From contig CANMML010000002.1 of assembly GCA_947499005.1 (NCBI GenBank), positions 124,001-188,000 on the forward strand: 64,000 nucleotides of DNA. Reading direction: 5' to 3'. Shown here one piece after another: positions 1-64,000 of this stretch. The translations under genes were made by a program, and so were the position numbers. This DNA is from an uncultured Aquimarina sp. (GTDB lineage: Bacteria > Bacteroidota > Bacteroidia > Flavobacteriales > Flavobacteriaceae). The notes beneath the pieces were generated by a model that saw only the letters and a list, made by a program, of their open reading frames with translations, made no database searches and had not been told where the DNA came from. The stretch's first letter is position 1. Every line of letters begins with the position of its first letter.

Positions 1-1004
1 ATAAAAGTAATACTCCCGATTTTTCCTATTTACAAAGTGCTAGTGAAATTGTGGGTAAGGTGCTAAAGGAATCTGATATTGTAGTGTACGAATCTACAGT
101 ATATCCTGGAGCAACAGAGGAGATATGTGTACCTATTTTAGAAAAGAAAAGTGGATTTACGCTTAACCAAGAATTTTTTGTTGGGTATTCACCAGAACGT
201 ATAAATCCAGGAGATAAAGTACATACCGTAGAGAAGATTTTAAAAGTAACTTCGGGATCAAGTCCTGCTGCTGCAAAACAAATAGACCAGTTATATGCAT
301 CGGTAATCGAAGCGGGTACTTATTTAGCATCATCGATTAAGGTGGCTGAAGCGGCTAAGGTTATCGAAAACTCGCAACGAGATATCAATATTGCTTTTGT
401 AAATGAATTGTCTAAGATTTTTAATCTTATGGGTATTGACACAAAAGAGGTGTTAAAAACAGCAGGGACAAAATGGAATTTTTTGCCTTTCACACCTGGT
501 TTGGTAGGCGGGCATTGCATAGGAGTAGATCCGTATTATTTAGCACAAAGGGCTAAAGAATTTGGATATCACCCTGAAATTATTTTAGCAGGGAGACGCT
601 TAAATGATAGTATGGGAGAATTTGTAGCATCGGAAGTTGTTAAACTGATGATACAGAAAAACATTCATATTAAAGAAGCCGAAGTTTTAGTGTTAGGAAT
701 CACTTTTAAAGAAAACTGCCCAGATGTTCGTAATACCAGGGTTGTTGATGTTATTGAGCAACTGAAAGAATTTCAAACAAGCGTTACGGTTTATGACCCA
801 GTAGCTAATGCAGAAGGAATAGACCAAAATTCGCAAATAGAACTGACGCAACAATTACCTAATAAAAAGTACGATGCTGTAGTACTTGCAGTTGCACACA
901 CAGCATTTTTGGAATTAAACATACAAAGTTTGCTAAAAGATGGTGGTGTTATTTATGATGTGAAAGGTGTTTTAGATGCAAAAATCATAGACGGAAGACT
1001 ATAA
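1..1004 (+). CDS. Nucleotide-sugar 6-dehydrogenase (UDP-glucose/GDP-mannose dehydrogenase family), 5' end outside window
   Basis: This enzyme family oxidises C6 of a UDP- or GDP-sugar to the uronic acid in two NAD-dependent steps, for capsule or O-antigen synthesis. The frame is open from base 3, so the GTG at 51 is an internal Val and the N-terminal Rossmann part lies outside the window. Visible, counting from the GTG at 51, are the STVYPGATEE and YSPERINPGD segments, the catalytic motif GGHCIGVDPYY with Cys at 156, and a C-terminal UDP-binding domain with LGITFKENCPDVRNTR. The motifs fit the UDP-GlcNAc/GalNAc dehydrogenase branch (WbpA/TviB-like), but the exact substrate cannot be read. It is probably the last gene of a polysaccharide cluster to the left. 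Confidence 0.9.
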   Translation, partial: KSNTPDFSYLQSASEIVGKVLKESDIVVYESTVYPGATEEICVPILEKKSGFTLNQEFFVGYSPERINPGDKVHTVEKILKVTSGSSPAAAKQIDQLYASVIEAGTYLASSIKVAEAAKVIENSQRDINIAFVNELSKIFNLMGIDTKEVLKTAGTKWNFLPFTPGLVGGHCIGVDPYYLAQRAKEFGYHPEIILAGRRLNDSMGEFVASEVVKLMIQKNIHIKEAEVLVLGITFKENCPDVRNTRVVDVIEQLKEFQTSVTVYDPVANAEGIDQNSQIELTQQLPNKKYDAVVLAVAHTAFLELNIQSLLKDGGVIYDVKGVLDAKIIDGRL

Positions 1005-1238
1005 ACGAAGAATGTGAGTCAGATAAAAAAAGGAGGCATATTACACTATTGTACTATTGCGAATTATTTTTTTATGTAGAAAAAATAATGATGCTACTTT
1101 TTGGGAAGAAATACGTTATTGGTTGTTTTAAATAATGACATTATTCCAAGTGCATTAGATGGAGTATGAACACTCATTATGGATTTCCGTAAGTGTTATA
1201 GATGATATGAGGTATAATTTAGTGGCAAAATTTAAATT

Positions 1239-2045
1239 ATGAGTAAGCTAGTCTGGTTTTTTCTATTGTGTTTTATATCGGTTTGTAGTCAGGAATCCGA
1301 AATTAATTTTATTTCTTGGAATATTCAGGATTTTGGAAAAACAAAGGATGCTAAAGAAATTGAGAAAATAGCTAAAATTGTTAAGGACGCTGATATTATT
1401 GCTATTCAGGAAGTAGTAGGAGGTTTTGGGGGCCCTCAAGCTGTTGCGAGACTTTGGGATCAATTGAATCGAATGGGTTCAAGTTGGGATTATGCTGTAA
1501 GTGATAAAACGGATAGCCCCAAATATATGAATGAACGCTATGCCTTTCTTTGGAAGAAAAAAAATATCAAAATAAAAAATAGAGGTCATTTAATAACATT
1601 AGATACTATCGTATATAGAGAACCTTTTCTATTGGAATTCTACTGTAACAATAAAAAAGTTTCTATTCTAAATTATCATGCTCGTAGGCATAATCTTAAC
1701 CCATCCGAAGAAATAGCTCCTGTTTTAGATTTTGTAAAAAATAAGGTTGAAAGCCCTATGATTTTGGCTGGAGATTTTAATGAGAAAAGTAATGCTTATG
1801 TTTTTCATCATTTTTTAATTAATGATAATTACGATGTCGCATTAATAAACGACAAGACCGTTTTAAAACGGTCTTGTAAAGAAGGTGAATATAAACATCA
1901 TGCTATAGATAATATTTTCTATTCTAGCGATATTGAAGTGATAGAAACTAAAGTAATTGATTTTGTAAAGCTTTGTGATCGATTACAAATAGCGCGACAA
2001 ATCTCTGATCATTTACCTGTTTTTATGAGGTTTAGATTAGACTAA
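1239..2045 (+). CDS. Secreted endonuclease/exonuclease/phosphatase-family protein
   Basis: A 268-aa protein with an N-terminal hydrophobic signal (residues 3-16, Cys at 16) followed by a DNase I-like fold. The motifs occur in order: SWNIQDFGKT, IIAIQEVV (metal-binding Glu), LNYHARRHN, ILAGDFNEKS (catalytic Asp/Asn) and SDHLPVFMRF (terminal catalytic His). Family members are phosphodiesterases acting on DNA, RNA or phospholipids; export suggests a periplasmic or extracellular nuclease. The gene stands alone, with 234 bp of non-coding sequence before it and a convergent gene 3 bp after it. A perfect 26-bp palindrome lies inside the coding sequence at 1852-1877. Whether Cys16 is lipidated is uncertain because the preceding ISV is a poor lipobox. 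Confidence 0.85.
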   Translation: MSKLVWFFLLCFISVCSQESEINFISWNIQDFGKTKDAKEIEKIAKIVKDADIIAIQEVVGGFGGPQAVARLWDQLNRMGSSWDYAVSDKTDSPKYMNERYAFLWKKKNIKIKNRGHLITLDTIVYREPFLLEFYCNNKKVSILNYHARRHNLNPSEEIAPVLDFVKNKVESPMILAGDFNEKSNAYVFHHFLINDNYDVALINDKTVLKRSCKEGEYKHHAIDNIFYSSDIEVIETKVIDFVKLCDRLQIARQISDHLPVFMRFRLD

Positions 2046-2048
2046 GTT

Positions 2049-2444
2049 TTAACGGCATTCGCACCCTTCTCCAACAACCCATTTACAACAAGGATCATTT
2101 TGACATGGAGTTTTATTTTTTCCTGAACAGCCACAGTTAGCCGTTGTAGGACATGAAGTTGTTGGTCGAGGAGTTACGTTATTATCGGGCTCTTCACAAG
2201 CGACTCCGTCACCATCATGGTCCAGATTTTTTCTACATTCAGGGTCAAGATCAAAGGCAATTTGTGCTTCAGCTTGTGAATTGTAATTAGAACAGTTTGT
2301 TTTTTGGCAGTCATCAGATGTTAAGGAGTTATTTTCAATATCATTATTTGGTGATGTATCATCTGTTTCGCCGCTAGAGCACGAAATAATGACTGCAAAT
2401 AGACTTGCAAATATTATTTTCACACTAAGATTTTTGATGTTCAT
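2049..2444 (-). CDS. Cysteine-rich lipoprotein with Excalibur-type calcium-binding motif
   Basis: A 131-aa protein. Its N-terminus has a hydrophobic stretch and the lipobox-like VIISC at about residues 18-22, so it is probably a lipoprotein. After a low-complexity linker comes C-x4-C-x12-AFDLDPECRKNLDHDGDGVACEE. The DHDGDGVACE ending is the Excalibur motif, known as a Ca-binding extracellular module. The last 40 residues are a separate Cys-rich tail (CPTT-CGCSG, CCKWVVGEGCECR) that I do not recognise. It starts 10 bp after the HsdR-N-like gene stops, so the two probably share a transcript. Function unknown. Confidence 0.75.
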   Translation of the reverse strand: MNIKNLSVKIIFASLFAVIISCSSGETDDTSPNNDIENNSLTSDDCQKTNCSNYNSQAEAQIAFDLDPECRKNLDHDGDGVACEEPDNNVTPRPTTSCPTTANCGCSGKNKTPCQNDPCCKWVVGEGCECR

Positions 2445-2454
2445 TATCTGAGTT

Positions 2455-3510
2455 TTAATTGTTATCGTAGTATTCTATTACATTTAATAATTCACTTTCG
2501 TATTTGTAAATGTCATCAATACTATTAATCTTTTCTTTGTTCTCGTTTTTGTCTTGATCGAATAGACTGATGTATTTATTCCCTCCATCTAAATGAAGTC
2601 GGCAAATAGGCTTTCTGTTATTATCGTCTAATAGTATTCCAAAATAAGATTGAGTATCCCTGTAAACGATTCGTTCTTTGGAAGTTTTTCTGCGTAAGAT
2701 TGCTAAGACTATTTGAAAGCCTTCTAACTCTTCTTCAGTTGTTATAATTTTACTTTTATTCACTTCTTCCTCTTCTACTTCGGAGTGAAGTATTTCTTCT
2801 TCTTTATGCAATGCAGAATTTAATCGATCACTCACTTTTTCACTTATGATTTGACCCAAAGCCTTTTTTACAATTTCTGCAAATTCTTCCATGACATTAG
2901 AAGTTAGTCTGCCATTGTAAGCTCGATTAGCAAAAAGTCGAATAAACTCTTGAGAAGGTTCTGTTATTTCTAGGTCAATTAGGCGTTTAATTTCTCTAGT
3001 ATATTTAAGGTTGCTAGCATTGTCAACAATTAAAGAGATGTCAAATTTGGATTTATGAAATTTTTCAATTTCCTTGATCGTGTTTTCTTTAAGTTTTGAA
3101 ATTTCAAATTCAAGAAAAGGCTTTTCATCCATTTTATTACTCTCTTCTAAGTCTGTATAAAAGCGATATTGAATTCCATTAGTTAGCAGTGCAAATCGAG
3201 TTTGCGTGACATGAAAATATCTAAATAATTGAGAGTTATGAATATCTAGATTTTGTTTCCAATGTTTGCATTCGATTATTAATATTGGGTTTTCATTTTG
3301 AAAAATAGCATAATCAACTTTCTCCCCTTTTTTTAATCCTAAATCAGCTGTAAATTCTGGAATAACTTCTAATGGGTTGAAAGTATCATAACCTAAAATA
3401 TTTATAAAAGGTAATATGAAAGCGTGTTTAGTAGATTCTTCTGTTTCAATTTTGTCTTTTAGTTCATCTACTTTTTTAGCAAGTTCTTTAAGTTGGTTTA
3501 GTAGTTCCAT
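2455..3510 (-). CDS. HsdR N-terminal-like (PD-(D/E)XK) protein of unknown role
   Basis: 351 aa from the ATG at 3510; a TTG at 3522 would add four residues. Residues about 20-130 match the N-terminal nuclease-like domain of type I restriction HsdR subunits: ESTKHAFILPFINILGYDTFNPLEV, then GEKVDYAIF and PILIIECKHW, which supply the D...ExK signature. There is no helicase domain and no HsdM or HsdS nearby, so this is not a complete restriction system. Stand-alone proteins of this type are common in Bacteroidota and their role is not settled. The C-terminal third (after an EEEI/EVEEEE acidic stretch) carries a compact domain that may bind nucleic acid, which is an inference. It heads a two-gene transcript with the Cys-rich lipoprotein. 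Confidence 0.75.
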   Translation of the reverse strand: MELLNQLKELAKKVDELKDKIETEESTKHAFILPFINILGYDTFNPLEVIPEFTADLGLKKGEKVDYAIFQNENPILIIECKHWKQNLDIHNSQLFRYFHVTQTRFALLTNGIQYRFYTDLEESNKMDEKPFLEFEISKLKENTIKEIEKFHKSKFDISLIVDNASNLKYTREIKRLIDLEITEPSQEFIRLFANRAYNGRLTSNVMEEFAEIVKKALGQIISEKVSDRLNSALHKEEEILHSEVEEEEVNKSKIITTEEELEGFQIVLAILRRKTSKERIVYRDTQSYFGILLDDNNRKPICRLHLDGGNKYISLFDQDKNENKEKINSIDDIYKYESELLNVIEYYDNN

Positions 3511-3623
3511 TTCAATTAACAAGTTTTATGAGAGTACTTATGTTTTGTGTATTTATTAATAACCATTAAGCCTAGAGTCTTCTATTAAAAGTTCTTTTAT
3601 CCTTTCTTCCAATTTTATATTGT

Positions 3624-3782
3624 TTAGCTTTCAATTTCGAGTCTTGTGAAAAAGTATTTAAGAGACCAGTACATCCAGTATGGTAGAGCGATTCCAAGAG
3701 TTATTATAGATAGTACAAAAAGACCTAACGATGTAACGAAGTATTCACCAAAACTTCCTGTGAATTTGATTCTTTTATTCAT
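3624..3782 (-). CDS. Small membrane protein, DUF898-like (52 aa)
   Basis: An ATG at 3782 opens a 52-codon frame ending in TAA at 3624-3626. The product begins MNKRIKFTGSFGEYFVTSLG and continues with one hydrophobic helix (LFVLSIITLGIALPYWMYW) and a short basic tail. The GSFGEYF...TLGIALPYW pattern matches one repeat of the DUF898/YjgN family of inner-membrane proteins, here reduced to a single unit. It sits alone between the HsdR-N-like gene and a small secreted protein, both on the same strand. Its function is unknown. Confidence 0.6.
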   Translation of the reverse strand: MNKRIKFTGSFGEYFVTSLGLFVLSIITLGIALPYWMYWSLKYFFTRLEIES

Positions 3783-3872
3783 AGTTTGAAATATTTAAAT
3801 GATTAATACTCCAAAGCTAAATACTATGTGTATCATTATTTTACGGAAATCCGTAGAAGGAGGATTATAAAA

Positions 3873-4091
3873 CTAATCCTCCCAACCACATAGAGTTCGG
3901 CCAATGCTTTGTGCATAGGTTAGTGTAACTTTTTGCGTTGCTGTAGAACAGCTATTCAAACCTCTGCATTTTGAATGATAGTGATAACGTTTGCTACCTT
4001 TTCCTTTACAGATATAGACTTCAGTTTCAGTTTTTAGGGCGAATGCTGTGAGTGTAAGGGATAAAAGCCCGAGGCCAATAATTTTTTTCAT
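3873..4091 (-). CDS. Small secreted cysteine/histidine protein (72 aa)
   Basis: It starts with a clear Sec signal (MKKIIGLGLLSLTLTAFA, about 19 residues) and has a 50-residue mature part with VYICKGKGSKRYHYHSKCRGL, CSTATQKVTL and GRTLCGW. The spacing Y-I-C-x6-YHYHxxCxGL-x2-C-x15-C resembles small Zn- or nucleic-acid-binding Ada-like modules often found at the end of bacterial secreted nucleases, but the usual last Cys is replaced in the GWED terminus. A GC stem (GGAGGATTA with its complement) overlaps the stop codon and may end the transcript. Function unknown. Confidence 0.65.
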   Translation of the reverse strand: MKKIIGLGLLSLTLTAFALKTETEVYICKGKGSKRYHYHSKCRGLNSCSTATQKVTLTYAQSIGRTLCGWED

Positions 4092-4164
4092 AGTATTGAA
4101 TATTTAAGTATTCTCAAAAGTAAAATTCAAACAAGTAAAGGTTTTATGGGAAACCACAAAGCAT

Positions 4165-4833
4165 TTAGATTAAATGCAAATCTTTTACTATAGTGATAAG
4201 ATGAGTTGTGTTTTTTGCATCAAAAGCATCACATAATTTTTGTAATCTTTTTTCAATAGAGCTCACACTCGAAGGGCTCATATCTTTTTGTTTAAGTATA
4301 GTAGAAACTTTATCTTTTGTATATCCATTAGATATATATGTAAGCACCATCTGATCATATAGTGCTAGAATAGACAAATTATCGTTTCTTAAACTTTGTT
4401 GTAGATCAAAAGGAAAGTAGCTACCTCCATTAGAGATTTCAGTAATGGCTTTTTTTAGTTCTTCTAAAGCCTTTCGGCCTTTAGAAATAAAACTATCAAT
4501 AGGATAATCGGTTAATATTTGATTGATTTTAGAAGGACGATCCTCAATAGAAAAGACAATAATCTTTAATTCTGGCTGCTCTTTTTTTAGAGCTTCAATT
4601 AGCTGTAATCCCGAAGCTAGTTTTTGTGGTCTATAGTCTTCTTTAAAAGATAAATCAGTAATCAATAATTCGAAAGGGATATTGGATATCAATGCTTTTT
4701 TGGCTTTCAGAAAAGCATCATCGCAATATAAAGAGCTTACCACATTAGGGATGTTAAGATCTTCTTTTAATAGACTTGTAAGTCTTTGGTTATTTGTGTC
4801 GAAATCTTCGGCAATGAGCACCTTTTGGAACAT
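4165..4833 (-). CDS. Response regulator, NarL/LuxR-like
   Basis: 222 aa. Residues 1-130 form a receiver domain: acidic pocket AEDFD at 9-13, phosphoacceptor Asp60 in LLITDLSF, switch Ser95 in VFSIED and conserved Lys118 in ISKGR. The C-terminal about 65 residues (VLTYISNGYTKDKVSTILKQ...SSVSSIEKRLQKLCDAF) have the layout of a LuxR-type helix-turn-helix, though weakly conserved. It follows the histidine kinase gene by 13 bp on the same strand, so the two form one transcription unit and a cognate pair. Target genes are not evident. Confidence 0.85.
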   Translation of the reverse strand: MFQKVLIAEDFDTNNQRLTSLLKEDLNIPNVVSSLYCDDAFLKAKKALISNIPFELLITDLSFKEDYRPQKLASGLQLIEALKKEQPELKIIVFSIEDRPSKINQILTDYPIDSFISKGRKALEELKKAITEISNGGSYFPFDLQQSLRNDNLSILALYDQMVLTYISNGYTKDKVSTILKQKDMSPSSVSSIEKRLQKLCDAFDAKNTTHLITIVKDLHLI

Positions 4834-4846
4834 AAATTTTTAGATT

Positions 4847-6637
4847 TTAGGATGGAAAAGAAATATGAACTTTTAATCCTTTATTAAGGTTGCTATCAAA
4901 AATAAAAGTTCCTTGTAGGCTATGAATACGGGATTCCATATTTTTAAAACCACTGCCATTTTTGAGCGCTTTATTTGAAAGCCCAACACCATCATCACTG
5001 TACTTGATGTTTATCTTGTTTTCGAGTTCAGTGAAGTTTACGACAACAAGTTCTGCGTGGCTATGCTTTTTCATGTTTACCATCAGTTCATTAAGTATTC
5101 GGTACAGAGTTTCTTTTTTTATCGCATCAATGTTTTTCCAGTTTATCGTATCGATTCCTGTAGCAATAATTTTAGTTAACGGATCTTGAAAATCAGAAAA
5201 CATCTCTTTTAGTTCACCAACATAGCCTTCGTTGATATTTATTTCGCTGATTTGGTGAGAAATATTCCTTGCTTGTTTATACAAGCGGTCTAATTTATCC
5301 AAATTAGAATCTTCTGGAGGTTGTTTACTGGCTTGTTCACTGATCATTATTTGATATATCCCATTGGCAATTTCATCGTGTACTTTTTTCGAGATTTTAT
5401 TTTCGGTTTTAAATACCTCTTGTAGTTTCTCTTTTTCGTGTTTTTGTTGCGTTAATTTCCTTTTTTGAAAGGAATAGTATATGTAGAATACAAAAAGGAT
5501 GAAAGCGATTACAGCAAAAAAAGCATACACGAGCCTTTGGTGTTTATTTTTTTGTTTCAATCGATCATTTTCTTGTAGTGCTTCGACATTATCGTATTTA
5601 ATTTTGGCATATTGATTACGAGTTTGCAAATGAGTACGATCTAGACTATCTATTAATTCAATGTAACGATTACGCGGAGAAAGATCATTAGGTGCAATTC
5701 GCATCATTATTTTTAACCCTTTTAATGCTGTTTTAGGTTGAATTAAATCTTTGGAGATGTTGATTAGTTTTTGGGTATAATTTAATGCTTCTTTGGGATG
5801 ATTGCCCGCGTAATAATTAGCCAAACTTTTGTAGCTATCTGCTAATCCAGATTTGTCATTGTTAGATGTTCTAATCTCTAAAGCTTCTAGTAGTTGCGAT
5901 TCTGCATTTAATAAAGGGTTTTGAAGCCATTGATAATAAGTAAGATTGTCTATGATTAATGCTTTGTCTTTAGGGCGTTCAAGAGCATTGATATTTATAT
6001 TAGATAAAAGTTGTATGGCAGAAGAGTAATCGTGTATAGAATTATAAATTGAGGCTAAATTATTGATGTAAATTAATGAGTCTTTGGTCTGAAAAGCTAT
6101 TGCTTTTTCTTGATTTATAATGGCATCATCATGTAGTTGCAAGTGTTGATAGTTGTTTGCAATAATATCATAGGCTATAGCTAATAGTGTTCTGCTTTTC
6201 GAGGAACTAAAATGCTTGATAGCTTGTAAAGCAGATGCGTTACTATCATGATATGCACCAGTTTCGTTCTCTTGTCCAGCAATACTCAAGTGCAGTTTTC
6301 CTATGGCCAAGCTATCGTTTATATTTTTAAAATATTTTAAAGCTTTATGGGCATAAAAATAGGCAGAGTCTTTTTTTGACTTTCCAATATCAAAATAATA
6401 ACTTTTGATAAAATAGTGTTTTCCTATATATGAAGTATTGTGTTGCTTTGAAGATTCTTTTAAAAGAAGACTATTGTATCGAGGAATACTATCAAATTCA
6501 TCTGCATCAATAAAATGATTTATTTTATTATAAAGAGTTTCAAGTGAGTCCCTCTCTTGGGTAAGTGTAAGGCTAGAGCCTATTAAATTAAACGTAGGAA
6601 AAAGAAATAGTAAAATTAAAACATAAAATTTCAACAT
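4847..6637 (-). CDS. TPR-containing sensor histidine kinase (HisKA_3/LytS-NarX style)
   Basis: 596 aa with a signal-like N-terminus, a periplasmic region of TPR-like helices (about residues 90-340), one transmembrane helix at 368-388, a coiled-coil linker, the H-box KKVHDEIANGIYQIM with phosphoacceptor His420, and a C-terminal HATPase domain (N-box around NELMVNMKKHSHA, G-box DDGVGLSNKALKNGSGFKNMESRI). This TPR-TM-HisKA_3 architecture is widespread in Flavobacteriia and always pairs with a NarL-type regulator, here the next gene. The ligand is unknown; the TPR region probably binds a periplasmic protein or peptide (inference). Confidence 0.88.
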   Translation of the reverse strand: MLKFYVLILLFLFPTFNLIGSSLTLTQERDSLETLYNKINHFIDADEFDSIPRYNSLLLKESSKQHNTSYIGKHYFIKSYYFDIGKSKKDSAYFYAHKALKYFKNINDSLAIGKLHLSIAGQENETGAYHDSNASALQAIKHFSSSKSRTLLAIAYDIIANNYQHLQLHDDAIINQEKAIAFQTKDSLIYINNLASIYNSIHDYSSAIQLLSNININALERPKDKALIIDNLTYYQWLQNPLLNAESQLLEALEIRTSNNDKSGLADSYKSLANYYAGNHPKEALNYTQKLINISKDLIQPKTALKGLKIMMRIAPNDLSPRNRYIELIDSLDRTHLQTRNQYAKIKYDNVEALQENDRLKQKNKHQRLVYAFFAVIAFILFVFYIYYSFQKRKLTQQKHEKEKLQEVFKTENKISKKVHDEIANGIYQIMISEQASKQPPEDSNLDKLDRLYKQARNISHQISEININEGYVGELKEMFSDFQDPLTKIIATGIDTINWKNIDAIKKETLYRILNELMVNMKKHSHAELVVVNFTELENKINIKYSDDGVGLSNKALKNGSGFKNMESRIHSLQGTFIFDSNLNKGLKVHISFPS

Positions 6638-6680
6638 GTCATTTTGATGTTAACATGTTGAAATATAGCATTATTTTAAA

Positions 6681-6710
6681 AAATGAGCCACTCTTTGGAA
6701 TGGCTCATTT
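6681..6710 (-). terminator. Hairpin after small lipoprotein gene
   Basis: AAATGAGCCA and TGGCTCATTT form a perfect 10-bp stem around a 10-nt loop, just past the stop codon of the 54-residue lipoprotein gene. Runs of A/T on both sides would let it act in either direction, so it also separates this gene from the histidine kinase unit. Confidence 0.6.
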
Positions 6711-6720
6711 ATCATAAAAT

Positions 6721-6885
6721 TTAAGGTCTTGGTCTAATGTTTTTTCTTCTATCTATTACAGGTGAAAATTGTTCCACAGAATTAACATCAGTTTTTTCCT
6801 CCAAAGCTTCTTTGTCTGGCTCGCAAGCGATTAAAGAAGTTCCAAAAATTAAGGCTATTATTAAGGTTTTGAAAAAATTATTCAT
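6721..6885 (-). CDS. Small lipoprotein (54 aa)
   Basis: Starting at the ATG at 6885, the product begins MNNFFKTLIIALIFGTSLIACEPD, a standard Bacteroidota lipoprotein signal with lipobox SLIAC followed by acidic residues. The rest is a short charged tail ending DRRKNIRPRP. An upstream in-frame start at 6963 is possible but would place 26 unrelated residues before the signal, so I prefer 6885. Function unknown; no informative neighbours. Confidence 0.6.
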   Translation of the reverse strand: MNNFFKTLIIALIFGTSLIACEPDKEALEEKTDVNSVEQFSPVIDRRKNIRPRP

Positions 6886-7316
6886 TTTAAAGTTTTTTTG
6901 AAAATTTGACATAAGAATGGCCGTCCGGATTCTGCGTCCAGATTGGGAAATGCCACGAAACATTTAGTTTCTTTTTGTAAGGGAAGTGGTTGGGAAAAGA
7001 GTAATGCAGTACAATTTGCTACTTCCCAAAGAGCGGTCTTGTAACTACATTACGGTTTTCCCTATCGACTAGTTTTGTACTTTAGTTATGTTAGCTTTAC
7101 GTAACTAGAACTAGTGACAGGTCAAAGGTATAATGGGAGTATGCTTTTAAAAAGGACAAGGATTGGACTTGTGTTTGTCAATAGTTAGACATCAACAAAT
7201 ACAAGGTGTTCAGCGTGCCGGTGTCTAATGGATGACCAAAATTATATGAAGTAGAAAATTAGTATTTGATTGAATTTTGTAATTTTTAGGAAGAGTATTA
7301 ATTATTTATTTTGAAA
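6886..7316. other. Non-coding stretch of about 430 bp
   Basis: I see no convincing gene. It holds an imperfect inverted repeat (GTAATGCAGTACAA near 7003 against TTGTAACTACATTAC near 7040-7053), which could be part of an RNA fold or a binding site, and some mixed-GC sequence around 7080-7140. No function assigned. Confidence 0.4.
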
Positions 7317-8099
7317 ATGGATGATAAAATTATAAGTCATATTGTAAGGGAGATGTTCTTAAAGGCCAAAAGTGATTGTGCCTCTAGTTCTAAAAATGGT
7401 CTGTCCAAATATTTAGGTGATTTATTTGATGAGAGGAAAGAAAGAGTCAGTAAAAAAACTCTTTCTAGGGTTTACGAGAAATATGTTGAAGGAAAAGAAG
7501 GAGGGATGCCAATAGAGCAGACGGTTAACATTTTTTGTCATTATTTAGGGTATGAAAATTATGTTGATTTTGCTTCAAAAAGTAATTGGGTTCCTGAAGA
7601 TGATGTAGAACCGCCAGTTAAGATTACACCAGAAGAAGAAGGGGTTATAGTTTCCTCTCCGAGAGGTTTTAACAAATTACTAATGATTAGTTTGGTTTGT
7701 GTAGTTTTAGCATTATTTTTTTTAGGGAGATATCTAAATGGTAAAGGCACAGCGCATACAAGTGGTGGCTGCATGGTGTGGAAAGAAATAGCTTTTGAAA
7801 AGGTGCCGTGCAATATTTCTTCAGAAAACAGTATAGTTTCTGTAGTAAAGCTAAATGAAGATCGGCTGAGAAATTTTAGGAAAATTGAAGTAAATGCTGT
7901 TTATCCTTTTTTTGACGAAATGGGGAAATCTCAAGTGTGGTATTCTAAATTAGGGAAAAGAAAGGTTGAATTTTTTTCGGGTCCAGGCATTCATCCAATA
8001 ACAGGAAAAACATTAAAAGCTGTTACGCCATACATCATAGAAAAGTATGTGCCAATACATGATATCTCAGAAAAAAGTCTAGAGTCTTTAGTGAAGTAA
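7317..8099 (+). CDS. Membrane-anchored protein with N-terminal helical domain, unknown function
   Basis: 260 aa from the ATG at 7317 (a TTG at 7311 adds two residues). Residues 1-90 are a soluble helical domain with LSKYLGDLFDERKERVSKKTL and IFCHYLGYENYVDFA, a domain I have seen at the N-terminus of Bacteroidota proteins but cannot name. One transmembrane helix follows at about 120-140 (LLMISLVCVVLALFFLGRYL), then a C-terminal extracytoplasmic region with two cysteines around the CMVWKEIAFEKVPCN segment. It is the last chromosomal gene before the tRNA-Phe island and has a strong terminator after it. Confidence 0.6.
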   Translation: MDDKIISHIVREMFLKAKSDCASSSKNGLSKYLGDLFDERKERVSKKTLSRVYEKYVEGKEGGMPIEQTVNIFCHYLGYENYVDFASKSNWVPEDDVEPPVKITPEEEGVIVSSPRGFNKLLMISLVCVVLALFFLGRYLNGKGTAHTSGGCMVWKEIAFEKVPCNISSENSIVSVVKLNEDRLRNFRKIEVNAVYPFFDEMGKSQVWYSKLGKRKVEFFSGPGIHPITGKTLKAVTPYIIEKYVPIHDISEKSLESLVK

Positions 8100-8151
8100 A
8101 TTTTGAAAAATTTTGAAAGAGTCCGAAGAAATCTAATACTTCCAAAAACCA

Positions 8152-8181
8152 AAAAAACCACTACATCTGTAGTGGTTTTTT
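8152..8181 (+). terminator. Strong rho-independent terminator
   Basis: AAAAAACCACTAC, loop ATCT, GTAGTGGTTTTTT: a perfect 13-bp stem ending in a T run. It closes the preceding gene. The T run is also the first part of the left copy of the island's direct repeat, so the integration site abuts the terminator. Confidence 0.85.
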
Positions 8182-8198
8182 GATGGTGGTGCCTCCAG
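8177..8198. repeat. Left attachment repeat (att core)
   Basis: 22-bp sequence identical to the one at 18482-18503. It duplicates the last bases of tRNA-Phe plus downstream Ts, as expected after tyrosine-integrase insertion into a tRNA 3' end. Confidence 0.88.
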
Positions 8199-8325
8199 TA
8201 CCACTATAGGTAATCAGTGCTAAACAATAGTTATTATTGATGACTTAAAACCCTTTTGTTAATAGGTGTTTAGAGGAAATTGTGTGTAAGGTTGTATAAT
8301 TTTGATTAAGTTTGATTAGATATTG

Positions 8326-8346
8326 TTGTACACTAAATTGTATACT
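8326..8346 (+). promoter_or_regulatory. Tandem TTGTAYACT site next to integrase start
   Basis: Two direct 9-mers, TTGTACACT and TTGTATACT, are separated by 3 nt (12-nt period), ending 4 bp before the integrase ATG. A related TTGTATAAT lies at 8292-8300. The same pair occurs at the opposite end of the island (18415-18435). The position at both ends suggests integrase arm-type binding sites or an operator for int. The function is inferred. Confidence 0.6.
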
Positions 8347-8350
8347 TATT

Positions 8351-9703
8351 ATGAGTAGAGCTGTAGTAAAAACATCTGTTTCGGTAAGTTTTATTTTAAA
8401 AGAACCTAAAATTCATTTAGATGAATCTACGAAAAGAAATGAATCTTTGATCCTGTTTCGGGTGTCTGCGGGGAGGGAAGTTCAAAAGAGATTTTCAACA
8501 GGATATAAAGTAAATCCTAAGTTCTGGGATTCAAAAAAACAAAAAGTACGAAATGTAGCTGCTGTTTCAAATAGTCTAGATATCAACAATTACTTGGAGG
8601 GCTTAAAAAATAGATTTAACAAGGATATAGCTCAAAAGGTAGCAAATGGTATCCCAGTAACAAAAACGCTTGTAAAGGAAGTGTATGATGCTATTTCAAG
8701 TAAAAACTTAGTGGGTGATGTACAAGAAAAAGAGACTTTTTTTAAATATTGTCATAAGTTCATAGAAAAGAAGAAGAAAACCCTTCTTGTCAAGAAAGGA
8801 AAAAAAAGTGATACTGTTAAAGCCTATGAACAAGCAATAGGTTTTGTTCGATCTTTTGAAAAGGATGAGGGTTACCCAGTAGATTTTGATACTATTGATC
8901 TTAATTTTTACTATGAGTTTATTGATTATATGCAAACAAAGAAAAAAGCAGATGGAGGGCTTTATTCAGCAAATACCATTGGGAAACATATAAAGACTCT
9001 TAAGACTATTTTAAATAGTGCGACGGCTGACGGTGTGAATACTAATCTAAAATATAAGCATACGGAATTTAAAATTATAAAAGAGTTAACAACGGCGGTA
9101 TATTTAAGTGATAGTGAGCTTAAGAAGATATTTGAGTTGGATTTAAGTAACTATCCTAAACATGAAAAAGCGCGTGATTTATTCTTTTTGGGATGTGCTA
9201 CAGGGCAGCGAGTTTCTGATTTTAACCGCTTTTCAGAATGTCAAATAGAAAAGTATGAAGGCAAGGATTTTATTGTCTTAAATCAGTTTAAAACAGGAAA
9301 TAGAGTGTATTGTCCTATTACTCCAGCAATGCGTAAAGTAATGGATAATCGTTATGAAGGTAAATTTCCTACCCCAATGATTGAGCAAGAAATAAATGAT
9401 TTAATAAAAGAAGTAGCACAAATGGCTGAAATCGACGAAATAGTCGTTTTTGAAAGAACAATTGGAGGGAAAAAGGTTTCTAAGAAAACCCCTAAGTATA
9501 AATTAATATCAACTCATACAGCCAGAAGAACCTATGCAACTAATAAATTTAAAGCAAAAATCCCTGTACACGATATTATGCTTATGACTGGACATAAAAG
9601 TGAAAGGGAGTTTTTCAAATACATTAGAGAGGATGGTAAAGATCAAGCTCATAGGGTGGCTTCTACAAAAGAGTTTGAAAGTACCTTTCTTAAAATTGTG
9701 TAA
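8351..9703 (+). CDS. Tyrosine site-specific integrase
   Basis: 450 aa from the ATG at 8351; an earlier in-frame ATG at 8312 would read through the tandem repeat site and is less likely. It has an N-terminal arm-binding region, a SAM-like core-binding domain (about 110-230), and a catalytic domain with Arg in GCATGQRVSDF, Lys in FKTGNR, HxxR in STHTARRTYATN, His in MTGHKSE and the nucleophile Tyr in FFKYIRE. This is the integrase type of Bacteroidota transposons and islands. It is the only recombinase in the island and should catalyse insertion into tRNA-Phe. The end overlaps the convergent next gene by 14 bp. Confidence 0.92.
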   Translation: MSRAVVKTSVSVSFILKEPKIHLDESTKRNESLILFRVSAGREVQKRFSTGYKVNPKFWDSKKQKVRNVAAVSNSLDINNYLEGLKNRFNKDIAQKVANGIPVTKTLVKEVYDAISSKNLVGDVQEKETFFKYCHKFIEKKKKTLLVKKGKKSDTVKAYEQAIGFVRSFEKDEGYPVDFDTIDLNFYYEFIDYMQTKKKADGGLYSANTIGKHIKTLKTILNSATADGVNTNLKYKHTEFKIIKELTTAVYLSDSELKKIFELDLSNYPKHEKARDLFFLGCATGQRVSDFNRFSECQIEKYEGKDFIVLNQFKTGNRVYCPITPAMRKVMDNRYEGKFPTPMIEQEINDLIKEVAQMAEIDEIVVFERTIGGKKVSKKTPKYKLISTHTARRTYATNKFKAKIPVHDIMLMTGHKSEREFFKYIREDGKDQAHRVASTKEFESTFLKIV

Positions 9704-10448
9704 TTAGTGTTTTTCTAGGTGTAAAGCTAATTTCTTTTATTCTTTTCATCGGAATTGCTCTGACCTTTTCTATGAAACCATCATAGACAAATAAATAATT
9801 AGAAGTATTTCCGATAAAAAAACGGCACAAATCATTTCGATTTTCTCTAAGTAAGTATAGATCGTCATTCAGAAGAATATCGAAATTCCGCTTTTTCTCT
9901 AATGTGTTTTTTGCTTGGTAATTCCCGATTACTATTGCTGAACATGACTGTAGTACAATCAAAGTATAAAAAATATATTTTGTGGAAAACCTGAGTATAT
10001 AGCATGCAGCATTTAGTATTAGTAAGCAAATAGAGAGCCAGATTGCAATTTTATTTTGAAATTGAAATAACAAGTAGGTTTCTATGATTAAAAGTACAAT
10101 AGATATGTAGTTTACACGAATCTTATTAGAGTTTATCAGGTATGTTATTATGAAAAGTAATAAAATCAACCCTAAATAAACGGACAAAATAAGTATGAGA
10201 ATGCTTTGTTGGTAATAAACTTGTATGAGGTCAATAGGGTGAAAGTAGATGAAGTAATCTACAGTGAAGTTGTTGAAGAAAAAATATAAATAGACTAAGC
10301 TGAATATAGGGATAGAAGCTGTAAACAATTTAACTGCTTTTTCAAATGAAATATCCTTTTGAAAACCGTATTCGGTGTTCAAAAAAATAAAAAATCGTTC
10401 AAGAATAGATTCTTTTCTTAATCTTTCGAAACTCTTGGGAATTTTCAT
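9690..10448 (-). CDS. Multi-pass membrane protein of unknown function
   Basis: 252 aa from the ATG at 10448 (MKIPKSFERLRKE). An ATG at 10484 lies inside the terminator of the upstream rep gene, so it is unlikely. A cytoplasmic N-terminal segment is followed by about five hydrophobic helices and a C-terminal basic domain of some 70 residues containing LYLLRENRNDLCRFFIGNTSNYLFVYDGF. I do not recognise the family. It lies between int (convergent) and rep (same strand, upstream), and could be island maintenance or cargo. Confidence 0.5.
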   Translation of the reverse strand: MKIPKSFERLRKESILERFFIFLNTEYGFQKDISFEKAVKLFTASIPIFSLVYLYFFFNNFTVDYFIYFHPIDLIQVYYQQSILILILSVYLGLILLLFIITYLINSNKIRVNYISIVLLIIETYLLFQFQNKIAIWLSICLLILNAACYILRFSTKYIFYTLIVLQSCSAIVIGNYQAKNTLEKKRNFDILLNDDLYLLRENRNDLCRFFIGNTSNYLFVYDGFIEKVRAIPMKRIKEISFTPRKTLITQF

Positions 10449-10474
10449 AACGAGTTGATTTTGATTTAATATAT

Positions 10475-10500
10475 AAAAAAGCACCTTCTTAGAGGTGCTT
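10475..10500 (-). terminator. Rho-independent terminator after rep
   Basis: On the minus strand, AAGCACCT and AGGTGCTT pair around a 6-nt loop and are followed by six Ts, five bases beyond the rep stop codon. Confidence 0.8.
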
Positions 10501-10504
10501 TATG

Positions 10505-11473
10505 TTATTCAATTCTAGGGGAGTATGATGACATTTTATAATCGAGTTCTTTAATAAAATCAATTTTAGGTTTTGCAATTTTAGAGCTGTAGATACTTCT
10601 AGTTGTTTTACTCAAATAATAAGCTCTGTCTTTTGTTATATGACCTGCTTTTTTACTTGATTGTATAGTCTCATAGACAGTATCAAATCCTCCTGTTGAT
10701 TCCATTCCTTTGAGCATGTAGTAGTTTTTGAAATCAGAAGTGCTAAAAGTTGAGTCTGGGGTACCAAAAACAATTGGATTTTGTCTTTGAATTTTCCAAT
10801 AAAAGTCATGCCATTTTTGTACTATTATTCTAAAGAATTTCTCGTCACAGAGGTCTTCAATTGTCACTATTTTGCCAAAAATTCTACTGATTCTCTTTTT
10901 AAAACGTATTTCATATCTTAAAATATTTTTAAAGCTTTTGTATTTTTCAGGAATAGCCATGCCTTTATCCTTGTATTCTTTTATTTTATCATATAAGTTA
11001 AGTTCAATTTTTTGAGTTTTGAAATATAAATTACCATGATAGTTAACCTTTCTGAAACGAGATAACTTTTTTAAACAATTATTATATAAGCTTGGTTGAT
11101 AGTCCATTATGAAATTCGTGGATACATCAATTCTACAGACTTGAGCTTTTCTAATATCAATCGATAAAATATTTGATATATAATCAATTGCTCTCCTGAA
11201 TTCTTCCAACGTTAATGTTTCAAAGTTGTTGCCGTGAACAAACTTGCAAATAGAACTATTTTTTCCATTCATTTTAAGTATATACGGTGTAGCCATAAAA
11301 CTTAGCTTTTGATAATTTCTACCGTAGATACTAAAGTAAACATATGGTATACCTTGATCTGTAATACCTCTTTTTTCTATTTTTAAGTCTTTACTATTTT
11401 CTGATAGGTGAGCTAATATGTTTTTATTTCCTATTGCGTCTTCTTCTAAATAGAAACTTATATTGTCGTACAT
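10505..11473 (-). CDS. Putative rolling-circle replication initiator (phage/plasmid gpII/X-like)
   Basis: 322 aa. It carries a two-part fold seen in phage/plasmid Rep proteins of the gpII/X and RstA type: AQVCRIDVSTNFIMDYQPSLY (the R-I-D-V-S-x-N strand), ELNLYDKIKEYKDKG with a tyrosine, and ILRYEIRFKKRISRIFG. These usually nick the origin with a tyrosine and start rolling-circle replication. The excisionase-like HTH gene lies 59 bp upstream on the same strand, typical of integrating replicons in Bacteroidota. A Rep in an integrated element implies a circular replicating stage. I am fairly but not fully sure of the family. Confidence 0.6.
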   Translation of the reverse strand: MYDNISFYLEEDAIGNKNILAHLSENSKDLKIEKRGITDQGIPYVYFSIYGRNYQKLSFMATPYILKMNGKNSSICKFVHGNNFETLTLEEFRRAIDYISNILSIDIRKAQVCRIDVSTNFIMDYQPSLYNNCLKKLSRFRKVNYHGNLYFKTQKIELNLYDKIKEYKDKGMAIPEKYKSFKNILRYEIRFKKRISRIFGKIVTIEDLCDEKFFRIIVQKWHDFYWKIQRQNPIVFGTPDSTFSTSDFKNYYMLKGMESTGGFDTVYETIQSSKKAGHITKDRAYYLSKTTRSIYSSKIAKPKIDFIKELDYKMSSYSPRIE

Positions 11474-11532
11474 AAATTTTCAATTTTGGGGTTCTTTTTT
11501 ACTCTTAAGTCCAACTTATATATATGCATATA

Positions 11533-11811
11533 TTAGTTTTTGTTTTTTAGAAATTCAATAACTTCACTTTTCAAATACCTCTTACTATTTCCAAATCTTT
11601 TAGGGGATAGTATACCTAGCTTATCGTAGTTGTATAACGTAGTCCTACTAACTCCTAAAAAAGTGGCAGTTTCTTTAATTTTCATAACCTCTTCTTGTTG
11701 AGGTACTGCTTCTACTTTAGCTATTACCTTAGCTATTTTCTCTTCAATTATTAATCCAATTTGGGTTAAAAAGTCCTGTGAGCATGTTTGCTCAATCAAA
11801 ATCTTATTCAT
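11533..11811 (-). CDS. Excisionase/MerR-like helix-turn-helix protein
   Basis: 92 aa. The C-terminal half is a winged HTH of the excisionase family: MKIKETATFLGVSRTTLYNYDKLGILSPKRFGNSKRYLKSEVIEFL. The N-terminal half is a short coiled coil. In Bacteroidota mobile elements such proteins are encoded directly before replication or mobilisation genes and act as directionality factors or regulators. Here it precedes the Rep gene on the same strand, with 179 bp of non-coding sequence upstream that should hold their promoter. Confidence 0.75.
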   Translation of the reverse strand: MNKILIEQTCSQDFLTQIGLIIEEKIAKVIAKVEAVPQQEEVMKIKETATFLGVSRTTLYNYDKLGILSPKRFGNSKRYLKSEVIEFLKNKN

Positions 11812-11990
11812 ATTTTTTTTAATTTATCTTTTACGTTGAACCCGTTGCAACAAGGCATGGCAAATATACGACCCCTCATATGTGGTGGTAATATGATGTA
11901 TGGTTATATAGTTGTATTTGAGCTTGTTATGGTTTTCTGTTGAATGAAAAAGTGGAAATAACTAAAGGGAAGATGGAAGTAAGTATGGAA

Positions 11991-13247
11991 TTATTTAGCT
12001 TTTTGAATCCAGTTAAATTCGCTGTTAGGTATGACTATTTTTTTTCTTTGTTCATTCTGAAACTGTTTTGATATATTTATACCATATCTAGTCTCGAAAA
12101 AACGTTTTAATTTGAGTATTGCAGGAGTGTTGTTTATTTTGAATCGTGTTTTAAAATACCCTAATTGTTGGCAATGTAAAATGAAAGAAACTAGAGATGT
12201 AATTCTTCCTCTATCCTTTATCCAATTTCCAAACTCATCAAAGTAGCCCTCGTCAATAAGTTGTTTTTCAATTTGACTGAATTGGCTAATGTTGTCAGGT
12301 GTTAACTCTTCGTGAAGTTCATTCCTATTTTGGATGAAAGCAAAAACCTCATCTTTTTTGACTTTAATAGGTCTTAGTTCTTTGTTGTACGAATTATTTA
12401 GGTTGTTTAATACAAGATTGTTAGTGAAGAAAGAAATTATTTCTTGCAGTGAATTCTCAAATTCCTTTTCTGAGATGTTATTAGCTTTAGAAAAGTTTAA
12501 AAGGAGTAGGCTTAAACTGCTTTTTTGTTTAAAGTCATTAATGCTAATTGGTTCGATTAATATAAATTGACTATTATTAATTTTTAGTTCAAGTGAATTG
12601 TGAGTAGAAATTATATAATCGGATATGTCAGATTTTCGGGTTTTAAATACAGTCTTTTTAATTAATTTGTTGGTATGCTCAACATTATTTATGACCGTTG
12701 ATCCTACCTTCTCTATAAGGTGTATAAAACTGATAAAGCTATAACAAAAGTTATTATTAATTATTTCAAGATACTCTTGAATGAATTGGTGGCTACTTCT
12801 AAGATTGGGAAAGTGTTTAATAAAATGTTTTTCTCCGAAAATGTAACTATTTAATTTTTCGTATTTGCTATTTGAAAATAAGGGGAGTAAATGCAGGGGT
12901 TCTAGGTAAGCATACTCGTTTCCCATAAGGCTATTTTTCTCACTTTTGATATTTAGTGTTTTGGTTATTTTCAAATCAAAACCTATTTCATCAAATATCC
13001 CTAGACTTTCTAGGTACTTAGAAATATCATCTTTTGTGTTGTTTGTAAATGCACCAGTAAAATTCTTCTTTGTGTAGTCTATAACGCTTTGAAGGTATTT
13101 GGTATCTCCCTGCCAAGTTATTCTAAGTATATGGATTTTATCATCTAGAGTTTTATCTAAATAATCCTTACAACTATTACTGTATTTTGCAGAATCAGAA
13201 AGAATCTGTAGGTTAAACAAGTGTTCAATGAAATCATCGTAATGCAT
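11991..13247 (-). CDS. Island protein of unknown function (418 aa)
   Basis: No recognised catalytic motif. It is soluble, Asn/Lys/Ile-rich, and mostly helical in appearance. The C-terminal 100 residues (IEKQLIDEGYFDEFGNWIKDRGRITSLVSFILHCQQLGYF ending FFETRYGINISKQFQNEQRKK) resemble a helical domain found in Bacteroidota mobile-element proteins. It starts 9 bp after the XRE regulator stops, so the two are co-transcribed. It may work with that regulator, but there is no direct evidence. Confidence 0.5.
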   Translation of the reverse strand: MHYDDFIEHLFNLQILSDSAKYSNSCKDYLDKTLDDKIHILRITWQGDTKYLQSVIDYTKKNFTGAFTNNTKDDISKYLESLGIFDEIGFDLKITKTLNIKSEKNSLMGNEYAYLEPLHLLPLFSNSKYEKLNSYIFGEKHFIKHFPNLRSSHQFIQEYLEIINNNFCYSFISFIHLIEKVGSTVINNVEHTNKLIKKTVFKTRKSDISDYIISTHNSLELKINNSQFILIEPISINDFKQKSSLSLLLLNFSKANNISEKEFENSLQEIISFFTNNLVLNNLNNSYNKELRPIKVKKDEVFAFIQNRNELHEELTPDNISQFSQIEKQLIDEGYFDEFGNWIKDRGRITSLVSFILHCQQLGYFKTRFKINNTPAILKLKRFFETRYGINISKQFQNEQRKKIVIPNSEFNWIQKAK

Positions 13248-13256
13248 AGCGGAAGA

Positions 13257-13481
13257 TTATATATCAATTAACTTAAATAAGTCCATTAATTTTATTTCGC
13301 GTGCTTCACAGATTTTTTCTAAAGTAGAGATGGGCATATCATATCCATCTTTGTTTAATATTTTTCGAACAGTCTTCTCGTCTATATTATGATTAGTTGC
13401 AAAAGACCTATTAGATTTCGCTTTTGAAATCCATTCTTTAGAGATGAAATTACATAATATTTTACCCGAAGACGACGACAT
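13257..13481 (-). CDS. XRE-like transcriptional regulator
   Basis: 74 aa from the ATG at 13481 (MSSSSGKILCNF); an upstream ATG at 13532 would add 17 odd residues. The helix-turn-helix is SFATNHNIDEKTVRKILNKDGYDMPISTLEKICEAREIKL, of the Cro/C1 type. It is divergent from the membrane-protein/NTPase genes across a gap of under 100 bp, so it probably controls both directions, as a phage-type or defence-type regulator often does (inference). Confidence 0.7.
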   Translation of the reverse strand: MSSSSGKILCNFISKEWISKAKSNRSFATNHNIDEKTVRKILNKDGYDMPISTLEKICEAREIKLMDLFKLIDI

Positions 13482-13579
13482 CACACAAATGAAGTGTATG
13501 TCTAAATAATTAATGCGGACTAAGGGACGCAATCGGTAAGGTTTAGTTATATTTGATAGATATTAAAAATCCAATAACT

Positions 13580-13996
13580 ATGTTTTTGAGTGTCTTAGGT
13601 TCAATAATTAAAGTTGTAATTATATCTTTTATTTTGAGGGTTTTAATTATTCAAACAAATAATTTTATTGTTACCTCTTTTAAAAAACCATCACTCTGGA
13701 TTCTAATAATGTTCTTAATTAGTTTTTTAGCTTTTGGGGTGAGTTCCTTTTTTTCAAATATGCTAGGGGTTATAGCAATAGCCACAATACTTGCATATAT
13801 AATGACTTTAAAACCTGTTGATAGTAAAGTTGCAGATGATTTCTACAAGGGCTTAGGTGTTAAAAAGGGAAGAATAAAGCACAAAATTGCCTATTGGTTT
13901 TACATTTTAGGAGCAATTTTAGGTTGGTTTGTGTTTTTTGGTAGTTATTATACTGGTGGAAAAGAAGTTAAAATTATCAGCATAATATTTAAATAA
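13580..13996 (+). CDS. Small membrane protein, probable partner of KAP NTPase
   Basis: 138 aa from the ATG at 13580, or 147 aa from a TTG at 13553. Hydropathy shows four helices, about 10-30, 45-65, 70-85 and 110-135, with short basic loops. No family recognised. Its stop codon is directly followed by the next ATG (TAAATG), so the two small membrane genes are translationally coupled. They precede the KAP-type NTPase on the same strand, by 200 bp after the second, and diverge from the XRE gene. Confidence 0.55.
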   Translation: MFLSVLGSIIKVVIISFILRVLIIQTNNFIVTSFKKPSLWILIMFLISFLAFGVSSFFSNMLGVIAIATILAYIMTLKPVDSKVADDFYKGLGVKKGRIKHKIAYWFYILGAILGWFVFFGSYYTGGKEVKIISIIFK

Positions 13997-14413
13997 ATGT
14001 GTAATCAATACACTGTTGTAATCATGAGCTATCTGAGTGGTAAGTCTATATTAGAAAATATTTGGTTAGTATTAATATTACTATCTATAGTTTTAATAGT
14101 GCTTTCGCTGTTTTATATCCAAAAGAAACATAGGATAAACTTAATCCATGTTGTTTTTCAGTTGACAATACCTCCTTTAGTGGGGTATTTTAGCCTCTAC
14201 TATTTCAAACAACCAAATGCTAAATTTCTAAAAGAGTTAATAGGGGCAAGTTCTAAGTGGAAAAGGGATTATTATGAGTTATATGTCAGGAAATCAGATG
14301 ATTTTTTCAGTCTAGAGCATTTTGACTTAAATTGGATAGCGGGAGTTTTGACTTTTCTGTTTAGTGTTTTTGTGATATGGTTTATATTTAAAAAGGTGAG
14401 ACGGAGCGAGTGA
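13997..14413 (+). CDS. Small membrane protein (138 aa)
   Basis: It begins at the ATG immediately after the stop of the previous gene; an internal ATG at 14024 (MSYLSGKS) is an alternative start. Three hydrophobic helices are visible: LVLILLSIVLIVLSLFYI, VFQLTIPPLVGYFSLYYF and the C-terminal IAGVLTFLFSVFVIWFIF. A soluble loop of about 50 residues lies between the last two. No family recognised. With its neighbour it may form the membrane part of a module with the NTPase. Confidence 0.55.
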   Translation: MCNQYTVVIMSYLSGKSILENIWLVLILLSIVLIVLSLFYIQKKHRINLIHVVFQLTIPPLVGYFSLYYFKQPNAKFLKELIGASSKWKRDYYELYVRKSDDFFSLEHFDLNWIAGVLTFLFSVFVIWFIFKKVRRSE

Positions 14414-14614
14414 GAAAATACCCTGTGAAGGGATATTCTTTAATCATAGGTTTTATAGTAATTATGTTATGATTTATATCTCTTAGTTTACGAGAATACT
14501 TCACATGTTTAGCGACTAGAGTATGCTATTTTAGATATGTTGATAAGTTGCATAAACATCTATTTATAAATACTTTGAATCATTTTATATTAGGTGTTAC
14601 GTATAAAGTAGCTT

Positions 14615-17600
14615 ATGATTCAACTTTTACTTTGCAAGATATCTTCATTCTTTTCAAGAAAGAATAAAAAAACAACTAATCCTTCTTTAGAATCACTATC
14701 TCCAAAACCTTTGGAAATTGACAAAATAAAAGGGTATGCAGATGCTTTAAAGTATGGTATTAATGAAGACTCTATAACAAATATTGCACTTACTGGTGGA
14801 TATGGATCAGGTAAGAGTAGCATTATTAGGTCTTTCAAAAATACTTATAGAAAGGATTATACTTTTTTAGAACTATCATTGTCATCTTTTACAAAGACAG
14901 ATATCAAAGAAAAGGATATTGAATTAAGTCTTTTACAGCAAATTATATATCATGTAGACTCAAGAAAAATACCATTATCTAGATTCAAAAGAATACAGGA
15001 TTTATCTAATAGAGATAAATTTTTATATCCATTTTTTTCGATTCTTTGGGTATGGTCTCTCTTATGTCTTTATAAGTTTGAATTTTACAAAAAGTTAAAC
15101 CCTCTAAACTTTAACTTATCAAATCCTTTAGATTACAAGGCTCTTTTTGTTATCTCTATTTTTAGTTTGGGCTTGTTTTTTTGGGTTAATAAATTATACT
15201 ATTTCCTAATCAATTCTAAAATAGCGAGAGTTAATCTAAAGGGAGAACTACAAATTGAAAAAAAAGAAAACACAGCACTTAATAGTCATATTGAAGAACT
15301 GATATATTTCTTTGATAGAAATAGTATTGATGTTGTAATTATTGAAGATTTAGACAGATTCGAAACTAGTGTCAGTCTTAAAGTTTTTACGAAATTAAGA
15401 GAACTGAATATTATGATTAATAATACTCAAAAAAGAGTAAATCATAAAAAGTTAGTTTTCTTATACGCTATCAAGGACGATATATTTGATAGTGAAACAG
15501 ACAAAACAAAGTTCTTTGATTTAATTATTCCAGTAATACCTGTAATTAATTTTTCAAACTCATCAGAGAAGTTAAAAGACAGGATTAAAAGTATTGGAGA
15601 AAAAATTTCAAAGCCTTCAGATCTTTTTTTAGAAGATATATCTTCCTTTATTGATGATATGAGACTCTTAAATAACATATGTAATGAATATGTATTGTAC
15701 TACGAAAATTTGAAACAGTCTTCAAATCTTAACCCAAATAAACTGTTTTCGATCATCACTTATAAAAACTTGCTACCCAAAGACTTTAATGCTCTTCATA
15801 AAGAACAAGGAGTTCTATTCAATATAATAAATAAACGAAAGGAAATTATTGTAGCTAAAAAAAATGAAATCGATAGTGAAATTACTCAATTAGAAGACCT
15901 AGTTTCTGAAGCAAATAATGAAATAATAGAATCGGAAAAAGAGCTTAAATTACTTTATTTAAGTAGATTAAAGTCAATGTTTTCTGACTTTGTTGATTTT
16001 GCAGATGATAATAATAGAAAGTACACTTTTTCACAACTAATTGAAGGAGATACATTTGATAAAGTGAAAACTTCATCAAATATTAGATACTATTATAGTT
16101 CTAATAATGTAAAATATACTGGTATGAAATTCTCTAATATAGAGGATTCTATAGGTCAGAGTTATGATTCTAGATTACGAATTGTGCATTTTAAAAAAAA
16201 TGGAATTGATCAATCTACAAAGAAGATTATTGCACTGCAAAAGAGGAAGAAGAGCTTGTCAAAGATAAAATTGAAAGAGCTAATAGAGGTAGGTGAAATT
16301 TCAGGGATTTTAAATGAATTGGAAGTCTCCTCTAGTGACCATAAAAGAGTAAGTCGTATATGTAGTTTTTTTATAAAGAATGGATACATAGATGAGGATT
16401 ATTATGATTACTCATCTCAATTTCACCCTATTAGTATTACAGAATCTGACAATGAATTTCTCTTAAATGTAAGAGGTTTTGTTGAATCGGATCATAATTA
16501 CAGATTACAAAAGACTGCTAACATTTGTCGTAGAATCGATGATAAATATTTTTTTGAAAGATCAATTTTCAATTTTAATTTAATTGATTTCTTAATGAAA
16601 CATCGAGAATATAACTCTCAGAAGGTTGAAAATCTACTATCGCAATTTTCTCAAAATGATATTTCTTGTTTAAAGTTTATTATTAAATATTTATTCAATC
16701 TTGGTCATTCAGGAGTTTTATTAAGTCTTATAATTGAAAAAGATTCTAGTTTTATTGAGAAATTTATTAGTAGTGAAGAGCTAAATAATTTTGAGAAAGA
16801 CTATTTGGTTTGTAATATTATTAAGCATGTGAAGCCTTCAAAAGTAGGTTCACAATTAGATGAGTATCTTACCAATCATTACAAGCCTTTGAAATTACTA
16901 TTTGAAATTCCTTTGAAAAATGTTGAAGCTTTCGCTTTAGAAAGGCAGCTTAAATTTGAGCATCTAGAAAAAGATATTGATTCTGAGAAAAAAGCTTTAT
17001 TCGAATTTATTTATAATTCTAATAGCTATGTGCTAAATCAAGATAATATAGAAGTTATATTGTATCATTTTGATGAGTCATTTGATAGGGTAAGTCAAAG
17101 GCAGCAATATTATACAACAATTTTAAAGTCTGATTGCGATAAGTTGAAAGCCTATATCAATGAAGATATAAACACTTTTATGAAGGTGCTAGATGATATT
17201 GCAGATAATGATTCGGAATCAGAAAGCACTCTACGACTTATTTATAACAATAAAGATATAAGTTTTAATTATAAAAACACATTGATCCAATTTTCTAAAA
17301 ACACCATATCAAATTTAGACGATATTAATGATTTAGAGATCAAAGAATTGTTGATCAAATATAAGGGAGTAAGTATTAGCTGGAATAACGTTATTAATTA
17401 TTTCGCTAATTCTGAGAATGAGGAAAAAGATAATATTATCAAGGATTACTTTGATAATATCGATGTCGCTAACGTGTTATCAAAAGAGTCTCTAAGAAGT
17501 GTTTGTAAAAGAGATGATAGCTTGAGGATAAAATTATCTGTTTTGATTTTGTATGCAAGAGATTTGAGCCTTGATAATTATAAGAAGATGTTATTGTGTA

Positions 17601-18265
17601 TTGGTAAAAGCTGGAAAGGTAAAGCAATAGCAAGTCTTCCAGAGGATAAGGTGTCTTATTTGATTGAACAACGTTATATACTTCCTTCAGAAGAGACTTT
17701 TGATATTGTTTTAGAGAATTTTTCTTTGGGTCTAATTGATAGGTTTATTGAAACAAGCTTCGGTGAATTTTTTGATGAAAATGAAGTTTTATTACCTCTT
17801 TTGACGGAAAAGAATGAAGTGAATATTTTGAAATCAAGTTTACTATCTCATGAAAATAAATTCTCATTTATAGAACTCCTTGATAAAGTTAATCTTTATA
17901 AAAGCAAGGAATTTGGTAGCTTGGTAGTAGATGTTCTTTCAGAAGAAAGTAATTATTCTAAGCTAAGTTATGATGTTTTGAGTGAATTGTTTTTGTGTAG
18001 TCATGATGATGAAAAAAGGATAAATCTTTTAAATTCTCATTTTAATAATTTGAATGAGAGCGAGATTAGGAATTTACTACATAGACTATCCTACGACTAT
18101 AGAAAGTTAAATGAATCTAAAAAACGTACATTATTCAAAAATAATGAGGCTAATCGAGTTTTGTTATTTAATTTAAAGACTAGCGGACTTATTTCTTCGT
18201 TTAAAGAAAATAAAGTTGGATTATTGAAAGCCGTATCATCTACAGTTGTAAATTTTGCAGCCTAA
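14615..18265 (+). CDS. KAP/YobI-like P-loop NTPase, large membrane-linked ATPase
   Basis: 1216 aa. Walker A is GGYGSGKSS at 61-69 and Walker B is VVIIEDLDRF at 240-249. Two transmembrane helices (about 137-154 and 175-199) are inserted between them, which is the defining layout of KAP NTPases; the rest fits the YobI-like branch. Residues 390-560 include a coiled coil, and the C-terminal 600 residues are a long helical-repeat region with no family I can name. KAP NTPases organise membrane-bound signalling complexes, and members occur in anti-phage modules. As the main cargo of a tRNA island, beside an XRE regulator, a defence role is plausible but inferred. Confidence 0.78.
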   Translation: MIQLLLCKISSFFSRKNKKTTNPSLESLSPKPLEIDKIKGYADALKYGINEDSITNIALTGGYGSGKSSIIRSFKNTYRKDYTFLELSLSSFTKTDIKEKDIELSLLQQIIYHVDSRKIPLSRFKRIQDLSNRDKFLYPFFSILWVWSLLCLYKFEFYKKLNPLNFNLSNPLDYKALFVISIFSLGLFFWVNKLYYFLINSKIARVNLKGELQIEKKENTALNSHIEELIYFFDRNSIDVVIIEDLDRFETSVSLKVFTKLRELNIMINNTQKRVNHKKLVFLYAIKDDIFDSETDKTKFFDLIIPVIPVINFSNSSEKLKDRIKSIGEKISKPSDLFLEDISSFIDDMRLLNNICNEYVLYYENLKQSSNLNPNKLFSIITYKNLLPKDFNALHKEQGVLFNIINKRKEIIVAKKNEIDSEITQLEDLVSEANNEIIESEKELKLLYLSRLKSMFSDFVDFADDNNRKYTFSQLIEGDTFDKVKTSSNIRYYYSSNNVKYTGMKFSNIEDSIGQSYDSRLRIVHFKKNGIDQSTKKIIALQKRKKSLSKIKLKELIEVGEISGILNELEVSSSDHKRVSRICSFFIKNGYIDEDYYDYSSQFHPISITESDNEFLLNVRGFVESDHNYRLQKTANICRRIDDKYFFERSIFNFNLIDFLMKHREYNSQKVENLLSQFSQNDISCLKFIIKYLFNLGHSGVLLSLIIEKDSSFIEKFISSEELNNFEKDYLVCNIIKHVKPSKVGSQLDEYLTNHYKPLKLLFEIPLKNVEAFALERQLKFEHLEKDIDSEKKALFEFIYNSNSYVLNQDNIEVILYHFDESFDRVSQRQQYYTTILKSDCDKLKAYINEDINTFMKVLDDIADNDSESESTLRLIYNNKDISFNYKNTLIQFSKNTISNLDDINDLEIKELLIKYKGVSISWNNVINYFANSENEEKDNIIKDYFDNIDVANVLSKESLRSVCKRDDSLRIKLSVLILYARDLSLDNYKKMLLCIGKSWKGKAIASLPEDKVSYLIEQRYILPSEETFDIVLENFSLGLIDRFIETSFGEFFDENEVLLPLLTEKNEVNILKSSLLSHENKFSFIELLDKVNLYKSKEFGSLVVDVLSEESNYSKLSYDVLSELFLCSHDDEKRINLLNSHFNNLNESEIRNLLHRLSYDYRKLNESKKRTLFKNNEANRVLLFNLKTSGLISSFKENKVGLLKAVSSTVVNFAA

Positions 18266-18414
18266 GTATAGGTGTTAGGGTACCTGTATATATTAGTGGG
18301 TAGTACCTTGAAAAGAAAATCGATTCAGATTGACCACCCCACCCTTCATGAAAAATCTTTTGCGTCAGATTTTTTAGCTTTTTTACAATTGTGTTTTAAG
18401 TGAATCTGGGATAG

Positions 18415-18435
18415 TTGTACACTTAGTTGTATACT
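18415..18435 (+). promoter_or_regulatory. Right copy of tandem TTGTAYACT site
   Basis: TTGTACACT, 3 nt, TTGTATACT, in the same orientation and spacing as at 8326-8346. It lies about 50 bp inside the right end of the island, in a non-coding stretch. It supports a role in integration or excision rather than only int regulation. Confidence 0.6.
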
Positions 18436-18481
18436 ATAATAAACAAAAAATCGCAACGCTTTGTAAATAAAGCAATTGCGA

Positions 18482-18503
18482 TTTTTGATGGTGGTGCCTC
18501 CAG
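18482..18503. repeat. Right attachment repeat (att core, within tRNA-Phe 3' end)
   Basis: Identical over 22 bp to 8177-8198. It overlaps the 3' acceptor strand, part of the T-arm and the CCA end of tRNA-Phe, so the tRNA remains intact at this end after integration. Confidence 0.88.
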
Positions 18504-18564
18504 GAATCGAACCAGGGACACAAGGATTTTCAGTCCTTTGCTCTACCAACTGAGCTAAGGCACC
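18489..18564 (-). tRNA. tRNA-Phe (GAA)
   Basis: 76 nt including an encoded CCA. The acceptor stem GGTGCCT pairs with AGGCACC, the D-arm is TAGCTCAGTTGGTAGAGC, the anticodon loop is CTGAAAA with anticodon GAA, and the T-loop is GGTTCGATTCC. It is the integration site of the island. Confidence 0.97.
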
Positions 18565-18595
18565 AGTTGCTAACGATTATTTCGTTAGGCGGGTG

Positions 18596-18627
18596 CAAAT
18601 ATACAACCTTTTTTCAATTGTAAACAA
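18596..18627 (-). promoter_or_regulatory. Promoter of tRNA-Phe
   Basis: On the minus strand, TTG (complement of 18625-18627) is followed after 21 nt by TATATTTG (complement of 18596-18603). This is the Bacteroidota -33/-7 consensus, about 30 bp ahead of the tRNA. Confidence 0.7.
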
Positions 18628-18674
18628 GTAATCCCATAAAAAAACTATAATTTTATTTTTTGAAAGATCAGTTT

Positions 18675-19403
18675 ATGAACCTAATCATCGATGCTGGAAA
18701 TACTTATGTTAAAATCGCTGTTTTTAACAAAGGATTACTTTTTTATAAAGAAAGCCTAGAGCGAAATAATTTATCGAAGCTTTCAGAGGTTATTAAAGAA
18801 AACAGTACGATAGATTTTGCAATTATCAGTAGTGTATCTAATGTACATTCCGATGAAATAATTCCATTGCTAAAAGGAATTGCGGTTATAGAATTGTCTG
18901 CAAATACACCATTGCCATTTAAAATAGATTACGATACTCCAAATACTTTAGGGGTAGATCGAATTGCGCTTGTTGCTGCTGCACATAAAAAATTCCCAAC
19001 ACAACATTGCTTAGTGATCGATGCTGGTTCTTGCATTACTTACGATTTAATAGACAAAAATGCAGTATATCAAGGAGGGATTATAGGGCCAGGTTTGCGA
19101 ATGCGATACAAAAGTCTGCATGAATTTACAGCAAGACTACCCCAACTCGAACCAAGAATAGAAAAAAGCATTATTGGAAAATCTACGAATAGTGCCATGC
19201 ATAATGGTGTTTCTTTGGCAATGACAGTAGAAATTAACGGTATAATTGCCGAATTTAGCAACACTTATGAAGATCTTGTCGTTATACTCACAGGTGGAGA
19301 CGCGCATTTTTTGTCTAAACGACTAAAAAGTGGCATATTTGCCCATTCAAATTTTTTGATGCAAGGATTGAATTACATTCTTGAGTATAATACAGATAGA
19401 TGA
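18675..19403 (+). CDS. coaX: Type III pantothenate kinase
   Basis: Phosphorylates pantothenate in the first step of coenzyme A synthesis. 242 aa from the ATG at 18675; a TTG at 18660 adds five residues before the conserved start. Motifs: MNLIIDAGNTYVKIAVF (phosphate-binding 1), NTLGVDRIALVAAA, CLVIDAGSCITYDLI (phosphate 2) and GGIIGPGLRMRYKSLHEFTARLP, all typical of CoaX. The stop overlaps the start of the next gene by 4 bp, so this is the first gene of an envelope operon conserved in Flavobacteriaceae. Confidence 0.95.
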   Translation: MNLIIDAGNTYVKIAVFNKGLLFYKESLERNNLSKLSEVIKENSTIDFAIISSVSNVHSDEIIPLLKGIAVIELSANTPLPFKIDYDTPNTLGVDRIALVAAAHKKFPTQHCLVIDAGSCITYDLIDKNAVYQGGIIGPGLRMRYKSLHEFTARLPQLEPRIEKSIIGKSTNSAMHNGVSLAMTVEINGIIAEFSNTYEDLVVILTGGDAHFLSKRLKSGIFAHSNFLMQGLNYILEYNTDR

Positions 19404-20662
19404 TACAAAAGATTTTCGGTGTTTTTTTATTGCTAAGTTTTACTTTAGGCTATGCGCAAGAGAACACTTCTTCTCAATATTCACTTCACGGGATAGGGAT
19501 AAAACGATTTAGAGGAACGGTTGCTAATACTAGCGCTGGTGGGGTTTCATTATTTTTTAATGCAACTACTCCAAGTATTTTGAACCCGTCTTCGTATGCA
19601 GATTTAAAACAAACTTCATTTGCCGCTGGTGGTAGTTTTACGAGCACCAAGCTAGAAGGTAATGATGGTAGTGTAAGCCTTAATAATGCCACCTTTGACT
19701 ATTTGTCGATCTCAATCCCTGCAAAAGTGCTTGGATTTGGGTTTGGGATTGTGCCACATTCATCCGTAGGAAATGAACTTGTAGTAAATTCTGAAAACGG
19801 AGATCGGAACGAGAGCCAAGGTAAAGGAGATGTTAATAGAGTGTATTTTGGAGCAGGAGCGAAAATATACAAAGGATTTAAAGTAGGGGCAGAATTGCGT
19901 TACAACTTTGGGCGTCTTGAAAATGCATTATTAACCATTCCAGCTTCTGGAGAAGCTAGACAAATAATAGAACAAACAGATGTTGCTGGATTTACGTATG
20001 TGTTATCTGGGACATATGATTTTAAAATCAAGGACAAGTATCTTGTAAGAGCTTCGTATGTATATGAAGGTTCTGGAGATCACAAGTTTTCAAATGTACA
20101 AGAGTCTGCGAGTGTTCGTGTAAATCCTCAATCAGAGCCGACGGTTGATCCGAGTAATAGAGATTTTATAGATGCAGAAGATCGTGAATTCAATTTGCCA
20201 ACAGTTTCTACATTTGGTTTGGCATTGATTAAAGAAAATAAATGGTCTATTGGAGGAGAAGGATTTATTTCTAGAAATGGAGATTTTAAGGATCGCTTTA
20301 GAAATAGAAGTTTAAATAACGATGCTGAATTTATTTTTAAAGATGGAATTGGAGTAAGAGTTGGAGGGCAGATTGTTCCTAATGTAAACTCGTTGACAAG
20401 CTACTTGAGTAGAGTTGATTATCGTGTCGGATTCCGTTACGAAAACTTGGGTTTACAAATTAATAATACAGAGATAAACGAATTTGGCATATCTTTTGGT
20501 TTAGGTTTACCACTTCCGAAAGGATATTCGAATCTTGATCTCGGTTTTGAGTTCGGGTCAAGAGGAGAAAATACTTCGGATACTATTAAAGAACAGTTTA
20601 TCAACTTTAGAGTAGGGTTAAGCCTAAGTGATAAATGGTTTAGAAAGAGAAAATACAACTAG
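19400..20662 (+). CDS. Outer-membrane beta-barrel protein of the coaX operon
   Basis: 420 aa with a signal peptide (MIQKIFGVFLLLSFTLGYAQ) and then repeated amphipathic strands ending in a C-terminal aromatic-rich strand, consistent with an outer-membrane barrel related to the FadL/OmpP1-like proteins of Flavobacteria. Features include GIGIKRFRGTVANTSAGGVSLFF near the N-terminus and KWSIGGEGF, VDYRVGFRYENLGLQI later on. It overlaps coaX by 4 bp and precedes a TPR protein and lptC. The partnership with LPS export genes suggests a role in outer-membrane assembly, but its function is not known. Confidence 0.75.
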   Translation: MIQKIFGVFLLLSFTLGYAQENTSSQYSLHGIGIKRFRGTVANTSAGGVSLFFNATTPSILNPSSYADLKQTSFAAGGSFTSTKLEGNDGSVSLNNATFDYLSISIPAKVLGFGFGIVPHSSVGNELVVNSENGDRNESQGKGDVNRVYFGAGAKIYKGFKVGAELRYNFGRLENALLTIPASGEARQIIEQTDVAGFTYVLSGTYDFKIKDKYLVRASYVYEGSGDHKFSNVQESASVRVNPQSEPTVDPSNRDFIDAEDREFNLPTVSTFGLALIKENKWSIGGEGFISRNGDFKDRFRNRSLNNDAEFIFKDGIGVRVGGQIVPNVNSLTSYLSRVDYRVGFRYENLGLQINNTEINEFGISFGLGLPLPKGYSNLDLGFEFGSRGENTSDTIKEQFINFRVGLSLSDKWFRKRKYN

Positions 20663-20685
20663 TAAATTTTAAAAAAATCACTACA

Positions 20686-22056
20686 ATGAAATTACTATTA
20701 AGATCCATAGCAGTTGCATCATTTACCGTTGCAGGAGCATTTGCACAATCAGAAGAGTGTAAAAGCAATGCGTCTTTAGGAATTGAAAGTGCGAAAGTTA
20801 AAAACTATGCTGAAGCATTACCTTACCTTAATAAAGTAAGAAAAGATTGCCCAGGATATACACAGGCTACGTTTCAGTATATAGAAAAAGCATATCGTGC
20901 CGATTTAAAAGCGAAGAAAAGTGCACCATTAGCAGACAAGCAAAAAATTGTTAATGATATAGTAACATTATTGAAGGAGCGTCAACAATATTTTCCTGCA
21001 AAGACTAAAAATGGATACTTATATTCATCTATTGCACAATTGCAGTATGATAATAAAATAGGAACTAAAGAAGAGCTATTCAATACATTTGAAAGAGCTT
21101 ATCAGGATAAAGCAAACTTTACAAGTCCTAAAGGTTTGTATACGTACTTTAATCTTTTAGTTGATTTACAAGCCGAGGGTAAAAAAGATATTCAGGATGT
21201 ATTTAATCTTTATGATGAATTAACAGAGAAAATCGAAGTTGAAGAAAATAAGACAGCGAAGAAAATAGCGACATTATCAGAAAAAGAAGAAACACAACAG
21301 TTACTTTCTAAAGAAAAGAAACAATTGAAGTATGCTGAAGCTAAAGCAAAAGTTTTTGGGCAAGTAACGAATTCATTAGACAAAAAGTTAGGAGAGTTAG
21401 CAGATTGTAAAAACTTGATCCCATTATTTACAGGTCAGTTTGATGCGAATCAAAGTGATATTGTTTGGGTGAAGTCTGCAGCGAAACGTATGTATAAAAA
21501 AGGATGTACAGAAGAGCCTTTGTTTCAAAAACTTGTTGAGAAACAACATCAATTAGAGCCTTCTGCTGCAACAGCAAAATACTTAGGGAAGCTAGCTGAA
21601 CAAAGAGGGGATATTGTTACAGCACGTAATTATTACTTAGAGTCTTCTGATTTGGATGGAAATCCGAATACAAAGGCAAGAGTATATGCAGAGATTGCTG
21701 CAGGGTATAAGAAGCAAGGAAGCTATAGTCAAGCACGTAAGTACTATAGAAAGGCATTAGAGTATAAGCCTTCATATGGAAACGCTTACATTCAAATTGC
21801 AAACATGATAGGTAAAAGTGCTAATAGCTGTGGTACCGATGCATTTAGCAAGCAATCAGTATATTGGTTAGCGGCAAAATACGCTAGAAAAGCAGCTCGT
21901 GTAAGTCCAGGCTTAGCTTCTTATGCAAAGAAAGTAGAAGCTAGTTTTATGGGAAGAGCGCCATCAAAAACAGAAATTTTCCAAAAAGGAATGCAAGGGA
22001 AAACAATCCAAATTGGATGTTGGATCGGAGAGTCTGTTAAAGTGCCTAGCCTTTAA
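20686..22056 (+). CDS. Periplasmic tetratricopeptide-repeat protein
   Basis: 456 aa with a Sec signal (cleavage near VAGAFAQ). Helical repeats run from about 30 to 430; the clearest TPR pair is KARVYAEIAAGYKKQGSYSQARKYYRKALEYKPSYGNAYIQIANMIG. A Lys/Glu-rich coiled-coil segment lies at about 170-230. It is co-transcribed with coaX, the barrel protein and lptC. Such TPR proteins commonly scaffold envelope complexes; the partner is unknown. A Cys pair near the C-terminus (SCGTD and IGCWIG) may form a disulfide. Confidence 0.8.
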   Translation: MKLLLRSIAVASFTVAGAFAQSEECKSNASLGIESAKVKNYAEALPYLNKVRKDCPGYTQATFQYIEKAYRADLKAKKSAPLADKQKIVNDIVTLLKERQQYFPAKTKNGYLYSSIAQLQYDNKIGTKEELFNTFERAYQDKANFTSPKGLYTYFNLLVDLQAEGKKDIQDVFNLYDELTEKIEVEENKTAKKIATLSEKEETQQLLSKEKKQLKYAEAKAKVFGQVTNSLDKKLGELADCKNLIPLFTGQFDANQSDIVWVKSAAKRMYKKGCTEEPLFQKLVEKQHQLEPSAATAKYLGKLAEQRGDIVTARNYYLESSDLDGNPNTKARVYAEIAAGYKKQGSYSQARKYYRKALEYKPSYGNAYIQIANMIGKSANSCGTDAFSKQSVYWLAAKYARKAARVSPGLASYAKKVEASFMGRAPSKTEIFQKGMQGKTIQIGCWIGESVKVPSL

Positions 22057-22148
22057 TATTTAAAAAGGTAAATTGCTTTATGTGATATTTAGGTAAGCCT
22101 TGGTGTCGCAATCATTAAACTTTATATAATAAAGTTTCAATAAAAAGT

Positions 22149-22709
22149 ATGCTTAGAAATATTAAAAACATATTGAGAAACATTGCTGTAACTATAGTTG
22201 CGGCAATGTTTTTTTATGCTTGTAATCAAAATCCTAAAGCATACTATGATAAAAGTTTTGAGGAAATTCCTCTTGGTGTAGGGAAGGAAGTTGTTATCAA
22301 ACATACCGATTCGGGACGTTTGACAGCAGTCTTAAAAACACCAGAAATGTTAGACTTTACTCAGCATAAAGATTTTCCATATTATGAATTTCCAAAAGGA
22401 ATAGAGTTGGAAGTATATGATAAAAAAGGAGGGAAATCTATAGTGACTTCCGATTACGCGATCAACTACGTATCCAATAAATTAGTAGACCTTCAAGGTA
22501 ACGTGCATATTGTTACCAGTGATAGTACTGTGCTAGATGCACCCCAATTATTTTGGAATCAACGCTTGCATTGGGTGTATACCGATCAGGAATACACAGT
22601 GCATTTTAAAAACGGTGGAGTTAATAATGGTCTTGGCTTTGATGCCAATGAAGATTTCACTAGCTTTAAGTCTAGAAATAACTCTGGTCTTCAGGTTATA
22701 GAGGATTAA
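22149..22709 (+). CDS. lptC: LPS export periplasmic protein LptC, lipoprotein form
   Basis: 186 aa. LptC anchors the periplasmic bridge that carries lipopolysaccharide from LptBFG to LptA. The N-terminus has a hydrophobic helix and lipobox FYAC at about 23-26, so unlike the enterobacterial protein it is probably lipidated. The LptC/OstA fold is seen in YEFPKGIELEVYDKKG, TSDYAINYVSNKLVDLQGNVHIV and SDSTVLDAPQLFWNQRLHWVYTD. Bacteroidota LptC is about this length. Confidence 0.88.
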   Translation: MLRNIKNILRNIAVTIVAAMFFYACNQNPKAYYDKSFEEIPLGVGKEVVIKHTDSGRLTAVLKTPEMLDFTQHKDFPYYEFPKGIELEVYDKKGGKSIVTSDYAINYVSNKLVDLQGNVHIVTSDSTVLDAPQLFWNQRLHWVYTDQEYTVHFKNGGVNNGLGFDANEDFTSFKSRNNSGLQVIED

Positions 22710-22720
22710 TACTTAATACA

Positions 22721-22909
22721 TTGGAAATAGCTCGTCGTATATTTCAATACGCTTATTTGGTTTTTGCTGGTTTCTTTTTCTATCAAGCATACCAAGAATA
22801 TAGCACAGGAGGAACAAAAACAGTTTTTATGATCCTTTTAGGTATAGCCGCTTTAGGGATGTTTTTCTTCCGTCTTTATTTTAATAAGAAATTTAATCAA
22901 CGCCGCTAA
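22721..22909 (+). CDS. Small two-helix membrane protein (62 aa)
   Basis: Starts at TTG (22721); no in-frame ATG lies between lptC and it. It has two hydrophobic helices, FQYAYLVFAGFFFYQAY and FMILLGIAALGMFFFRLYF, joined by a short polar turn, and a basic end. It sits 11 bp after lptC and 5 bp before the CNNM/CBS gene, so it belongs to the same transcript. This small gene is conserved at this place in Flavobacteriaceae; function unknown. Confidence 0.7.
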   Translation: MEIARRIFQYAYLVFAGFFFYQAYQEYSTGGTKTVFMILLGIAALGMFFFRLYFNKKFNQRR

Positions 22910-22914
22910 AAACT

Positions 22915-24174
22915 ATGTGGCTTGACGTAACAGTTATTGTTATTTGCTTATTACTTTCTGCATTTTTTTCAGGAATGGAGATTGCTTATGTTTCGGCGAA
23001 TAAAATTCATATCGAATTAGAGAAAAAACAATCTACGTTTATCGCCAAAATCTTACAGCGATTGACTAAGCGCCCATCGCAATTTATTGCAGCCATGTTG
23101 GTGGGTAATAATGTGGCATTAGTAGTTTATGGTTTCTTTATAGGAGACCTGCTAATGGAATATATAGTAGTTTGGTTTCCGTTTATCGGTTCGGGAATTA
23201 GTTTGCTACTTCAAACGTTAATTTCCACCTTAATCATTTTAGTAACGGCAGAATTCTTACCTAAGGTTTTTTTTCAGATTTATGCCAATCGACTGATGAC
23301 TTTGATGTCATTACCAGCATATCTTTTTTATTTAATCCTATCTCCAGTTTCTTGGGGGGTAATGCAGGTTTCTAATCTTGTTTTAAAACTCTTTTTTAAA
23401 ACGGAAGACGATCATGAAGTACTCACATTTTCTAAGACAGAATTAGGAGATTATATCAACCAACAAGTAGCGGGAGAGCGTAATGAAGAATGGGATAGTG
23501 AAATCCAGATTTTTCAAAATGCATTGGAATTTTCAGATGTTCGAGCACGTGAAATCATGGTGCCTAGAACCGAGGTTGTGGCGATTGATCGACGACAAGA
23601 AATAAAAGAGGCGAGTGCGCTGATTCAGGAAACTGGTTTGTCAAAAATTATTGTGTTCAATGTTAGTATCGATGATGTTATTGGCTATGTACATGCATTC
23701 GATTTCTTTAAAAGACCCAAAACACTTCATGCTATTCTACGCCCCGTAGTTTTTGTTCCCGAAACCATGTTTATCAAAGATGTTTTGAATGTACTAACTA
23801 AAAGAAAGCGCAGCATTGCTATGGTCGTTGATGAATATGGAGGTACTAGTGGGCTTATTACGGTAGAAGATATCATAGAAGAACTTTTTGGGGAGATCGA
23901 AGATGAACATGATAATGTGCAGCTTATTGAAGAGGAATTAGGTGAAGGTCATTATCGTTTTTCTTCAAGAGTAGAAGTTAATCATTTGAATGAACAGTAT
24001 GAATTAGGAATCCCTGTTTCCGAAAGTTACGAGACTTTAGGAGGATATATTATGAATTTTACGGAAGATATTCCCGAAAAAAATGATGTTATAGAGGTAG
24101 ATGATTTTAAGATTAAAATTTGTGAAACTCAAAAAAACAGGATTGTTTTAATTGAATTAATACTGAAAGATTAG
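22915..24174 (+). CDS. CNNM/CorC-family transporter with CBS domains
   Basis: 419 aa. The N-terminal DUF21 (CNNM) membrane domain (about 1-190, four helices, [20 protein letters not shown]) is followed by a CBS pair (about 200-325, [16 protein letters not shown] and [28 protein letters not shown]) and a CorC/HlyC C-terminal domain. Family members are linked to Mg2+ or other cation transport; the old name hemolysin is misleading. The related gliding protein GldE has the same architecture, but the context here (lptC side) differs from the gld locus, so I do not call it GldE. Confidence 0.88.
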
Positions 24175-24349
24175 CGTCCGATTTGTAGCACTTTTCTGGT
24201 AAATCTTTCAATTGATTGGCCGTAAAAGGCTATAATGCTTCAAGGCTTACTCTAAGGAGTTCACTCTGCTTTTCTCTTGTCGCATTTCGTCAATTGCATT
24301 AAGTAGAAGGGTGGTGTAAAGTTATTGCGAATAGTAGAATAGTTCAGTT

Positions 24350-25108
24350 TCAATTTTCTTTTGAACCATTAAATTCTTTAGCGGCGATTACCATTTCGTC
24401 TATTATTTTGAAAACAGCTCCTCTGTTTAATACTATTTTTTTGTCTTCTAAATAATATAAGAAAGAGGGAATTTGATCTTTGGGAAGATTTAATTCATGT
24501 GTTAGAAAAGATATTGAAATTGCTTCATCGTTGTCTAATAGCCATTTAAAATCTTCGAATTTTAAAGAAACTATAGGTATATCTGTTTTTTTGGAAGTAT
24601 CTTTTTTGCGGAATAATTTAGCCGTGAATTCAATCAGTCCTAGTAAATTGATTCCGTCCTTTATCAATTCTTCTTTTTTAATGTATTTATCAGGATTGTT
24701 TTTTAGATCTTTTGCAGCAAGAGTTTTTAATTCTCTGTTGATCGCATCAATATCAAATTCTTTAGGTTGAATTTTTGTTTCTAGAATGATTTCATTAAGG
24801 TGGTTTGTCTTTTCTTTTAATTGAATGATTAATAAATCTTCTTCTAAATGCTTGGTGTTAATTTTCAATACCATTTTCTCATATAGTGGAGCACTAAAAG
24901 CTATTGAATCATTCAAGGACATACGAAGTTTGAAATTGCCTTCTTCATCTGAGAGCGTTTTTGTGTAATTACTGATGTTATGTATTTCTACATATCGGGC
25001 AATATCTTTCATGGTGACAGTTTTACCAGTAACTATCTTCTGCGCTGTAGATGGGGTGCAGAATAATAAAAGAGTGATCATTGTTATTATGGAGTATACC
25101 TTGTTCAT
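24350..25108 (-). CDS. Carboxypeptidase-D regulatory-like domain protein
   Basis: 252 aa with a signal peptide (MNKVYSIITMITLLLFCTPSTAQK). Residues 25-105 form a CarboxypepD_reg-like Ig fold (VTGKTVTMKDIARYVEIHNIS, DEEGNFKLRMSLNDSIAFSA). The rest is a helical domain with ELIKDGINLLGLIEFTAKLFRKK and LPKDQIPSFLYYLEDKK. This architecture is common among Bacteroidota exported proteins of unknown role. It lies opposite in direction to the flanking operons, as a single gene. Confidence 0.75.
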   Translation of the reverse strand: MNKVYSIITMITLLLFCTPSTAQKIVTGKTVTMKDIARYVEIHNISNYTKTLSDEEGNFKLRMSLNDSIAFSAPLYEKMVLKINTKHLEEDLLIIQLKEKTNHLNEIILETKIQPKEFDIDAINRELKTLAAKDLKNNPDKYIKKEELIKDGINLLGLIEFTAKLFRKKDTSKKTDIPIVSLKFEDFKWLLDNDEAISISFLTHELNLPKDQIPSFLYYLEDKKIVLNRGAVFKIIDEMVIAAKEFNGSKEN

Positions 25109-25333
25109 TGCTTATTTATCAGTAATAAAGAAGTCTGTATACTAGGGACGTTAACTATTTTTTAAAGTGTCACACTTACAGGGCTTTTGGATTTTTAAAA
25201 CAGATAATTTATTGGGTGTTAGGTCAAACGTTTGAGGAGATATGCTATTAAGAGGGAAGTATTTGTGTTTATATATTTTATTTTACTAGAGAAAACCTTA
25301 TTTTCGCCCATCATTGAATAAAAAATTCAACTA

Positions 25334-27442
25334 ATGGCAGTATTAAATAATATTAGAAAACGTTCTGTTTTCTTGATTCTTATTATCGCTCTAGCACTTT
25401 TTGCCTTCATTATTGGGGATTTGTTAAGAAGTGGAGGGTTTACAGGAAGTAAAGCTCAAAAAGTAATTGGAGAGGTTAATGGAGAGGAAATTAGCACGAG
25501 AGAGTTTCAGCAGCAATTAGAAAATGCTTCTAGAGGAAGAGGGGTTAATTTAAATACCGTTAAAAATCTTTGGAATCAACGTGTTAATAATGAGGTTTTA
25601 AATCAGCAAGTTGAGGAAGCAGGGATTAATTTAGATAGCGAGCATTTAAAAGCCGAGTTAACTAAAAGCCTACAAAATGACCCAACATTCGCTGATGAGT
25701 CGGGGGTATTTAGTTATGCTAAATTACAAGACTTTGTAAATGAAAGAAGAAGTTCGAATCCAGCATGGTATAGCCAAGTTTGGTCAAAGTTAGAGAATAG
25801 TAGCTTAGAGCAATCTGCAAGAAATGTATATTTCTCAATGGTAAAAGCAGGGATCAACTATACGAACAAGGAAGGTCAAATAGATCACGAAGCGGATAAT
25901 GATAAGGTAGATATCAAATATGTATTGCTTCCATATAGTGCTATTGCAGATAGTACTGTAGTGGTTTCAAAATCAGAAATCAAAAGTTATGTTGAAGGTC
26001 ATGCAAGTGAATTCAAAACTGAGGAAAAAAGAGATATCGAATACGTAAAGGTTGATGAAGTTGCTTCTTTAGCTGATGAGAATGAAACTAAGTTGAAATT
26101 AGTGGCATTATTAGGAGATAAAAAAGAATTCAATAACGTAACAAAACAAGAAGAAACGATTATCGGATTTACAAATACTACAGATGTAGCACAATTTGTT
26201 AATGATAATTCGGATATCAAATATCAAGACCGTTTCCAATTTAAGAAAGATGTCAATCCAGAATTAGCTACAAATTTATTTGATGGTAAGATCGATGATT
26301 TGCATGGTCCATATAAAGATGGAGCTTATTTTAAATTAGCACGTTTAGTAGCAGAATCGAAATTACCAGATTCTGTAAAAGCAAAACATATTTTAATTTC
26401 TTGGGAAGGATTAGGGGCAGAGGCTACCAGAACAAAAGAAGAAGCTAAATCTTTAGCAGATAGTATTAAAACGGTAGTAGGAAAATCTTCTAAAAAGTTC
26501 GATGCTCTTGCAGCTGAATTTTCTGCGGATAAATCAAACAGTGAAAAAGGAGGAGATTTAGGATATTTCACTTACGGAAGAATGGTGCCTGCGTTCAATG
26601 ACTATGTTTTTGAAGGAAAAACAGGAGATCTAGGTGTAGTGGAAACTCGTTTTGGATATCATATTATTGAAATCGAAGACCAAAAGAACATCCAACGTGT
26701 AGTTAAGATCGCTGAAATCGCTCAGAAGATCGAACCAAGCGAAGAAACAATTAATAATATCTATGCTAAAGTTTCTGAGTTTTCTTTAAATGCTAAAGGA
26801 AAAGATTTTACAGCTTTTGCTAAAGAAAGTGGATATACAGCAAAACCAATTACAGGTATTAATTTATTAGATGAAAGTTTATCAGGAATAGGTAAGCAGA
26901 GAAGTTTAGTAAAATGGACTTTCAATGAAGATACTAAGATAGGTGATGTTAAAACGTTTGATTTACCAAATGGTTACATCGTAGCACGTTTAGGAAAAAA
27001 GATTGCTGAAGGAGTTCAGGATACGGAAAGTGCTTCTACAAAAGTGTTGCCTATTTTAAGAAATCAAAAGAAAGCAGCTCAGTTAAAAGCTAAGATTTCA
27101 GGGTCTGATCTTGATGCTATCGCTAAAGCAAATGACACTCGTGTTAAAACAGCTACAGGAATAAGTCTTAAGAGTGGTACGATTAGTGGTGCTGGTATCG
27201 AAAAGAAAGTAGTGGGTACTGCTTTTGGACTAGATAAAGACAAAGTCTCTGGTGCTATTGAAGGAAAGAAAGGAGTATTTGTAGTGCAAGTAACAAATAA
27301 GACAAAAGGGCAAGAATTAGCTTCTTATTTGGGTATTGCTAACAAGAATACTGCTAGTGAGCAAAGAAGAGCGCAAACAGCACTTACAAACGCTTTAAAG
27401 GATAAGGCAGAAATCACGGATAGAAGATCTGAATTGTACTAG
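25334..27442 (+). CDS. PpiD/SurA-type periplasmic peptidyl-prolyl isomerase
   Basis: 702 aa. An N-terminal membrane anchor (about 12-30) is followed by a SurA-like chaperone region (EVNGEEISTREFQQQLENASR) and a parvulin PPIC domain at about 345-455: KAKHILISWEG, GGDLGYFTYGRMVPAFNDYVFEGKTGDLGVVETRFGYHIIEI. A second, degenerate isomerase domain probably occupies the C-terminal third. It assists folding of exported outer-membrane proteins at the inner-membrane exit. It is followed by a strong terminator and then rseP. Confidence 0.9.
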   Translation: MAVLNNIRKRSVFLILIIALALFAFIIGDLLRSGGFTGSKAQKVIGEVNGEEISTREFQQQLENASRGRGVNLNTVKNLWNQRVNNEVLNQQVEEAGINLDSEHLKAELTKSLQNDPTFADESGVFSYAKLQDFVNERRSSNPAWYSQVWSKLENSSLEQSARNVYFSMVKAGINYTNKEGQIDHEADNDKVDIKYVLLPYSAIADSTVVVSKSEIKSYVEGHASEFKTEEKRDIEYVKVDEVASLADENETKLKLVALLGDKKEFNNVTKQEETIIGFTNTTDVAQFVNDNSDIKYQDRFQFKKDVNPELATNLFDGKIDDLHGPYKDGAYFKLARLVAESKLPDSVKAKHILISWEGLGAEATRTKEEAKSLADSIKTVVGKSSKKFDALAAEFSADKSNSEKGGDLGYFTYGRMVPAFNDYVFEGKTGDLGVVETRFGYHIIEIEDQKNIQRVVKIAEIAQKIEPSEETINNIYAKVSEFSLNAKGKDFTAFAKESGYTAKPITGINLLDESLSGIGKQRSLVKWTFNEDTKIGDVKTFDLPNGYIVARLGKKIAEGVQDTESASTKVLPILRNQKKAAQLKAKISGSDLDAIAKANDTRVKTATGISLKSGTISGAGIEKKVVGTAFGLDKDKVSGAIEGKKGVFVVQVTNKTKGQELASYLGIANKNTASEQRRAQTALTNALKDKAEITDRRSELY

Positions 27443-27466
27443 ATTTTTTCTTGAGAAACAATATTT

Positions 27467-27501
27467 AAAAGGCTATCAATTTCGATTGATAGTCTTTTTT
27501 T
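27467..27501 (+). terminator. Rho-independent terminator
   Basis: AAAAGGCTATCAAT, loop TTCG, ATTGATAGTCTTTTTTT: a stable stem with a UUCG tetraloop and a T run, 25 bp after the isomerase stop codon. Confidence 0.88.
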
Positions 27502-27659
27502 AAACCTTATTTTTATCTGTATTACAGATTGTAATTCTATAAAATAATTTTGGTTTCTAATGTTGTATTTGCAATTAGATGGATTTGTACTAAAAGACTA
27601 GATCTTTAAGGTAAATACAGGTTTTAAATCACTTATCAATTGATAAAAAATAAAATTTA

Positions 27660-28967
27660 ATGGATGTACTTTTTCAAATAGGACAATTTGTTCTAATGAT
27701 ATCTATTTTGGTAATTCTTCATGAATTTGGACATTACCTTCCAGCAAAACTTTTTAAGGTTAAGGTCGAGAAATTCTTTCTCTTTTTTGATGTTAAGTTC
27801 GCATTATTCAAAAAGAAAATAGGAGAAACTACTTGGGGGGTAGGTTGGTTACCTTTAGGTGGATATGTAAAGATTGCGGGGATGATCGATGAAAGTATGG
27901 ATCGCGAGCAAATGGCACTTCCTCCTCAGCCTTGGGAATTTCGCTCTAAACCTGCATGGCAGCGTTTAATTATCATGTGTGGTGGTGTCATCGTTAATTT
28001 TTTGTTAGCCTGGTTAGTATATACCTGCCTTTTATTTAATAACGGAGATACGTACATACCTGCTGAAAACTTAAAATATGGTATAGAAGTAGATTCAATA
28101 GGAGCTGCTTTAGGTTTTAAAAATGGAGATAAAATATTAAGTGTCGATGATAGACCCATAAAGAAAATTAATCAAGCGGTATTAGAAATTTTATTAGGTG
28201 ATAAGGTCGTTGTAGATAGAGAAGGGAAAGAAGTGGTTTTGGAGCTTACAGATGAGCATAAGAAAATACTTTTCTCGAATACAGAAAGAGCATTTATAAG
28301 TCCAAGATTTAGTAGTGTTATTGGTTTTATTGCAGAAGGTTCAACCGCAGAAAAGAATGGGCTAAAGCTAGATGATGAAGTTTTAAAGAGTAATGGGAAG
28401 TCAACTCCCTTTTGGTCTGCTTTTAGAGATGAGATTATTGCATCTAAAGGTGATACATTGCATTTAGAAATAAAGAGAGGAAATGCCATAATAAATAAGA
28501 GTATTCATCTTACAGGTGATGGGAAGTTAGGAATTTACCCTTCTAGTAATAATCTTTTAGTTACAGATAGATATAGTTTTATTGAAGCCATTCCTAAGGG
28601 ATTAAACAAAACTATAGAAGCCTTATCTGGTCAGGTGAGACAATTTAAAGTGATATTTAATACCAAGACAGAAGCTTATAAAAAAGTCTCAGGCCCAGTA
28701 GGTATTGTTCAAATGATGCCTCAAGAGTGGGATAGCTCTTTTTTCTGGAGTTTTCTAGCAATGTTTAGTGTTTGGTTAGCATTTGTAAATATATTGCCTA
28801 TACCGGCTTTAGATGGAGGTCATGTGATGTTTTTGCTTTATGAAATGATTTCAGGCAAAAAGCCTAGTCAGCGTGTATTAGAGATTGGACAGATTATCGG
28901 CTTTGTTATTGTCATGGGACTTATGGCAATAGTATTTGGGAATGATATACTTAACTTATTTAAGTAA
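27660..28967 (+). CDS. rseP: RseP-type site-2 zinc metalloprotease
   Basis: 435 aa intramembrane protease that cleaves membrane-bound anti-sigma factors and signal-peptide remnants. The zinc motif HEFGH is at 21-25, the second metal ligand is in PALDGGH near the C-terminus, and two PDZ-like regions lie between (about 110-200 and 215-290; SAEKNG-type and GLKLDDEVLKSNGK loops). Four to five transmembrane helices are visible. Length is normal for the family. It may act on FecR-type anti-sigma factors such as the one at 61.2 kb (inference). Confidence 0.94.
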   Translation: MDVLFQIGQFVLMISILVILHEFGHYLPAKLFKVKVEKFFLFFDVKFALFKKKIGETTWGVGWLPLGGYVKIAGMIDESMDREQMALPPQPWEFRSKPAWQRLIIMCGGVIVNFLLAWLVYTCLLFNNGDTYIPAENLKYGIEVDSIGAALGFKNGDKILSVDDRPIKKINQAVLEILLGDKVVVDREGKEVVLELTDEHKKILFSNTERAFISPRFSSVIGFIAEGSTAEKNGLKLDDEVLKSNGKSTPFWSAFRDEIIASKGDTLHLEIKRGNAIINKSIHLTGDGKLGIYPSSNNLLVTDRYSFIEAIPKGLNKTIEALSGQVRQFKVIFNTKTEAYKKVSGPVGIVQMMPQEWDSSFFWSFLAMFSVWLAFVNILPIPALDGGHVMFLLYEMISGKKPSQRVLEIGQIIGFVIVMGLMAIVFGNDILNLFK

Positions 28968-28996
28968 AGTTTTTTCATTTTTTTTGATCTAAAATT

Positions 28997-29026
28997 TTGT
29001 CGCATGGTAGGTTTGTTATATATTTG
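28997..29026 (+). promoter_or_regulatory. Promoter of tRNA-Asn
   Basis: TTG at 28997-28999 and TATATTTG at 29019-29026, with 19 nt between, match the Bacteroidota consensus. The leader before the tRNA is about 85 nt. Confidence 0.72.
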
Positions 29027-29118
29027 CACCCGCAATCGCAGTAAAGCGGTAGCCATTTAAAGTTAAGCTACGCGAAAGCTGTTAATTTTCGCACCTTGAA
29101 ATAGTTCTATATGAACAT

Positions 29119-29192
29119 TCCTCCTTAGCTCAGTTGGTTAGAGCATCTGACTGTTAATCAGAGGGTCCTTGGTTCGAGCCCAAGAGGGGGAG
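29119..29192 (+). tRNA. tRNA-Asn (GTT)
   Basis: 74 nt without encoded CCA. The acceptor stem TCCTCCT pairs with AGGGGGA (one G-T pair), the D-arm is TAGCTCAGTTGGTTAGAGC, the anticodon loop is CTGTTAA with anticodon GTT, and the T-arm is CTTGGTTCGAGCCCAAG. It is followed by a terminator. Confidence 0.96.
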
Positions 29193-29200
29193 CTTTTATG

Positions 29201-29230
29201 ACAAACACCGTACATTGTATGGTGTTTTGT
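29201..29230 (+). terminator. Terminator after tRNA-Asn
   Basis: ACAAACACCGTAC, loop ATT, GTATGGTGTTTTGT: an 11-bp stem with one G-T pair and a T run, directly after the tRNA. Confidence 0.75.
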
Positions 29231-29328
29231 TGTTTATAGCCTTATTTTATGCGGTATCCCAGCGGTTGAATCCGGTTCGAGAATGCCATTATAAAATTAT
29301 GGGATTTTTGAGCGATTTCTCGAACCGC

Positions 29329-29838
29329 TTAAATAGTTGTGTAGTCAAATTCAAAATTATGCTGATATGGGTTTCTCTTACATATTATACGTGCACCTCC
29401 TCTTTCTCCTGAAACCATAGTCATTTTAGATTTACAATTAGGACAAACGATACTGACTTTGTTTAATGAAATTTGATCATTTGTGAATTGCAAGTACATA
29501 TTGGGAAATACGCATATAAACTTCTGTCTTTGTAGAGTATTACCGACTAGAAAGAGCATCATAAAAGCTAATGCTCCAAACATCAATATCGTAAATATAA
29601 ACGTGGAGTTTAATTTAAGAGTCGCTAGATAACCTAAAATTGTAACTATATTCGAAAGAAAACCTATAATCCCTATTATAGAAATTCTTTGAGGAGAAAC
29701 ATTTAGTTTGAATAGCTCGGATTTATTACTCACCTCTACTTCAGTCATATTATTTCTTCCGTCAATAGCAATATCTAAATTTTTAATTTTACCTATATTT
29801 ATGGAATTATCTCCATTTGAGATATTTGTATTTTTCAT
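29329..29838 (-). CDS. Membrane protein with C-terminal zinc-ribbon-like motif (unknown)
   Basis: 169 aa. The N-terminal 55 residues are polar, followed by two helices (about 54-74 and 80-103) and a soluble end with CPNCKSKM and a later Cys, suggestive of a zinc ribbon. I do not recognise the family. It starts 1 nt after the stop of the short upstream frame (29840-30013), so they form one transcript. All 11 glycines use GGN codons and none UGA, unlike the neighbouring foreign genes, so this gene probably belongs to the flavobacterial side of the junction. An interrupted inverted repeat (GGTTCGAGAA / TTCTCGAACC) lies just downstream at 29273-29322. Confidence 0.55.
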   Translation of the reverse strand: MKNTNISNGDNSINIGKIKNLDIAIDGRNNMTEVEVSNKSELFKLNVSPQRISIIGIIGFLSNIVTILGYLATLKLNSTFIFTILMFGALAFMMLFLVGNTLQRQKFICVFPNMYLQFTNDQISLNKVSIVCPNCKSKMTMVSGERGGARIICKRNPYQHNFEFDYTTI

Positions 29839-29839
29839 A

Positions 29840-30013
29840 TTACGCTACATCATTTATTATTTTGTTCCAGTTTAAATGTGGATAATGTTCCTTAGCATAT
29901 AGTCTAAACTCTAGTAAAGAGCCTTGATATTTTAATACAAAATCGATTAATTCTCCTTTAGGTTTTTTATAATCTTTATGTATTCTTTTTACGATTAATT
30001 TTCGAGTGATCAA
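29840..30013 (-). CDS. Possible 5'-truncated host gene at foreign-DNA junction
   Basis: An open frame on the minus strand encodes RKLIVKRIHKDYKKPKGELI...HLNWNKIINDVA before a TAA at 29840-29842. The only start is a TTG at 30013; otherwise the frame continues into sequence antisense to the methylase fragment and meets a stop. Because the methylase on the other strand is also missing its start at the same place, this is best read as a gene cut off by the junction. Function not recognisable from 57 residues. Confidence 0.4.
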   Translation of the reverse strand: MITRKLIVKRIHKDYKKPKGELIDFVLKYQGSLLEFRLYAKEHYPHLNWNKIINDVA

Positions 30014-30320
30014 GAGTAGAGATCATAAGGAAGCTTTCTTCTATTGTGATCCTCCATATATAGCAGAGCAACCTGTCAATCAAGGTCACTATGCTGGATT
30101 TACTCCTGAAGATTATATTGTGCTATTGGATACACTTTCCAATATTAAGGGTAAATTCTTATTATCAAATTATCCCTCTACGATACTGGATACTTATATC
30201 AAACGTAATTGACGGTATATTGTAGAACTTCCTTGAAAGATTACTGCTAATAACGCCAATGGAAATAGGAAAAATAAAATAGAACTACTAGTTGCTAATT
30301 ATCCGATAACCCAAGTATAA
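30006..30320 (+). pseudogene. 5'-truncated D12-class DNA adenine methylase, UGA = Gly
   Basis: 104 codons ending at TAA (30318-30320), entered in frame at a GTG that is probably only the junction. The D12 family methylates adenine in DNA. Motif IV is present as FFYCDPPY, followed by GHYAGFTPEDYIVLLDTL, KGKFLLSNYPS and KNKIELLVANYPI. UGA codons at 30210 and 30234 give RN-G-RY and LP-G-KI; family members have NG at the first site. The N-terminal domain, with the AdoMet-binding FxGGG motif (normally some 150 residues), is absent, and I could not find it in another frame upstream. Confidence 0.75.
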
Positions 30321-30321
30321 G

Positions 30322-30519
30322 ATGACTACACTAGAACAATTTAAAAAATACTTACCGAAAGAATATCTAGACAATCCTGATGAAAAATTGGAAGCTCTAC
30401 TCAATATGTTTCGTAAAATGGCAGCTATATGTATGCAAATTGCAAAAAAAAGAAAACAAAAAGAGAGTGAAAATTGCATTGAAAAGCCTGATGATTATAA
30501 TATAAGGAGGAAGTTATAA
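30322..30519 (+). CDS. 65-residue protein between methylase and recombinase
   Basis: An ATG 1 nt after the methylase stop opens a 65-codon frame with no glycine and no UGA. The product is a charged helical peptide (MTTLEQFKKYLPKEYLDNPD, then Lys/Glu-rich). It lies in the same compact gene string, 29 bp before the recombinase ATG, so it probably belongs to the same foreign element. No family recognised. Confidence 0.5.
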   Translation: MTTLEQFKKYLPKEYLDNPDEKLEALLNMFRKMAAICMQIAKKRKQKESENCIEKPDDYNIRRKL

Positions 30520-30548
30520 CACTTTATTAGGTAATCATTAAAGCCCTA

Positions 30549-32183
30549 ATGGATAATTCAAAAGTGGTAATATATACAAGGGTATCCTCTAAAAATCAAG
30601 TACGTACATGAAACGGATTAAGCAGTCAAAAAAGAATGTGTGATGAATATGTGAAAAATAATAATATGTCTGTAGCTAAATACTTTAGTGATGGATGAGT
30701 ATCCTGAAAATACATCTCAAGAGAAGGGCTAGATGCTATGATTAATTATCTCTCGGAAGTGAATAAGAAGTTTACTAGTGTTCAATATGTAATTGTAGAT
30801 GATATTGATAGAATCATTAGAGATGTACAGGGACGGTGGGATATCAAGAGTAAAATCGAAGCACAATGAGGTGCTAAAATCTATTCACTCAAACAAAATA
30901 TTGATGATACTCCTGAAGGAAAAATGCTTCAAAGTATTACGATGTCCGTAAAACAGTACGAAAGAGAGAACAATGCTCGTAGGACTAGAGACAGGCAAAA
31001 GGCTAGAATGTTGAATGGGTATTATACTTTACAGGTAATTCCTTGATATGAATATATAAAAAACCCTTATGGTTCATGAAGTATTCTTGCGCCTTTAGAA
31101 GGAAAAGGTTTAATTATTAAACAAGGCTTAGAATTATTTGCTAATGGAGTTTTGCAACAGCAAATGGATCTTTTACGTTTTTTTCATGAAAAGGGTTTAA
31201 GAGGTAGAACAGGAAAGATACTGCACAAATCATTTGTAAATAAATTACTCTCTAAAAGAAGGCTTCTTCTTTATGCTGGTTATATTGATTATGAACCCCG
31301 AGGAATAGAAATGGTAAAGTGAAAACATGAGAAAATTATTGATCTAAGTACGGTATCCAATATTGAAGATAGATTAAAACGTAAATTTCAAGGTGTTAGA
31401 TTTACTAAAGATGAAGTAGCTACAAAGCTACCGATGAGATGAATTCTTAAGTGCTGACATTGTGATAATTTGGTTACAGGTGGGGCATCAAAAGGTAAAC
31501 TTGGAGTTTACTATTTTTATTATACATGTAGACAAAAATGATGCTGTAATTATGGTAAATCGGTGAATGGCGATAAGCTACATAAACTACTAGAAGAAAA
31601 GTTAGATAGCATCTCTATACAAGTGGATTTACATGAAAGCTTTAGAAAGGTATTATCCGATCTATCAGAGCAAGAACAAAGTACGGTAGTATTGTATAAA
31701 AAGGAACTCATAAAAATAGACAAGCAAATCCAAAGACTTCAAGAAAGAATTATAGATATAGAGGAGCCTGAATTAGTTACATTTTATGAAAAGAAAATTA
31801 AAGATATTATTAAAGAAAAAATGATGCTTACCGAAAAAATCGAGAATTCTCAAATAAGGATGAGAAACACTTTACGAACCCGATGAGATGCTAAGCATAT
31901 ACTATTGAATCCTTGATTACTATGGGGTATGGATGACTTACCTTTAAAGCGTTTGATGTTAAATACACTATTTGACAACAATATTTCATATACAAAAAGA
32001 GAGGGCAATCGAACCCTCTCTTTTTCCCATATCAATGGGGCTTTTGACAGTATTTTTTTACTCAAGTTCCTTACATCAGGGTATGCAGAACTTCTATCGA
32101 ACCCTGAATGGGTGTCTTTTTTGGAAGCTATTGATAAGTTACAGCCACTTGTAGATAGCATTAGAAGATTTGATCATGTGTAA
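30549..32183 (+). CDS. Large serine recombinase, readable only with UGA = glycine
   Basis: 544 codons from ATG to TAA with twelve in-frame UGA (codons 21, 50, 53, 107, 166, 177, 258, 298, 303, 331, 446, 456) and no UAA, UAG or frameshift. Domain order is normal for the family: resolvase domain with YTRVSSKNQ (catalytic Ser13), then the D-G-x-S-G motif, where codons 50 and 53 are UGA; TPEGK; Recombinase domain; zinc ribbon C-UGA-H-C...YYTC...CC, where UGA fills the CGHC glycine; coiled coil; C-terminal part. Tryptophan uses UGG. By hand count there are about 28 GGN and 12 UGA glycines. Such enzymes integrate or excise mobile elements. In this host, translation would stop after 20 residues. Confidence 0.88.
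31994..32025 (+). terminator. Perfect terminator-like hairpin inside recombinase frame
   Basis: AAAAAGAGAGGG, 8-nt loop CAATCGAA, CCCTCTCTTTTT: a perfect 12-bp stem followed by Cs then mixed sequence, symmetrical on both strands. It is inside the open recombinase frame, about 160 bp before its stop. It could end transcripts in either direction. Confidence 0.5.
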
Positions 32184-32610
32184 ATGTCTTTTTATAATTA
32201 ATGAAATTTTATTGATTAAATGGAGAGTCAGTTGTTATGATTAAGTGATATTGCTCTTCGGTGTTTTTGCTTTTTTAAGGATAATATAGATATGGATTTT
32301 CAACAGAATTTTTGGTGTTGTTTTTAAGGTTTGGTTTTGTTGGAAGTTTTGTGGTGATAGTTAAGAAATAGAGAAAAAGGCAAGAGAAAAGTTATCTAGA
32401 TGTGTGGTTGAAAAAGAATGAAATAGGCAGGAATATTTAGGTTAAGGAGCCTGCGGAGCTTGGCTGCAAGTTAGCATATTACCCCGTAACCGAGAGAAAA
32501 TGCAAACTTGCAAGGGAGCGGAAACGCCCCCTTTGAACCCCACATCAAGTTTTAATATTCTGTCATTAAGAGGTGCTTTTATGAGTGAAAACAGATATTC
32601 ATGGAATAAT
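32184..32610. other. Gene-free segment containing an oriT-like hairpin region
   Basis: No credible gene. The first 250 bp are AT-rich and unassigned, and must hold the right edge of the foreign fragment. From 32441 to about 32540 the base composition shifts to roughly half GC. This part has an inverted repeat, GCAAGTTAGCAT (32466-32477) against ATGCAAACTTGC (32500-32511), then a second small stem GGGAGCG-GAAA-CGCCCCC (32514-32531). From memory, similar GCAAGTTAGCAT...AACTTGCAAGGG segments lie next to mobilisation genes in Bacteroidota conjugative elements, so this may be an oriT remnant. No relaxase gene accompanies it. Confidence 0.45.
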
Positions 32611-34554
32611 TTATCCCCAAATTTGTTTGCCATTGTCGTCCACAAAAAAAATCATTTCATCACTTCCTTTTGTTCTATCTCTTAACCAAAGAACACTATT
32701 TTCGGGACAGATGAATTCTATATAATTATTTTTAGCTTCTTTGATCCCCAAAGAAACCCATTTATTTTCATTCCAATAGAAAAGTTCATAATCATCACCT
32801 TTTTCTATAGTATTAAATGAATTTCTAAATAAATATCTAAACCCGCCTATTTTTGTAGGTCTACCAAGATCTAAACCGACCCAGCATTTTTCGTTACAAT
32901 CAAAGTTAGTTCTAATGTCTTCGTCATAAAGATTATTTACGTTACTTTTATTGTTAGTATTTAAGTTAATACCATTTAGCTTTTGTCCTTTGTCATTTAA
33001 AAAATGGATTTCTGCTAAATGTGCTTCATTTTGATATTCAGGTGACATTGGTATTCCATCACCTGAAACATATCTTATGTAGCGAAATTGAACAGGTTTT
33101 ATTTTAATTTCTTCTAATTTTTGAGGAATATCTTTTATTTTATAAAGAGTTTTAGCGTTTCTGAAATTCGAGTTGTTACTCCCTTCGAAATAAGTGTTTA
33201 GCATTAACGATGCGTGAGCATTTTCATTATAGTTAAGTTCATTTTTTCTGAAAATTTTGACTTCTTTATTTATATTAGAAGCTTTAAGTATTATTTTTTT
33301 TCCATCTTTTAATAAATAGAACGGTGAACCAGCAGAAAAATACTTTCCTTTTTCAAAAAACATTGGATTATATATTTTTTTAATTCCAACTTGTGTGAAA
33401 TATGCATTTTCTCCATTTATAATTGACCAATCTACAGCATTCCAGCCTTTCTTAAAATTATCGTATTCACACAAATAAACATATTTATGATTTTTATTAT
33501 TGTCAATACTAATTTTGATATTACTTGTATAGGTGTGTTCAGAAGTTACATCTTTAGAGTGTCTATTTAGAAATTGAAGAGGTATAGTGCTTTTATCGTC
33601 AGAATTGAAATAATCTGGTTGCATTCGATATGAAACTTCATAAATTTTAGAATATTTGGCCTTTCTTTTTTCGGTAACATATTTTGCGTTTATATTGGGC
33701 GGGGATTTGAATTCCCAATCTAAAAATTTTTTATTTTTATCAGGGATTGCAACCCAACTGGTTGCTCCAGGAGCAAAGAGTTGTTTGCATGGAATTCCTA
33801 ATGAACGTAAGACAGCTAATTTTAGACTTGAGTGATTTCTACAACTCCCATATTTTCCTTTAAAAATATCACTGACAGGAATATTGCTATAATTGTAAAA
33901 AACTTTATGCCATCTAAACCAATTTATACTATCATTGATTAATTGTGTAGCCTTTATAAAGTCATCATCTTTTATTGAATCTTTAACCCATTTAAACTTA
34001 TCATATACGTCATTTCTCCAAATTTCAGGAGTATCATAGTAGTTTCTATATGGTAATACATAATTACAAAATTCATCGAAAGTATATTTTTTAGACCAAG
34101 GAACTTCATCCCACACTTTAAATCCATGTTCAATATTATCTATTAAAACATCAGATGTAATTGTCTCTAAGTCAAAAAGCTTCTTTGATTTAAGATTCCC
34201 ATACTTAGTATTTAATTTAGTCCACATTGAAGTAATTGTTGAATCATTTTTTAGGTTAATTTTTTCATCTCCTTTTATTTCTCCTCTATTACTAGGTTTT
34301 TTAAGTGTTTGGATTAATTTTTCTTGTGTCTTATTATAGAGGTGATATGATTTGTTACTCATATTTCCTATTAAAAAATAAGCCGCTTTTAGTTTTAAGC
34401 TGTCTTTAGGTTCATTGTAAGTATCAAAAACCTTTATTAACTCTTTTTCATTCTGACCTGCGAGTTTTAGAGCAAGTTTTACTTCATCTGAATATTTATT
34501 ACAACTTGTACTAAATACTACAAGAGCAATAAGATAATTTTTTATTCTAATCAT
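32611..34554 (-). CDS. Lipoprotein with transglutaminase-like and discoidin-like domains
   Basis: 647 aa. The lipobox FSTSC is at 14-18. Residues about 60-300 hold a transglutaminase-like domain with GKYGSCRNHSSLKLAVLRSLGIPC, where Cys238 is the expected nucleophile. The usual downstream His (HAWVEV) is replaced in GATSWVAIPD, so catalysis is doubtful. The last 150 residues (FRYIRYVSGDGIPMSPEYQNEAHLAEIHF...) match an F5/8 type C (discoidin) carbohydrate-binding fold. It is divergent from the Wzy-like gene, with 457 bp of non-coding DNA between, and may belong to that locus or be independent. Confidence 0.75.
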   Translation of the reverse strand: MIRIKNYLIALVVFSTSCNKYSDEVKLALKLAGQNEKELIKVFDTYNEPKDSLKLKAAYFLIGNMSNKSYHLYNKTQEKLIQTLKKPSNRGEIKGDEKINLKNDSTITSMWTKLNTKYGNLKSKKLFDLETITSDVLIDNIEHGFKVWDEVPWSKKYTFDEFCNYVLPYRNYYDTPEIWRNDVYDKFKWVKDSIKDDDFIKATQLINDSINWFRWHKVFYNYSNIPVSDIFKGKYGSCRNHSSLKLAVLRSLGIPCKQLFAPGATSWVAIPDKNKKFLDWEFKSPPNINAKYVTEKRKAKYSKIYEVSYRMQPDYFNSDDKSTIPLQFLNRHSKDVTSEHTYTSNIKISIDNNKNHKYVYLCEYDNFKKGWNAVDWSIINGENAYFTQVGIKKIYNPMFFEKGKYFSAGSPFYLLKDGKKIILKASNINKEVKIFRKNELNYNENAHASLMLNTYFEGSNNSNFRNAKTLYKIKDIPQKLEEIKIKPVQFRYIRYVSGDGIPMSPEYQNEAHLAEIHFLNDKGQKLNGINLNTNNKSNVNNLYDEDIRTNFDCNEKCWVGLDLGRPTKIGGFRYLFRNSFNTIEKGDDYELFYWNENKWVSLGIKEAKNNYIEFICPENSVLWLRDRTKGSDEMIFFVDDNGKQIWG

Positions 34555-35011
34555 GTATTAATATTTTAGTAATTCGTGTAACTAGACTTTACCTAAAAGT
34601 AAATTTATAGCTTTTAAGTTTACATAATTTTTTTACTAACTTACTATTTAACTCTGCTTCAATGATGTTTTTATTTATGTAAGAAAGTTTTTTTTCTTCA
34701 TCATTCAAATTACATATTAAAAATCATTGGTGTCTGGTTAAAATTTTTCAATAATTTGAAAATATTGGAGTGAAGTATTTTAAAAAATTGAAAACAGTTA
34801 TTTGTTTTACTTATTGAAGAAAAAATCTTTTTTGAAAGTTAATTCCTACATTATCAAGTACTAAAATCCTTTAGACGGATTTACTGGAGATATAGCCAAG
34901 TTAAATAGATATATAAAAAAAAAGAGTTATAATTGAAGCGTTATTACTGTTAGCTTTTAACCATCGAAAAAGTATTTTAAAAAGTTAGCTTTAATTAAAA
35001 TTAAATTTTTA
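34555..35011. other. Non-coding divergent region of 457 bp
   Basis: Very AT-rich, with no open frame worth calling and no RNA gene seen. It separates two divergent genes, so it should hold both promoters; I could not fix a convincing TTG/TAnnTTTG pair. Confidence 0.4.
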
Positions 35012-36877
35012 GTGATTTCCGCCTCTCAAACATTTCAAAGAATAATTTCTGCGCTAAATATAATTTTAGTGGTGTTTTTGTTTTTAGCATTACCAATGGT
35101 TAGATTTAATGCATTATACAGTTCTATTATATCCAGTAAAACGATTTTTTTTCTATGTTTTTTAATTATAATTTCTGTTCCTTTTCTGTTAGAGTTGTTT
35201 TTTAGAAAAAAGCTAATATTAGAAATTTCTAAATTAGATATATCCCTAGTTATATTTGTAATCTATATAACTTTAAACAGGTATGTGTTTCAGGAAGAGT
35301 ATGTGTTTTCCATTCGTTTTATTGAATTATTGGGATTAACTGCTCTTTATGTAGTTTTAAAACTCTTAGAGCCTAATATATATGTCTATATGTCTATACT
35401 ATTAGGAATAATAGTATCGGGAATAACACAAGCAATTTACGGCAACTTGCAATTATTAGGTATTTTTAGGTCAAATAATAGTAATTTCAATATTACAGGT
35501 TCTTTCTTTAACCCAGGGCCTTATGCAGGTTTTATTACTGTTGTCTTCATTATTTCTTTGGGTTTTTTTCTGTTTAAAGGGAAGCTAAATAAAATGGAAT
35601 TTTCATTACCGACTAGTCTAGAGTTCAGGGTTTTAAAAACATGCCTAAAATATATTCCTTTGGTAGGGATGATAACAATAGCTTTAGTATTACCAGTTAC
35701 ACAATCAAGAGCAGCTTGGATATCTTGTATTTCATGTAGTTTACTAATCTTCACTTATAAGTTTCAGTTCATTGAAAAAATGAAAAGAGCTAATAAATAT
35801 ATTCTGCTTACTAGTTTAGTTTCTATATTACCTATTGCTTTTTTACTTTATAATTTTAAAAAAAAATCTGCAGATGGTAGATTGCTAATATGGAAGATAT
35901 GTAGTTCAATTATTAATGATTATTCTTTTTTCGGTGTAGGCTTTGATAAGTTTAAAGCACATTATATGAACTATCAAGCATTCTATTTTTCTTTAAATAG
36001 AACTGCTGATGAAATATCTCTTGCAGGAACTCCTCAATATGCCTTTAATGAATTTATACAACTAGTAGTTGAAAATGGTATTATCGGTTTTACGATTCTG
36101 TTATCTACGATATATTTTATATACAACTTAAAAGTTGTAAGTCGCTACAAGCATTTTGCCTTATTAGTTAAGATGTCAATCATTTCTATAGCTGTATTTG
36201 CTTTTTTTTCTTACCCCATGCAAATACTTCCTATTAAATTAATACTAGTGGTATTTTTATCATTTTTATCTTGTTTAGATAAGAATAAAATACCTATAAA
36301 TATTTTTGGGCACAAAAAAAGACGGTTATTAATCAAACTTATTTTATCATTAAGTGGAATTGTATTGATTTCTAATATAAGCTTGAAAATAAATCAACTA
36401 GTATTAGGATTCAAAACATGGGAAGAAGCAGCTTATTCCTTTAATTATAGATTGTTTGATACTAGTGTAAACGAATATAAAAGTGCTTTTGATTTTTTTA
36501 AACGAAGTGGAAGATTTTTGGAAGAATACGGGCGTGCACTTTCCTTAAATGGAAATAATATAAATGCTATTGAAAAATTAAAATTGTCCGAAAGATATAC
36601 TAATAGTCCAATTTTGCAGAATACTTTAGGTAATAGCTATAAAGCTATAGGTCAATACAAAAAAGCTGAAAAAGTGTATAAAAAATCCGCTAATATGATG
36701 CCTGCTCTTTTTTATCCAGATTACTTATTGGCCAAACTATATGATGAAACCGGAGAGTCAAACAAGGCTACAAAAATAGCAAACAAAATTCTTAAAAAAG
36801 AAATAAAAATACCTTCTAAAGCTATAAATGAAATACGTATGGAAATGAAGAAAATAATCCTAAAGAATAATCCTTGA
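35012..36877 (+). CDS. O-antigen ligase/Wzy-like membrane protein with C-terminal TPRs (copy 1)
   Basis: 621 aa from GTG. About a dozen transmembrane helices are followed by a soluble C-terminal part with TPR units (residues about 470-600: NTLGNSYKAIGQYKKAEKVYKKSANMMP). The Wzy/WaaL family signature is seen in NITGSFFNPGPYAGFI, TQSRAAWISCI and GRLLIWKICSSIINDYSFFGVGFDKF. Known members polymerise or transfer glycans onto lipid or protein in the periplasm. A second, clearly paralogous copy lies at 54504. Both sit beside precursor peptides and beta-propeller genes rather than beside glycosyltransferases, so the acceptor may be a protein or peptide (inference). Confidence 0.82.
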   Translation: MISASQTFQRIISALNIILVVFLFLALPMVRFNALYSSIISSKTIFFLCFLIIISVPFLLELFFRKKLILEISKLDISLVIFVIYITLNRYVFQEEYVFSIRFIELLGLTALYVVLKLLEPNIYVYMSILLGIIVSGITQAIYGNLQLLGIFRSNNSNFNITGSFFNPGPYAGFITVVFIISLGFFLFKGKLNKMEFSLPTSLEFRVLKTCLKYIPLVGMITIALVLPVTQSRAAWISCISCSLLIFTYKFQFIEKMKRANKYILLTSLVSILPIAFLLYNFKKKSADGRLLIWKICSSIINDYSFFGVGFDKFKAHYMNYQAFYFSLNRTADEISLAGTPQYAFNEFIQLVVENGIIGFTILLSTIYFIYNLKVVSRYKHFALLVKMSIISIAVFAFFSYPMQILPIKLILVVFLSFLSCLDKNKIPINIFGHKKRRLLIKLILSLSGIVLISNISLKINQLVLGFKTWEEAAYSFNYRLFDTSVNEYKSAFDFFKRSGRFLEEYGRALSLNGNNINAIEKLKLSERYTNSPILQNTLGNSYKAIGQYKKAEKVYKKSANMMPALFYPDYLLAKLYDETGESNKATKIANKILKKEIKIPSKAINEIRMEMKKIILKNNP

Positions 36878-37054
36878 ATTTTCATTTGTAGAATTGTTTA
36901 ATCTAAAATGTATGCTTATGTAAATATTTTTAAAAAAAGAGGAAGTTTATTTGTCTTACGTTTAAAGATAAATAAGACATTTTGTAGATTGGTCTCCTTT
37001 AAAATCTTTAGAAATTTAAACAGTGGTTTTTATTCCACAAAAAATAAAATTAAA

Positions 37055-37339
37055 ATGCGAAATATAATAAGCACAAAAAAAGTATTATTTGCTTTAGCTG
37101 GAGGGTTATTTGCTTTAGCAATGTTTTTTAATACAACACTAAACTTTAATAATAATGGAGAGTCTTTAGTGTCATTGCAAGGATTAGAAACTGCCAAAGC
37201 GCAAACAGAAAACATTTGTGAAGTTCTAATTACAGAATGTTATACCATTCCAGGAGGATGTTACAGAGAGTATGCAACTGGTTTTACTTGGTGTGCTCCT
37301 ACTAATGAATATTGTAATTCTTATACAACATCTTGTTAA
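37055..37339 (+). CDS. NVEALA-like precursor peptide with six cysteines (copy 1)
   Basis: 94 aa from the ATG at 37055; an upstream ATG at 36908 adds 49 unrelated residues. A basic start and hydrophobic core (VLFALAGGLFALAMFF) are followed by a roughly 20-residue polar linker and then ETAKA|Q, an A-x-A signal peptidase site far from the core. The predicted mature peptide of 45 residues has six cysteines (55, 62, 69, 80, 87, 94), the last being the C-terminal residue. The same plan recurs at 51875. The layout resembles NVEALA-family peptides of Bacteroidota, where V-E-A-L-A may be the same cleavage site. Function unknown; possibly a signal, toxin or surface peptide. Confidence 0.7.
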   Translation: MRNIISTKKVLFALAGGLFALAMFFNTTLNFNNNGESLVSLQGLETAKAQTENICEVLITECYTIPGGCYREYATGFTWCAPTNEYCNSYTTSC

Positions 37340-37425
37340 TAGGACTAAATTAATTTATAAGTCTAGGTGTTTTACTTAGACTTATCTTAATAAAGACAAT
37401 TTTGAATCTAAAACAAAATTAAGAG

Positions 37426-38586
37426 ATGAATAAACTTTTTATATTGCTTTCATTTGTGATGATTATACTAGATTGTAGCGCACAGTTGAAAATTATTGAG
37501 ATACCTGAAATAAAAAACGCAGGTGCTTCTAAAAATGTTCCTTTATCAACTATTTTTTCTAAAAGCCATATTGTAAGGTTGGAGACGACAAGAGAATCAC
37601 TTATTAGCCATATTAGTCAGTTTAAGATTTACAATGACAAAATTTATATTTTGGATTCAGCGAGCGCTAATGCTTTATTCGTTTTTTCAATGAAAGGTAA
37701 ATTCATTCGAAAAATAGGTTCGAAAGGTAAAGGTCCTGGCGAATACTTACAACCTTGGGATTTTGTCATTGATGAAGAAACAAATTCTATTATTCTGTAT
37801 GCTCGAAAATTAAATAAACTAATGACTTTCAGTATTGATGGGGAGTTTTTAAGTGAAAAAGAGATGAATTTTAGTTTTAATAGTTTTTTGAAATTAGACA
37901 ATGATTTTCTTTTTGACGTTCAAAATACTAGAATAGGTGGAGTAAAAGATTTAAATACTAATAAAAGCAAATTTTTTTTAGTGAAGACGGATTCAAATAT
38001 GAACATCACTCAAAAAATAAGATTTAAGGATTCACCCAGTTTGTGGGAGCTTTCTAGTAGCAAATGCCTTTCTTACAATGATTTAGGTATTTTTTTTAAA
38101 TTACCATATTTAAATGAACTGTATAAATTAAATGAGGATGGGTTAAATGAAGAATTCATTTTTGAGTATAATAATACTGAAATTTCAAAGTCACTATTTG
38201 AAAAACATAGCTCAATTTTTAGTTTTCAAAACGAAATAAAGAATAACGAGTATGTCTACATACCTCAAGGTTATTATGACATAATTAATAATGTTTTGTT
38301 TTTTAGTGTTTATAAAGGACATTGGGATTTCACCTGTGCTTATTCATTAAAAACTAAAAAAGTTTATATGGAACTTAACCGGATGAAGAATGATATGAAT
38401 TCATTAGGTTTTTATGGTTTTATGGTAGGTCAGTATAAAAATTATGTCGTTAATTATTTACAAACTGATTGGTTGTTACAACCTACGGCCGTAAAAATAC
38501 CATCTCATGAAAAAGAGATTATATCTAAAACCAAATTAGGGGATAACCCTATTTTAATATTTAACGAAGTTAGAAATGACTTGTAA
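37426..38586 (+). CDS. 6-bladed beta-propeller exported protein (propeller A)
   Basis: 386 aa. The signal peptide ends at DCSAQ, which could be cleaved by signal peptidase I rather than lipidated. NHL/TolB-like blades follow: IYNDKIYILDSASANALFVF, KGKFIRKIGSKGKGPGEYL, DFVIDEETNSIILYARKLNK. The C-terminal signature DNPILIFNEV recurs in all four propellers here. Bacteroidota proteins of this type (BF3164-like or DUF5128-like families) often neighbour NVEALA peptides. Role unknown; binding or presenting a secreted peptide is a reasonable guess. It starts 86 bp after the peptide gene. Confidence 0.78.
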   Translation: MNKLFILLSFVMIILDCSAQLKIIEIPEIKNAGASKNVPLSTIFSKSHIVRLETTRESLISHISQFKIYNDKIYILDSASANALFVFSMKGKFIRKIGSKGKGPGEYLQPWDFVIDEETNSIILYARKLNKLMTFSIDGEFLSEKEMNFSFNSFLKLDNDFLFDVQNTRIGGVKDLNTNKSKFFLVKTDSNMNITQKIRFKDSPSLWELSSSKCLSYNDLGIFFKLPYLNELYKLNEDGLNEEFIFEYNNTEISKSLFEKHSSIFSFQNEIKNNEYVYIPQGYYDIINNVLFFSVYKGHWDFTCAYSLKTKKVYMELNRMKNDMNSLGFYGFMVGQYKNYVVNYLQTDWLLQPTAVKIPSHEKEIISKTKLGDNPILIFNEVRNDL

Positions 38587-38628
38587 TACACATTAAAATA
38601 TTAAAATACGAGAATTTCAATTTTATAA

Positions 38629-39810
38629 ATGAAAACTTACTTACAAAAACTATTAATAGTTATTTTACTTTTTTCATGTAGTAGAAATGAAAAAAGAGAA
38701 GTGACAACAGAACTACCTACAGCAGAAAGGGTAAAATTGCCTACTGCTTATCTAAATAAAAAGAAAGGTGATTTTAAACAAAAGTTATCTCACCTCATAG
38801 ACTCGACTTTTGTAATGCCATTAGAAACAAGAAAAGAATGCTTAGTGGGACACATAGAAAAAGTAGAGTTTTTCGATGGTAGTTTTTTTGTTTTAGACCT
38901 TAGATCATCAAATACTTTATTTGAATTTTCTGAGAAAGGCAGATTCATAAGAAAATTTGGGGCAAAAGGAAAAGGGCAAGGAGAATATACGAATTTGTTA
39001 GATTTTGCTATTGATTCAAAGAATAAAGAGATTTTATTATATGATAGAGGCAAAAATGTTTTACTAAGATTTAATAGAAAAGGGAAGTTTCTTTCCGAAG
39101 AATCTATGGAAATTTTATTTAGTGAAATTGAAATCTTAGGAGACAAATATATTTTAAACACTTATAACCAGAGACAAAAAAACAAAAAAAACAGCAAGAA
39201 ATTTTCTGTAACTTACTCCAATTTTAGATCCGAAGTAAAAGATCTAAAAATAAAATCTCAATATAAATTAGGAAACCTAATTGCATTAGGTGGACTAAGG
39301 AAAACATCTCAGGGGGAGCTTTTTTTTAGAGAACCTTATTCAAATATAATTTATAAGCTTAACAAATTAAACACTTTTCCATATTTAAATATAGAGGTAG
39401 ATGGAGAAAAAATACCTCGCGACTATTTTGAAAAAGAATTACAAGATTTAAATTTATTTAATGAAAAATTGAAAGAAAATGGATTTGAATATATCCAAGA
39501 CTTCTACGTAGCAAACAATTGGATAATTTTACTGTTAAGAAAAAAAGAATATGGAATAAAATACCTCTATGATAATAATTCTAAGAAGGTATTTAATCTT
39601 AGTCAGATTGAAAATGATTTTGAGGGATTGGGGGTTTCTGGTCCAGGTGTAGGTAGTTATAAAGACTTTTTTATAACAACAGTAACACCAGACTATTTGA
39701 AAGAGAATATTGAAAAATATAAATCTGAGAAAATAAAAAATCTCATTAATTCATTAGAAATTAGCGATAATCCTATTTTGAACTTTAATAGGTTTAGAAT
39801 TAATAAATAA
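38629..39810 (+). CDS. 6-bladed beta-propeller lipoprotein (propeller B)
   Basis: 393 aa with lipobox LLFSC at about 14-18. The same family as the preceding gene: VEFFDGSFFVLDLRSSNTLF, GRFIRKFGAKGKGQGEYTNL, FFREPYSNIIYKLNKLN and C-terminal DNPILNFNRFR. It starts 42 bp after propeller A and is probably co-transcribed. Sequence divergence from A and C is substantial, so the copies are old and may have different ligands. Confidence 0.78.
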   Translation: MKTYLQKLLIVILLFSCSRNEKREVTTELPTAERVKLPTAYLNKKKGDFKQKLSHLIDSTFVMPLETRKECLVGHIEKVEFFDGSFFVLDLRSSNTLFEFSEKGRFIRKFGAKGKGQGEYTNLLDFAIDSKNKEILLYDRGKNVLLRFNRKGKFLSEESMEILFSEIEILGDKYILNTYNQRQKNKKNSKKFSVTYSNFRSEVKDLKIKSQYKLGNLIALGGLRKTSQGELFFREPYSNIIYKLNKLNTFPYLNIEVDGEKIPRDYFEKELQDLNLFNEKLKENGFEYIQDFYVANNWIILLLRKKEYGIKYLYDNNSKKVFNLSQIENDFEGLGVSGPGVGSYKDFFITTVTPDYLKENIEKYKSEKIKNLINSLEISDNPILNFNRFRINK

Positions 39811-39947
39811 ATTTATAGTAACGTTAAAACCATTGTGTAAATTAATAACTTTTTTAATTATTCTAGCTTTTTTAACCTTTTACGGTAATTCCTGAGTTTA
39901 AATCAATTTTAATTGACATCAATGTCTAAAAAATTAAATAATTAATC

Positions 39948-41219
39948 ATGAATATACTTTTCAAGTATTTTAGCGTAATAATCTTAATCTGCTTTTCTTG
40001 TAAACCGGAAAGTTCTAACGAGAATAATGTAAATGAAATTTCTAAAGAATCCGTAATTAAAAAATGGGATATTGGTGAAAATCTAAATCCTAAGAAACCG
40101 ACTTTAAAAAATATCGTTAACCAAGGGAAAACTGTATTTATTGCTGAATCTAAAGATGAGAGTTATTACAATGATGTGAAGTTTTCCCATATAATTGATT
40201 CAACATCTGTTATTAAGCTAGAAACTACAGAACAGAGTTTAATTGGGAGACCTACACAGATAAAAGTTTTTAATAATCTTTTATTTATTTTGGATGGAAG
40301 CTCTAAAAGACTCTTGGAGTTTGATATGACAGGTAAGTTTATCAGGAGTTATGGTAAAAACGGAAAAGGTCCAGGTGAATATATATTACCGATAGCTTTT
40401 GAAATTAACGAAAGAACTAAAGAGGTGGTAATATTAGATGTGGCTAAGAAAAATTTACTATTGTATAAGTTAGATGGTGAATTTAAATCATCGATTAACC
40501 TAAAATTTAGGGCTTATAATTTTGCTTTCAACAAGGGTTTTACAGGTTATGTATTCGATACTCACCTTGTAAGGTCTATGGGGGACAGTAGATCTAAGCA
40601 GTTTTCAATTGTAAAAACAGATTTAAAAGGTGAAATAATTTCGGAGTTGATGAAGACTAATTCAGCTCAAAATAATTTGGCATATACGTCTCCTTTTAAT
40701 TTGGTTAAAAATAATTCAATGATTTTATTTAATCAGCCGTTTACAAATACTATTTTTAAAATTCAAGGTGACAACTATATTCCATTTTTTAATGTCGAAT
40801 TTCAGGGTAAAACAATACCAGATAAACTAGATTATAATATAGGTTATAACGAATTTATTGAAAAAATAACTAAAAATAAATTTCAATATTTGGACAATTC
40901 TCATGGTTATTTTATGTTAGGAAACAAACTTCTTTTTACTCTTAAAAGGAAAGTTGACATTGAAAATTATATGTATAACCTTCAAACAGAAGAATTGAGT
41001 CTAATAGATCGTAAAACAGATAATTTAAGTTTTGGTTTTTTAGGAACGAAAATAGGGGTTTATAAAAACAGTATAATAAATTACGCTACTCCGATGATGT
41101 ATTTAAATGATGAGGGTTATAACTCTGATAAATATAAAAATACTCTTGTTCAAGATGTTATTAAAAGAAGTAAATTGGCAGATAATCCAATATTAATATT
41201 TAATTGGTTTAAAAGCTAA
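39948..41219 (+). CDS. 6-bladed beta-propeller lipoprotein (propeller C)
   Basis: 423 aa, lipobox ICFSC at about 14-18, then a 60-residue polar linker before the propeller, longer than in A and B. Blade motifs: IKVFNNLLFILDGSSKRLLEF, TGKFIRSYGKNGKGPGEYIL, NQPFTNTIFKI; the end is DNPILIFNWFKS. It is the last gene before a 480-bp gap and the exporter operon. Preceded by 137 bp of AT-rich DNA, so it may have its own promoter. Confidence 0.78.
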   Translation: MNILFKYFSVIILICFSCKPESSNENNVNEISKESVIKKWDIGENLNPKKPTLKNIVNQGKTVFIAESKDESYYNDVKFSHIIDSTSVIKLETTEQSLIGRPTQIKVFNNLLFILDGSSKRLLEFDMTGKFIRSYGKNGKGPGEYILPIAFEINERTKEVVILDVAKKNLLLYKLDGEFKSSINLKFRAYNFAFNKGFTGYVFDTHLVRSMGDSRSKQFSIVKTDLKGEIISELMKTNSAQNNLAYTSPFNLVKNNSMILFNQPFTNTIFKIQGDNYIPFFNVEFQGKTIPDKLDYNIGYNEFIEKITKNKFQYLDNSHGYFMLGNKLLFTLKRKVDIENYMYNLQTEELSLIDRKTDNLSFGFLGTKIGVYKNSIINYATPMMYLNDEGYNSDKYKNTLVQDVIKRSKLADNPILIFNWFKS

Positions 41220-41733
41220 ATGTAGTTTTATTTTAGATGATTACTTTCTAAGATAAAGAGCTACAGGTATAAAGGTTATGATTGGTCACCTCATGTATAT
41301 AGAAATGAGAAACCAAATAGGATAGGCTATTTGGGGTATCTATGAAAAAATAAATTATTAATATAGTCTTTATGAATGTCTGCAATTAATAATAATTTCG
41401 TTATTTCTTGCTTAACAAGGAATCTCATCTTATTGATCTTTATATTCTTAAATTATACCCAGAGATAAATTCAGAATAGCTCTATCTCATGACCATAGTA
41501 TTGATATAATAATATTATTGGTATTTACGGATAGCAATAGTCTTTAAATAATTTTGAGGTTTGTTCAGATGGTGAAAAATATTATAAGGAAAATCGTAGG
41601 TTCTTTTGGTTTTGTTGAAGTTACTTCATTATATGTTTAGTAATTCTTTATCACTAGTAAAGTTCTATGATCTCTATAATTTCATATTGTATTTTTAATG
41701 AATAAACTTCGTTTTAAATCAAAAACAAAACTT
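41220..41733. other. Non-coding stretch upstream of exporter operon
   Basis: No gene or gene remnant is convincing. A 27-bp piece near 41481 (GCTCTATCTCATGACCATAG) is similar to the start of the repeat units at 56431 and 56697, hinting at a decayed copy of that repeat. The exporter operon promoter must lie here. Confidence 0.35.
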
Positions 41734-42822
41734 ATGACTTCAAAGAAGATTATATTCTTTTATTTTTTATTAAGCTGTGTCGTAACTTTATTTTCTTGTT
41801 CTAGTAGTGAAACTAAAGAACAAAAAAAGATTGATGAATCGATAAAAAAAGAATTCCAAAAAGAAGCTATAAAAGTAGGTTTGATAAAAGCCGAAAAAAA
41901 AGCTTTTGAAAAAGAATTACTAAGTAATGGAAAACTAAGTGCTAGTAGAAAAGCAGATATACCATTTAAATTGAATGAAGTTATTACGAGTATTCGCATA
42001 AAAAATGGCGCTCATGTAGCAAAAGGAGCTGTTTTGGCTACCTTAGACAGAGAAATTATTAATAATAAATTAGAACAATCTAAGATCGCTCTAAAAAAAG
42101 CTAAGATTGAATTCCAGGATATTCTACTTGGTTTTGGTTATCATATAAAAGATACAGCTACAGTTCCAGAGGAGATTCTAAACAATATTAAAATAAAAAG
42201 TAATTACGAGAATGCGCAAAACAATCTTAAGGATGTGCAACGACAATTTACAGAAACTACGGTAAGAGCTCCTTTTTCTGGTACGATTGCTAATTTACAA
42301 GCAAAATCTCACAATTTGCCAGCTACCTTTGATAGGGTATTATGTACCATAATAAATGCAAGTCAAATGGAAGTCGTTTTCCCTGTGTTAGAATCCGAGT
42401 TGAATGCAGTTAGAACAGGTAAAAAAGTTGAAGTAATTACATTTGTGGATAGCGGTACTCCATTTACAGGGGAAATTACTGAAATTAACCCTATAGTTGA
42501 TAAAAATGGTTTGGTAGAAGTTAAGGCAACTATAGCGAACAAAAACAATCAGCTTTTCGATGGAATGAACGTAAAGGTTAAAATTAAGAATCGTATTGCC
42601 TCTTCCATCGTGGTCCCTAAAACAGCTATTTTGTTACGTCAAGATAAAAAAGTAGTTTTCAAGTACGAAAAAGGGGAAGCGATTTGGAAATATGTAGAAA
42701 CAGGAGTAGAGAATAGCACCGAAATAATTATCAAATCGGGTGTTAAAGAAGGGGATCAAGTTATTGTAAGTGGTAATGAAAATTTAGCACATAAATCAAA
42801 AGTTCAAGTTGTAAAAGACTAA
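41734..42822 (+). CDS. RND exporter membrane-fusion lipoprotein (MFP/HlyD-like)
   Basis: 362 aa from the ATG at 41734 (MTSKKIIFFYF); an ATG at 41698 adds 12 residues. The lipobox VTLFSC anchors it in the inner membrane. Domains: hairpin of about 110-170, biotinyl-lipoyl-like LNEVITSIRIKNGAHVAKGAVLATLD and VRAPFSGTIANLQAKSHNLPATFDRVLCTI, then beta-barrel and membrane-proximal parts (FDGMNVKVKIKN, VIVSGNENLAHKSKVQVV). It links the RND pumps with the TolC-like channel. First gene of a five-gene operon with two RND genes, a TolC-like gene and a signal peptidase. Confidence 0.88.
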   Translation: MTSKKIIFFYFLLSCVVTLFSCSSSETKEQKKIDESIKKEFQKEAIKVGLIKAEKKAFEKELLSNGKLSASRKADIPFKLNEVITSIRIKNGAHVAKGAVLATLDREIINNKLEQSKIALKKAKIEFQDILLGFGYHIKDTATVPEEILNNIKIKSNYENAQNNLKDVQRQFTETTVRAPFSGTIANLQAKSHNLPATFDRVLCTIINASQMEVVFPVLESELNAVRTGKKVEVITFVDSGTPFTGEITEINPIVDKNGLVEVKATIANKNNQLFDGMNVKVKIKNRIASSIVVPKTAILLRQDKKVVFKYEKGEAIWKYVETGVENSTEIIIKSGVKEGDQVIVSGNENLAHKSKVQVVKD

Positions 42823-42861
42823 AAATTGAATTCGAGCTAGCGATTTCTAGCTGTTCTTTTA

Positions 42862-45800
42862 ATGAAAAACACATTCTCTGTTAATATTATATTTGTTGTA
42901 TTGATAATTATAGGTGCTAGTTTAGCCCCATTATTATCAGTACAAATAAAGCCTTCTAAAAAGCAGCAGGTACTTACCGTGTCGTATAGATGGAAAAACG
43001 CTTTGCCCGAAATTATTGAACGTGAAGTCACGACAAAATTAGAAGGTTTGGCTGCAACCTTAAGTGGGGTAAAAAAAATAAACTCTTCCTCTTCAAAAGG
43101 AAGAGGTAATATTCGGGTCATTTTCAAAAAGGGAATCAATCTCAAATTATCAAAATTCGAGTTAAGTGCATTGATAAGAAGTGCGTATAAAAAATTCCCA
43201 GAAGGAGTTACTCAGCCCCTTATTGCTGAAGGTTGGTCTAGCCATACCAAAAGTGAAAGCATACCTTTACTCTATTATACGATTATAGGAAATGGTAATG
43301 CTAGGTATATTCAGAGTTTTTCCGAAGATTTTTTTGACGATACTATATCTGCTATCGAAGGTGTTGAAAGTCTATCATTCTATGGATCTAGCCCATTAGA
43401 GTGGGAATTAAAATACAGTAAGAAAATATTAGACCAGCATGGACTGAGCACTAAAGATATCGAGTCAGCTGTTAGAAACTATTTAAGATCTAGTGAACTC
43501 GGTTATGTAAACCAGTTTTCAATGAATGGAGACAAAGAACACTTATATGTCGAATTGAATGGTGGGGCGAATCAAAATGAAATTCAATGGAATAGTATCC
43601 CTATAAAAAAAGTTAACAATAAAGTTATTTACCTAGGAGAGCTAGTCAAAGTAATATATAAAGAACAAGAGCGTAGTAGTTTCAGCCGAGTGAATGGGTT
43701 AAATACTATCAATATGATTGTTTATGCCGAGCAGGGTGTCAATCAAATTGAACTGGTAAAGAAAATAAAAACAGTAGTTGTAGATTTACAAACAAAATTC
43801 CCAGAGGGTTTTTCTCTACTAGAGCAACGAGATACTACTAAGGAATTAAAAGAAGAAATTGATACTGTATTTGTTAGAATAGTTGCTTCGGTTGCACTAT
43901 TGTTACTATTTGTGCTATTGGTAAGTAGAAAATGGCGATACGTAGCTATTATATTTATCAGCTTAGTAAGTAATATTGCTATTGCATTTATCTTTTATTA
44001 CTTATTTGATATCGAAATTCATAGTTATTCACTAGCCGGTATAACGGTGTCACTAGGGATCTTAATTGATAATAGTATTATCATGCTAGATCACTTAAGA
44101 AATAAAGGAGATCGAAAAGTTTTTTTAGCTATAGTAGGTGCGACATTTACGACCATAGGTGCTTTATCTGTAATCATATTTTTAGATGATAAAGCCAAAG
44201 CAAATCTACTGGATTTTGCTTTTGTAATTGTAGTAAACATATCAGTTTCCTTATTAATAGCCTATTATTTTATTCCTGCTTTATTAGATAAGCTACCCAT
44301 TAAAAGATTAAAGGCGAAAGTATATTTTAGGAGAAAACGTAGGGTAATACGATTTACAAATTTCTATTATCGGATCATTTATTTTTCACGACGTTTTAAG
44401 AAATTAGCATTAATCGTTACTATAATTGGTTGTGGTTTGCCTGTGTTTTTATTACCAAACTATCTAGAAGGAGAAAAGCTCTACATCGAATGGTACAATA
44501 CTGTTTTTGGAAGCGAGACCTATGAAGAAGAGATAAAGCCCTTTGTTGATAAAACCTTAGGAGGAGCAGCGCGTTTATTTACAAAGCTCGATTTTTCTCA
44601 AGTACGAGAAGAAGAGCAAGGAAGAACACGACTGAACGTTAGGATTTATATGCCCGATGGGGCGACAATTATTCAAACAAATGAAGTCTCAAGAAAATTA
44701 GAAAACTTTTTGTCTCAATTTGATGAATTAGAAAATTATTTTACTATAATCTATGATCTAGAAAACGCACGTTTAGAAATCTTATTTAAAGAAGCTCATG
44801 AAGATGATGGATTCCCCGAGTTTTTAAAAGAAGAGTTAATTTCTGAAGCTTCAAATATAGGAGGTTGTGATGTTTCAGTTAGTGGAGTTGGAAATGGATT
44901 TAGTAATAGAACTGTGGATGTTCAACGTAGTAGTAGTTTACAAATTACAGGATATAACTATGAAACCATCTTAACATACGCCAATGGCTTGAAAAAGAAA
45001 TTACTACAAAATCCTAGAATTCAAAAAGTAATTATCAATACTGGTAAAAAAAGATATGGAAACAAATTGCGTCAGCAATATGTAATGACGTTGGATAGAG
45101 AGTTATTGGAAAGAAACAATTCGAATATTTGGGGAATCTTAAAAGACTTACGTTCTCAAACCAATAGCGATGAAAGTATTATGGGGTTTATCTATAAAGA
45201 TGAATATACCAAAGTAAAATTAGTAGCTGATGAAGCTATAACTTCGGACACTTGGTCTATTAAAAATGAACTTTTTGGTAAAAATAAGTTAAAAGGTGTT
45301 GGACAATTGTCTAAACAACCATCGGAAGGGACTATAGATAAAGTAAATCAAGAGTTTAAAGTAAATATAGAATACGATTTCATAGGTAGTTATGGTTTGG
45401 GTGAACTCATATTAGAAGAAGCAGTAGAAGAGCTCAATGAGAAATTACCTTTAGGCTTCAAATCTAAAAAGAATGAAAATGAACGTTGGAATCCAAAGAA
45501 AAAAGAACAATACTGGTTGGTGTTATTGGTAATATTAATCATTTACATGGTTTGTACTATTCTTTTGGAATCATTAAGACAACCAATTACAATTATTTTA
45601 ATGGTACCGATTTCTTTTATCGGAAGTATCTTGACTTTTTCAATTTTCGATTTAAAGTTTGATCAAGGAGGTTATGCTTCGCTCTTGCTACTTTGTGGCT
45701 TAGTTGTAAATGCAGGGCTTTACATTATCAATGACTACAATAATGTTAAAAGAAAGTATCCTAATTTATCAAATATCAAAGGGTATTTAAAAGCATTCAA

Positions 45801-46035
45801 TGCTAAAATAATTCCGATATGTTTAACGATAATATCTACGGTTATAGGGTTATTCCCTTTTCTAATTTTTGACACTGACAGTCAGTTTTGGTATGCATTA
45901 GCAGCAGGTACTATTGGAGGATTGGTATTTTCTTTAATAGCTGTATATCTATATTTGCCCTTATTCTTGTTTTGGCGAAAAAAGCACATTTTCATAAAAC
46001 CTAATCGATTAAAATTAAGACGACGAAATGGTTAA
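42862..46035 (+). CDS. RND-family permease, subunit 1
   Basis: 1057 aa with the RND layout: one N-terminal helix, a large periplasmic loop, six helices, a second loop and five to six helices. The TM4 motif is LGILIDNSIIMLDHLRNKGDR. It is more diverged than subunit 2 and begins with an unusual basic region. It overlaps the next gene by 8 bp. Two different RND genes in tandem indicate a heterotrimeric pump like MdtBC or MuxBC. The substrate is not readable; the operon context (peptides, signal peptidase) suggests exported peptides or a lipid-linked product. Confidence 0.85.
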   Translation: MKNTFSVNIIFVVLIIIGASLAPLLSVQIKPSKKQQVLTVSYRWKNALPEIIEREVTTKLEGLAATLSGVKKINSSSSKGRGNIRVIFKKGINLKLSKFELSALIRSAYKKFPEGVTQPLIAEGWSSHTKSESIPLLYYTIIGNGNARYIQSFSEDFFDDTISAIEGVESLSFYGSSPLEWELKYSKKILDQHGLSTKDIESAVRNYLRSSELGYVNQFSMNGDKEHLYVELNGGANQNEIQWNSIPIKKVNNKVIYLGELVKVIYKEQERSSFSRVNGLNTINMIVYAEQGVNQIELVKKIKTVVVDLQTKFPEGFSLLEQRDTTKELKEEIDTVFVRIVASVALLLLFVLLVSRKWRYVAIIFISLVSNIAIAFIFYYLFDIEIHSYSLAGITVSLGILIDNSIIMLDHLRNKGDRKVFLAIVGATFTTIGALSVIIFLDDKAKANLLDFAFVIVVNISVSLLIAYYFIPALLDKLPIKRLKAKVYFRRKRRVIRFTNFYYRIIYFSRRFKKLALIVTIIGCGLPVFLLPNYLEGEKLYIEWYNTVFGSETYEEEIKPFVDKTLGGAARLFTKLDFSQVREEEQGRTRLNVRIYMPDGATIIQTNEVSRKLENFLSQFDELENYFTIIYDLENARLEILFKEAHEDDGFPEFLKEELISEASNIGGCDVSVSGVGNGFSNRTVDVQRSSSLQITGYNYETILTYANGLKKKLLQNPRIQKVIINTGKKRYGNKLRQQYVMTLDRELLERNNSNIWGILKDLRSQTNSDESIMGFIYKDEYTKVKLVADEAITSDTWSIKNELFGKNKLKGVGQLSKQPSEGTIDKVNQEFKVNIEYDFIGSYGLGELILEEAVEELNEKLPLGFKSKKNENERWNPKKKEQYWLVLLVILIIYMVCTILLESLRQPITIILMVPISFIGSILTFSIFDLKFDQGGYASLLLLCGLVVNAGLYIINDYNNVKRKYPNLSNIKGYLKAFNAKIIPICLTIISTVIGLFPFLIFDTDSQFWYALAAGTIGGLVFSLIAVYLYLPLFLFWRKKHIFIKPNRLKLRRRNG

Positions 46036-49000
46036 ATTTTTAATAGAACGCCCTATAGGAGTAATCATGAGTTTTATAGCAATACTCATGCTCGGAGCTG
46101 TGTCTTTCAATGAACTCCCTGTCTCCTTAATGCCAAATATTGATATTCCAGAAATTACAGTACAGGTTAGTTTTGAGAATATCTCTGTACGTGAGATGGA
46201 AAACTCTATCGTCGCTCCAATAAGAAGGCAGTTATTACAGGTATCTGATGTAGACGATTTACGTAGTGAAGTAAGAGACGGCTACGGCATTATACATTTG
46301 CGTTTAAAGTATGGGACAGACAATGATATTGCTTTTATAGAAGTTAATGAAAAGGTAGATATTGCCATGCGCAATTTACCTAAAGAGCTAGAGCGACCGA
46401 GGATAATTAAAGCAAGTGCATCAGATATCCCAGCCTTCATACTTAATTTTTCTCTGAAAAAAGAAGTAGATCAATCTCGGTTTAATGAAGTCAGCGAATT
46501 ATGTGAAGTAGTAATAAAGAAAAGAATAGAACAACTTTCGGAAGTTGGGATTGCTGATATTACAGGGCTAGTTCATTCTGAGGTTTATATCCAACCTAAT
46601 AAAGAACGAGTTGAAAGTTTAGGGATTACCCAAAAAAAAATTCAAAAAGTACTTCAAGACAACAATGTGTCCTACGGAAATATTATGGTGCATGAAGGGA
46701 TCTATAAATATAGTATTCAGTTTAAATCAGCATTAAAAACAATAGAGGATATAAAATCGATTTATTTAAAATCGGGAGGTAAGATATTGCAATTAAGAGA
46801 CATAGCCGAAGTAGGTATTAGGCCCCAACAAGCTAAAGGCGCTTTTTTAAATGGAGGTAAAAATGCTATTAGTATGGCTATTGTTAAACAAAGAGATGCT
46901 AAAGTTGCTGATTTAAAGAAAAAAATCAAATGGTTAAAATACGAGTTTAGAAAAAAATATCCCGAAATTCAGATTGATATTGCGCAAGATCAAACAGGTA
47001 TTTTAGATTATACGATTACTAACCTTAAACAAAGTTTAGTAATAGGATCTTTATTGGCATTTGTATTGATGTTTTTCTTTTTAAGAGACTTTAGATCCCC
47101 TTTTTTAATTGGTTTTAGCATTCCAACTTCATTAATAATTAGTTTGCTTTTCTTTCATTTAATGGGATTGTCTATCAATATTATTTCTTTATCAGGGCTT
47201 ATTTTGGGTATTGGGATGATGATTGATAATTCAATCATTGTTATAGATAATATCACACAATATAGAGATCGTGGAGAACCTCTATTTTGGTCTTGTATTA
47301 AGGGTACTAACGAAATTATAAAACCTCTAATTTCATCGGTCTTAACGACCTGTGCTGTGTTTTTACCTTTAATTTTCTTAAGTGGTATCTCTGGAGCGTT
47401 ATTTTACGATCAAGCAGTTGCTGTTACCGTTGGGTTATTTTCATCCTTAATTGTTTCTATAACGTTGCTACCTGTATTATATAAACTATTTTATAAGAAG
47501 TCTAAGAAGATAAATGCTATTGGGTTGTCTAAAGTGACTAAGAAGCCAATGATTCAGTGTTGGTATGAAAAAGGATACGCGTTTATTTTTAAACACAAAT
47601 TAGTTGCGTTGATTGGTTTTCTTATTTGTATACCTATTTCATTTTTTCTAATTAATATAATCAATAAAGAAAAACTTCCTCAGGTAGAACAAACAGAAAT
47701 TATATTAAACCTAGACTGGAATGAAAATATTACAGTAGAAGAAAATCAAAATCGAGTTAGAAAATATCTGACTCAATTGAAGGGAATTATTATAACATCT
47801 AACGCTTATATTGGCGAACAACAATTTTTACTAAATAGAAATAAAGAATTAGGTTATGCACAGGTGCAAATTTATTTACAAGTAAAATCATCTGATCAAA
47901 TTGAAAATGTAATTACAATAACTAAAGATTATTTTTCAAAAAAGTACGTAAATACGCTCTTTCAATTTAGTCCGTATGAGACACTTTTTGATAAAATTTT
48001 TAAAGACGATGCATCTGATGTAGTAGTGAAAATTAGGTCATCAAATAAGCAAGTGCCAGAATATAAAAAAATTCAGAATATCCAAGCATACTTACAAAAT
48101 GAACAGTATGCGACATCAGTTACCATTCCACTTTTAGAGGAGCATATAGTGGTTAAGCTAAAGCCTGAAAACCTTACTTTATATGAGGTGTCGACGGGGA
48201 GCGTTTTCGAAAGACTAAAATCAGCATTTAATACGTTGCATGTTGATGTTTTAAAATTTAGACAAAACTATTTACCGATAGTAATCACAGATGAAAAACG
48301 TGATATAAATGACATATTAAATCAATTACAGATTAAGAATGCTCAAAATGTTAATATTCCAATATCTATATTGGTAGAAACGTATACCATAAAAGATTTT
48401 AAAACACTTTATGCCGATCGAAATAGTAAATATGTTCCATTGGATATTGTTGTAGATTCAGAAGGTTACACCAAAGTTAATACAGGAGATATAGAAGATA
48501 AAGTGAAGAGAGAAAATCTATTAGTAAATTTTGAAGGAAAGATATTCTCGGGAGGCAAGTTGCTTAAAGAAATGATTATAGTTTTAACTATATCATTGTT
48601 ACTCTTATACTTTATTTTAGCGGCTCAATTTGAATCTTTTACTCAACCTCTAATTATTTTATTAGAAATACCTATTGATATAGTTGGGGTAATTTTATTA
48701 TTAATGGTCTTTGGGCATAGTCTAAACATTATGTCTATGATAGGAATTGTTGTAATGAGCGGTATTATAATCAACGATTCTATTTTAAAAATCTCTACGA
48801 TAAACCAGTTAAGAAATACTGGTTTAAATTTAGAGAGCGCTATTCATCAAGCAGGAGTACAGCGCCTGAAACCAATAATAATGACAAGTTTGACAACTAT
48901 TTTAGCTTTAGTTCCCTTTCTGTTTTTTAGTGATTTAGGAAGTGAATTGCAAAAACCTTTTGCCTTATCAATTATTGGAGGGATGACTTTAGGAACGTTA

Positions 49001-49072
49001 GTGAGTCTTTATTTTATACCATTGGCATATTATTTCTTGAATAAAAATAGAACTATTAAAAAGCTAAATTAA
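46028..49072 (+). CDS. RND-family permease, subunit 2
   Basis: 1014 aa, a typical HAE1-like RND: MVKFLIERPIGVIMSFIAILMLG, NELPVSLMPNIDIPEITVQVSF, and the TM4 motif LGIGMMIDNSIIVIDNITQYRDRG, with the expected second half (MSMIGIVVMSGIIINDSILKIST, RLKPIIMTSLTTILALVPF). It overlaps subunit 1 by 8 bp and is followed by the TolC-like gene after 2 bp, so all are translated from one message. Confidence 0.9.
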   Translation: MVKFLIERPIGVIMSFIAILMLGAVSFNELPVSLMPNIDIPEITVQVSFENISVREMENSIVAPIRRQLLQVSDVDDLRSEVRDGYGIIHLRLKYGTDNDIAFIEVNEKVDIAMRNLPKELERPRIIKASASDIPAFILNFSLKKEVDQSRFNEVSELCEVVIKKRIEQLSEVGIADITGLVHSEVYIQPNKERVESLGITQKKIQKVLQDNNVSYGNIMVHEGIYKYSIQFKSALKTIEDIKSIYLKSGGKILQLRDIAEVGIRPQQAKGAFLNGGKNAISMAIVKQRDAKVADLKKKIKWLKYEFRKKYPEIQIDIAQDQTGILDYTITNLKQSLVIGSLLAFVLMFFFLRDFRSPFLIGFSIPTSLIISLLFFHLMGLSINIISLSGLILGIGMMIDNSIIVIDNITQYRDRGEPLFWSCIKGTNEIIKPLISSVLTTCAVFLPLIFLSGISGALFYDQAVAVTVGLFSSLIVSITLLPVLYKLFYKKSKKINAIGLSKVTKKPMIQCWYEKGYAFIFKHKLVALIGFLICIPISFFLINIINKEKLPQVEQTEIILNLDWNENITVEENQNRVRKYLTQLKGIIITSNAYIGEQQFLLNRNKELGYAQVQIYLQVKSSDQIENVITITKDYFSKKYVNTLFQFSPYETLFDKIFKDDASDVVVKIRSSNKQVPEYKKIQNIQAYLQNEQYATSVTIPLLEEHIVVKLKPENLTLYEVSTGSVFERLKSAFNTLHVDVLKFRQNYLPIVITDEKRDINDILNQLQIKNAQNVNIPISILVETYTIKDFKTLYADRNSKYVPLDIVVDSEGYTKVNTGDIEDKVKRENLLVNFEGKIFSGGKLLKEMIIVLTISLLLLYFILAAQFESFTQPLIILLEIPIDIVGVILLLMVFGHSLNIMSMIGIVVMSGIIINDSILKISTINQLRNTGLNLESAIHQAGVQRLKPIIMTSLTTILALVPFLFFSDLGSELQKPFALSIIGGMTLGTLVSLYFIPLAYYFLNKNRTIKKLN

Positions 49073-49074
49073 GG

Positions 49075-50577
49075 ATGACTTTTTTTTTAAATAAAAAAAT
49101 AAAATACGTATTGATAATTGTACTTATTTCTTGTTCAATAATATCATTTGCTCAGGAAAAAGAGGTTTTAACATTAAAACAGGTTATTGCATTAGCAGAA
49201 GAGAAATCTTTAGATGCTTTCAAAATACAAAATTTGTACCAACAAAGTGATTATTTATACAATAACTTTAGAGCAAATAGATTGCCAACATTGTCTCTTG
49301 ATATAGAACCTTTGACATTAAATCGTAGGGTAGAGCAAAGATTTAATTCTAGTTTGGGAAGAGATCAATTTACTGATATAGAAACTTTAAATACAAATAT
49401 TGGTTTAAGTGTTACTCAAAATATTTTTGCTACAGGAGGAAAAATTTCTTTGAACTCATCAGTGAATCGTTTTGAAAATATAGGGGATATCAAGAACTTG
49501 TCCTTTAATAACACACTTATCAATCTTAGATTAGATCAAGAAATTTTTGGGTTTAATAGTTTTAAATGGAATAAAAAAATTGAACCCCTGAAATACGAGA
49601 AGGCACGGATAGAGTTTGTTGAGGAAAATGAAGATTTACATATCAAGGCAACGGAACGATTTTTCAACCTTGCGACTGCAGAATTAAATCTAAAGAATAT
49701 TGAAATTAATCTTAAAAATTCTTTGAAACTATATAATATCGGTAAGAATCGTTTTAAAATTGCCACCATAAATCAAGAGGAGCTATTAAATTTAGAATTA
49801 AATGTTTTAAATAATCAAACAGAACTTCAAAAAGCCAAACGTAGACTTGTTGATTATCAGTTTGAATTAAATATTTTTCTTGGGTTTGAATCTAACAGAG
49901 AAATAAGCCTAAACACTAAAGAAGAAATTCCTTTGATCGATATAGACTTATCAAAAGCATTAGAAATGGCTAAAAGTAATAGTTCTCAGTTGCTAAACCT
50001 TAAATTAGGTGCTTTAAGAGCGGAAGAACAATTGGCTAGAGCAAAAGCCAATAGACGTTTAAGCCCCAATCTAATAGCTAGTGTAGGTTTAAATAAATCA
50101 GGTAATAGATTAGACGATACATTTATAGATCCGTTGAACCAGAATCGAGTAAGTTTGAGCGTTAATGTTCCTATTTTGAATTGGGGTATAGCTAAAAGAA
50201 ACGTTTTGATTGCTGAAGATCAAAGTAAAATTACTAATATGGAGCAAAGTCAAACAGAACAAGAGTTTCTTCAAAAAGTAAGAGGTCAAGTTATTGATTT
50301 TAATTTGCAAAAAGAATTAGTAAATAATGCTTTAAAGACTAAAGAAGTTGCTGTTAAATCATACGAATTGGTCTTAGAGAGGTTTAAATATGGTAATGTA
50401 GATATTATTAAACTAAATAATTCTATTAGTGCTAAGGATAGAGCTGTAAATGGATATATTAACAGCCTTAAGGAATATTGGCTAAATTATTACCGGTTAA
50501 GAAAGATTACACTTATGAATCTAGAAACAGGAGAAAAAATAATCAAAATGTTTGATCAAAAATTAGGACTTGATTAA
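49075..50577 (+). CDS. TolC-like outer-membrane channel
   Basis: 500 aa with a signal peptide (ends SFAQ). Two repeated alpha-helical/beta units follow, with LKQVIALAEEKSLDAFKIQNLYQQS, NLATAELNLKNIEINLKNSLKLYNIGKNRF and DIIKLNNSISAKDRAVNGYINSLKEYWLNYYRLRKITL, characteristic of the outer membrane efflux protein family. It completes the exporter with the MFP and RND genes directly upstream. Confidence 0.9.
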   Translation: MTFFLNKKIKYVLIIVLISCSIISFAQEKEVLTLKQVIALAEEKSLDAFKIQNLYQQSDYLYNNFRANRLPTLSLDIEPLTLNRRVEQRFNSSLGRDQFTDIETLNTNIGLSVTQNIFATGGKISLNSSVNRFENIGDIKNLSFNNTLINLRLDQEIFGFNSFKWNKKIEPLKYEKARIEFVEENEDLHIKATERFFNLATAELNLKNIEINLKNSLKLYNIGKNRFKIATINQEELLNLELNVLNNQTELQKAKRRLVDYQFELNIFLGFESNREISLNTKEEIPLIDIDLSKALEMAKSNSSQLLNLKLGALRAEEQLARAKANRRLSPNLIASVGLNKSGNRLDDTFIDPLNQNRVSLSVNVPILNWGIAKRNVLIAEDQSKITNMEQSQTEQEFLQKVRGQVIDFNLQKELVNNALKTKEVAVKSYELVLERFKYGNVDIIKLNNSISAKDRAVNGYINSLKEYWLNYYRLRKITLMNLETGEKIIKMFDQKLGLD

Positions 50578-50579
50578 AT

Positions 50580-51755
50580 ATGACTTATTTTAAGAAATAC
50601 CCAAAGATATTAATAACTTTTTTAGGAATACCATTACTGCTGTTTTTCGTACTTATAAGGCTCTGGTGGTTTGGACTTATATTAGCGACTTTAGTATTGC
50701 TCATTTTTTTAATACAAGAAATCTATGAATCTATAAATAGCATCTTTCTAAGAGAATTAGTAAAATATGGAATTACGATTTCAGGCGTGTTCTTAATAGT
50801 GATTTCGATAAGAGTATTTGTTTTTGACTTTTACAGAATTCCAACAGGTTCAATGAAAGGAACGTTATTTGAAAAAGATATTATTCTCGTCAATAAATTA
50901 GCTTATGGCCCTAAAATCCCGACAAGTTTAAAAGAGGTTCCTTGGCTTAACTTACTCACCATTTTTACAAGGCAAAGTGAAAAAACTAACACAGTAGAAG
51001 AAAAAAGGCTATCTGGTTACTCTAAGATACATCGAGGAGATGTTTTTGTTTTTGAAATTGATATTTGGAATAATCAGATAGAAGATTTTACCGAAGAAGT
51101 TATGGTAAAGCGTTGTGTAGGCCTACCAGGAGATGATTTTTCTATTGTTGATGGAGAAATATTTAATAATGGGAGTTCATTTTTGTCAAATAGTGAGGTT
51201 CGCGAAAGATATTCAGTTCAAATTTTGGACGTAAATGCCTTTAAATCAAAAATTGAAAACATACTAGGAAAAGAAAAAAACATAAGACAAGATGGGACAG
51301 AAAAGAACCTTCAGATCACATGTACAAAGAAACAAATGATTGAGCTTTCCCGACTTGCTTCAGTTGATAATATTGATCTAGTAATTGACACGCCAGAAAC
51401 ATTTGAGTACCTACTAGCTAAGAAAGTAAATCCTAGTTGGACTTTGGATAACATGGGGCCTTTTCTTATCCCTAAGGAAGGGCTATCCATTCCGTTAAAT
51501 TATAAGACAGTAGCATTATATCGTCGTATTCTTAATCGTTACGAAGGTGTTAAGTTGAAAGTGAAAAACGGAAAGTACTTTATAAATAGTAATGAAGTAA
51601 CTGATTACACTTTTAAAAACAATTATTATTTCGCTATGGGCGACAACAGAAAAGAATCTTATGATTCTCGAGTTTATGGATTTATTCCCGAAAAAAATAT
51701 TATAGCCAAGGCCAATTTGGCTTTTTCTAAAAAAAATGGTGTTAATATTCTATGA
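50580..51755 (+). CDS. lepB: Type I signal peptidase in the exporter operon
   Basis: 391 aa. Three N-terminal helices, then catalytic Ser91 in YRIPTGSMKGTLF, catalytic Lys177 in VMVKRCVGLPGDD, and the conserved YYFAMGDNRKESYDSRVYGFIPEKNII near the end. Between Lys177 and that box lies an inserted region of about 160 residues, as in other Bacteroidota enzymes. It starts 2 bp after the TolC-like stop. Housekeeping lepB is normally elsewhere, so this looks like a dedicated enzyme that cleaves the A-x-A sites of the two peptide precursors. That pairing is inferred from position and motifs. Confidence 0.85.
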   Translation: MTYFKKYPKILITFLGIPLLLFFVLIRLWWFGLILATLVLLIFLIQEIYESINSIFLRELVKYGITISGVFLIVISIRVFVFDFYRIPTGSMKGTLFEKDIILVNKLAYGPKIPTSLKEVPWLNLLTIFTRQSEKTNTVEEKRLSGYSKIHRGDVFVFEIDIWNNQIEDFTEEVMVKRCVGLPGDDFSIVDGEIFNNGSSFLSNSEVRERYSVQILDVNAFKSKIENILGKEKNIRQDGTEKNLQITCTKKQMIELSRLASVDNIDLVIDTPETFEYLLAKKVNPSWTLDNMGPFLIPKEGLSIPLNYKTVALYRRILNRYEGVKLKVKNGKYFINSNEVTDYTFKNNYYFAMGDNRKESYDSRVYGFIPEKNIIAKANLAFSKKNGVNIL

Positions 51756-51874
51756 TTTAGAGTCTTACTTTTCATACAGAATTACACATGAACGATTAAT
51801 AAGACTGTTTATCTATAAATATTTTTTTTTAATTATAAAAAAATGATATTAAGCTTTAATTTAATTTTTTTATT

Positions 51875-52126
51875 ATGAAAAAACGTCTTTTCAAAAAAGT
51901 AGCTTTAGGAGTATCAAGTCTACTCTTTGCTGGAGCATTATTTTTTAATGCCTCTTTGGTGAAAAATGAATTAGGGGATTCAGTATTAACTTTATCGTCT
52001 TTGAAAGTAGCTTTAGCACAAGATAATGATTCTGAATCATGCCAAGCATGTGAAAATGATGGTGGCACTTGTAAGTATTGTTGGAATGGACAAGCTTACG
52101 TTATTTGTTGTGAATTTGCTACTTAG
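51875..52126 (+). CDS. NVEALA-like precursor peptide with six cysteines (copy 2)
   Basis: 83 aa. MKKRLFKKVALG precedes a hydrophobic core (VSSLLFAGALFFNASLV), a linker of about 17 residues (KNELGDSVLTLSSLKV) and the A-L-A|Q site at 48|49. The predicted mature peptide of 35 residues has six cysteines (56, 59, 66, 69, 78, 79) in a CxxC...CxxC...CC pattern, different from copy 1. The leader is clearly alike: F-x-A-G/L, FFN, LxSL, A-x-A-Q. It follows the signal peptidase gene by 119 bp and precedes a propeller lipoprotein. Confidence 0.75.
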   Translation: MKKRLFKKVALGVSSLLFAGALFFNASLVKNELGDSVLTLSSLKVALAQDNDSESCQACENDGGTCKYCWNGQAYVICCEFAT

Positions 52127-52208
52127 AATAATATGGAAAAAATATACCATATATTATTTTTATATGGTATATTTTGTTTCAAAGACATTCAATTTAAAAT
52201 TAATTATA

Positions 52209-53378
52209 TTGGAAACAAAAAAAATATTTTTCTCAATAATTTTACTTTTTGCACTGTTTTCTTGTCAAAAGAAACAAAAATCATCAGTAAAGATAATCGA
52301 AATACCAAAATTTCAGAATAAGAAATCTGATGAAGCAGAGACTATTATAGATTCTACCTTTGTAATTCCTTTAAAAATATCAAATAAAGTTGTTCTAAGC
52401 CATATTGAAAAAGTAGAGTTATACAATGACAATATTTATGTTTTAGATTCTAGAGGTGCTAAAGGAGTCTTTCAATTTGACATGAATGGAAAATTTGTCC
52501 GTCAAATAGGGAGTAGAGGGAAAGGGCCAAAGCAATACATAATACCAACTTCATTTGTTCTAGATAAGAAAAAGAATAATATAATGATTCATGATACTGC
52601 AAGAAATTCTTTGCTTGTATATAATCTTGAAAATTATGATTTTGCAGAAAGTATTAAACTGGATGTAGAGCTTAGTGATTTTGAAATCATGAACGATGGC
52701 TTTGTTGCTTCAATACACAATATACCTCAAAAAAAGGATAAAGAAAGGAAATTTTCTTTGTCTTATTTAGATGAGAAAGGTCATATTATTTCTAATAATT
52801 TACAAGCAAAACATAAAATAGGTAATTTACATTCTACAACTTGTCTTTCAGGAACATTAAATAATTATTATTTCCACGAACCTCATTCTAATCTCATCTA
52901 CAAGATAGTCGAAATTGAAAACAAATTAGAGGTCGACTTAGCTTTTGAAGTTAAATTTGAAGATAAAGGAATTCCTAAATCAATGTTCGAGAATTCAAAA
53001 AAGATTAAAGATGTTATAGGTTTTTTTCAAGAAATAAATGACAAGAGATATGCAAATGTCAGGTATGCTGTTGTTCACAATGAAAAGATTACACTACCTG
53101 TTAGAATTGGTAATGACTTAAGTTTATATATATATTCTGTAAAAACAGGAAATCTATACAATCTAGATAATCATGTAGGAATTGGGTATGTGGAATTATT
53201 GAAAACATCTCAAAATGTAGGTTTTTATAAAGATTTTCAAATAAGTTATACTCAACCTGATTGGTTAAAGGAAATTCAAAAAAGTGTGAAATCAAAAAAA
53301 GCAATTGAGTTGATAAATAGTTTAAATATAAATGACAATCCCATTTTGGTTTTCTCTAGGTATAAAAATAGTATCTGA
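52209..53378 (+). CDS. 6-bladed beta-propeller lipoprotein (propeller D)
   Basis: 389 aa if started at TTG 52209, which gives a clean lipoprotein signal (ETKKIFFSIILLFALFSCQKK). An ATG at 52164 adds 15 residues and would also work; the frame is open from 52026, overlapping the peptide gene in another frame. Same family as propellers A-C: VELYNDNIYVLDSRGAKGVF, GKFVRQIGSRGKGPKQYI, FHEPHSNLIYKIVE and the end DNPILVFSRYK. Partner of peptide copy 2. Confidence 0.75.
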   Translation: METKKIFFSIILLFALFSCQKKQKSSVKIIEIPKFQNKKSDEAETIIDSTFVIPLKISNKVVLSHIEKVELYNDNIYVLDSRGAKGVFQFDMNGKFVRQIGSRGKGPKQYIIPTSFVLDKKKNNIMIHDTARNSLLVYNLENYDFAESIKLDVELSDFEIMNDGFVASIHNIPQKKDKERKFSLSYLDEKGHIISNNLQAKHKIGNLHSTTCLSGTLNNYYFHEPHSNLIYKIVEIENKLEVDLAFEVKFEDKGIPKSMFENSKKIKDVIGFFQEINDKRYANVRYAVVHNEKITLPVRIGNDLSLYIYSVKTGNLYNLDNHVGIGYVELLKTSQNVGFYKDFQISYTQPDWLKEIQKSVKSKKAIELINSLNINDNPILVFSRYKNSI

Positions 53379-53379
53379 A

Positions 53380-53853
53380 ATGAAATTTGTCTTTTTTTTC
53401 AAAATTATAGCATTACTTTTTTTGTTTGAGGGGTGTAAAGAACAATGCACAGATGATTCTTTTTTAGAAGAAGGAGAGATTGAAATACCTTACTCAAATT
53501 TAAAAAACAGCAATAGTTCGAGAAAAATTAAAATTGAAATAGCAGATAATGATTACAGGAGAAGATTAGGCTTAAAAGGCAAAGAATGCCTATCTAAAGA
53601 CAATGGATTACTTTTTATTTATGATTTCGAAAAAAGTCATTCGTTTTGGATGAAGGATACAAAGATCCCATTAGATTTAATATTTATTGACCAGAATTTT
53701 AAAATAGTTTATATGATATTAAATGCAAAACCTTTGTCAACTAAAGGACTAATTTCTCCTAACAAAGCTAAATATGTGTTAGAAGTAAATTCAGGTATTA
53801 TAAAAGAGCTTGGAATTAAAAAAAATGATAGTGTACACATAAGCTATTATTAG
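53380..53853 (+). CDS. DUF192-family lipoprotein
   Basis: 157 aa from the ATG at 53380, 1 nt after the propeller stop. The lipobox FLFEGC is followed by a DUF192 domain: IEIADNDYRRRLGLKGKECLSKDNGLLFIYDFEKSHSFWMKDTKIPLDLIFIDQNFKIV. DUF192 proteins are small secreted beta proteins; their biochemical role is not known. Co-transcription with propeller D ties it to the peptide locus. Confidence 0.82.
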   Translation: MKFVFFFKIIALLFLFEGCKEQCTDDSFLEEGEIEIPYSNLKNSNSSRKIKIEIADNDYRRRLGLKGKECLSKDNGLLFIYDFEKSHSFWMKDTKIPLDLIFIDQNFKIVYMILNAKPLSTKGLISPNKAKYVLEVNSGIIKELGIKKNDSVHISYY

Positions 53854-53931
53854 TCTGAGTTTGTTAAATGAAGGCGCCTAAATTAGTCAATATAAATGCA
53901 GTTATTCTGTTGGGAGTTTGAGTCAGTTACT

Positions 53932-54215
53932 AATGGATTTATTGTAAATATTCACAACAGAAGGCAAGGCAAAAAGATAAAGAGTTCTTTCTAGCTTATC
54001 TAGGTAAGAAAGTAAAAATCTTAAAATGATTTTTCCAGCACACCAAAAACATAGGGAACGTATCATTTGCTAGTTGTGTAAAGAAAGTACTAGATGAAGT
54101 TTTCTTTCATGCTCCATATTCAAATACAATTTATAAAGTAAAAGACAGTACTGCTAGCTCAGTTATGAGTTAAAGTTTGAAGATAATATATTGCTCCTGC
54201 ATATATCAATTTAAA
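53932..54215 (+). pseudogene. Decayed beta-propeller gene (fifth copy)
   Basis: Pieces of the propeller family survive in broken frames: NGFIVNIHNRRQGKKIKSSF matches NDGFVASIHNIPQKKDKERKF of propeller D, VFFHAPYSNTIYKVKD matches YFHEPHSNLIYKIVE, and ELKFED matches FEVKFED. UAG, UAA and frame changes interrupt it, and the N- and C-terminal parts are missing. It lies between the DUF192 gene and the second Wzy-like gene, showing that the locus once had another copy. Confidence 0.7.
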
Positions 54216-54503
54216 AATAGTGTCTGTAAAGAATATTTGGAATTAAAAGAGGTATGTAACTATAAGAAATACATTAACACTTGCAGTTAATATAAAGAAA
54301 GTATAGTAACATATTTTAATATTAGAATAATTATCCAATTTAAGAAGATTAGAATGAGGCAATAAATCTTGGAAGTAACACATAAACATAGTAGGATTAA
54401 ATATATTCATTACATGTAAATTGCTTTAAAAAAGAGAAATAAGGATGGTAAAATCTATTGGATAATATTATAGGTGTAGTAATATTATAATTAATACTTG
54501 TTT

Positions 54504-56330
54504 ATGAAAAAGCAGATTTTAATTTATTGTGAATATATAAGTGCCATTTTACTATTGCTTATATGCGTTTTCTTACCTGTAATAAAATTAGAGGGTGTTT
54601 ATAATTCAATAGTAATTAGCAAATCAATTTTTTTGATTTGTATGTTACTCTTCTTGGGGGGTGTTGCCTCTGTGCAATATTTTCTTAAAACTGATGTTAA
54701 ATTTGCTATTTCTCGGCTTGACATAGCTTTGTTAGGATTACTAATTTATATAATTTTTAATAGATATTCCATTCAAGATAATTATGTGTTCTCTATTCGC
54801 TTTGTAGAGCTTGTTAGTCTAACAGTATTATACTTATTTCTCAAAAATATAAGGAAACAATATTTTTACTATTTGTTGATAGGCCTCCTAATATCTGGAA
54901 TAGTACAAGCTGTTTATGGGAATCTTCAATTGTTAGGAGTATTTCCATCAAATAGCTCCCGTTTTAATATTACAGGGTCTTTTTTTAACCCTGGCCCTTA
55001 TTCGGGATTTCTTTCTAGCATTGGAGTTTTAGCTTTAGGAGTGTACTTTTTTAAATATCAAATACTTGAAGTTATTTTAGGAGATAAAACTAAAAACATT
55101 TTCATTAGTATTTTGAACTATACTGCAATAATTTGTTTACTAACAATAGTATTAGTGTTACCTGCTACACAATCTAGAGCATCTTGGATTTCTTTTCTGG
55201 CAGGAGGGTTATTGATTGTTAGAGGGAAGTATAGTGATCTTAAAATAGGGATGAAATATAAGCGAATATTTATTGCATTGTTGATAACGGTAGTATTACC
55301 TCTGGGATACTTTTTGTATGTCTTTAAAAAAGATTCTGCTAATGGAAGATTGCTAATCTGGAAGATTTGTAGCGATATGATTAATGAGCACTTTTTTTTT
55401 GGTGTAGGCTTTGATCGATTTCAAACTTTTTACATGGAAGCTCAGGCTAATTATTTTGTAAATAATTACAATGAGGCAGCCGTTTGGTTAGCGGACAATA
55501 CAAGATATGCCTTCAATGGGCTTATTCATTTTTTTATAGAACAAGGTATATTAGGAGGTGTTCTCTTGTCTATTATTGTTGTTTTTGTGTTAAAAAAGAG
55601 AAATAAGAATTCTTTGTCAATGATAAGCAAGATTGTTTTGATAAGCTTGTTCTTTTTCGGAATGACTTCATACCCAATGCATATTTTACCGATAAAAATT
55701 GTGGTTGTAGTAATGCTTGTATGGATTTCGAATTCAGGACATTTAATTAGTATACGAATAATAAAAGCTAGTGATAAATCGTATCTTAAAAGGCTAACTA
55801 TTATCGTCCCTATAGTTGCAGGAGGTATTTTTACTTGGATGTATGTGAATAAATTGACTGAGTATTTTGTGATATGGAATGAAGCTTCAAAGTCGTACAA
55901 TTATTCTTTTTATAAAGAAAGTGCCATAGAATATCAAAAAGCCTCTGTATTCTTTAAAAAAAATGGTGACTTTCAATTGCAATATGGACAAGCATTATAC
56001 CATTCAGGGTATAAAGGAGAAGCTACCGTGGTTATTGAATCATCTTTAAAATATACTTCAAGTAATACAGCACATACTGTACTGGGTGATTGTTACAGAT
56101 CTGACGAAAAATTTTTATTAGCTGAAATAGCTTATAAGAATGCTTATTATATGATACCATCAAGATTATATCCTCAATATTTGTTAGCAAAATTATATGA
56201 AGAGAGTAAACAACAACAAAAGCTAAAAGAGATAGCTCAAAAGATTGTTGCTCAAAAAGCGAAAGTAAATTCTCCTGCGACCAATAGTATGAAAAAAGAA
56301 ATGCAAGAAATTTTTTATAACTTACACTAA
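54504..56330 (+). CDS. O-antigen ligase/Wzy-like membrane protein with C-terminal TPRs (copy 2)
   Basis: 608 aa from the ATG at 54504 (a TTG at 54498 adds two residues). Paralogous to the protein at 35012 over its full length: NITGSFFNPGPYSGFL, TQSRASWISFL, GRLLIWKICSDMINEHFFFGVGFDRF, and a TPR end (HTVLGDCYRSDEKFLLAEIAYKNAYYMIP). About twelve helices. It closes the second half of the duplicated locus, after the decayed propeller. The substrate is unknown, as for copy 1. Confidence 0.82.
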   Translation: MKKQILIYCEYISAILLLLICVFLPVIKLEGVYNSIVISKSIFLICMLLFLGGVASVQYFLKTDVKFAISRLDIALLGLLIYIIFNRYSIQDNYVFSIRFVELVSLTVLYLFLKNIRKQYFYYLLIGLLISGIVQAVYGNLQLLGVFPSNSSRFNITGSFFNPGPYSGFLSSIGVLALGVYFFKYQILEVILGDKTKNIFISILNYTAIICLLTIVLVLPATQSRASWISFLAGGLLIVRGKYSDLKIGMKYKRIFIALLITVVLPLGYFLYVFKKDSANGRLLIWKICSDMINEHFFFGVGFDRFQTFYMEAQANYFVNNYNEAAVWLADNTRYAFNGLIHFFIEQGILGGVLLSIIVVFVLKKRNKNSLSMISKIVLISLFFFGMTSYPMHILPIKIVVVVMLVWISNSGHLISIRIIKASDKSYLKRLTIIVPIVAGGIFTWMYVNKLTEYFVIWNEASKSYNYSFYKESAIEYQKASVFFKKNGDFQLQYGQALYHSGYKGEATVVIESSLKYTSSNTAHTVLGDCYRSDEKFLLAEIAYKNAYYMIPSRLYPQYLLAKLYEESKQQQKLKEIAQKIVAQKAKVNSPATNSMKKEMQEIFYNLH

Positions 56331-56972
56331 TTTTAAATCCGAAGTATAGAGGTCACTAGTTAAACACCTATCTTTAGAATTAATAAATAGGCGCATTCAT
56401 AAAATAGCTTACTCCTTGTAAATACTGATAGGCTCCGTCTCATGGACATAGTGCTGAGAAATAAAATAGGATTGAATAGGTTGTCATGGGGTAGCCATTG
56501 AAAACAAAGGGCTGAGAATATAACTTGTTTATTATCAGTTATGACGAAAATTCGTCAGCAGTCTATAGAAAGAAATAAGTTTCTCAAAGTTGCTAAAAAT
56601 TAGAACTTATAATATATTCGTTCATCATTTTAGATGAAACAAAAATTCATTGACATATTGAAATGGAATAAAAGAGAAAAGAAGCTGTTTTAGCCCGGCT
56701 CCGTCTCATGGACATAGTTATGAGAAAAGAAATAGGATTGAATAGGCTGTTATCGTTTAGCTATTGAAAATAAAGGGGTGAGAACGTAAGTTGTTTATTA
56801 TCAGTTGTGACGAAAATTCGTTAGCAATCTAGAGAAAGAAATAATTCTCTCAAAGTTGCCAAAAAATGAAACTTATAATATATTCGTTCTTCATTTTAGA
56901 TGAAATAAAAGTTCATTGACATTTTGAAATGGAATAAAAAGAAAAACTAAGTGACTAACCTATATTTTCTTT
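56331..56972. repeat. Two diverged direct repeats of about 266 bp beside a transposase
   Basis: No gene is present. Unit A starts at 56431 and unit B at 56697, both with GGCTCCGTCTCATGGACATA. They stay alignable for about 240 bp, sharing AGGATTGAATAGG, TTGTTTATTATCAGTT, GACGAAAATTCGT and TTCATTGACAT segments, with perhaps 15-20 percent differences. Unit B ends near 56945, just before the transposase stop codon. This may be a repeat carried by the transposon or a duplicated non-coding element. Confidence 0.7.
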
Positions 56973-58271
56973 CTAAATCTTACAACAAGACGTACGATTG
57001 GCTGTTAGCCTCTCTTCGTTTACTTTTTGTAACACAGGTTTTACGTCTGCTAGTTCTGGATTTTGATGCACTTCGTTAGGAGTATGAATTTGATGCTGAT
57101 AGGTAGGTTTCTTTTCATTGTGAATTCTAACAAAGTAATCAACTTCTTTTTGAATTTGAGTAGAGTGAATCTCTCCTCTACTTCGAAGAAACTTCTTAAG
57201 CATTTTGAAGTTTCCTTCAATCATAGAATTTGAAAAATGAACTTCTTTAAGTGCTATTTTCTTATGAATATTAACATGGGAATTTCGAATGAAGTTTCTA
57301 ACATGAATATTGTTATTTTCAGTTCCGTCATCTACGATAAGATCAAGGTTGGGGCGATCTTCTTTATCAATGTTTAGATCAACTTTAAATTCATCTTTAA
57401 TAGCTTGTCTTAGGCTGTTTAATCTACATCTAGCTCTTTTGGTTCTTTCGATGGTATAGCCAACGATTTTTCTTGAAAAGTTATCTAGCACAGAATGGAC
57501 ATAGAAAATCTTATTATCTGTAGTTTTAAATTCTGTAATATCCATGTGCCAAATCTCATTTGGGTGAGATGCTTTTATAGATTCCTTTTTGCGTTTTTTC
57601 TTGTACTTCTTTCTTTTCGGTGAAATACCAAGTTTAAAGCAATATCTGTAAAAAGAAGAACGAGACATAGATAAAAAGCCTTTCTTAAAACCAAATCCCC
57701 AAATAGAGGCAATGCTCCAAGATTCAAATACTTTGCGAGACATTAAGCTTTTTAAAGTATTAATTTCTTTTTGAGAAATCTGATTTGGAAATCGCTTAGT
57801 ACAATATCCTACTAATGACTTAGAACAAGAAAAAAAGCGATTGTTCTTCCAAATCTTGAATTGATGAGGAGATACTTGAAGAAACTTGCAAATGATGTCT
57901 TTATCAAAATCAATAGGTAAATTATCAACTAGATCAATAACTGTTTCACGGTTTTGAAGTATAATCTTTTTGAAATTGTCTTTATCGATAAATTCTAGGA
58001 TGGTGAGATATAATCGAGCGAAAGCATAGAAGGCGTTACTCATTTGTCGTAAACGTTCATCAAGTAGCGTTTTTACTTTATCAAGATCAACTTCTACTTG
58101 AGCAGCGAATTCGCTACCAGCATAGTCTTCAGGTTTTTTATCTTCCCAACCTTTCGATGTAGATCGAGGTACAGAATTGATAAATTCAGGAGGTAATACT
58201 TGTTCTTGAATACCTAAAGCAAAAGATGTTTTTACAGAAGTATGGTAGGTGTTATATCCGCTATTCGCCAT
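56973..58271 (-). CDS. DDE (rve-type) transposase
   Basis: 432 aa. The integrase core runs from about 225 to 390: first Asp in EIWHMDITEFKTT, second Asp in LDLIVDDGTENNN, Glu in NSMIEGNFKMLKKFLRSRGE. An N-terminal helical region of about 130 residues (GYNTYHTSVKTSFALGIQEQ and LDKVKTLLDERLRQMSNAF) and an HTH with SRSSFYRYCFKLGI precede it. It ends with a Cys-rich TSCCKI. It is related to the IS3/IS481-like rve group, intact in one frame. I could not find convincing terminal inverted repeats in the 260 bp after its start or in the repeat region at its end. Confidence 0.85.
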   Translation of the reverse strand: MANSGYNTYHTSVKTSFALGIQEQVLPPEFINSVPRSTSKGWEDKKPEDYAGSEFAAQVEVDLDKVKTLLDERLRQMSNAFYAFARLYLTILEFIDKDNFKKIILQNRETVIDLVDNLPIDFDKDIICKFLQVSPHQFKIWKNNRFFSCSKSLVGYCTKRFPNQISQKEINTLKSLMSRKVFESWSIASIWGFGFKKGFLSMSRSSFYRYCFKLGISPKRKKYKKKRKKESIKASHPNEIWHMDITEFKTTDNKIFYVHSVLDNFSRKIVGYTIERTKRARCRLNSLRQAIKDEFKVDLNIDKEDRPNLDLIVDDGTENNNIHVRNFIRNSHVNIHKKIALKEVHFSNSMIEGNFKMLKKFLRSRGEIHSTQIQKEVDYFVRIHNEKKPTYQHQIHTPNEVHQNPELADVKPVLQKVNEERLTANRTSCCKI

Positions 58272-58533
58272 TTAGTCAAAACGTGAGTTCGAATCGAATA
58301 ACGATAAAAAACCATAAATATTTCCATTTCAATAAAAGTCAAACTTTAAAATACAGTTGTCGAATTTTCGGCAAAAATCACCAAAATCAAAATGTTTCGA
58401 GCCAAAAAAGGGTGTTGAAAATCAGTTAAATACCCCGAAAATACTGGATTTTGGTTCGACCTAATGTCATAAGGGGGAGCTAGGGACCAAGTTGTATTCT
58501 TGGGGACTGATAATTTATCACAAAGGGGAACTT

Positions 58534-61173
58534 TTAAAAAAAGTTAAATTTTATCAGCATACTAGGTGCGAAACCAATATTATACCTATTAGTCAAGTCA
58601 TACTGAGATCGGCTATTTGCCATTCTATCTTGTCCAGAAAGATTTTTTTGATTGTAAATATTTGTAGCAGCTAAACCAATAACCGCATTCCATTTATTAT
58701 GCTTAGGGATAAGATTATATGATAATGATATGTCTAATTGGTGTTGATCAGGATATTGGTCATATTGAATATCGCCATTATCTGAATAAGTAAGGTCAAG
58801 TGGGTTAACCCGATTAATAGGAGGGCCATTTAAATAAAAATGACGAATATCTTCTAAACTTTTTAAACCTGATTTGTATCTCCATCCTGTGGAAACTTTA
58901 ATTTTTTTGTAGGTGTATGAAAAAACAGCGTTTAATTGATGGGTTTGATCCCAAATAGAACGAAAACTCTCTTCTTGGATATCGTCAAATTGAGCTAAGG
59001 TTTTAATAAGCGAATAACTAATCCATGCATCTATATTTTCCCACGATTTCCTAACTAAAAAATCAGTTCCGTATGTGGTGTAATTACCTATAAAATAAAA
59101 ATTGGTATTTGTGATATCATAAAGGTCATAAATAGCAATATTATCAGTCTTTTTATAATAGCTTTCAACATCAATCAACCAATTATTTTTTTTATAAAAA
59201 CCACCAATCATTCCTTGTCTTCCGTTAACAACAGGAATAGTATTATCATTAGATAATGTCCAATTAAATTGTTCTACACCCGACCCTATACTCTTTCGTC
59301 CAGAGATATTATTTAAAAACTGATTGTAACCACCCAAACTAGCTTTTAAAGTAATATTATTATCAAACTTAAAATTGACTAACATCCTTGGTTCTATATA
59401 AATATTTTTTTCTTTCAAAGAATAGTAGGACGTTCTTAAACCAAACTTAAAAGTAAAAGGTTGTGTATTCTTAAAAAGAAAATCAGAGTATAACGAAAAT
59501 AAGTTCGCACTATTTGGGCTAAAATTTTCTCTTAGTGTACCTCTAGGGCTCGTTATAGTCCTATCTCCCGAAACATCATAATTAATAATCTCTAAACCGA
59601 GATCTAAAATATTTTTATTTTTAAACTTTTTAGTGGTAGTCGATTTAAAACTCAAATTATTGACGCTATTATCATATGAATTTGAAGTTAAAATTCTATC
59701 AGGAGACGAGTTTTCGTTATAAAAACTTTGACTAAATTTTGAATAAGTAACAAATGATGTCGTAGAGACTTCTGGATTCCATTTCGTATTATATGCTAAA
59801 CTAGCTCCTATATTTTCTATATTTATATTTGCAGTAACCAAGGTGTTTAAAGGTGCAGGGGAAGGTCCACCACCAGGAGGAGAGCCACCATTGGGAGGAG
59901 GCCCTCCACCAGGACGAGCTTGAGTTTCTTCAATTTGCCTAACTAATATATCTAAAGTATTTGATATATATAAAGAGCTGAATTTTAATGAATTATTTTT
60001 ATTAAGCTGAATATTTGATTTCAAATTATAGTCAGAAAAATTGAAATCGAAAGCTTCTAAATTGAGGTTACTTTGTGAATTTGCTCGACTAATTAAAGAT
60101 TCCTGAAAAATAAAATCTTCAACTGCCTTAATCTTTGGGGTTTCAATATCAAAAGGATAAGAAGATCGAGTACCTACCTGAATACTCCATTTATCTTTTA
60201 TAATAGGAATGTTAGCACTCGCTAAATAAAAAGAAGTCGCTAGCCCTGCACTATAATTTGTAGAATCTGCTATTTTACTACTGGTGTTAAGTTCTATTAA
60301 ACCTGAAATACCTCCTCCGTTTTTGGCTGTATAGCCATTACGCTTTATACTTATTGTTTTTAATAAATCGGCATTGTAGGGCGAAAATGTACCGAAGTAA
60401 TGCCCATTGTGATAAATAGGGATATTATCATAATACACTAATGTTTTGTCAGGGTCGTCACCTCGTAATACTAAACTACCTGCTTTTCCATTAGTACTAT
60501 TAACCCCAGGTAAGGTTTCTATACTGTTAAAGATGTCGGTTTCCGTTTCTCCAGGGAGTAATCCTGCATCCTTCACCTTAATTTCTATACTCTGATCATC
60601 GCTATTGTATTTAATTCCACTTGTTAGGTAATTAATGAAAACGCTGTCTAAAGCAATTTCAGCAGAGGACAGTGTTATGGTTTTACAACTCTTAAGCTCA
60701 TCGATATTTAGAATCTGCTCTTTATAGCCTGAGTATTTGATGTGTATGGTTTTCCAGTTATTAATATTTACATATTTAACAAAAGATTCTTCTTCATAAA
60801 TAAATACTATTTTATCATTTTCGTTGCTAACTGTAGCTCCAATTATAGGGGTATTAAACTCCGAATCTATTATCGTAAGACACAATTTAAAATTTGTATT
60901 AGCAACATAAGGACTAACTAATACAGTGCCGTTATCTAGTAGCTTAAAATTAAATGCTGTTTCATTGCTCAAGTATTTTAAAATGAGCTGTAAGCTTTGG
61001 TCTTCTAACGGAATTACAGTAACCTTTTGCAGGAGTTGTGGGTCGTAAGAGAAGGTAACTGCATTGTTTTTTTCAATACGATTAAGGTACTCTAAAAGAG
61101 GAATTCTATTATTATTTTGAGCATAAAAACTAAGCGAAAAAAAAGAGAGCAAAAAAAATATTCGAATTTTCAT
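58534..61173 (-). CDS. TonB-dependent outer-membrane receptor with STN domain (FecA-like)
   Basis: 879 aa. Signal peptide (ends FYAQ), then an STN signalling domain (about 25-90, LEYLNRIEKNNAVTFSYDPQLL), a CarboxypepD_reg-like segment (about 97-170), a plug (LPGVNSTNGKAGSLVLRGDDPDKTLVYYDNIPIYH) and a beta-barrel ending in a Phe (IKFNFF). The STN domain passes the substrate signal to the FecR protein encoded just upstream. A Pro/Gly-rich stretch at 421-441 (PGGGPPPNGG and onward) sits in a barrel loop and is unusual. Substrate unknown; no SusD partner is present, so an iron chelate or peptide is as likely as a glycan. Confidence 0.92.
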   Translation of the reverse strand: MKIRIFFLLSFFSLSFYAQNNNRIPLLEYLNRIEKNNAVTFSYDPQLLQKVTVIPLEDQSLQLILKYLSNETAFNFKLLDNGTVLVSPYVANTNFKLCLTIIDSEFNTPIIGATVSNENDKIVFIYEEESFVKYVNINNWKTIHIKYSGYKEQILNIDELKSCKTITLSSAEIALDSVFINYLTSGIKYNSDDQSIEIKVKDAGLLPGETETDIFNSIETLPGVNSTNGKAGSLVLRGDDPDKTLVYYDNIPIYHNGHYFGTFSPYNADLLKTISIKRNGYTAKNGGGISGLIELNTSSKIADSTNYSAGLATSFYLASANIPIIKDKWSIQVGTRSSYPFDIETPKIKAVEDFIFQESLISRANSQSNLNLEAFDFNFSDYNLKSNIQLNKNNSLKFSSLYISNTLDILVRQIEETQARPGGGPPPNGGSPPGGGPSPAPLNTLVTANINIENIGASLAYNTKWNPEVSTTSFVTYSKFSQSFYNENSSPDRILTSNSYDNSVNNLSFKSTTTKKFKNKNILDLGLEIINYDVSGDRTITSPRGTLRENFSPNSANLFSLYSDFLFKNTQPFTFKFGLRTSYYSLKEKNIYIEPRMLVNFKFDNNITLKASLGGYNQFLNNISGRKSIGSGVEQFNWTLSNDNTIPVVNGRQGMIGGFYKKNNWLIDVESYYKKTDNIAIYDLYDITNTNFYFIGNYTTYGTDFLVRKSWENIDAWISYSLIKTLAQFDDIQEESFRSIWDQTHQLNAVFSYTYKKIKVSTGWRYKSGLKSLEDIRHFYLNGPPINRVNPLDLTYSDNGDIQYDQYPDQHQLDISLSYNLIPKHNKWNAVIGLAATNIYNQKNLSGQDRMANSRSQYDLTNRYNIGFAPSMLIKFNFF

Positions 61174-61216
61174 GAAAAATTTCTAAATAAAGGAGTATTA
61201 CAAATGGCAAAACCAT

Positions 61217-62137
61217 TTATTTTTTTGAGATGTGTACTATTGAATCTTTAATAGTATAATTTAAACTTAGCGGAGATAAAATCATTTCTAATGCTAAATC
61301 CAAATCATTATTTACATATTTCCCTGTAAACATTTTATCTATAAACTCTTCATTGTCAAATTTGTAGTCAACTCCATATTTTAAACTAAGTGAAATTAAC
61401 ACTTCTTTTAGAGGTACGTTCTTAAAACTTGTAAAATCACTTATCCAAGTAGGTACCTTGGTATTAAATGTGGTTTCTGTAGTGGTCTTCCCATCAAATC
61501 TCAGCCCCATATTAGCGGTCAATATATACTGCGATTTTTTAAGATTCGCTTTTATTTTTCCTTCGTAACAATGTATTGTAGTAAATTCTTGGTGACTAAA
61601 AACATCAAATTGAGTTCCTAAAACCTGAATTATTCCATTATTAAAAGAAACATCAAACTTTCCTTTGTTTTTTTGAATCTCAAAGTAAACTTGCCCTTCT
61701 ATTTTAACGGCTCTATTTTCTTGCCAATTATAATTGTTAAAACTCAAACTCGAATTAGAATTTAAAATTACGATAGAACCATCGGGCAATGTTATATTTT
61801 TTATCTCCTCATTATAAGAGTAGTATGTTGTTGTATCGAAAAAACGATGTTGTATAAAATAAGTAATACCTATAAGTAACAAAAGGCTAGCCGCTATATT
61901 CATAAAATAGGACAAGCGAATTATTTTCTTTTTTTTGGGAGGCTGTTTATCAATTTTAGTTTTTAAATCTCGATATGTTTTTTTTGGTTTGGGTAAAGAC
62001 CAAGATGCTGTTTCATTAACAATTTTTTCAACAACATTAAAATCTTCATCTTCTTTTATGGCATCTAATTCTTTATCACTTAACTCACCGTTAAGCCATT
62101 TCAAATATAAATTTTCATTGTTAGAATTATTACTCAT
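61217..62137 (-). CDS. FecR-family anti-sigma factor
   Basis: 306 aa. The cytoplasmic N-terminus (about 1-75) binds the sigma factor, a single helix (about 80-97, FMNIAASLLLLIGITYF) spans the membrane, and the periplasmic FecR domain (IKNITLPDGSIVILNSNSSLSF, REVKIEGQVYFEIQK-like) is followed by a DUF4974-like C-terminal domain (FKNVPLKEVLISLSLKYGVDYKF). It lies between the ECF sigma gene (35 bp upstream) and the receptor gene (43 bp downstream), the usual order for a FecI-FecR-FecA system. Confidence 0.92.
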   Translation of the reverse strand: MSNNSNNENLYLKWLNGELSDKELDAIKEDEDFNVVEKIVNETASWSLPKPKKTYRDLKTKIDKQPPKKKKIIRLSYFMNIAASLLLLIGITYFIQHRFFDTTTYYSYNEEIKNITLPDGSIVILNSNSSLSFNNYNWQENRAVKIEGQVYFEIQKNKGKFDVSFNNGIIQVLGTQFDVFSHQEFTTIHCYEGKIKANLKKSQYILTANMGLRFDGKTTTETTFNTKVPTWISDFTSFKNVPLKEVLISLSLKYGVDYKFDNEEFIDKMFTGKYVNNDLDLALEMILSPLSLNYTIKDSIVHISKK

Positions 62138-62171
62138 ATTAATAATACACCTGTAGAGAAATTTTCCCTAA

Positions 62172-62702
62172 TTAAATTTTAAATGTTTTTAATTCCTTTA
62201 CTTCACTTTTAAGTTGTTTTAAAGCAATACTCATTCTATTTTCGACGGTTTTGATACTCACATCTAATAAAATTGCAATTTCTTTAAATTTCTTTTTATC
62301 TATTCTATTAAGTAAAAAAACAGTCCTACTTTTCTCTGGTAAATTAGCAATAGCCTGTTCTAGTTTTTCTTTGAATTCTTTTTCTATTGCGGTAGATTCT
62401 GGAGTTTCGACATTATGTTGTTGTGTGTAGGTTTTCGTGAAGTTTAACTTTACTTTTTCGTGACGTACAACATTTAAAAAAAGGCGATTTGCAATTGAAA
62501 ACAAATAGCTTTTTACTGTATTAAAAATAACATCTTTACAGGTGTCCCAAAGTTTAACAAAAGTTTCTTGGGTAACATCTTCTGCTTCATCCAAATTACC
62601 ATTTTTATAGTAAATAAAGTTTCGGATAGAAGTATAATATTCTTCATAAATAGTACTGAAAACAGCTTCTTCACAAACAGATATGTCTTTTGTTTTTTCC
62701 AA
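62172..62702 (-). CDS. ECF sigma factor (FecI-like)
   Basis: 176 aa. Region 2 (FSTIYEEYYTSIRNFIYYKNGNLDEAEDVTQETFVKLWD) and region 4 (LPEKSRTVFLLNRIDKKKFKEIAILLDVSIKTVENRMSIALKQLK) are both complete. First gene of the sigma / anti-sigma / receptor cassette and probably its activator. In this family the sigma is released when the receptor signals through FecR, which may involve a site-2 protease such as RseP. Confidence 0.93.
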   Translation of the reverse strand: MEKTKDISVCEEAVFSTIYEEYYTSIRNFIYYKNGNLDEAEDVTQETFVKLWDTCKDVIFNTVKSYLFSIANRLFLNVVRHEKVKLNFTKTYTQQHNVETPESTAIEKEFKEKLEQAIANLPEKSRTVFLLNRIDKKKFKEIAILLDVSIKTVENRMSIALKQLKSEVKELKTFKI

Positions 62703-62883
62703 TAAAGATGATTATTTCAAACAAAAGTAGAAAAAATAGCAAGAAGTATTTAGGGTATTTTTTTTCTGAGGTGTACTGTTATAGAAGTTTCTAAAAATAC
62801 AGCATTATTTACAGCTAACTATTTTAAATGTTAATGCTCAAAAAAAGGAGATTTCAATTTTATATCATAAAAAGATCCTTCTT

Positions 62884-64000
62884 ATGAAAAAACAAATACT
62901 ACTTATAATAAGTTTAATGTGTTTATGTGTGGCTTATGGACAGCAACCTAATTTTGGAAAACTTAGATTAACTAAAGTTGCAAAGGCATCTAAAAAAAGT
63001 GCAGATCAAAATATTTTCTCTTCTAAAATTAAACCGCCATCTGGTACAGAATTTCGTTTGAAAAAAACAGATATCGATAAGATGGGAATGAAACATAGAA
63101 CCTATCAACAATATTACAATGGAATCAAAGTACACTTTGGGACTATTAAAGTACATGAAAAAAATGGATTGAAGGAGACTTATGGAGGGGCTTATTTTAA
63201 TCCAGCTAACATGAACACAATACCGAGTATTTCTCGAGATAAAGCAAGAAGTATTGCAAAATCATTTATAGGAAGTAATGATGTATTTTGGATTGGTAAT
63301 GATGGTATTTCTAAAACAGTAATTCCTGAACCAGAATTATTAATTCTTCCAAATAGACGAGAAGAAAAGATGCGTTTAGCATATGCTATTGGTATTGGAA
63401 CATCTAAGCCAAAATTAAAAATGGGAACTGTTTATGTAGATGCGCAAACAGGAAAAGTTCTAAAATATAAAAACCAAATTTTCGCTTGTTTTGATGATAA
63501 AAACAATGATCACAGCGATCATAACCATCAGTTAGAAAGCATGGCTAGTTCTGCTTCGGGTAATGGAGCAACAGTATATTCTGGATCGCAAACCATTGAA
63601 ACGACTTTAGATACAGATTATATTTTGTACGATCAAACACGTGCCAATACTGGTAGAGCAAAAAACACGGGTTCGGGTCAAAGAAATGGTATTATAACGG
63701 TTAACTTCAATAATCATGACAACTTAGCGGATCATAATTCAAATTACATAACTGATTTTACGGATGTAGATAATAATTGGACGGCTGCTGAAATGAGCAC
63801 CAATGAAGATCAGTATGCTTTAGATGCGCATTGGGGAGCACAAGTTGTGTACGATTATTGGAAAAATGAACAAGGAAGAAATAGTTATGATGATGCAGAT
63901 GGTGCTATAGCTTCGTATATACATTTTGACACAGATTATACGAATGCTGCTTGGGTTGCACAAACCGATACGCAGGGTTTTATGGTGTATGGGGATGGAG
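62884..64000 (+). CDS. Thermolysin-family (M4) metalloprotease, 3' end outside window
   Basis: The frame is open from the ATG at 62884 to the window end (372 codons). Signal peptide (MKKQILLIISLMCLCVAYGQ), an FTP-like propeptide (YQQYYNGIKVHFGTIKVHEKNG) and a PepSY-like part (MGTVYVDAQTGKVLKYKNQI) lead to the start of the M4 domain (DNNWTAAEMSTNEDQYALDAHWGAQVVYDYW, then SYIHFDTDYTNAAW). The HExxH zinc site lies beyond the window. Such proteases are secreted and in this phylum usually carry a C-terminal type IX secretion signal, which cannot be checked here. A His/Asp-rich stretch (DDKNNDHSDHNHQ) follows the propeptide. Confidence 0.85.
   Translation, partial: MKKQILLIISLMCLCVAYGQQPNFGKLRLTKVAKASKKSADQNIFSSKIKPPSGTEFRLKKTDIDKMGMKHRTYQQYYNGIKVHFGTIKVHEKNGLKETYGGAYFNPANMNTIPSISRDKARSIAKSFIGSNDVFWIGNDGISKTVIPEPELLILPNRREEKMRLAYAIGIGTSKPKLKMGTVYVDAQTGKVLKYKNQIFACFDDKNNDHSDHNHQLESMASSASGNGATVYSGSQTIETTLDTDYILYDQTRANTGRAKNTGSGQRNGIITVNFNNHDNLADHNSNYITDFTDVDNNWTAAEMSTNEDQYALDAHWGAQVVYDYWKNEQGRNSYDDADGAIASYIHFDTDYTNAAWVAQTDTQGFMVYGDG

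Follow-up and report, generated by a model that had tools for sequence, protein, structure and literature searches.

A serine recombinase gene apparently written with UGA as glycine in the chromosome of a standard-code Aquimarina

How has a gene crossed by in-frame UGA codons, yet otherwise intact, come to lie in the chromosome of a bacterium that uses UGA as a stop codon? We considered this question for a stretch of 64,000 nucleotides (the window) from an uncultured Aquimarina sp. (family Flavobacteriaceae), the genome of which (G000; 4.16 Mb in 190 contigs) is 98.8% complete and 0.61% contaminated; a SurA/PpiD gene neighbouring the locus has its nearest named counterparts in Aquimarina agarilytica and A. 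agarivorans (57%). Genomes that differ in their genetic code are generally expected to exchange genes less readily. The reading of UGA as glycine (code 25) is the rule of Gracilibacteria and Absconditabacteria, which are tiny and probably parasitic bacteria.

A preliminary description had claimed an intact serine recombinase frame at this locus, and both its translation (tables 11 and 25) and its domain matches agree with that claim. A single frame of 544 codons runs from ATG to UAA with twelve UGA codons (21, 50, 53, 107, 166, 177, 258, 298, 303, 331, 446 and 456), three UGG codons, no UAA or UAG and no frameshift. The run free of UAA and UAG extends over 550 codons, compared with a longest run of 157 on average and 225 at most in 100 simulated first-order Markov windows. 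Because antisense shadows can imitate recoding, we also examined the opposite strand, on which the longest ORF listed across the gene has 103 amino acids. The length of the frame and the number of UGA codons are by themselves no proof, because a false antisense frame with 26 UGA codons exists in another genome of the genus, G076.

When UGA is translated as glycine, homology spans the whole length of the product, and the closest relative among the matches listed, P0002, is 59% identical over 99% of it. The product bears the N-terminal catalytic domain of resolvases (PF00239, 1.1e-24, residues 6-157) and a zinc ribbon (PF13408, 2e-6; score 28.5 bits, cut-off 25.3), and it matches the phrog_95 integrase at 5.2e-64 and the sequence of the TP901-1 integrase at 1.7e-9. 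Its predicted structure (mean pLDDT 78, pTM 0.35), which we used as fold support only, resembles serine integrase complexes in Foldseek (2.7e-15, TM 0.29). R88 and R91 are invariant in an alignment of 30 rows, and R11 and S13 are present in at least 90% of them; we take these four residues to be the catalytic Ser/Arg set of serine recombinases. The recombinase domain PF07508 had no match in the product at E 0.01, and because this label is found in just 3 of the first 50 relatives listed, we read its absence as a matter of model coverage in this branch and not as a loss. Judged by its sequence, the gene read with UGA as glycine is one for a large serine recombinase. Like the serine integrases TP901-1 and Bxb1, the product has a resolvase domain, a zinc ribbon and predicted long helices; unlike theirs, its gene is written with UGA as glycine, lacks the PF07508 match and would be unreadable in its present host.

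Which amino acid does UGA encode here? We masked the UGA positions and aligned the product to 25 homologues without in-frame UGA; these rows, with 20 recoded ones, were what 68 matching loci yielded after duplicates, L017 (short) and L013 (one UGA) had been dropped. Summed over the twelve UGA columns, glycine scores +28.2 bits, followed by asparagine at -0.2, with tryptophan at -26.1 and cysteine at -30.6; by way of control, 25 of the 34 other codons with at least six uses recover their own amino acid, and nine do not. Glycine is the commonest residue in nine columns (21, 50, 53, 107, 166, 177, 258, 298 and 331; at column 50 it makes up 8 of 17 letters), so that the proposed alignment of the UGA columns to glycine holds overall. 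It does not lead in columns 303, 446 and 456, which, like the nine control codons that failed, counts against the reading. The more specific suggestion, that UGA falls where the family needs glycine, survives for codons 50, 53 and 298 but fails for codon 303 in the C-x-H-C motif, where the 25 standard-code relatives have Ser (9), Ala (6), Pro (3), Asp (2), Glu (2), Gly (2) and Thr (1); the same relatives have glycine at column 446 in no case and at column 456 in two. The 20 recoded relatives use UGA or GGN in most of the same columns (column 166: UGA 13, GGN 7), with the exception of 303, 446 and 456. These UGA codons appear to be sense codons, and the best assignment is glycine.

It is scarcely credible that the gene belongs to Aquimarina itself and has decayed through chance nonsense mutations, or that UGA in it stands for tryptophan or selenocysteine. 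Serine recombinases in the standard code are common in the genus, in which matches of recombinase type occur in 24 of 66 genomes, 22 of them having only the standard-code kind, and one UGG/UGA pair between the two copies discussed below would suit tryptophan. However, the matches in those 22 genomes are just 22-31% identical to the window product, twelve UGA codons stand against no UAA or UAG, and the column scores for tryptophan and cysteine are strongly negative. The UGA-type gene is carried by 2 of the 66 genomes, G000 (the full gene) and G076 (part of it).

Could the host read such a gene? In a recoded donor, UGA would be decoded by a tRNA-Gly with the anticodon UCA. No tRNA-Gly(UCA) was found in G000, in which 150 of 346 first-look candidates were scored and none of the 38 tRNA matches has a UCA anticodon; 37 of the anticodons were assigned by ARAGORN, and the 38th is GCA in the Rfam alignment. 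Because no tRNA with this anticodon was found, we judge the recombinase to be foreign and silent in G000: the ribosome would stop after 20 codons. The flanking genes had been said to use UGA as a stop, in keeping with which 5 of 38 host ORFs in the window end in UGA, a count that is indicative because the ORFs were called with the standard code. This 38th match, of 96 bases, was considered as a possible UCA tRNA-Sec and rejected for its GCA anticodon. This gene (L142, 101-196; G000:C1:201813-201908), missed by ARAGORN, is tRNA-like, of the Cys type, with a long variable arm, and the genome has an ordinary tRNA-Cys (L125) besides it.

We then asked in which organisms the relatives are found. 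Of 7989 candidate proteins scored, 162 matched and 120 were listed. Tryptophan occupies at least one of six glycine columns in 43 of the 44 database rows that the tree places among recoded sequences and in none of the nine that it places among standard-code ones, and we therefore read the former as UGA-recoded proteins that were translated by code 4. The sole exception among the 44, P0024, is named Candidatus Gracilibacteria and was translated with UGA as glycine; its DNA (L014) has 12 in-frame UGA codons in the matched stretch. This recombinase shares with the window product its clade and its in-frame UGA codons for glycine, but it is 37% identical, sits in a recoded genome and at its 3' end runs into a tRNA-Val gene on the opposite strand. 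We built two trees in which UGA positions and database Trp were masked (the UGA-derived glycines of P0024, used as protein only, could not be). The first, with 53 of the 120 listed database proteins, places the window gene inside a UGA-recoded clade of 45 rows (SH-aLRT 99); the second, made from 58 of the 100 rows of the first without the G076 fragment, places it in clades of 33 (100/98) and 12 rows (99/96). Every row of these clades counts as recoded, by its UGA codons or by Trp at glycine columns, and the named Candidatus Gracilibacteria protein is included; the serine recombinases of the host genus and order that were included fall outside. The best homologues thus look UGA-recoded and are not standard-code proteins of Bacteroidota, and the origin first proposed for the gene, in a UGA = Gly organism, its phage or its mobile element, is supported by the recoded clade and the glycine columns. 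One relative, L015 (JAUMYH010000071.1, 1-7359), lies on a contig filed under a Bacteroidota MAG, with in-frame UGA in all four main ORFs; we rejected it as a third transfer and read it as a likely mis-binned contig.

The foreign piece, of about 2.2 kb, consists of a cut methylase gene, a small ORF and the whole recombinase gene, with host-type DNA on both sides (Table 1).

Table 1. Features at and around the UGA-containing recombinase gene, in window coordinates.
Feature	Position	Strand	Remarks
Host tRNA-Asn(GTT), probable start of an insertion hot spot	29119..29193	+	
169-aa standard-code ORF on the left flank	29329..29838	-	Homologue in G011, same genus (35%)
C-terminal piece of a Dam-like D12 adenine methylase	30003..30320 (left edge approximate)	+	PF02086 1.1e-4; phrog_1996 8.3e-16
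Small ORF between methylase and recombinase	30322..30519	+	65 codons, 0 UGA, stop UAA
Large serine recombinase (UGA read as Gly)	30549..32183	+	12 UGA; PF00239; PF13408; phrog_95
Probable right end of the foreign DNA	32184..32283	+	G076 likeness stops near stop codon
Non-coding stretch	32284..32541	+	Matches the end of contig C236 in G076 at 85% identity
Host-type transglutaminase / F5-8 type C protein, right flank	32611..34554	-	Related DNA at other places in G000 and in G080

The preliminary description had seen the recombinase alone; we add the methylase fragment carried along with it and a second copy in the genus. The methylase piece holds about the last 100 residues, with two in-frame UGA codons and a UAA stop, and its N-terminal part is missing, given that five relatives have 260-292 aa. 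One of its UGA codons faces Gly and the other Gln in the two nearest homologues found, one from a Winogradskyella phage (47.5%), the other from a Persicobacter plasmid (52.1%). That just one of the two UGA codons aligns with Gly, and that these homologues belong to a phage and a plasmid of Bacteroidota, counts against the foreign-code reading. Weak likenesses of the 65-codon ORF (E 0.001-0.01) were to short ORFs directly preceding the recombinase gene at 4 of 22 relative loci and to one ORF placed elsewhere at a fifth. To the left, a 108-bp direct repeat of the 3' end of tRNA-Asn and the sequence after it (29181-29288 and G000:C2:199632-199739, 95%) bounds 46 kb, and similar repeats occur in G089 and, beside this tRNA, in G080, which suggests that this tRNA site is an insertion hot spot in several members of the genus. 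To the right, the non-coding stretch had no plasmid or phage match, and outside its own genome its matches were short and chance-like, in 15 of 397 genomes that were drawn from a larger family and evidently do not include G076. A comparison of the DNA from 28900 to 32700 with plasmids returned a match to the tRNA only (best 20 of 153 records); the three Rfam matches over 28950-32700 include the tRNA alone above the cut-off; and the minus-strand stretch left of the methylase held nothing usable in the one frame tried.

Such a juxtaposition might be produced by a chimeric assembly or a mis-binned contig, given that G000 is a 190-contig draft and that the recoded 7.4-kb contig L015 is filed under a Bacteroidota MAG elsewhere. 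We regard this as very improbable, because the piece is interior to a contig of 237,769 bp with host-type DNA on both sides, and because a related piece occurs in a second genome, on a contig of 29.7 kb whose following DNA has matches in 47 of 66 genus genomes.

This second genome, G076, of the same genus, has the last 199 codons of the UGA recombinase at another locus, 85% identical (84.7% in DNA). The fragment starts at base 141 of the 29.7-kb contig, after what we read as IS-like repeats, and the next genes encode large proteins that are RHS-like by a sub-threshold DUF6443 match. Read with code 25, the two copies have a dN of 0.10 and a dS of 0.46, giving a dN/dS of 0.22; the differences number 25, 13 and 49 at the three codon positions, and the one internal indel, of 12 bp, is in frame. 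Amino acids are kept at 159 of 199 positions, compared with at most 154 in 1000 neutral simulations, while the absence of UAA and UAG over a fragment of this length is not rare under neutrality (P 0.088). The codon pairs UGA/GGA and UGA/UGA are compatible with glycine; one UGA of G076 faces UGG (Trp) in the window copy, a change that would be silent if UGA were tryptophan. In other gene pairs of G000 and G076, dS is at least 1.6 in 8 of 8, near saturation, although some of these reciprocal best pairs, taken from 22 stretches of G076, are perhaps not true orthologues. The lower dS of the recombinase therefore indicates that its copies parted later than the species.

The low dN/dS and the excess of third-position changes suggest that the divergence took place mostly under selection as proteins in which UGA was glycine and, together with the different loci, that the two copies entered separately. 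We consider it probable that two entries from related recoded donors best explain the copies. A single import into Aquimarina, followed by spread between species and by decay, with the copy differences measuring the time spent there, seems unlikely to us. It would account for there being just two carriers, both in one genus, and equally well for the adjacent non-coding stretch being 85% alike in G076, which counts against separate entry; moreover, P0002 polarises seven amino-acid differences to each side and leaves 25 open. Yet it conflicts with the dN/dS and the third-position excess, which require that the UGA = Gly protein was under selection for most of the time the copies diverged, with the freedom of the window copy from frameshifts, UAA and UAG, and with the neighbours, which are a tRNA-Asn island in one genome and large repeat-type proteins in the other.

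What kind of element, then, might the recombinase have served? In 14 of 22 relatives (L014, L084-L088, L090-L094 and L097-L099; 12 recoded, two not), the 3' end of the gene overlaps a tRNA or tmRNA gene on the opposite strand, so that the attachment site appears to encode the last residues of the recombinase. Serine integrases with tRNA targets would be unusual. Ten proteins neighbouring the relatives were scanned, among them one methylase and one phage-type DNA primase, with most of the rest unnamed. From the overlaps and these neighbours, the relatives look like integrated elements with tRNA-type targets. In the donor, the recombinase may have acted as an integrase, integrating and excising a mobile element by site-specific recombination between attP and attB sites. 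The window copy has no such overlap of its 3' end with a tRNA or tmRNA gene; with this, the cut methylase and the stop at codon 21, we deduce that it was not self-integrated by a protein made in Aquimarina. The piece probably arrived by phage, on plasmid-like DNA or through uptake between touching cells, with a phage or phage-like element as the first choice of carrier, and was then joined illegitimately; the cut methylase at its left edge would reflect such joining or later trimming beside the tRNA-Asn hot spot. We conclude that the piece of about 2.2 kb very likely derives from a bacterium of the Gracilibacteria/Absconditabacteria type or from its mobile DNA, its recombinase requiring UGA as a sense codon.

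We think it decidedly improbable that an Aquimarina phage, itself reading UGA as glycine with a suppressor tRNA of its own, left its integrase behind, the recoded bacteria sharing the gene family. That relatives of the methylase occur in a phage of Winogradskyella and a plasmid of Persicobacter would agree with this, as would the phages that PMC10746230 links by spacers to other bacteria, some of which match Bacteroidetes and some of which, among those of Absconditabacteria, use code 25. Against it, the window has no suppressor tRNA, the part of its proteins that was scanned includes no phage structural gene, and an integrase, acting early, should not need a late suppressor. Matches of the recombinase in phage and plasmid records are distant (all 98 matching phage records are less than 60% identical), and viral contigs gave no close relative, with one match of 21%.

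PMC10746230 reports from spacer matches that, of nine putative Gracilibacteria phages that also match other bacteria, five match Bacteroidetes, all nine being compatible with code 11, and that two of five such Absconditabacteria phages use code 25. As in the window, mobile DNA is tied there to both recoded and standard-code bacteria, Bacteroidetes included; but that evidence is of spacer matches to phages, whereas the window has code-25 DNA inside a standard-code chromosome. Vampirococcus, an epibiont reading UGA as glycine, has ComEC and type IV pili that are thought to import host DNA, according to PMC8080830. Transfers from Bacteroidota to Patescibacteria in groundwater are described in PMC12455944, a direction opposite to that seen here. 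In the open-licence literature searched, we saw no description of a code-25 gene within the genome of a standard-code bacterium.

The gene family, the UGA = Gly code and horizontal transfer are each known already; what is new is a gene whose code does not suit the standard-code chromosome in which it is stranded, a situation that has probably arisen twice in the genus. We suggest, as a tentative reading, that UGA = Gly DNA is deposited time and again in Aquimarina chromosomes by recoded parasites of the Gracilibacteria type, or by phages which they and their partners have in common, and that such deposits, dead on arrival because of their foreign code, form low-background fossils of contacts. 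Fragments with in-frame UGA for glycine are easily screened for and could reveal which bacteria the uncultured Gracilibacteria and Absconditabacteria meet. Screens for recoded frames must exclude antisense shadows such as the false frame in G076 (L178, G076:C2, 2529-5099; about 856-880 codons), which we tried as a possible recoded contig and rejected, because it lies antisense to a repetitive gene of 1931 residues written in the standard code.
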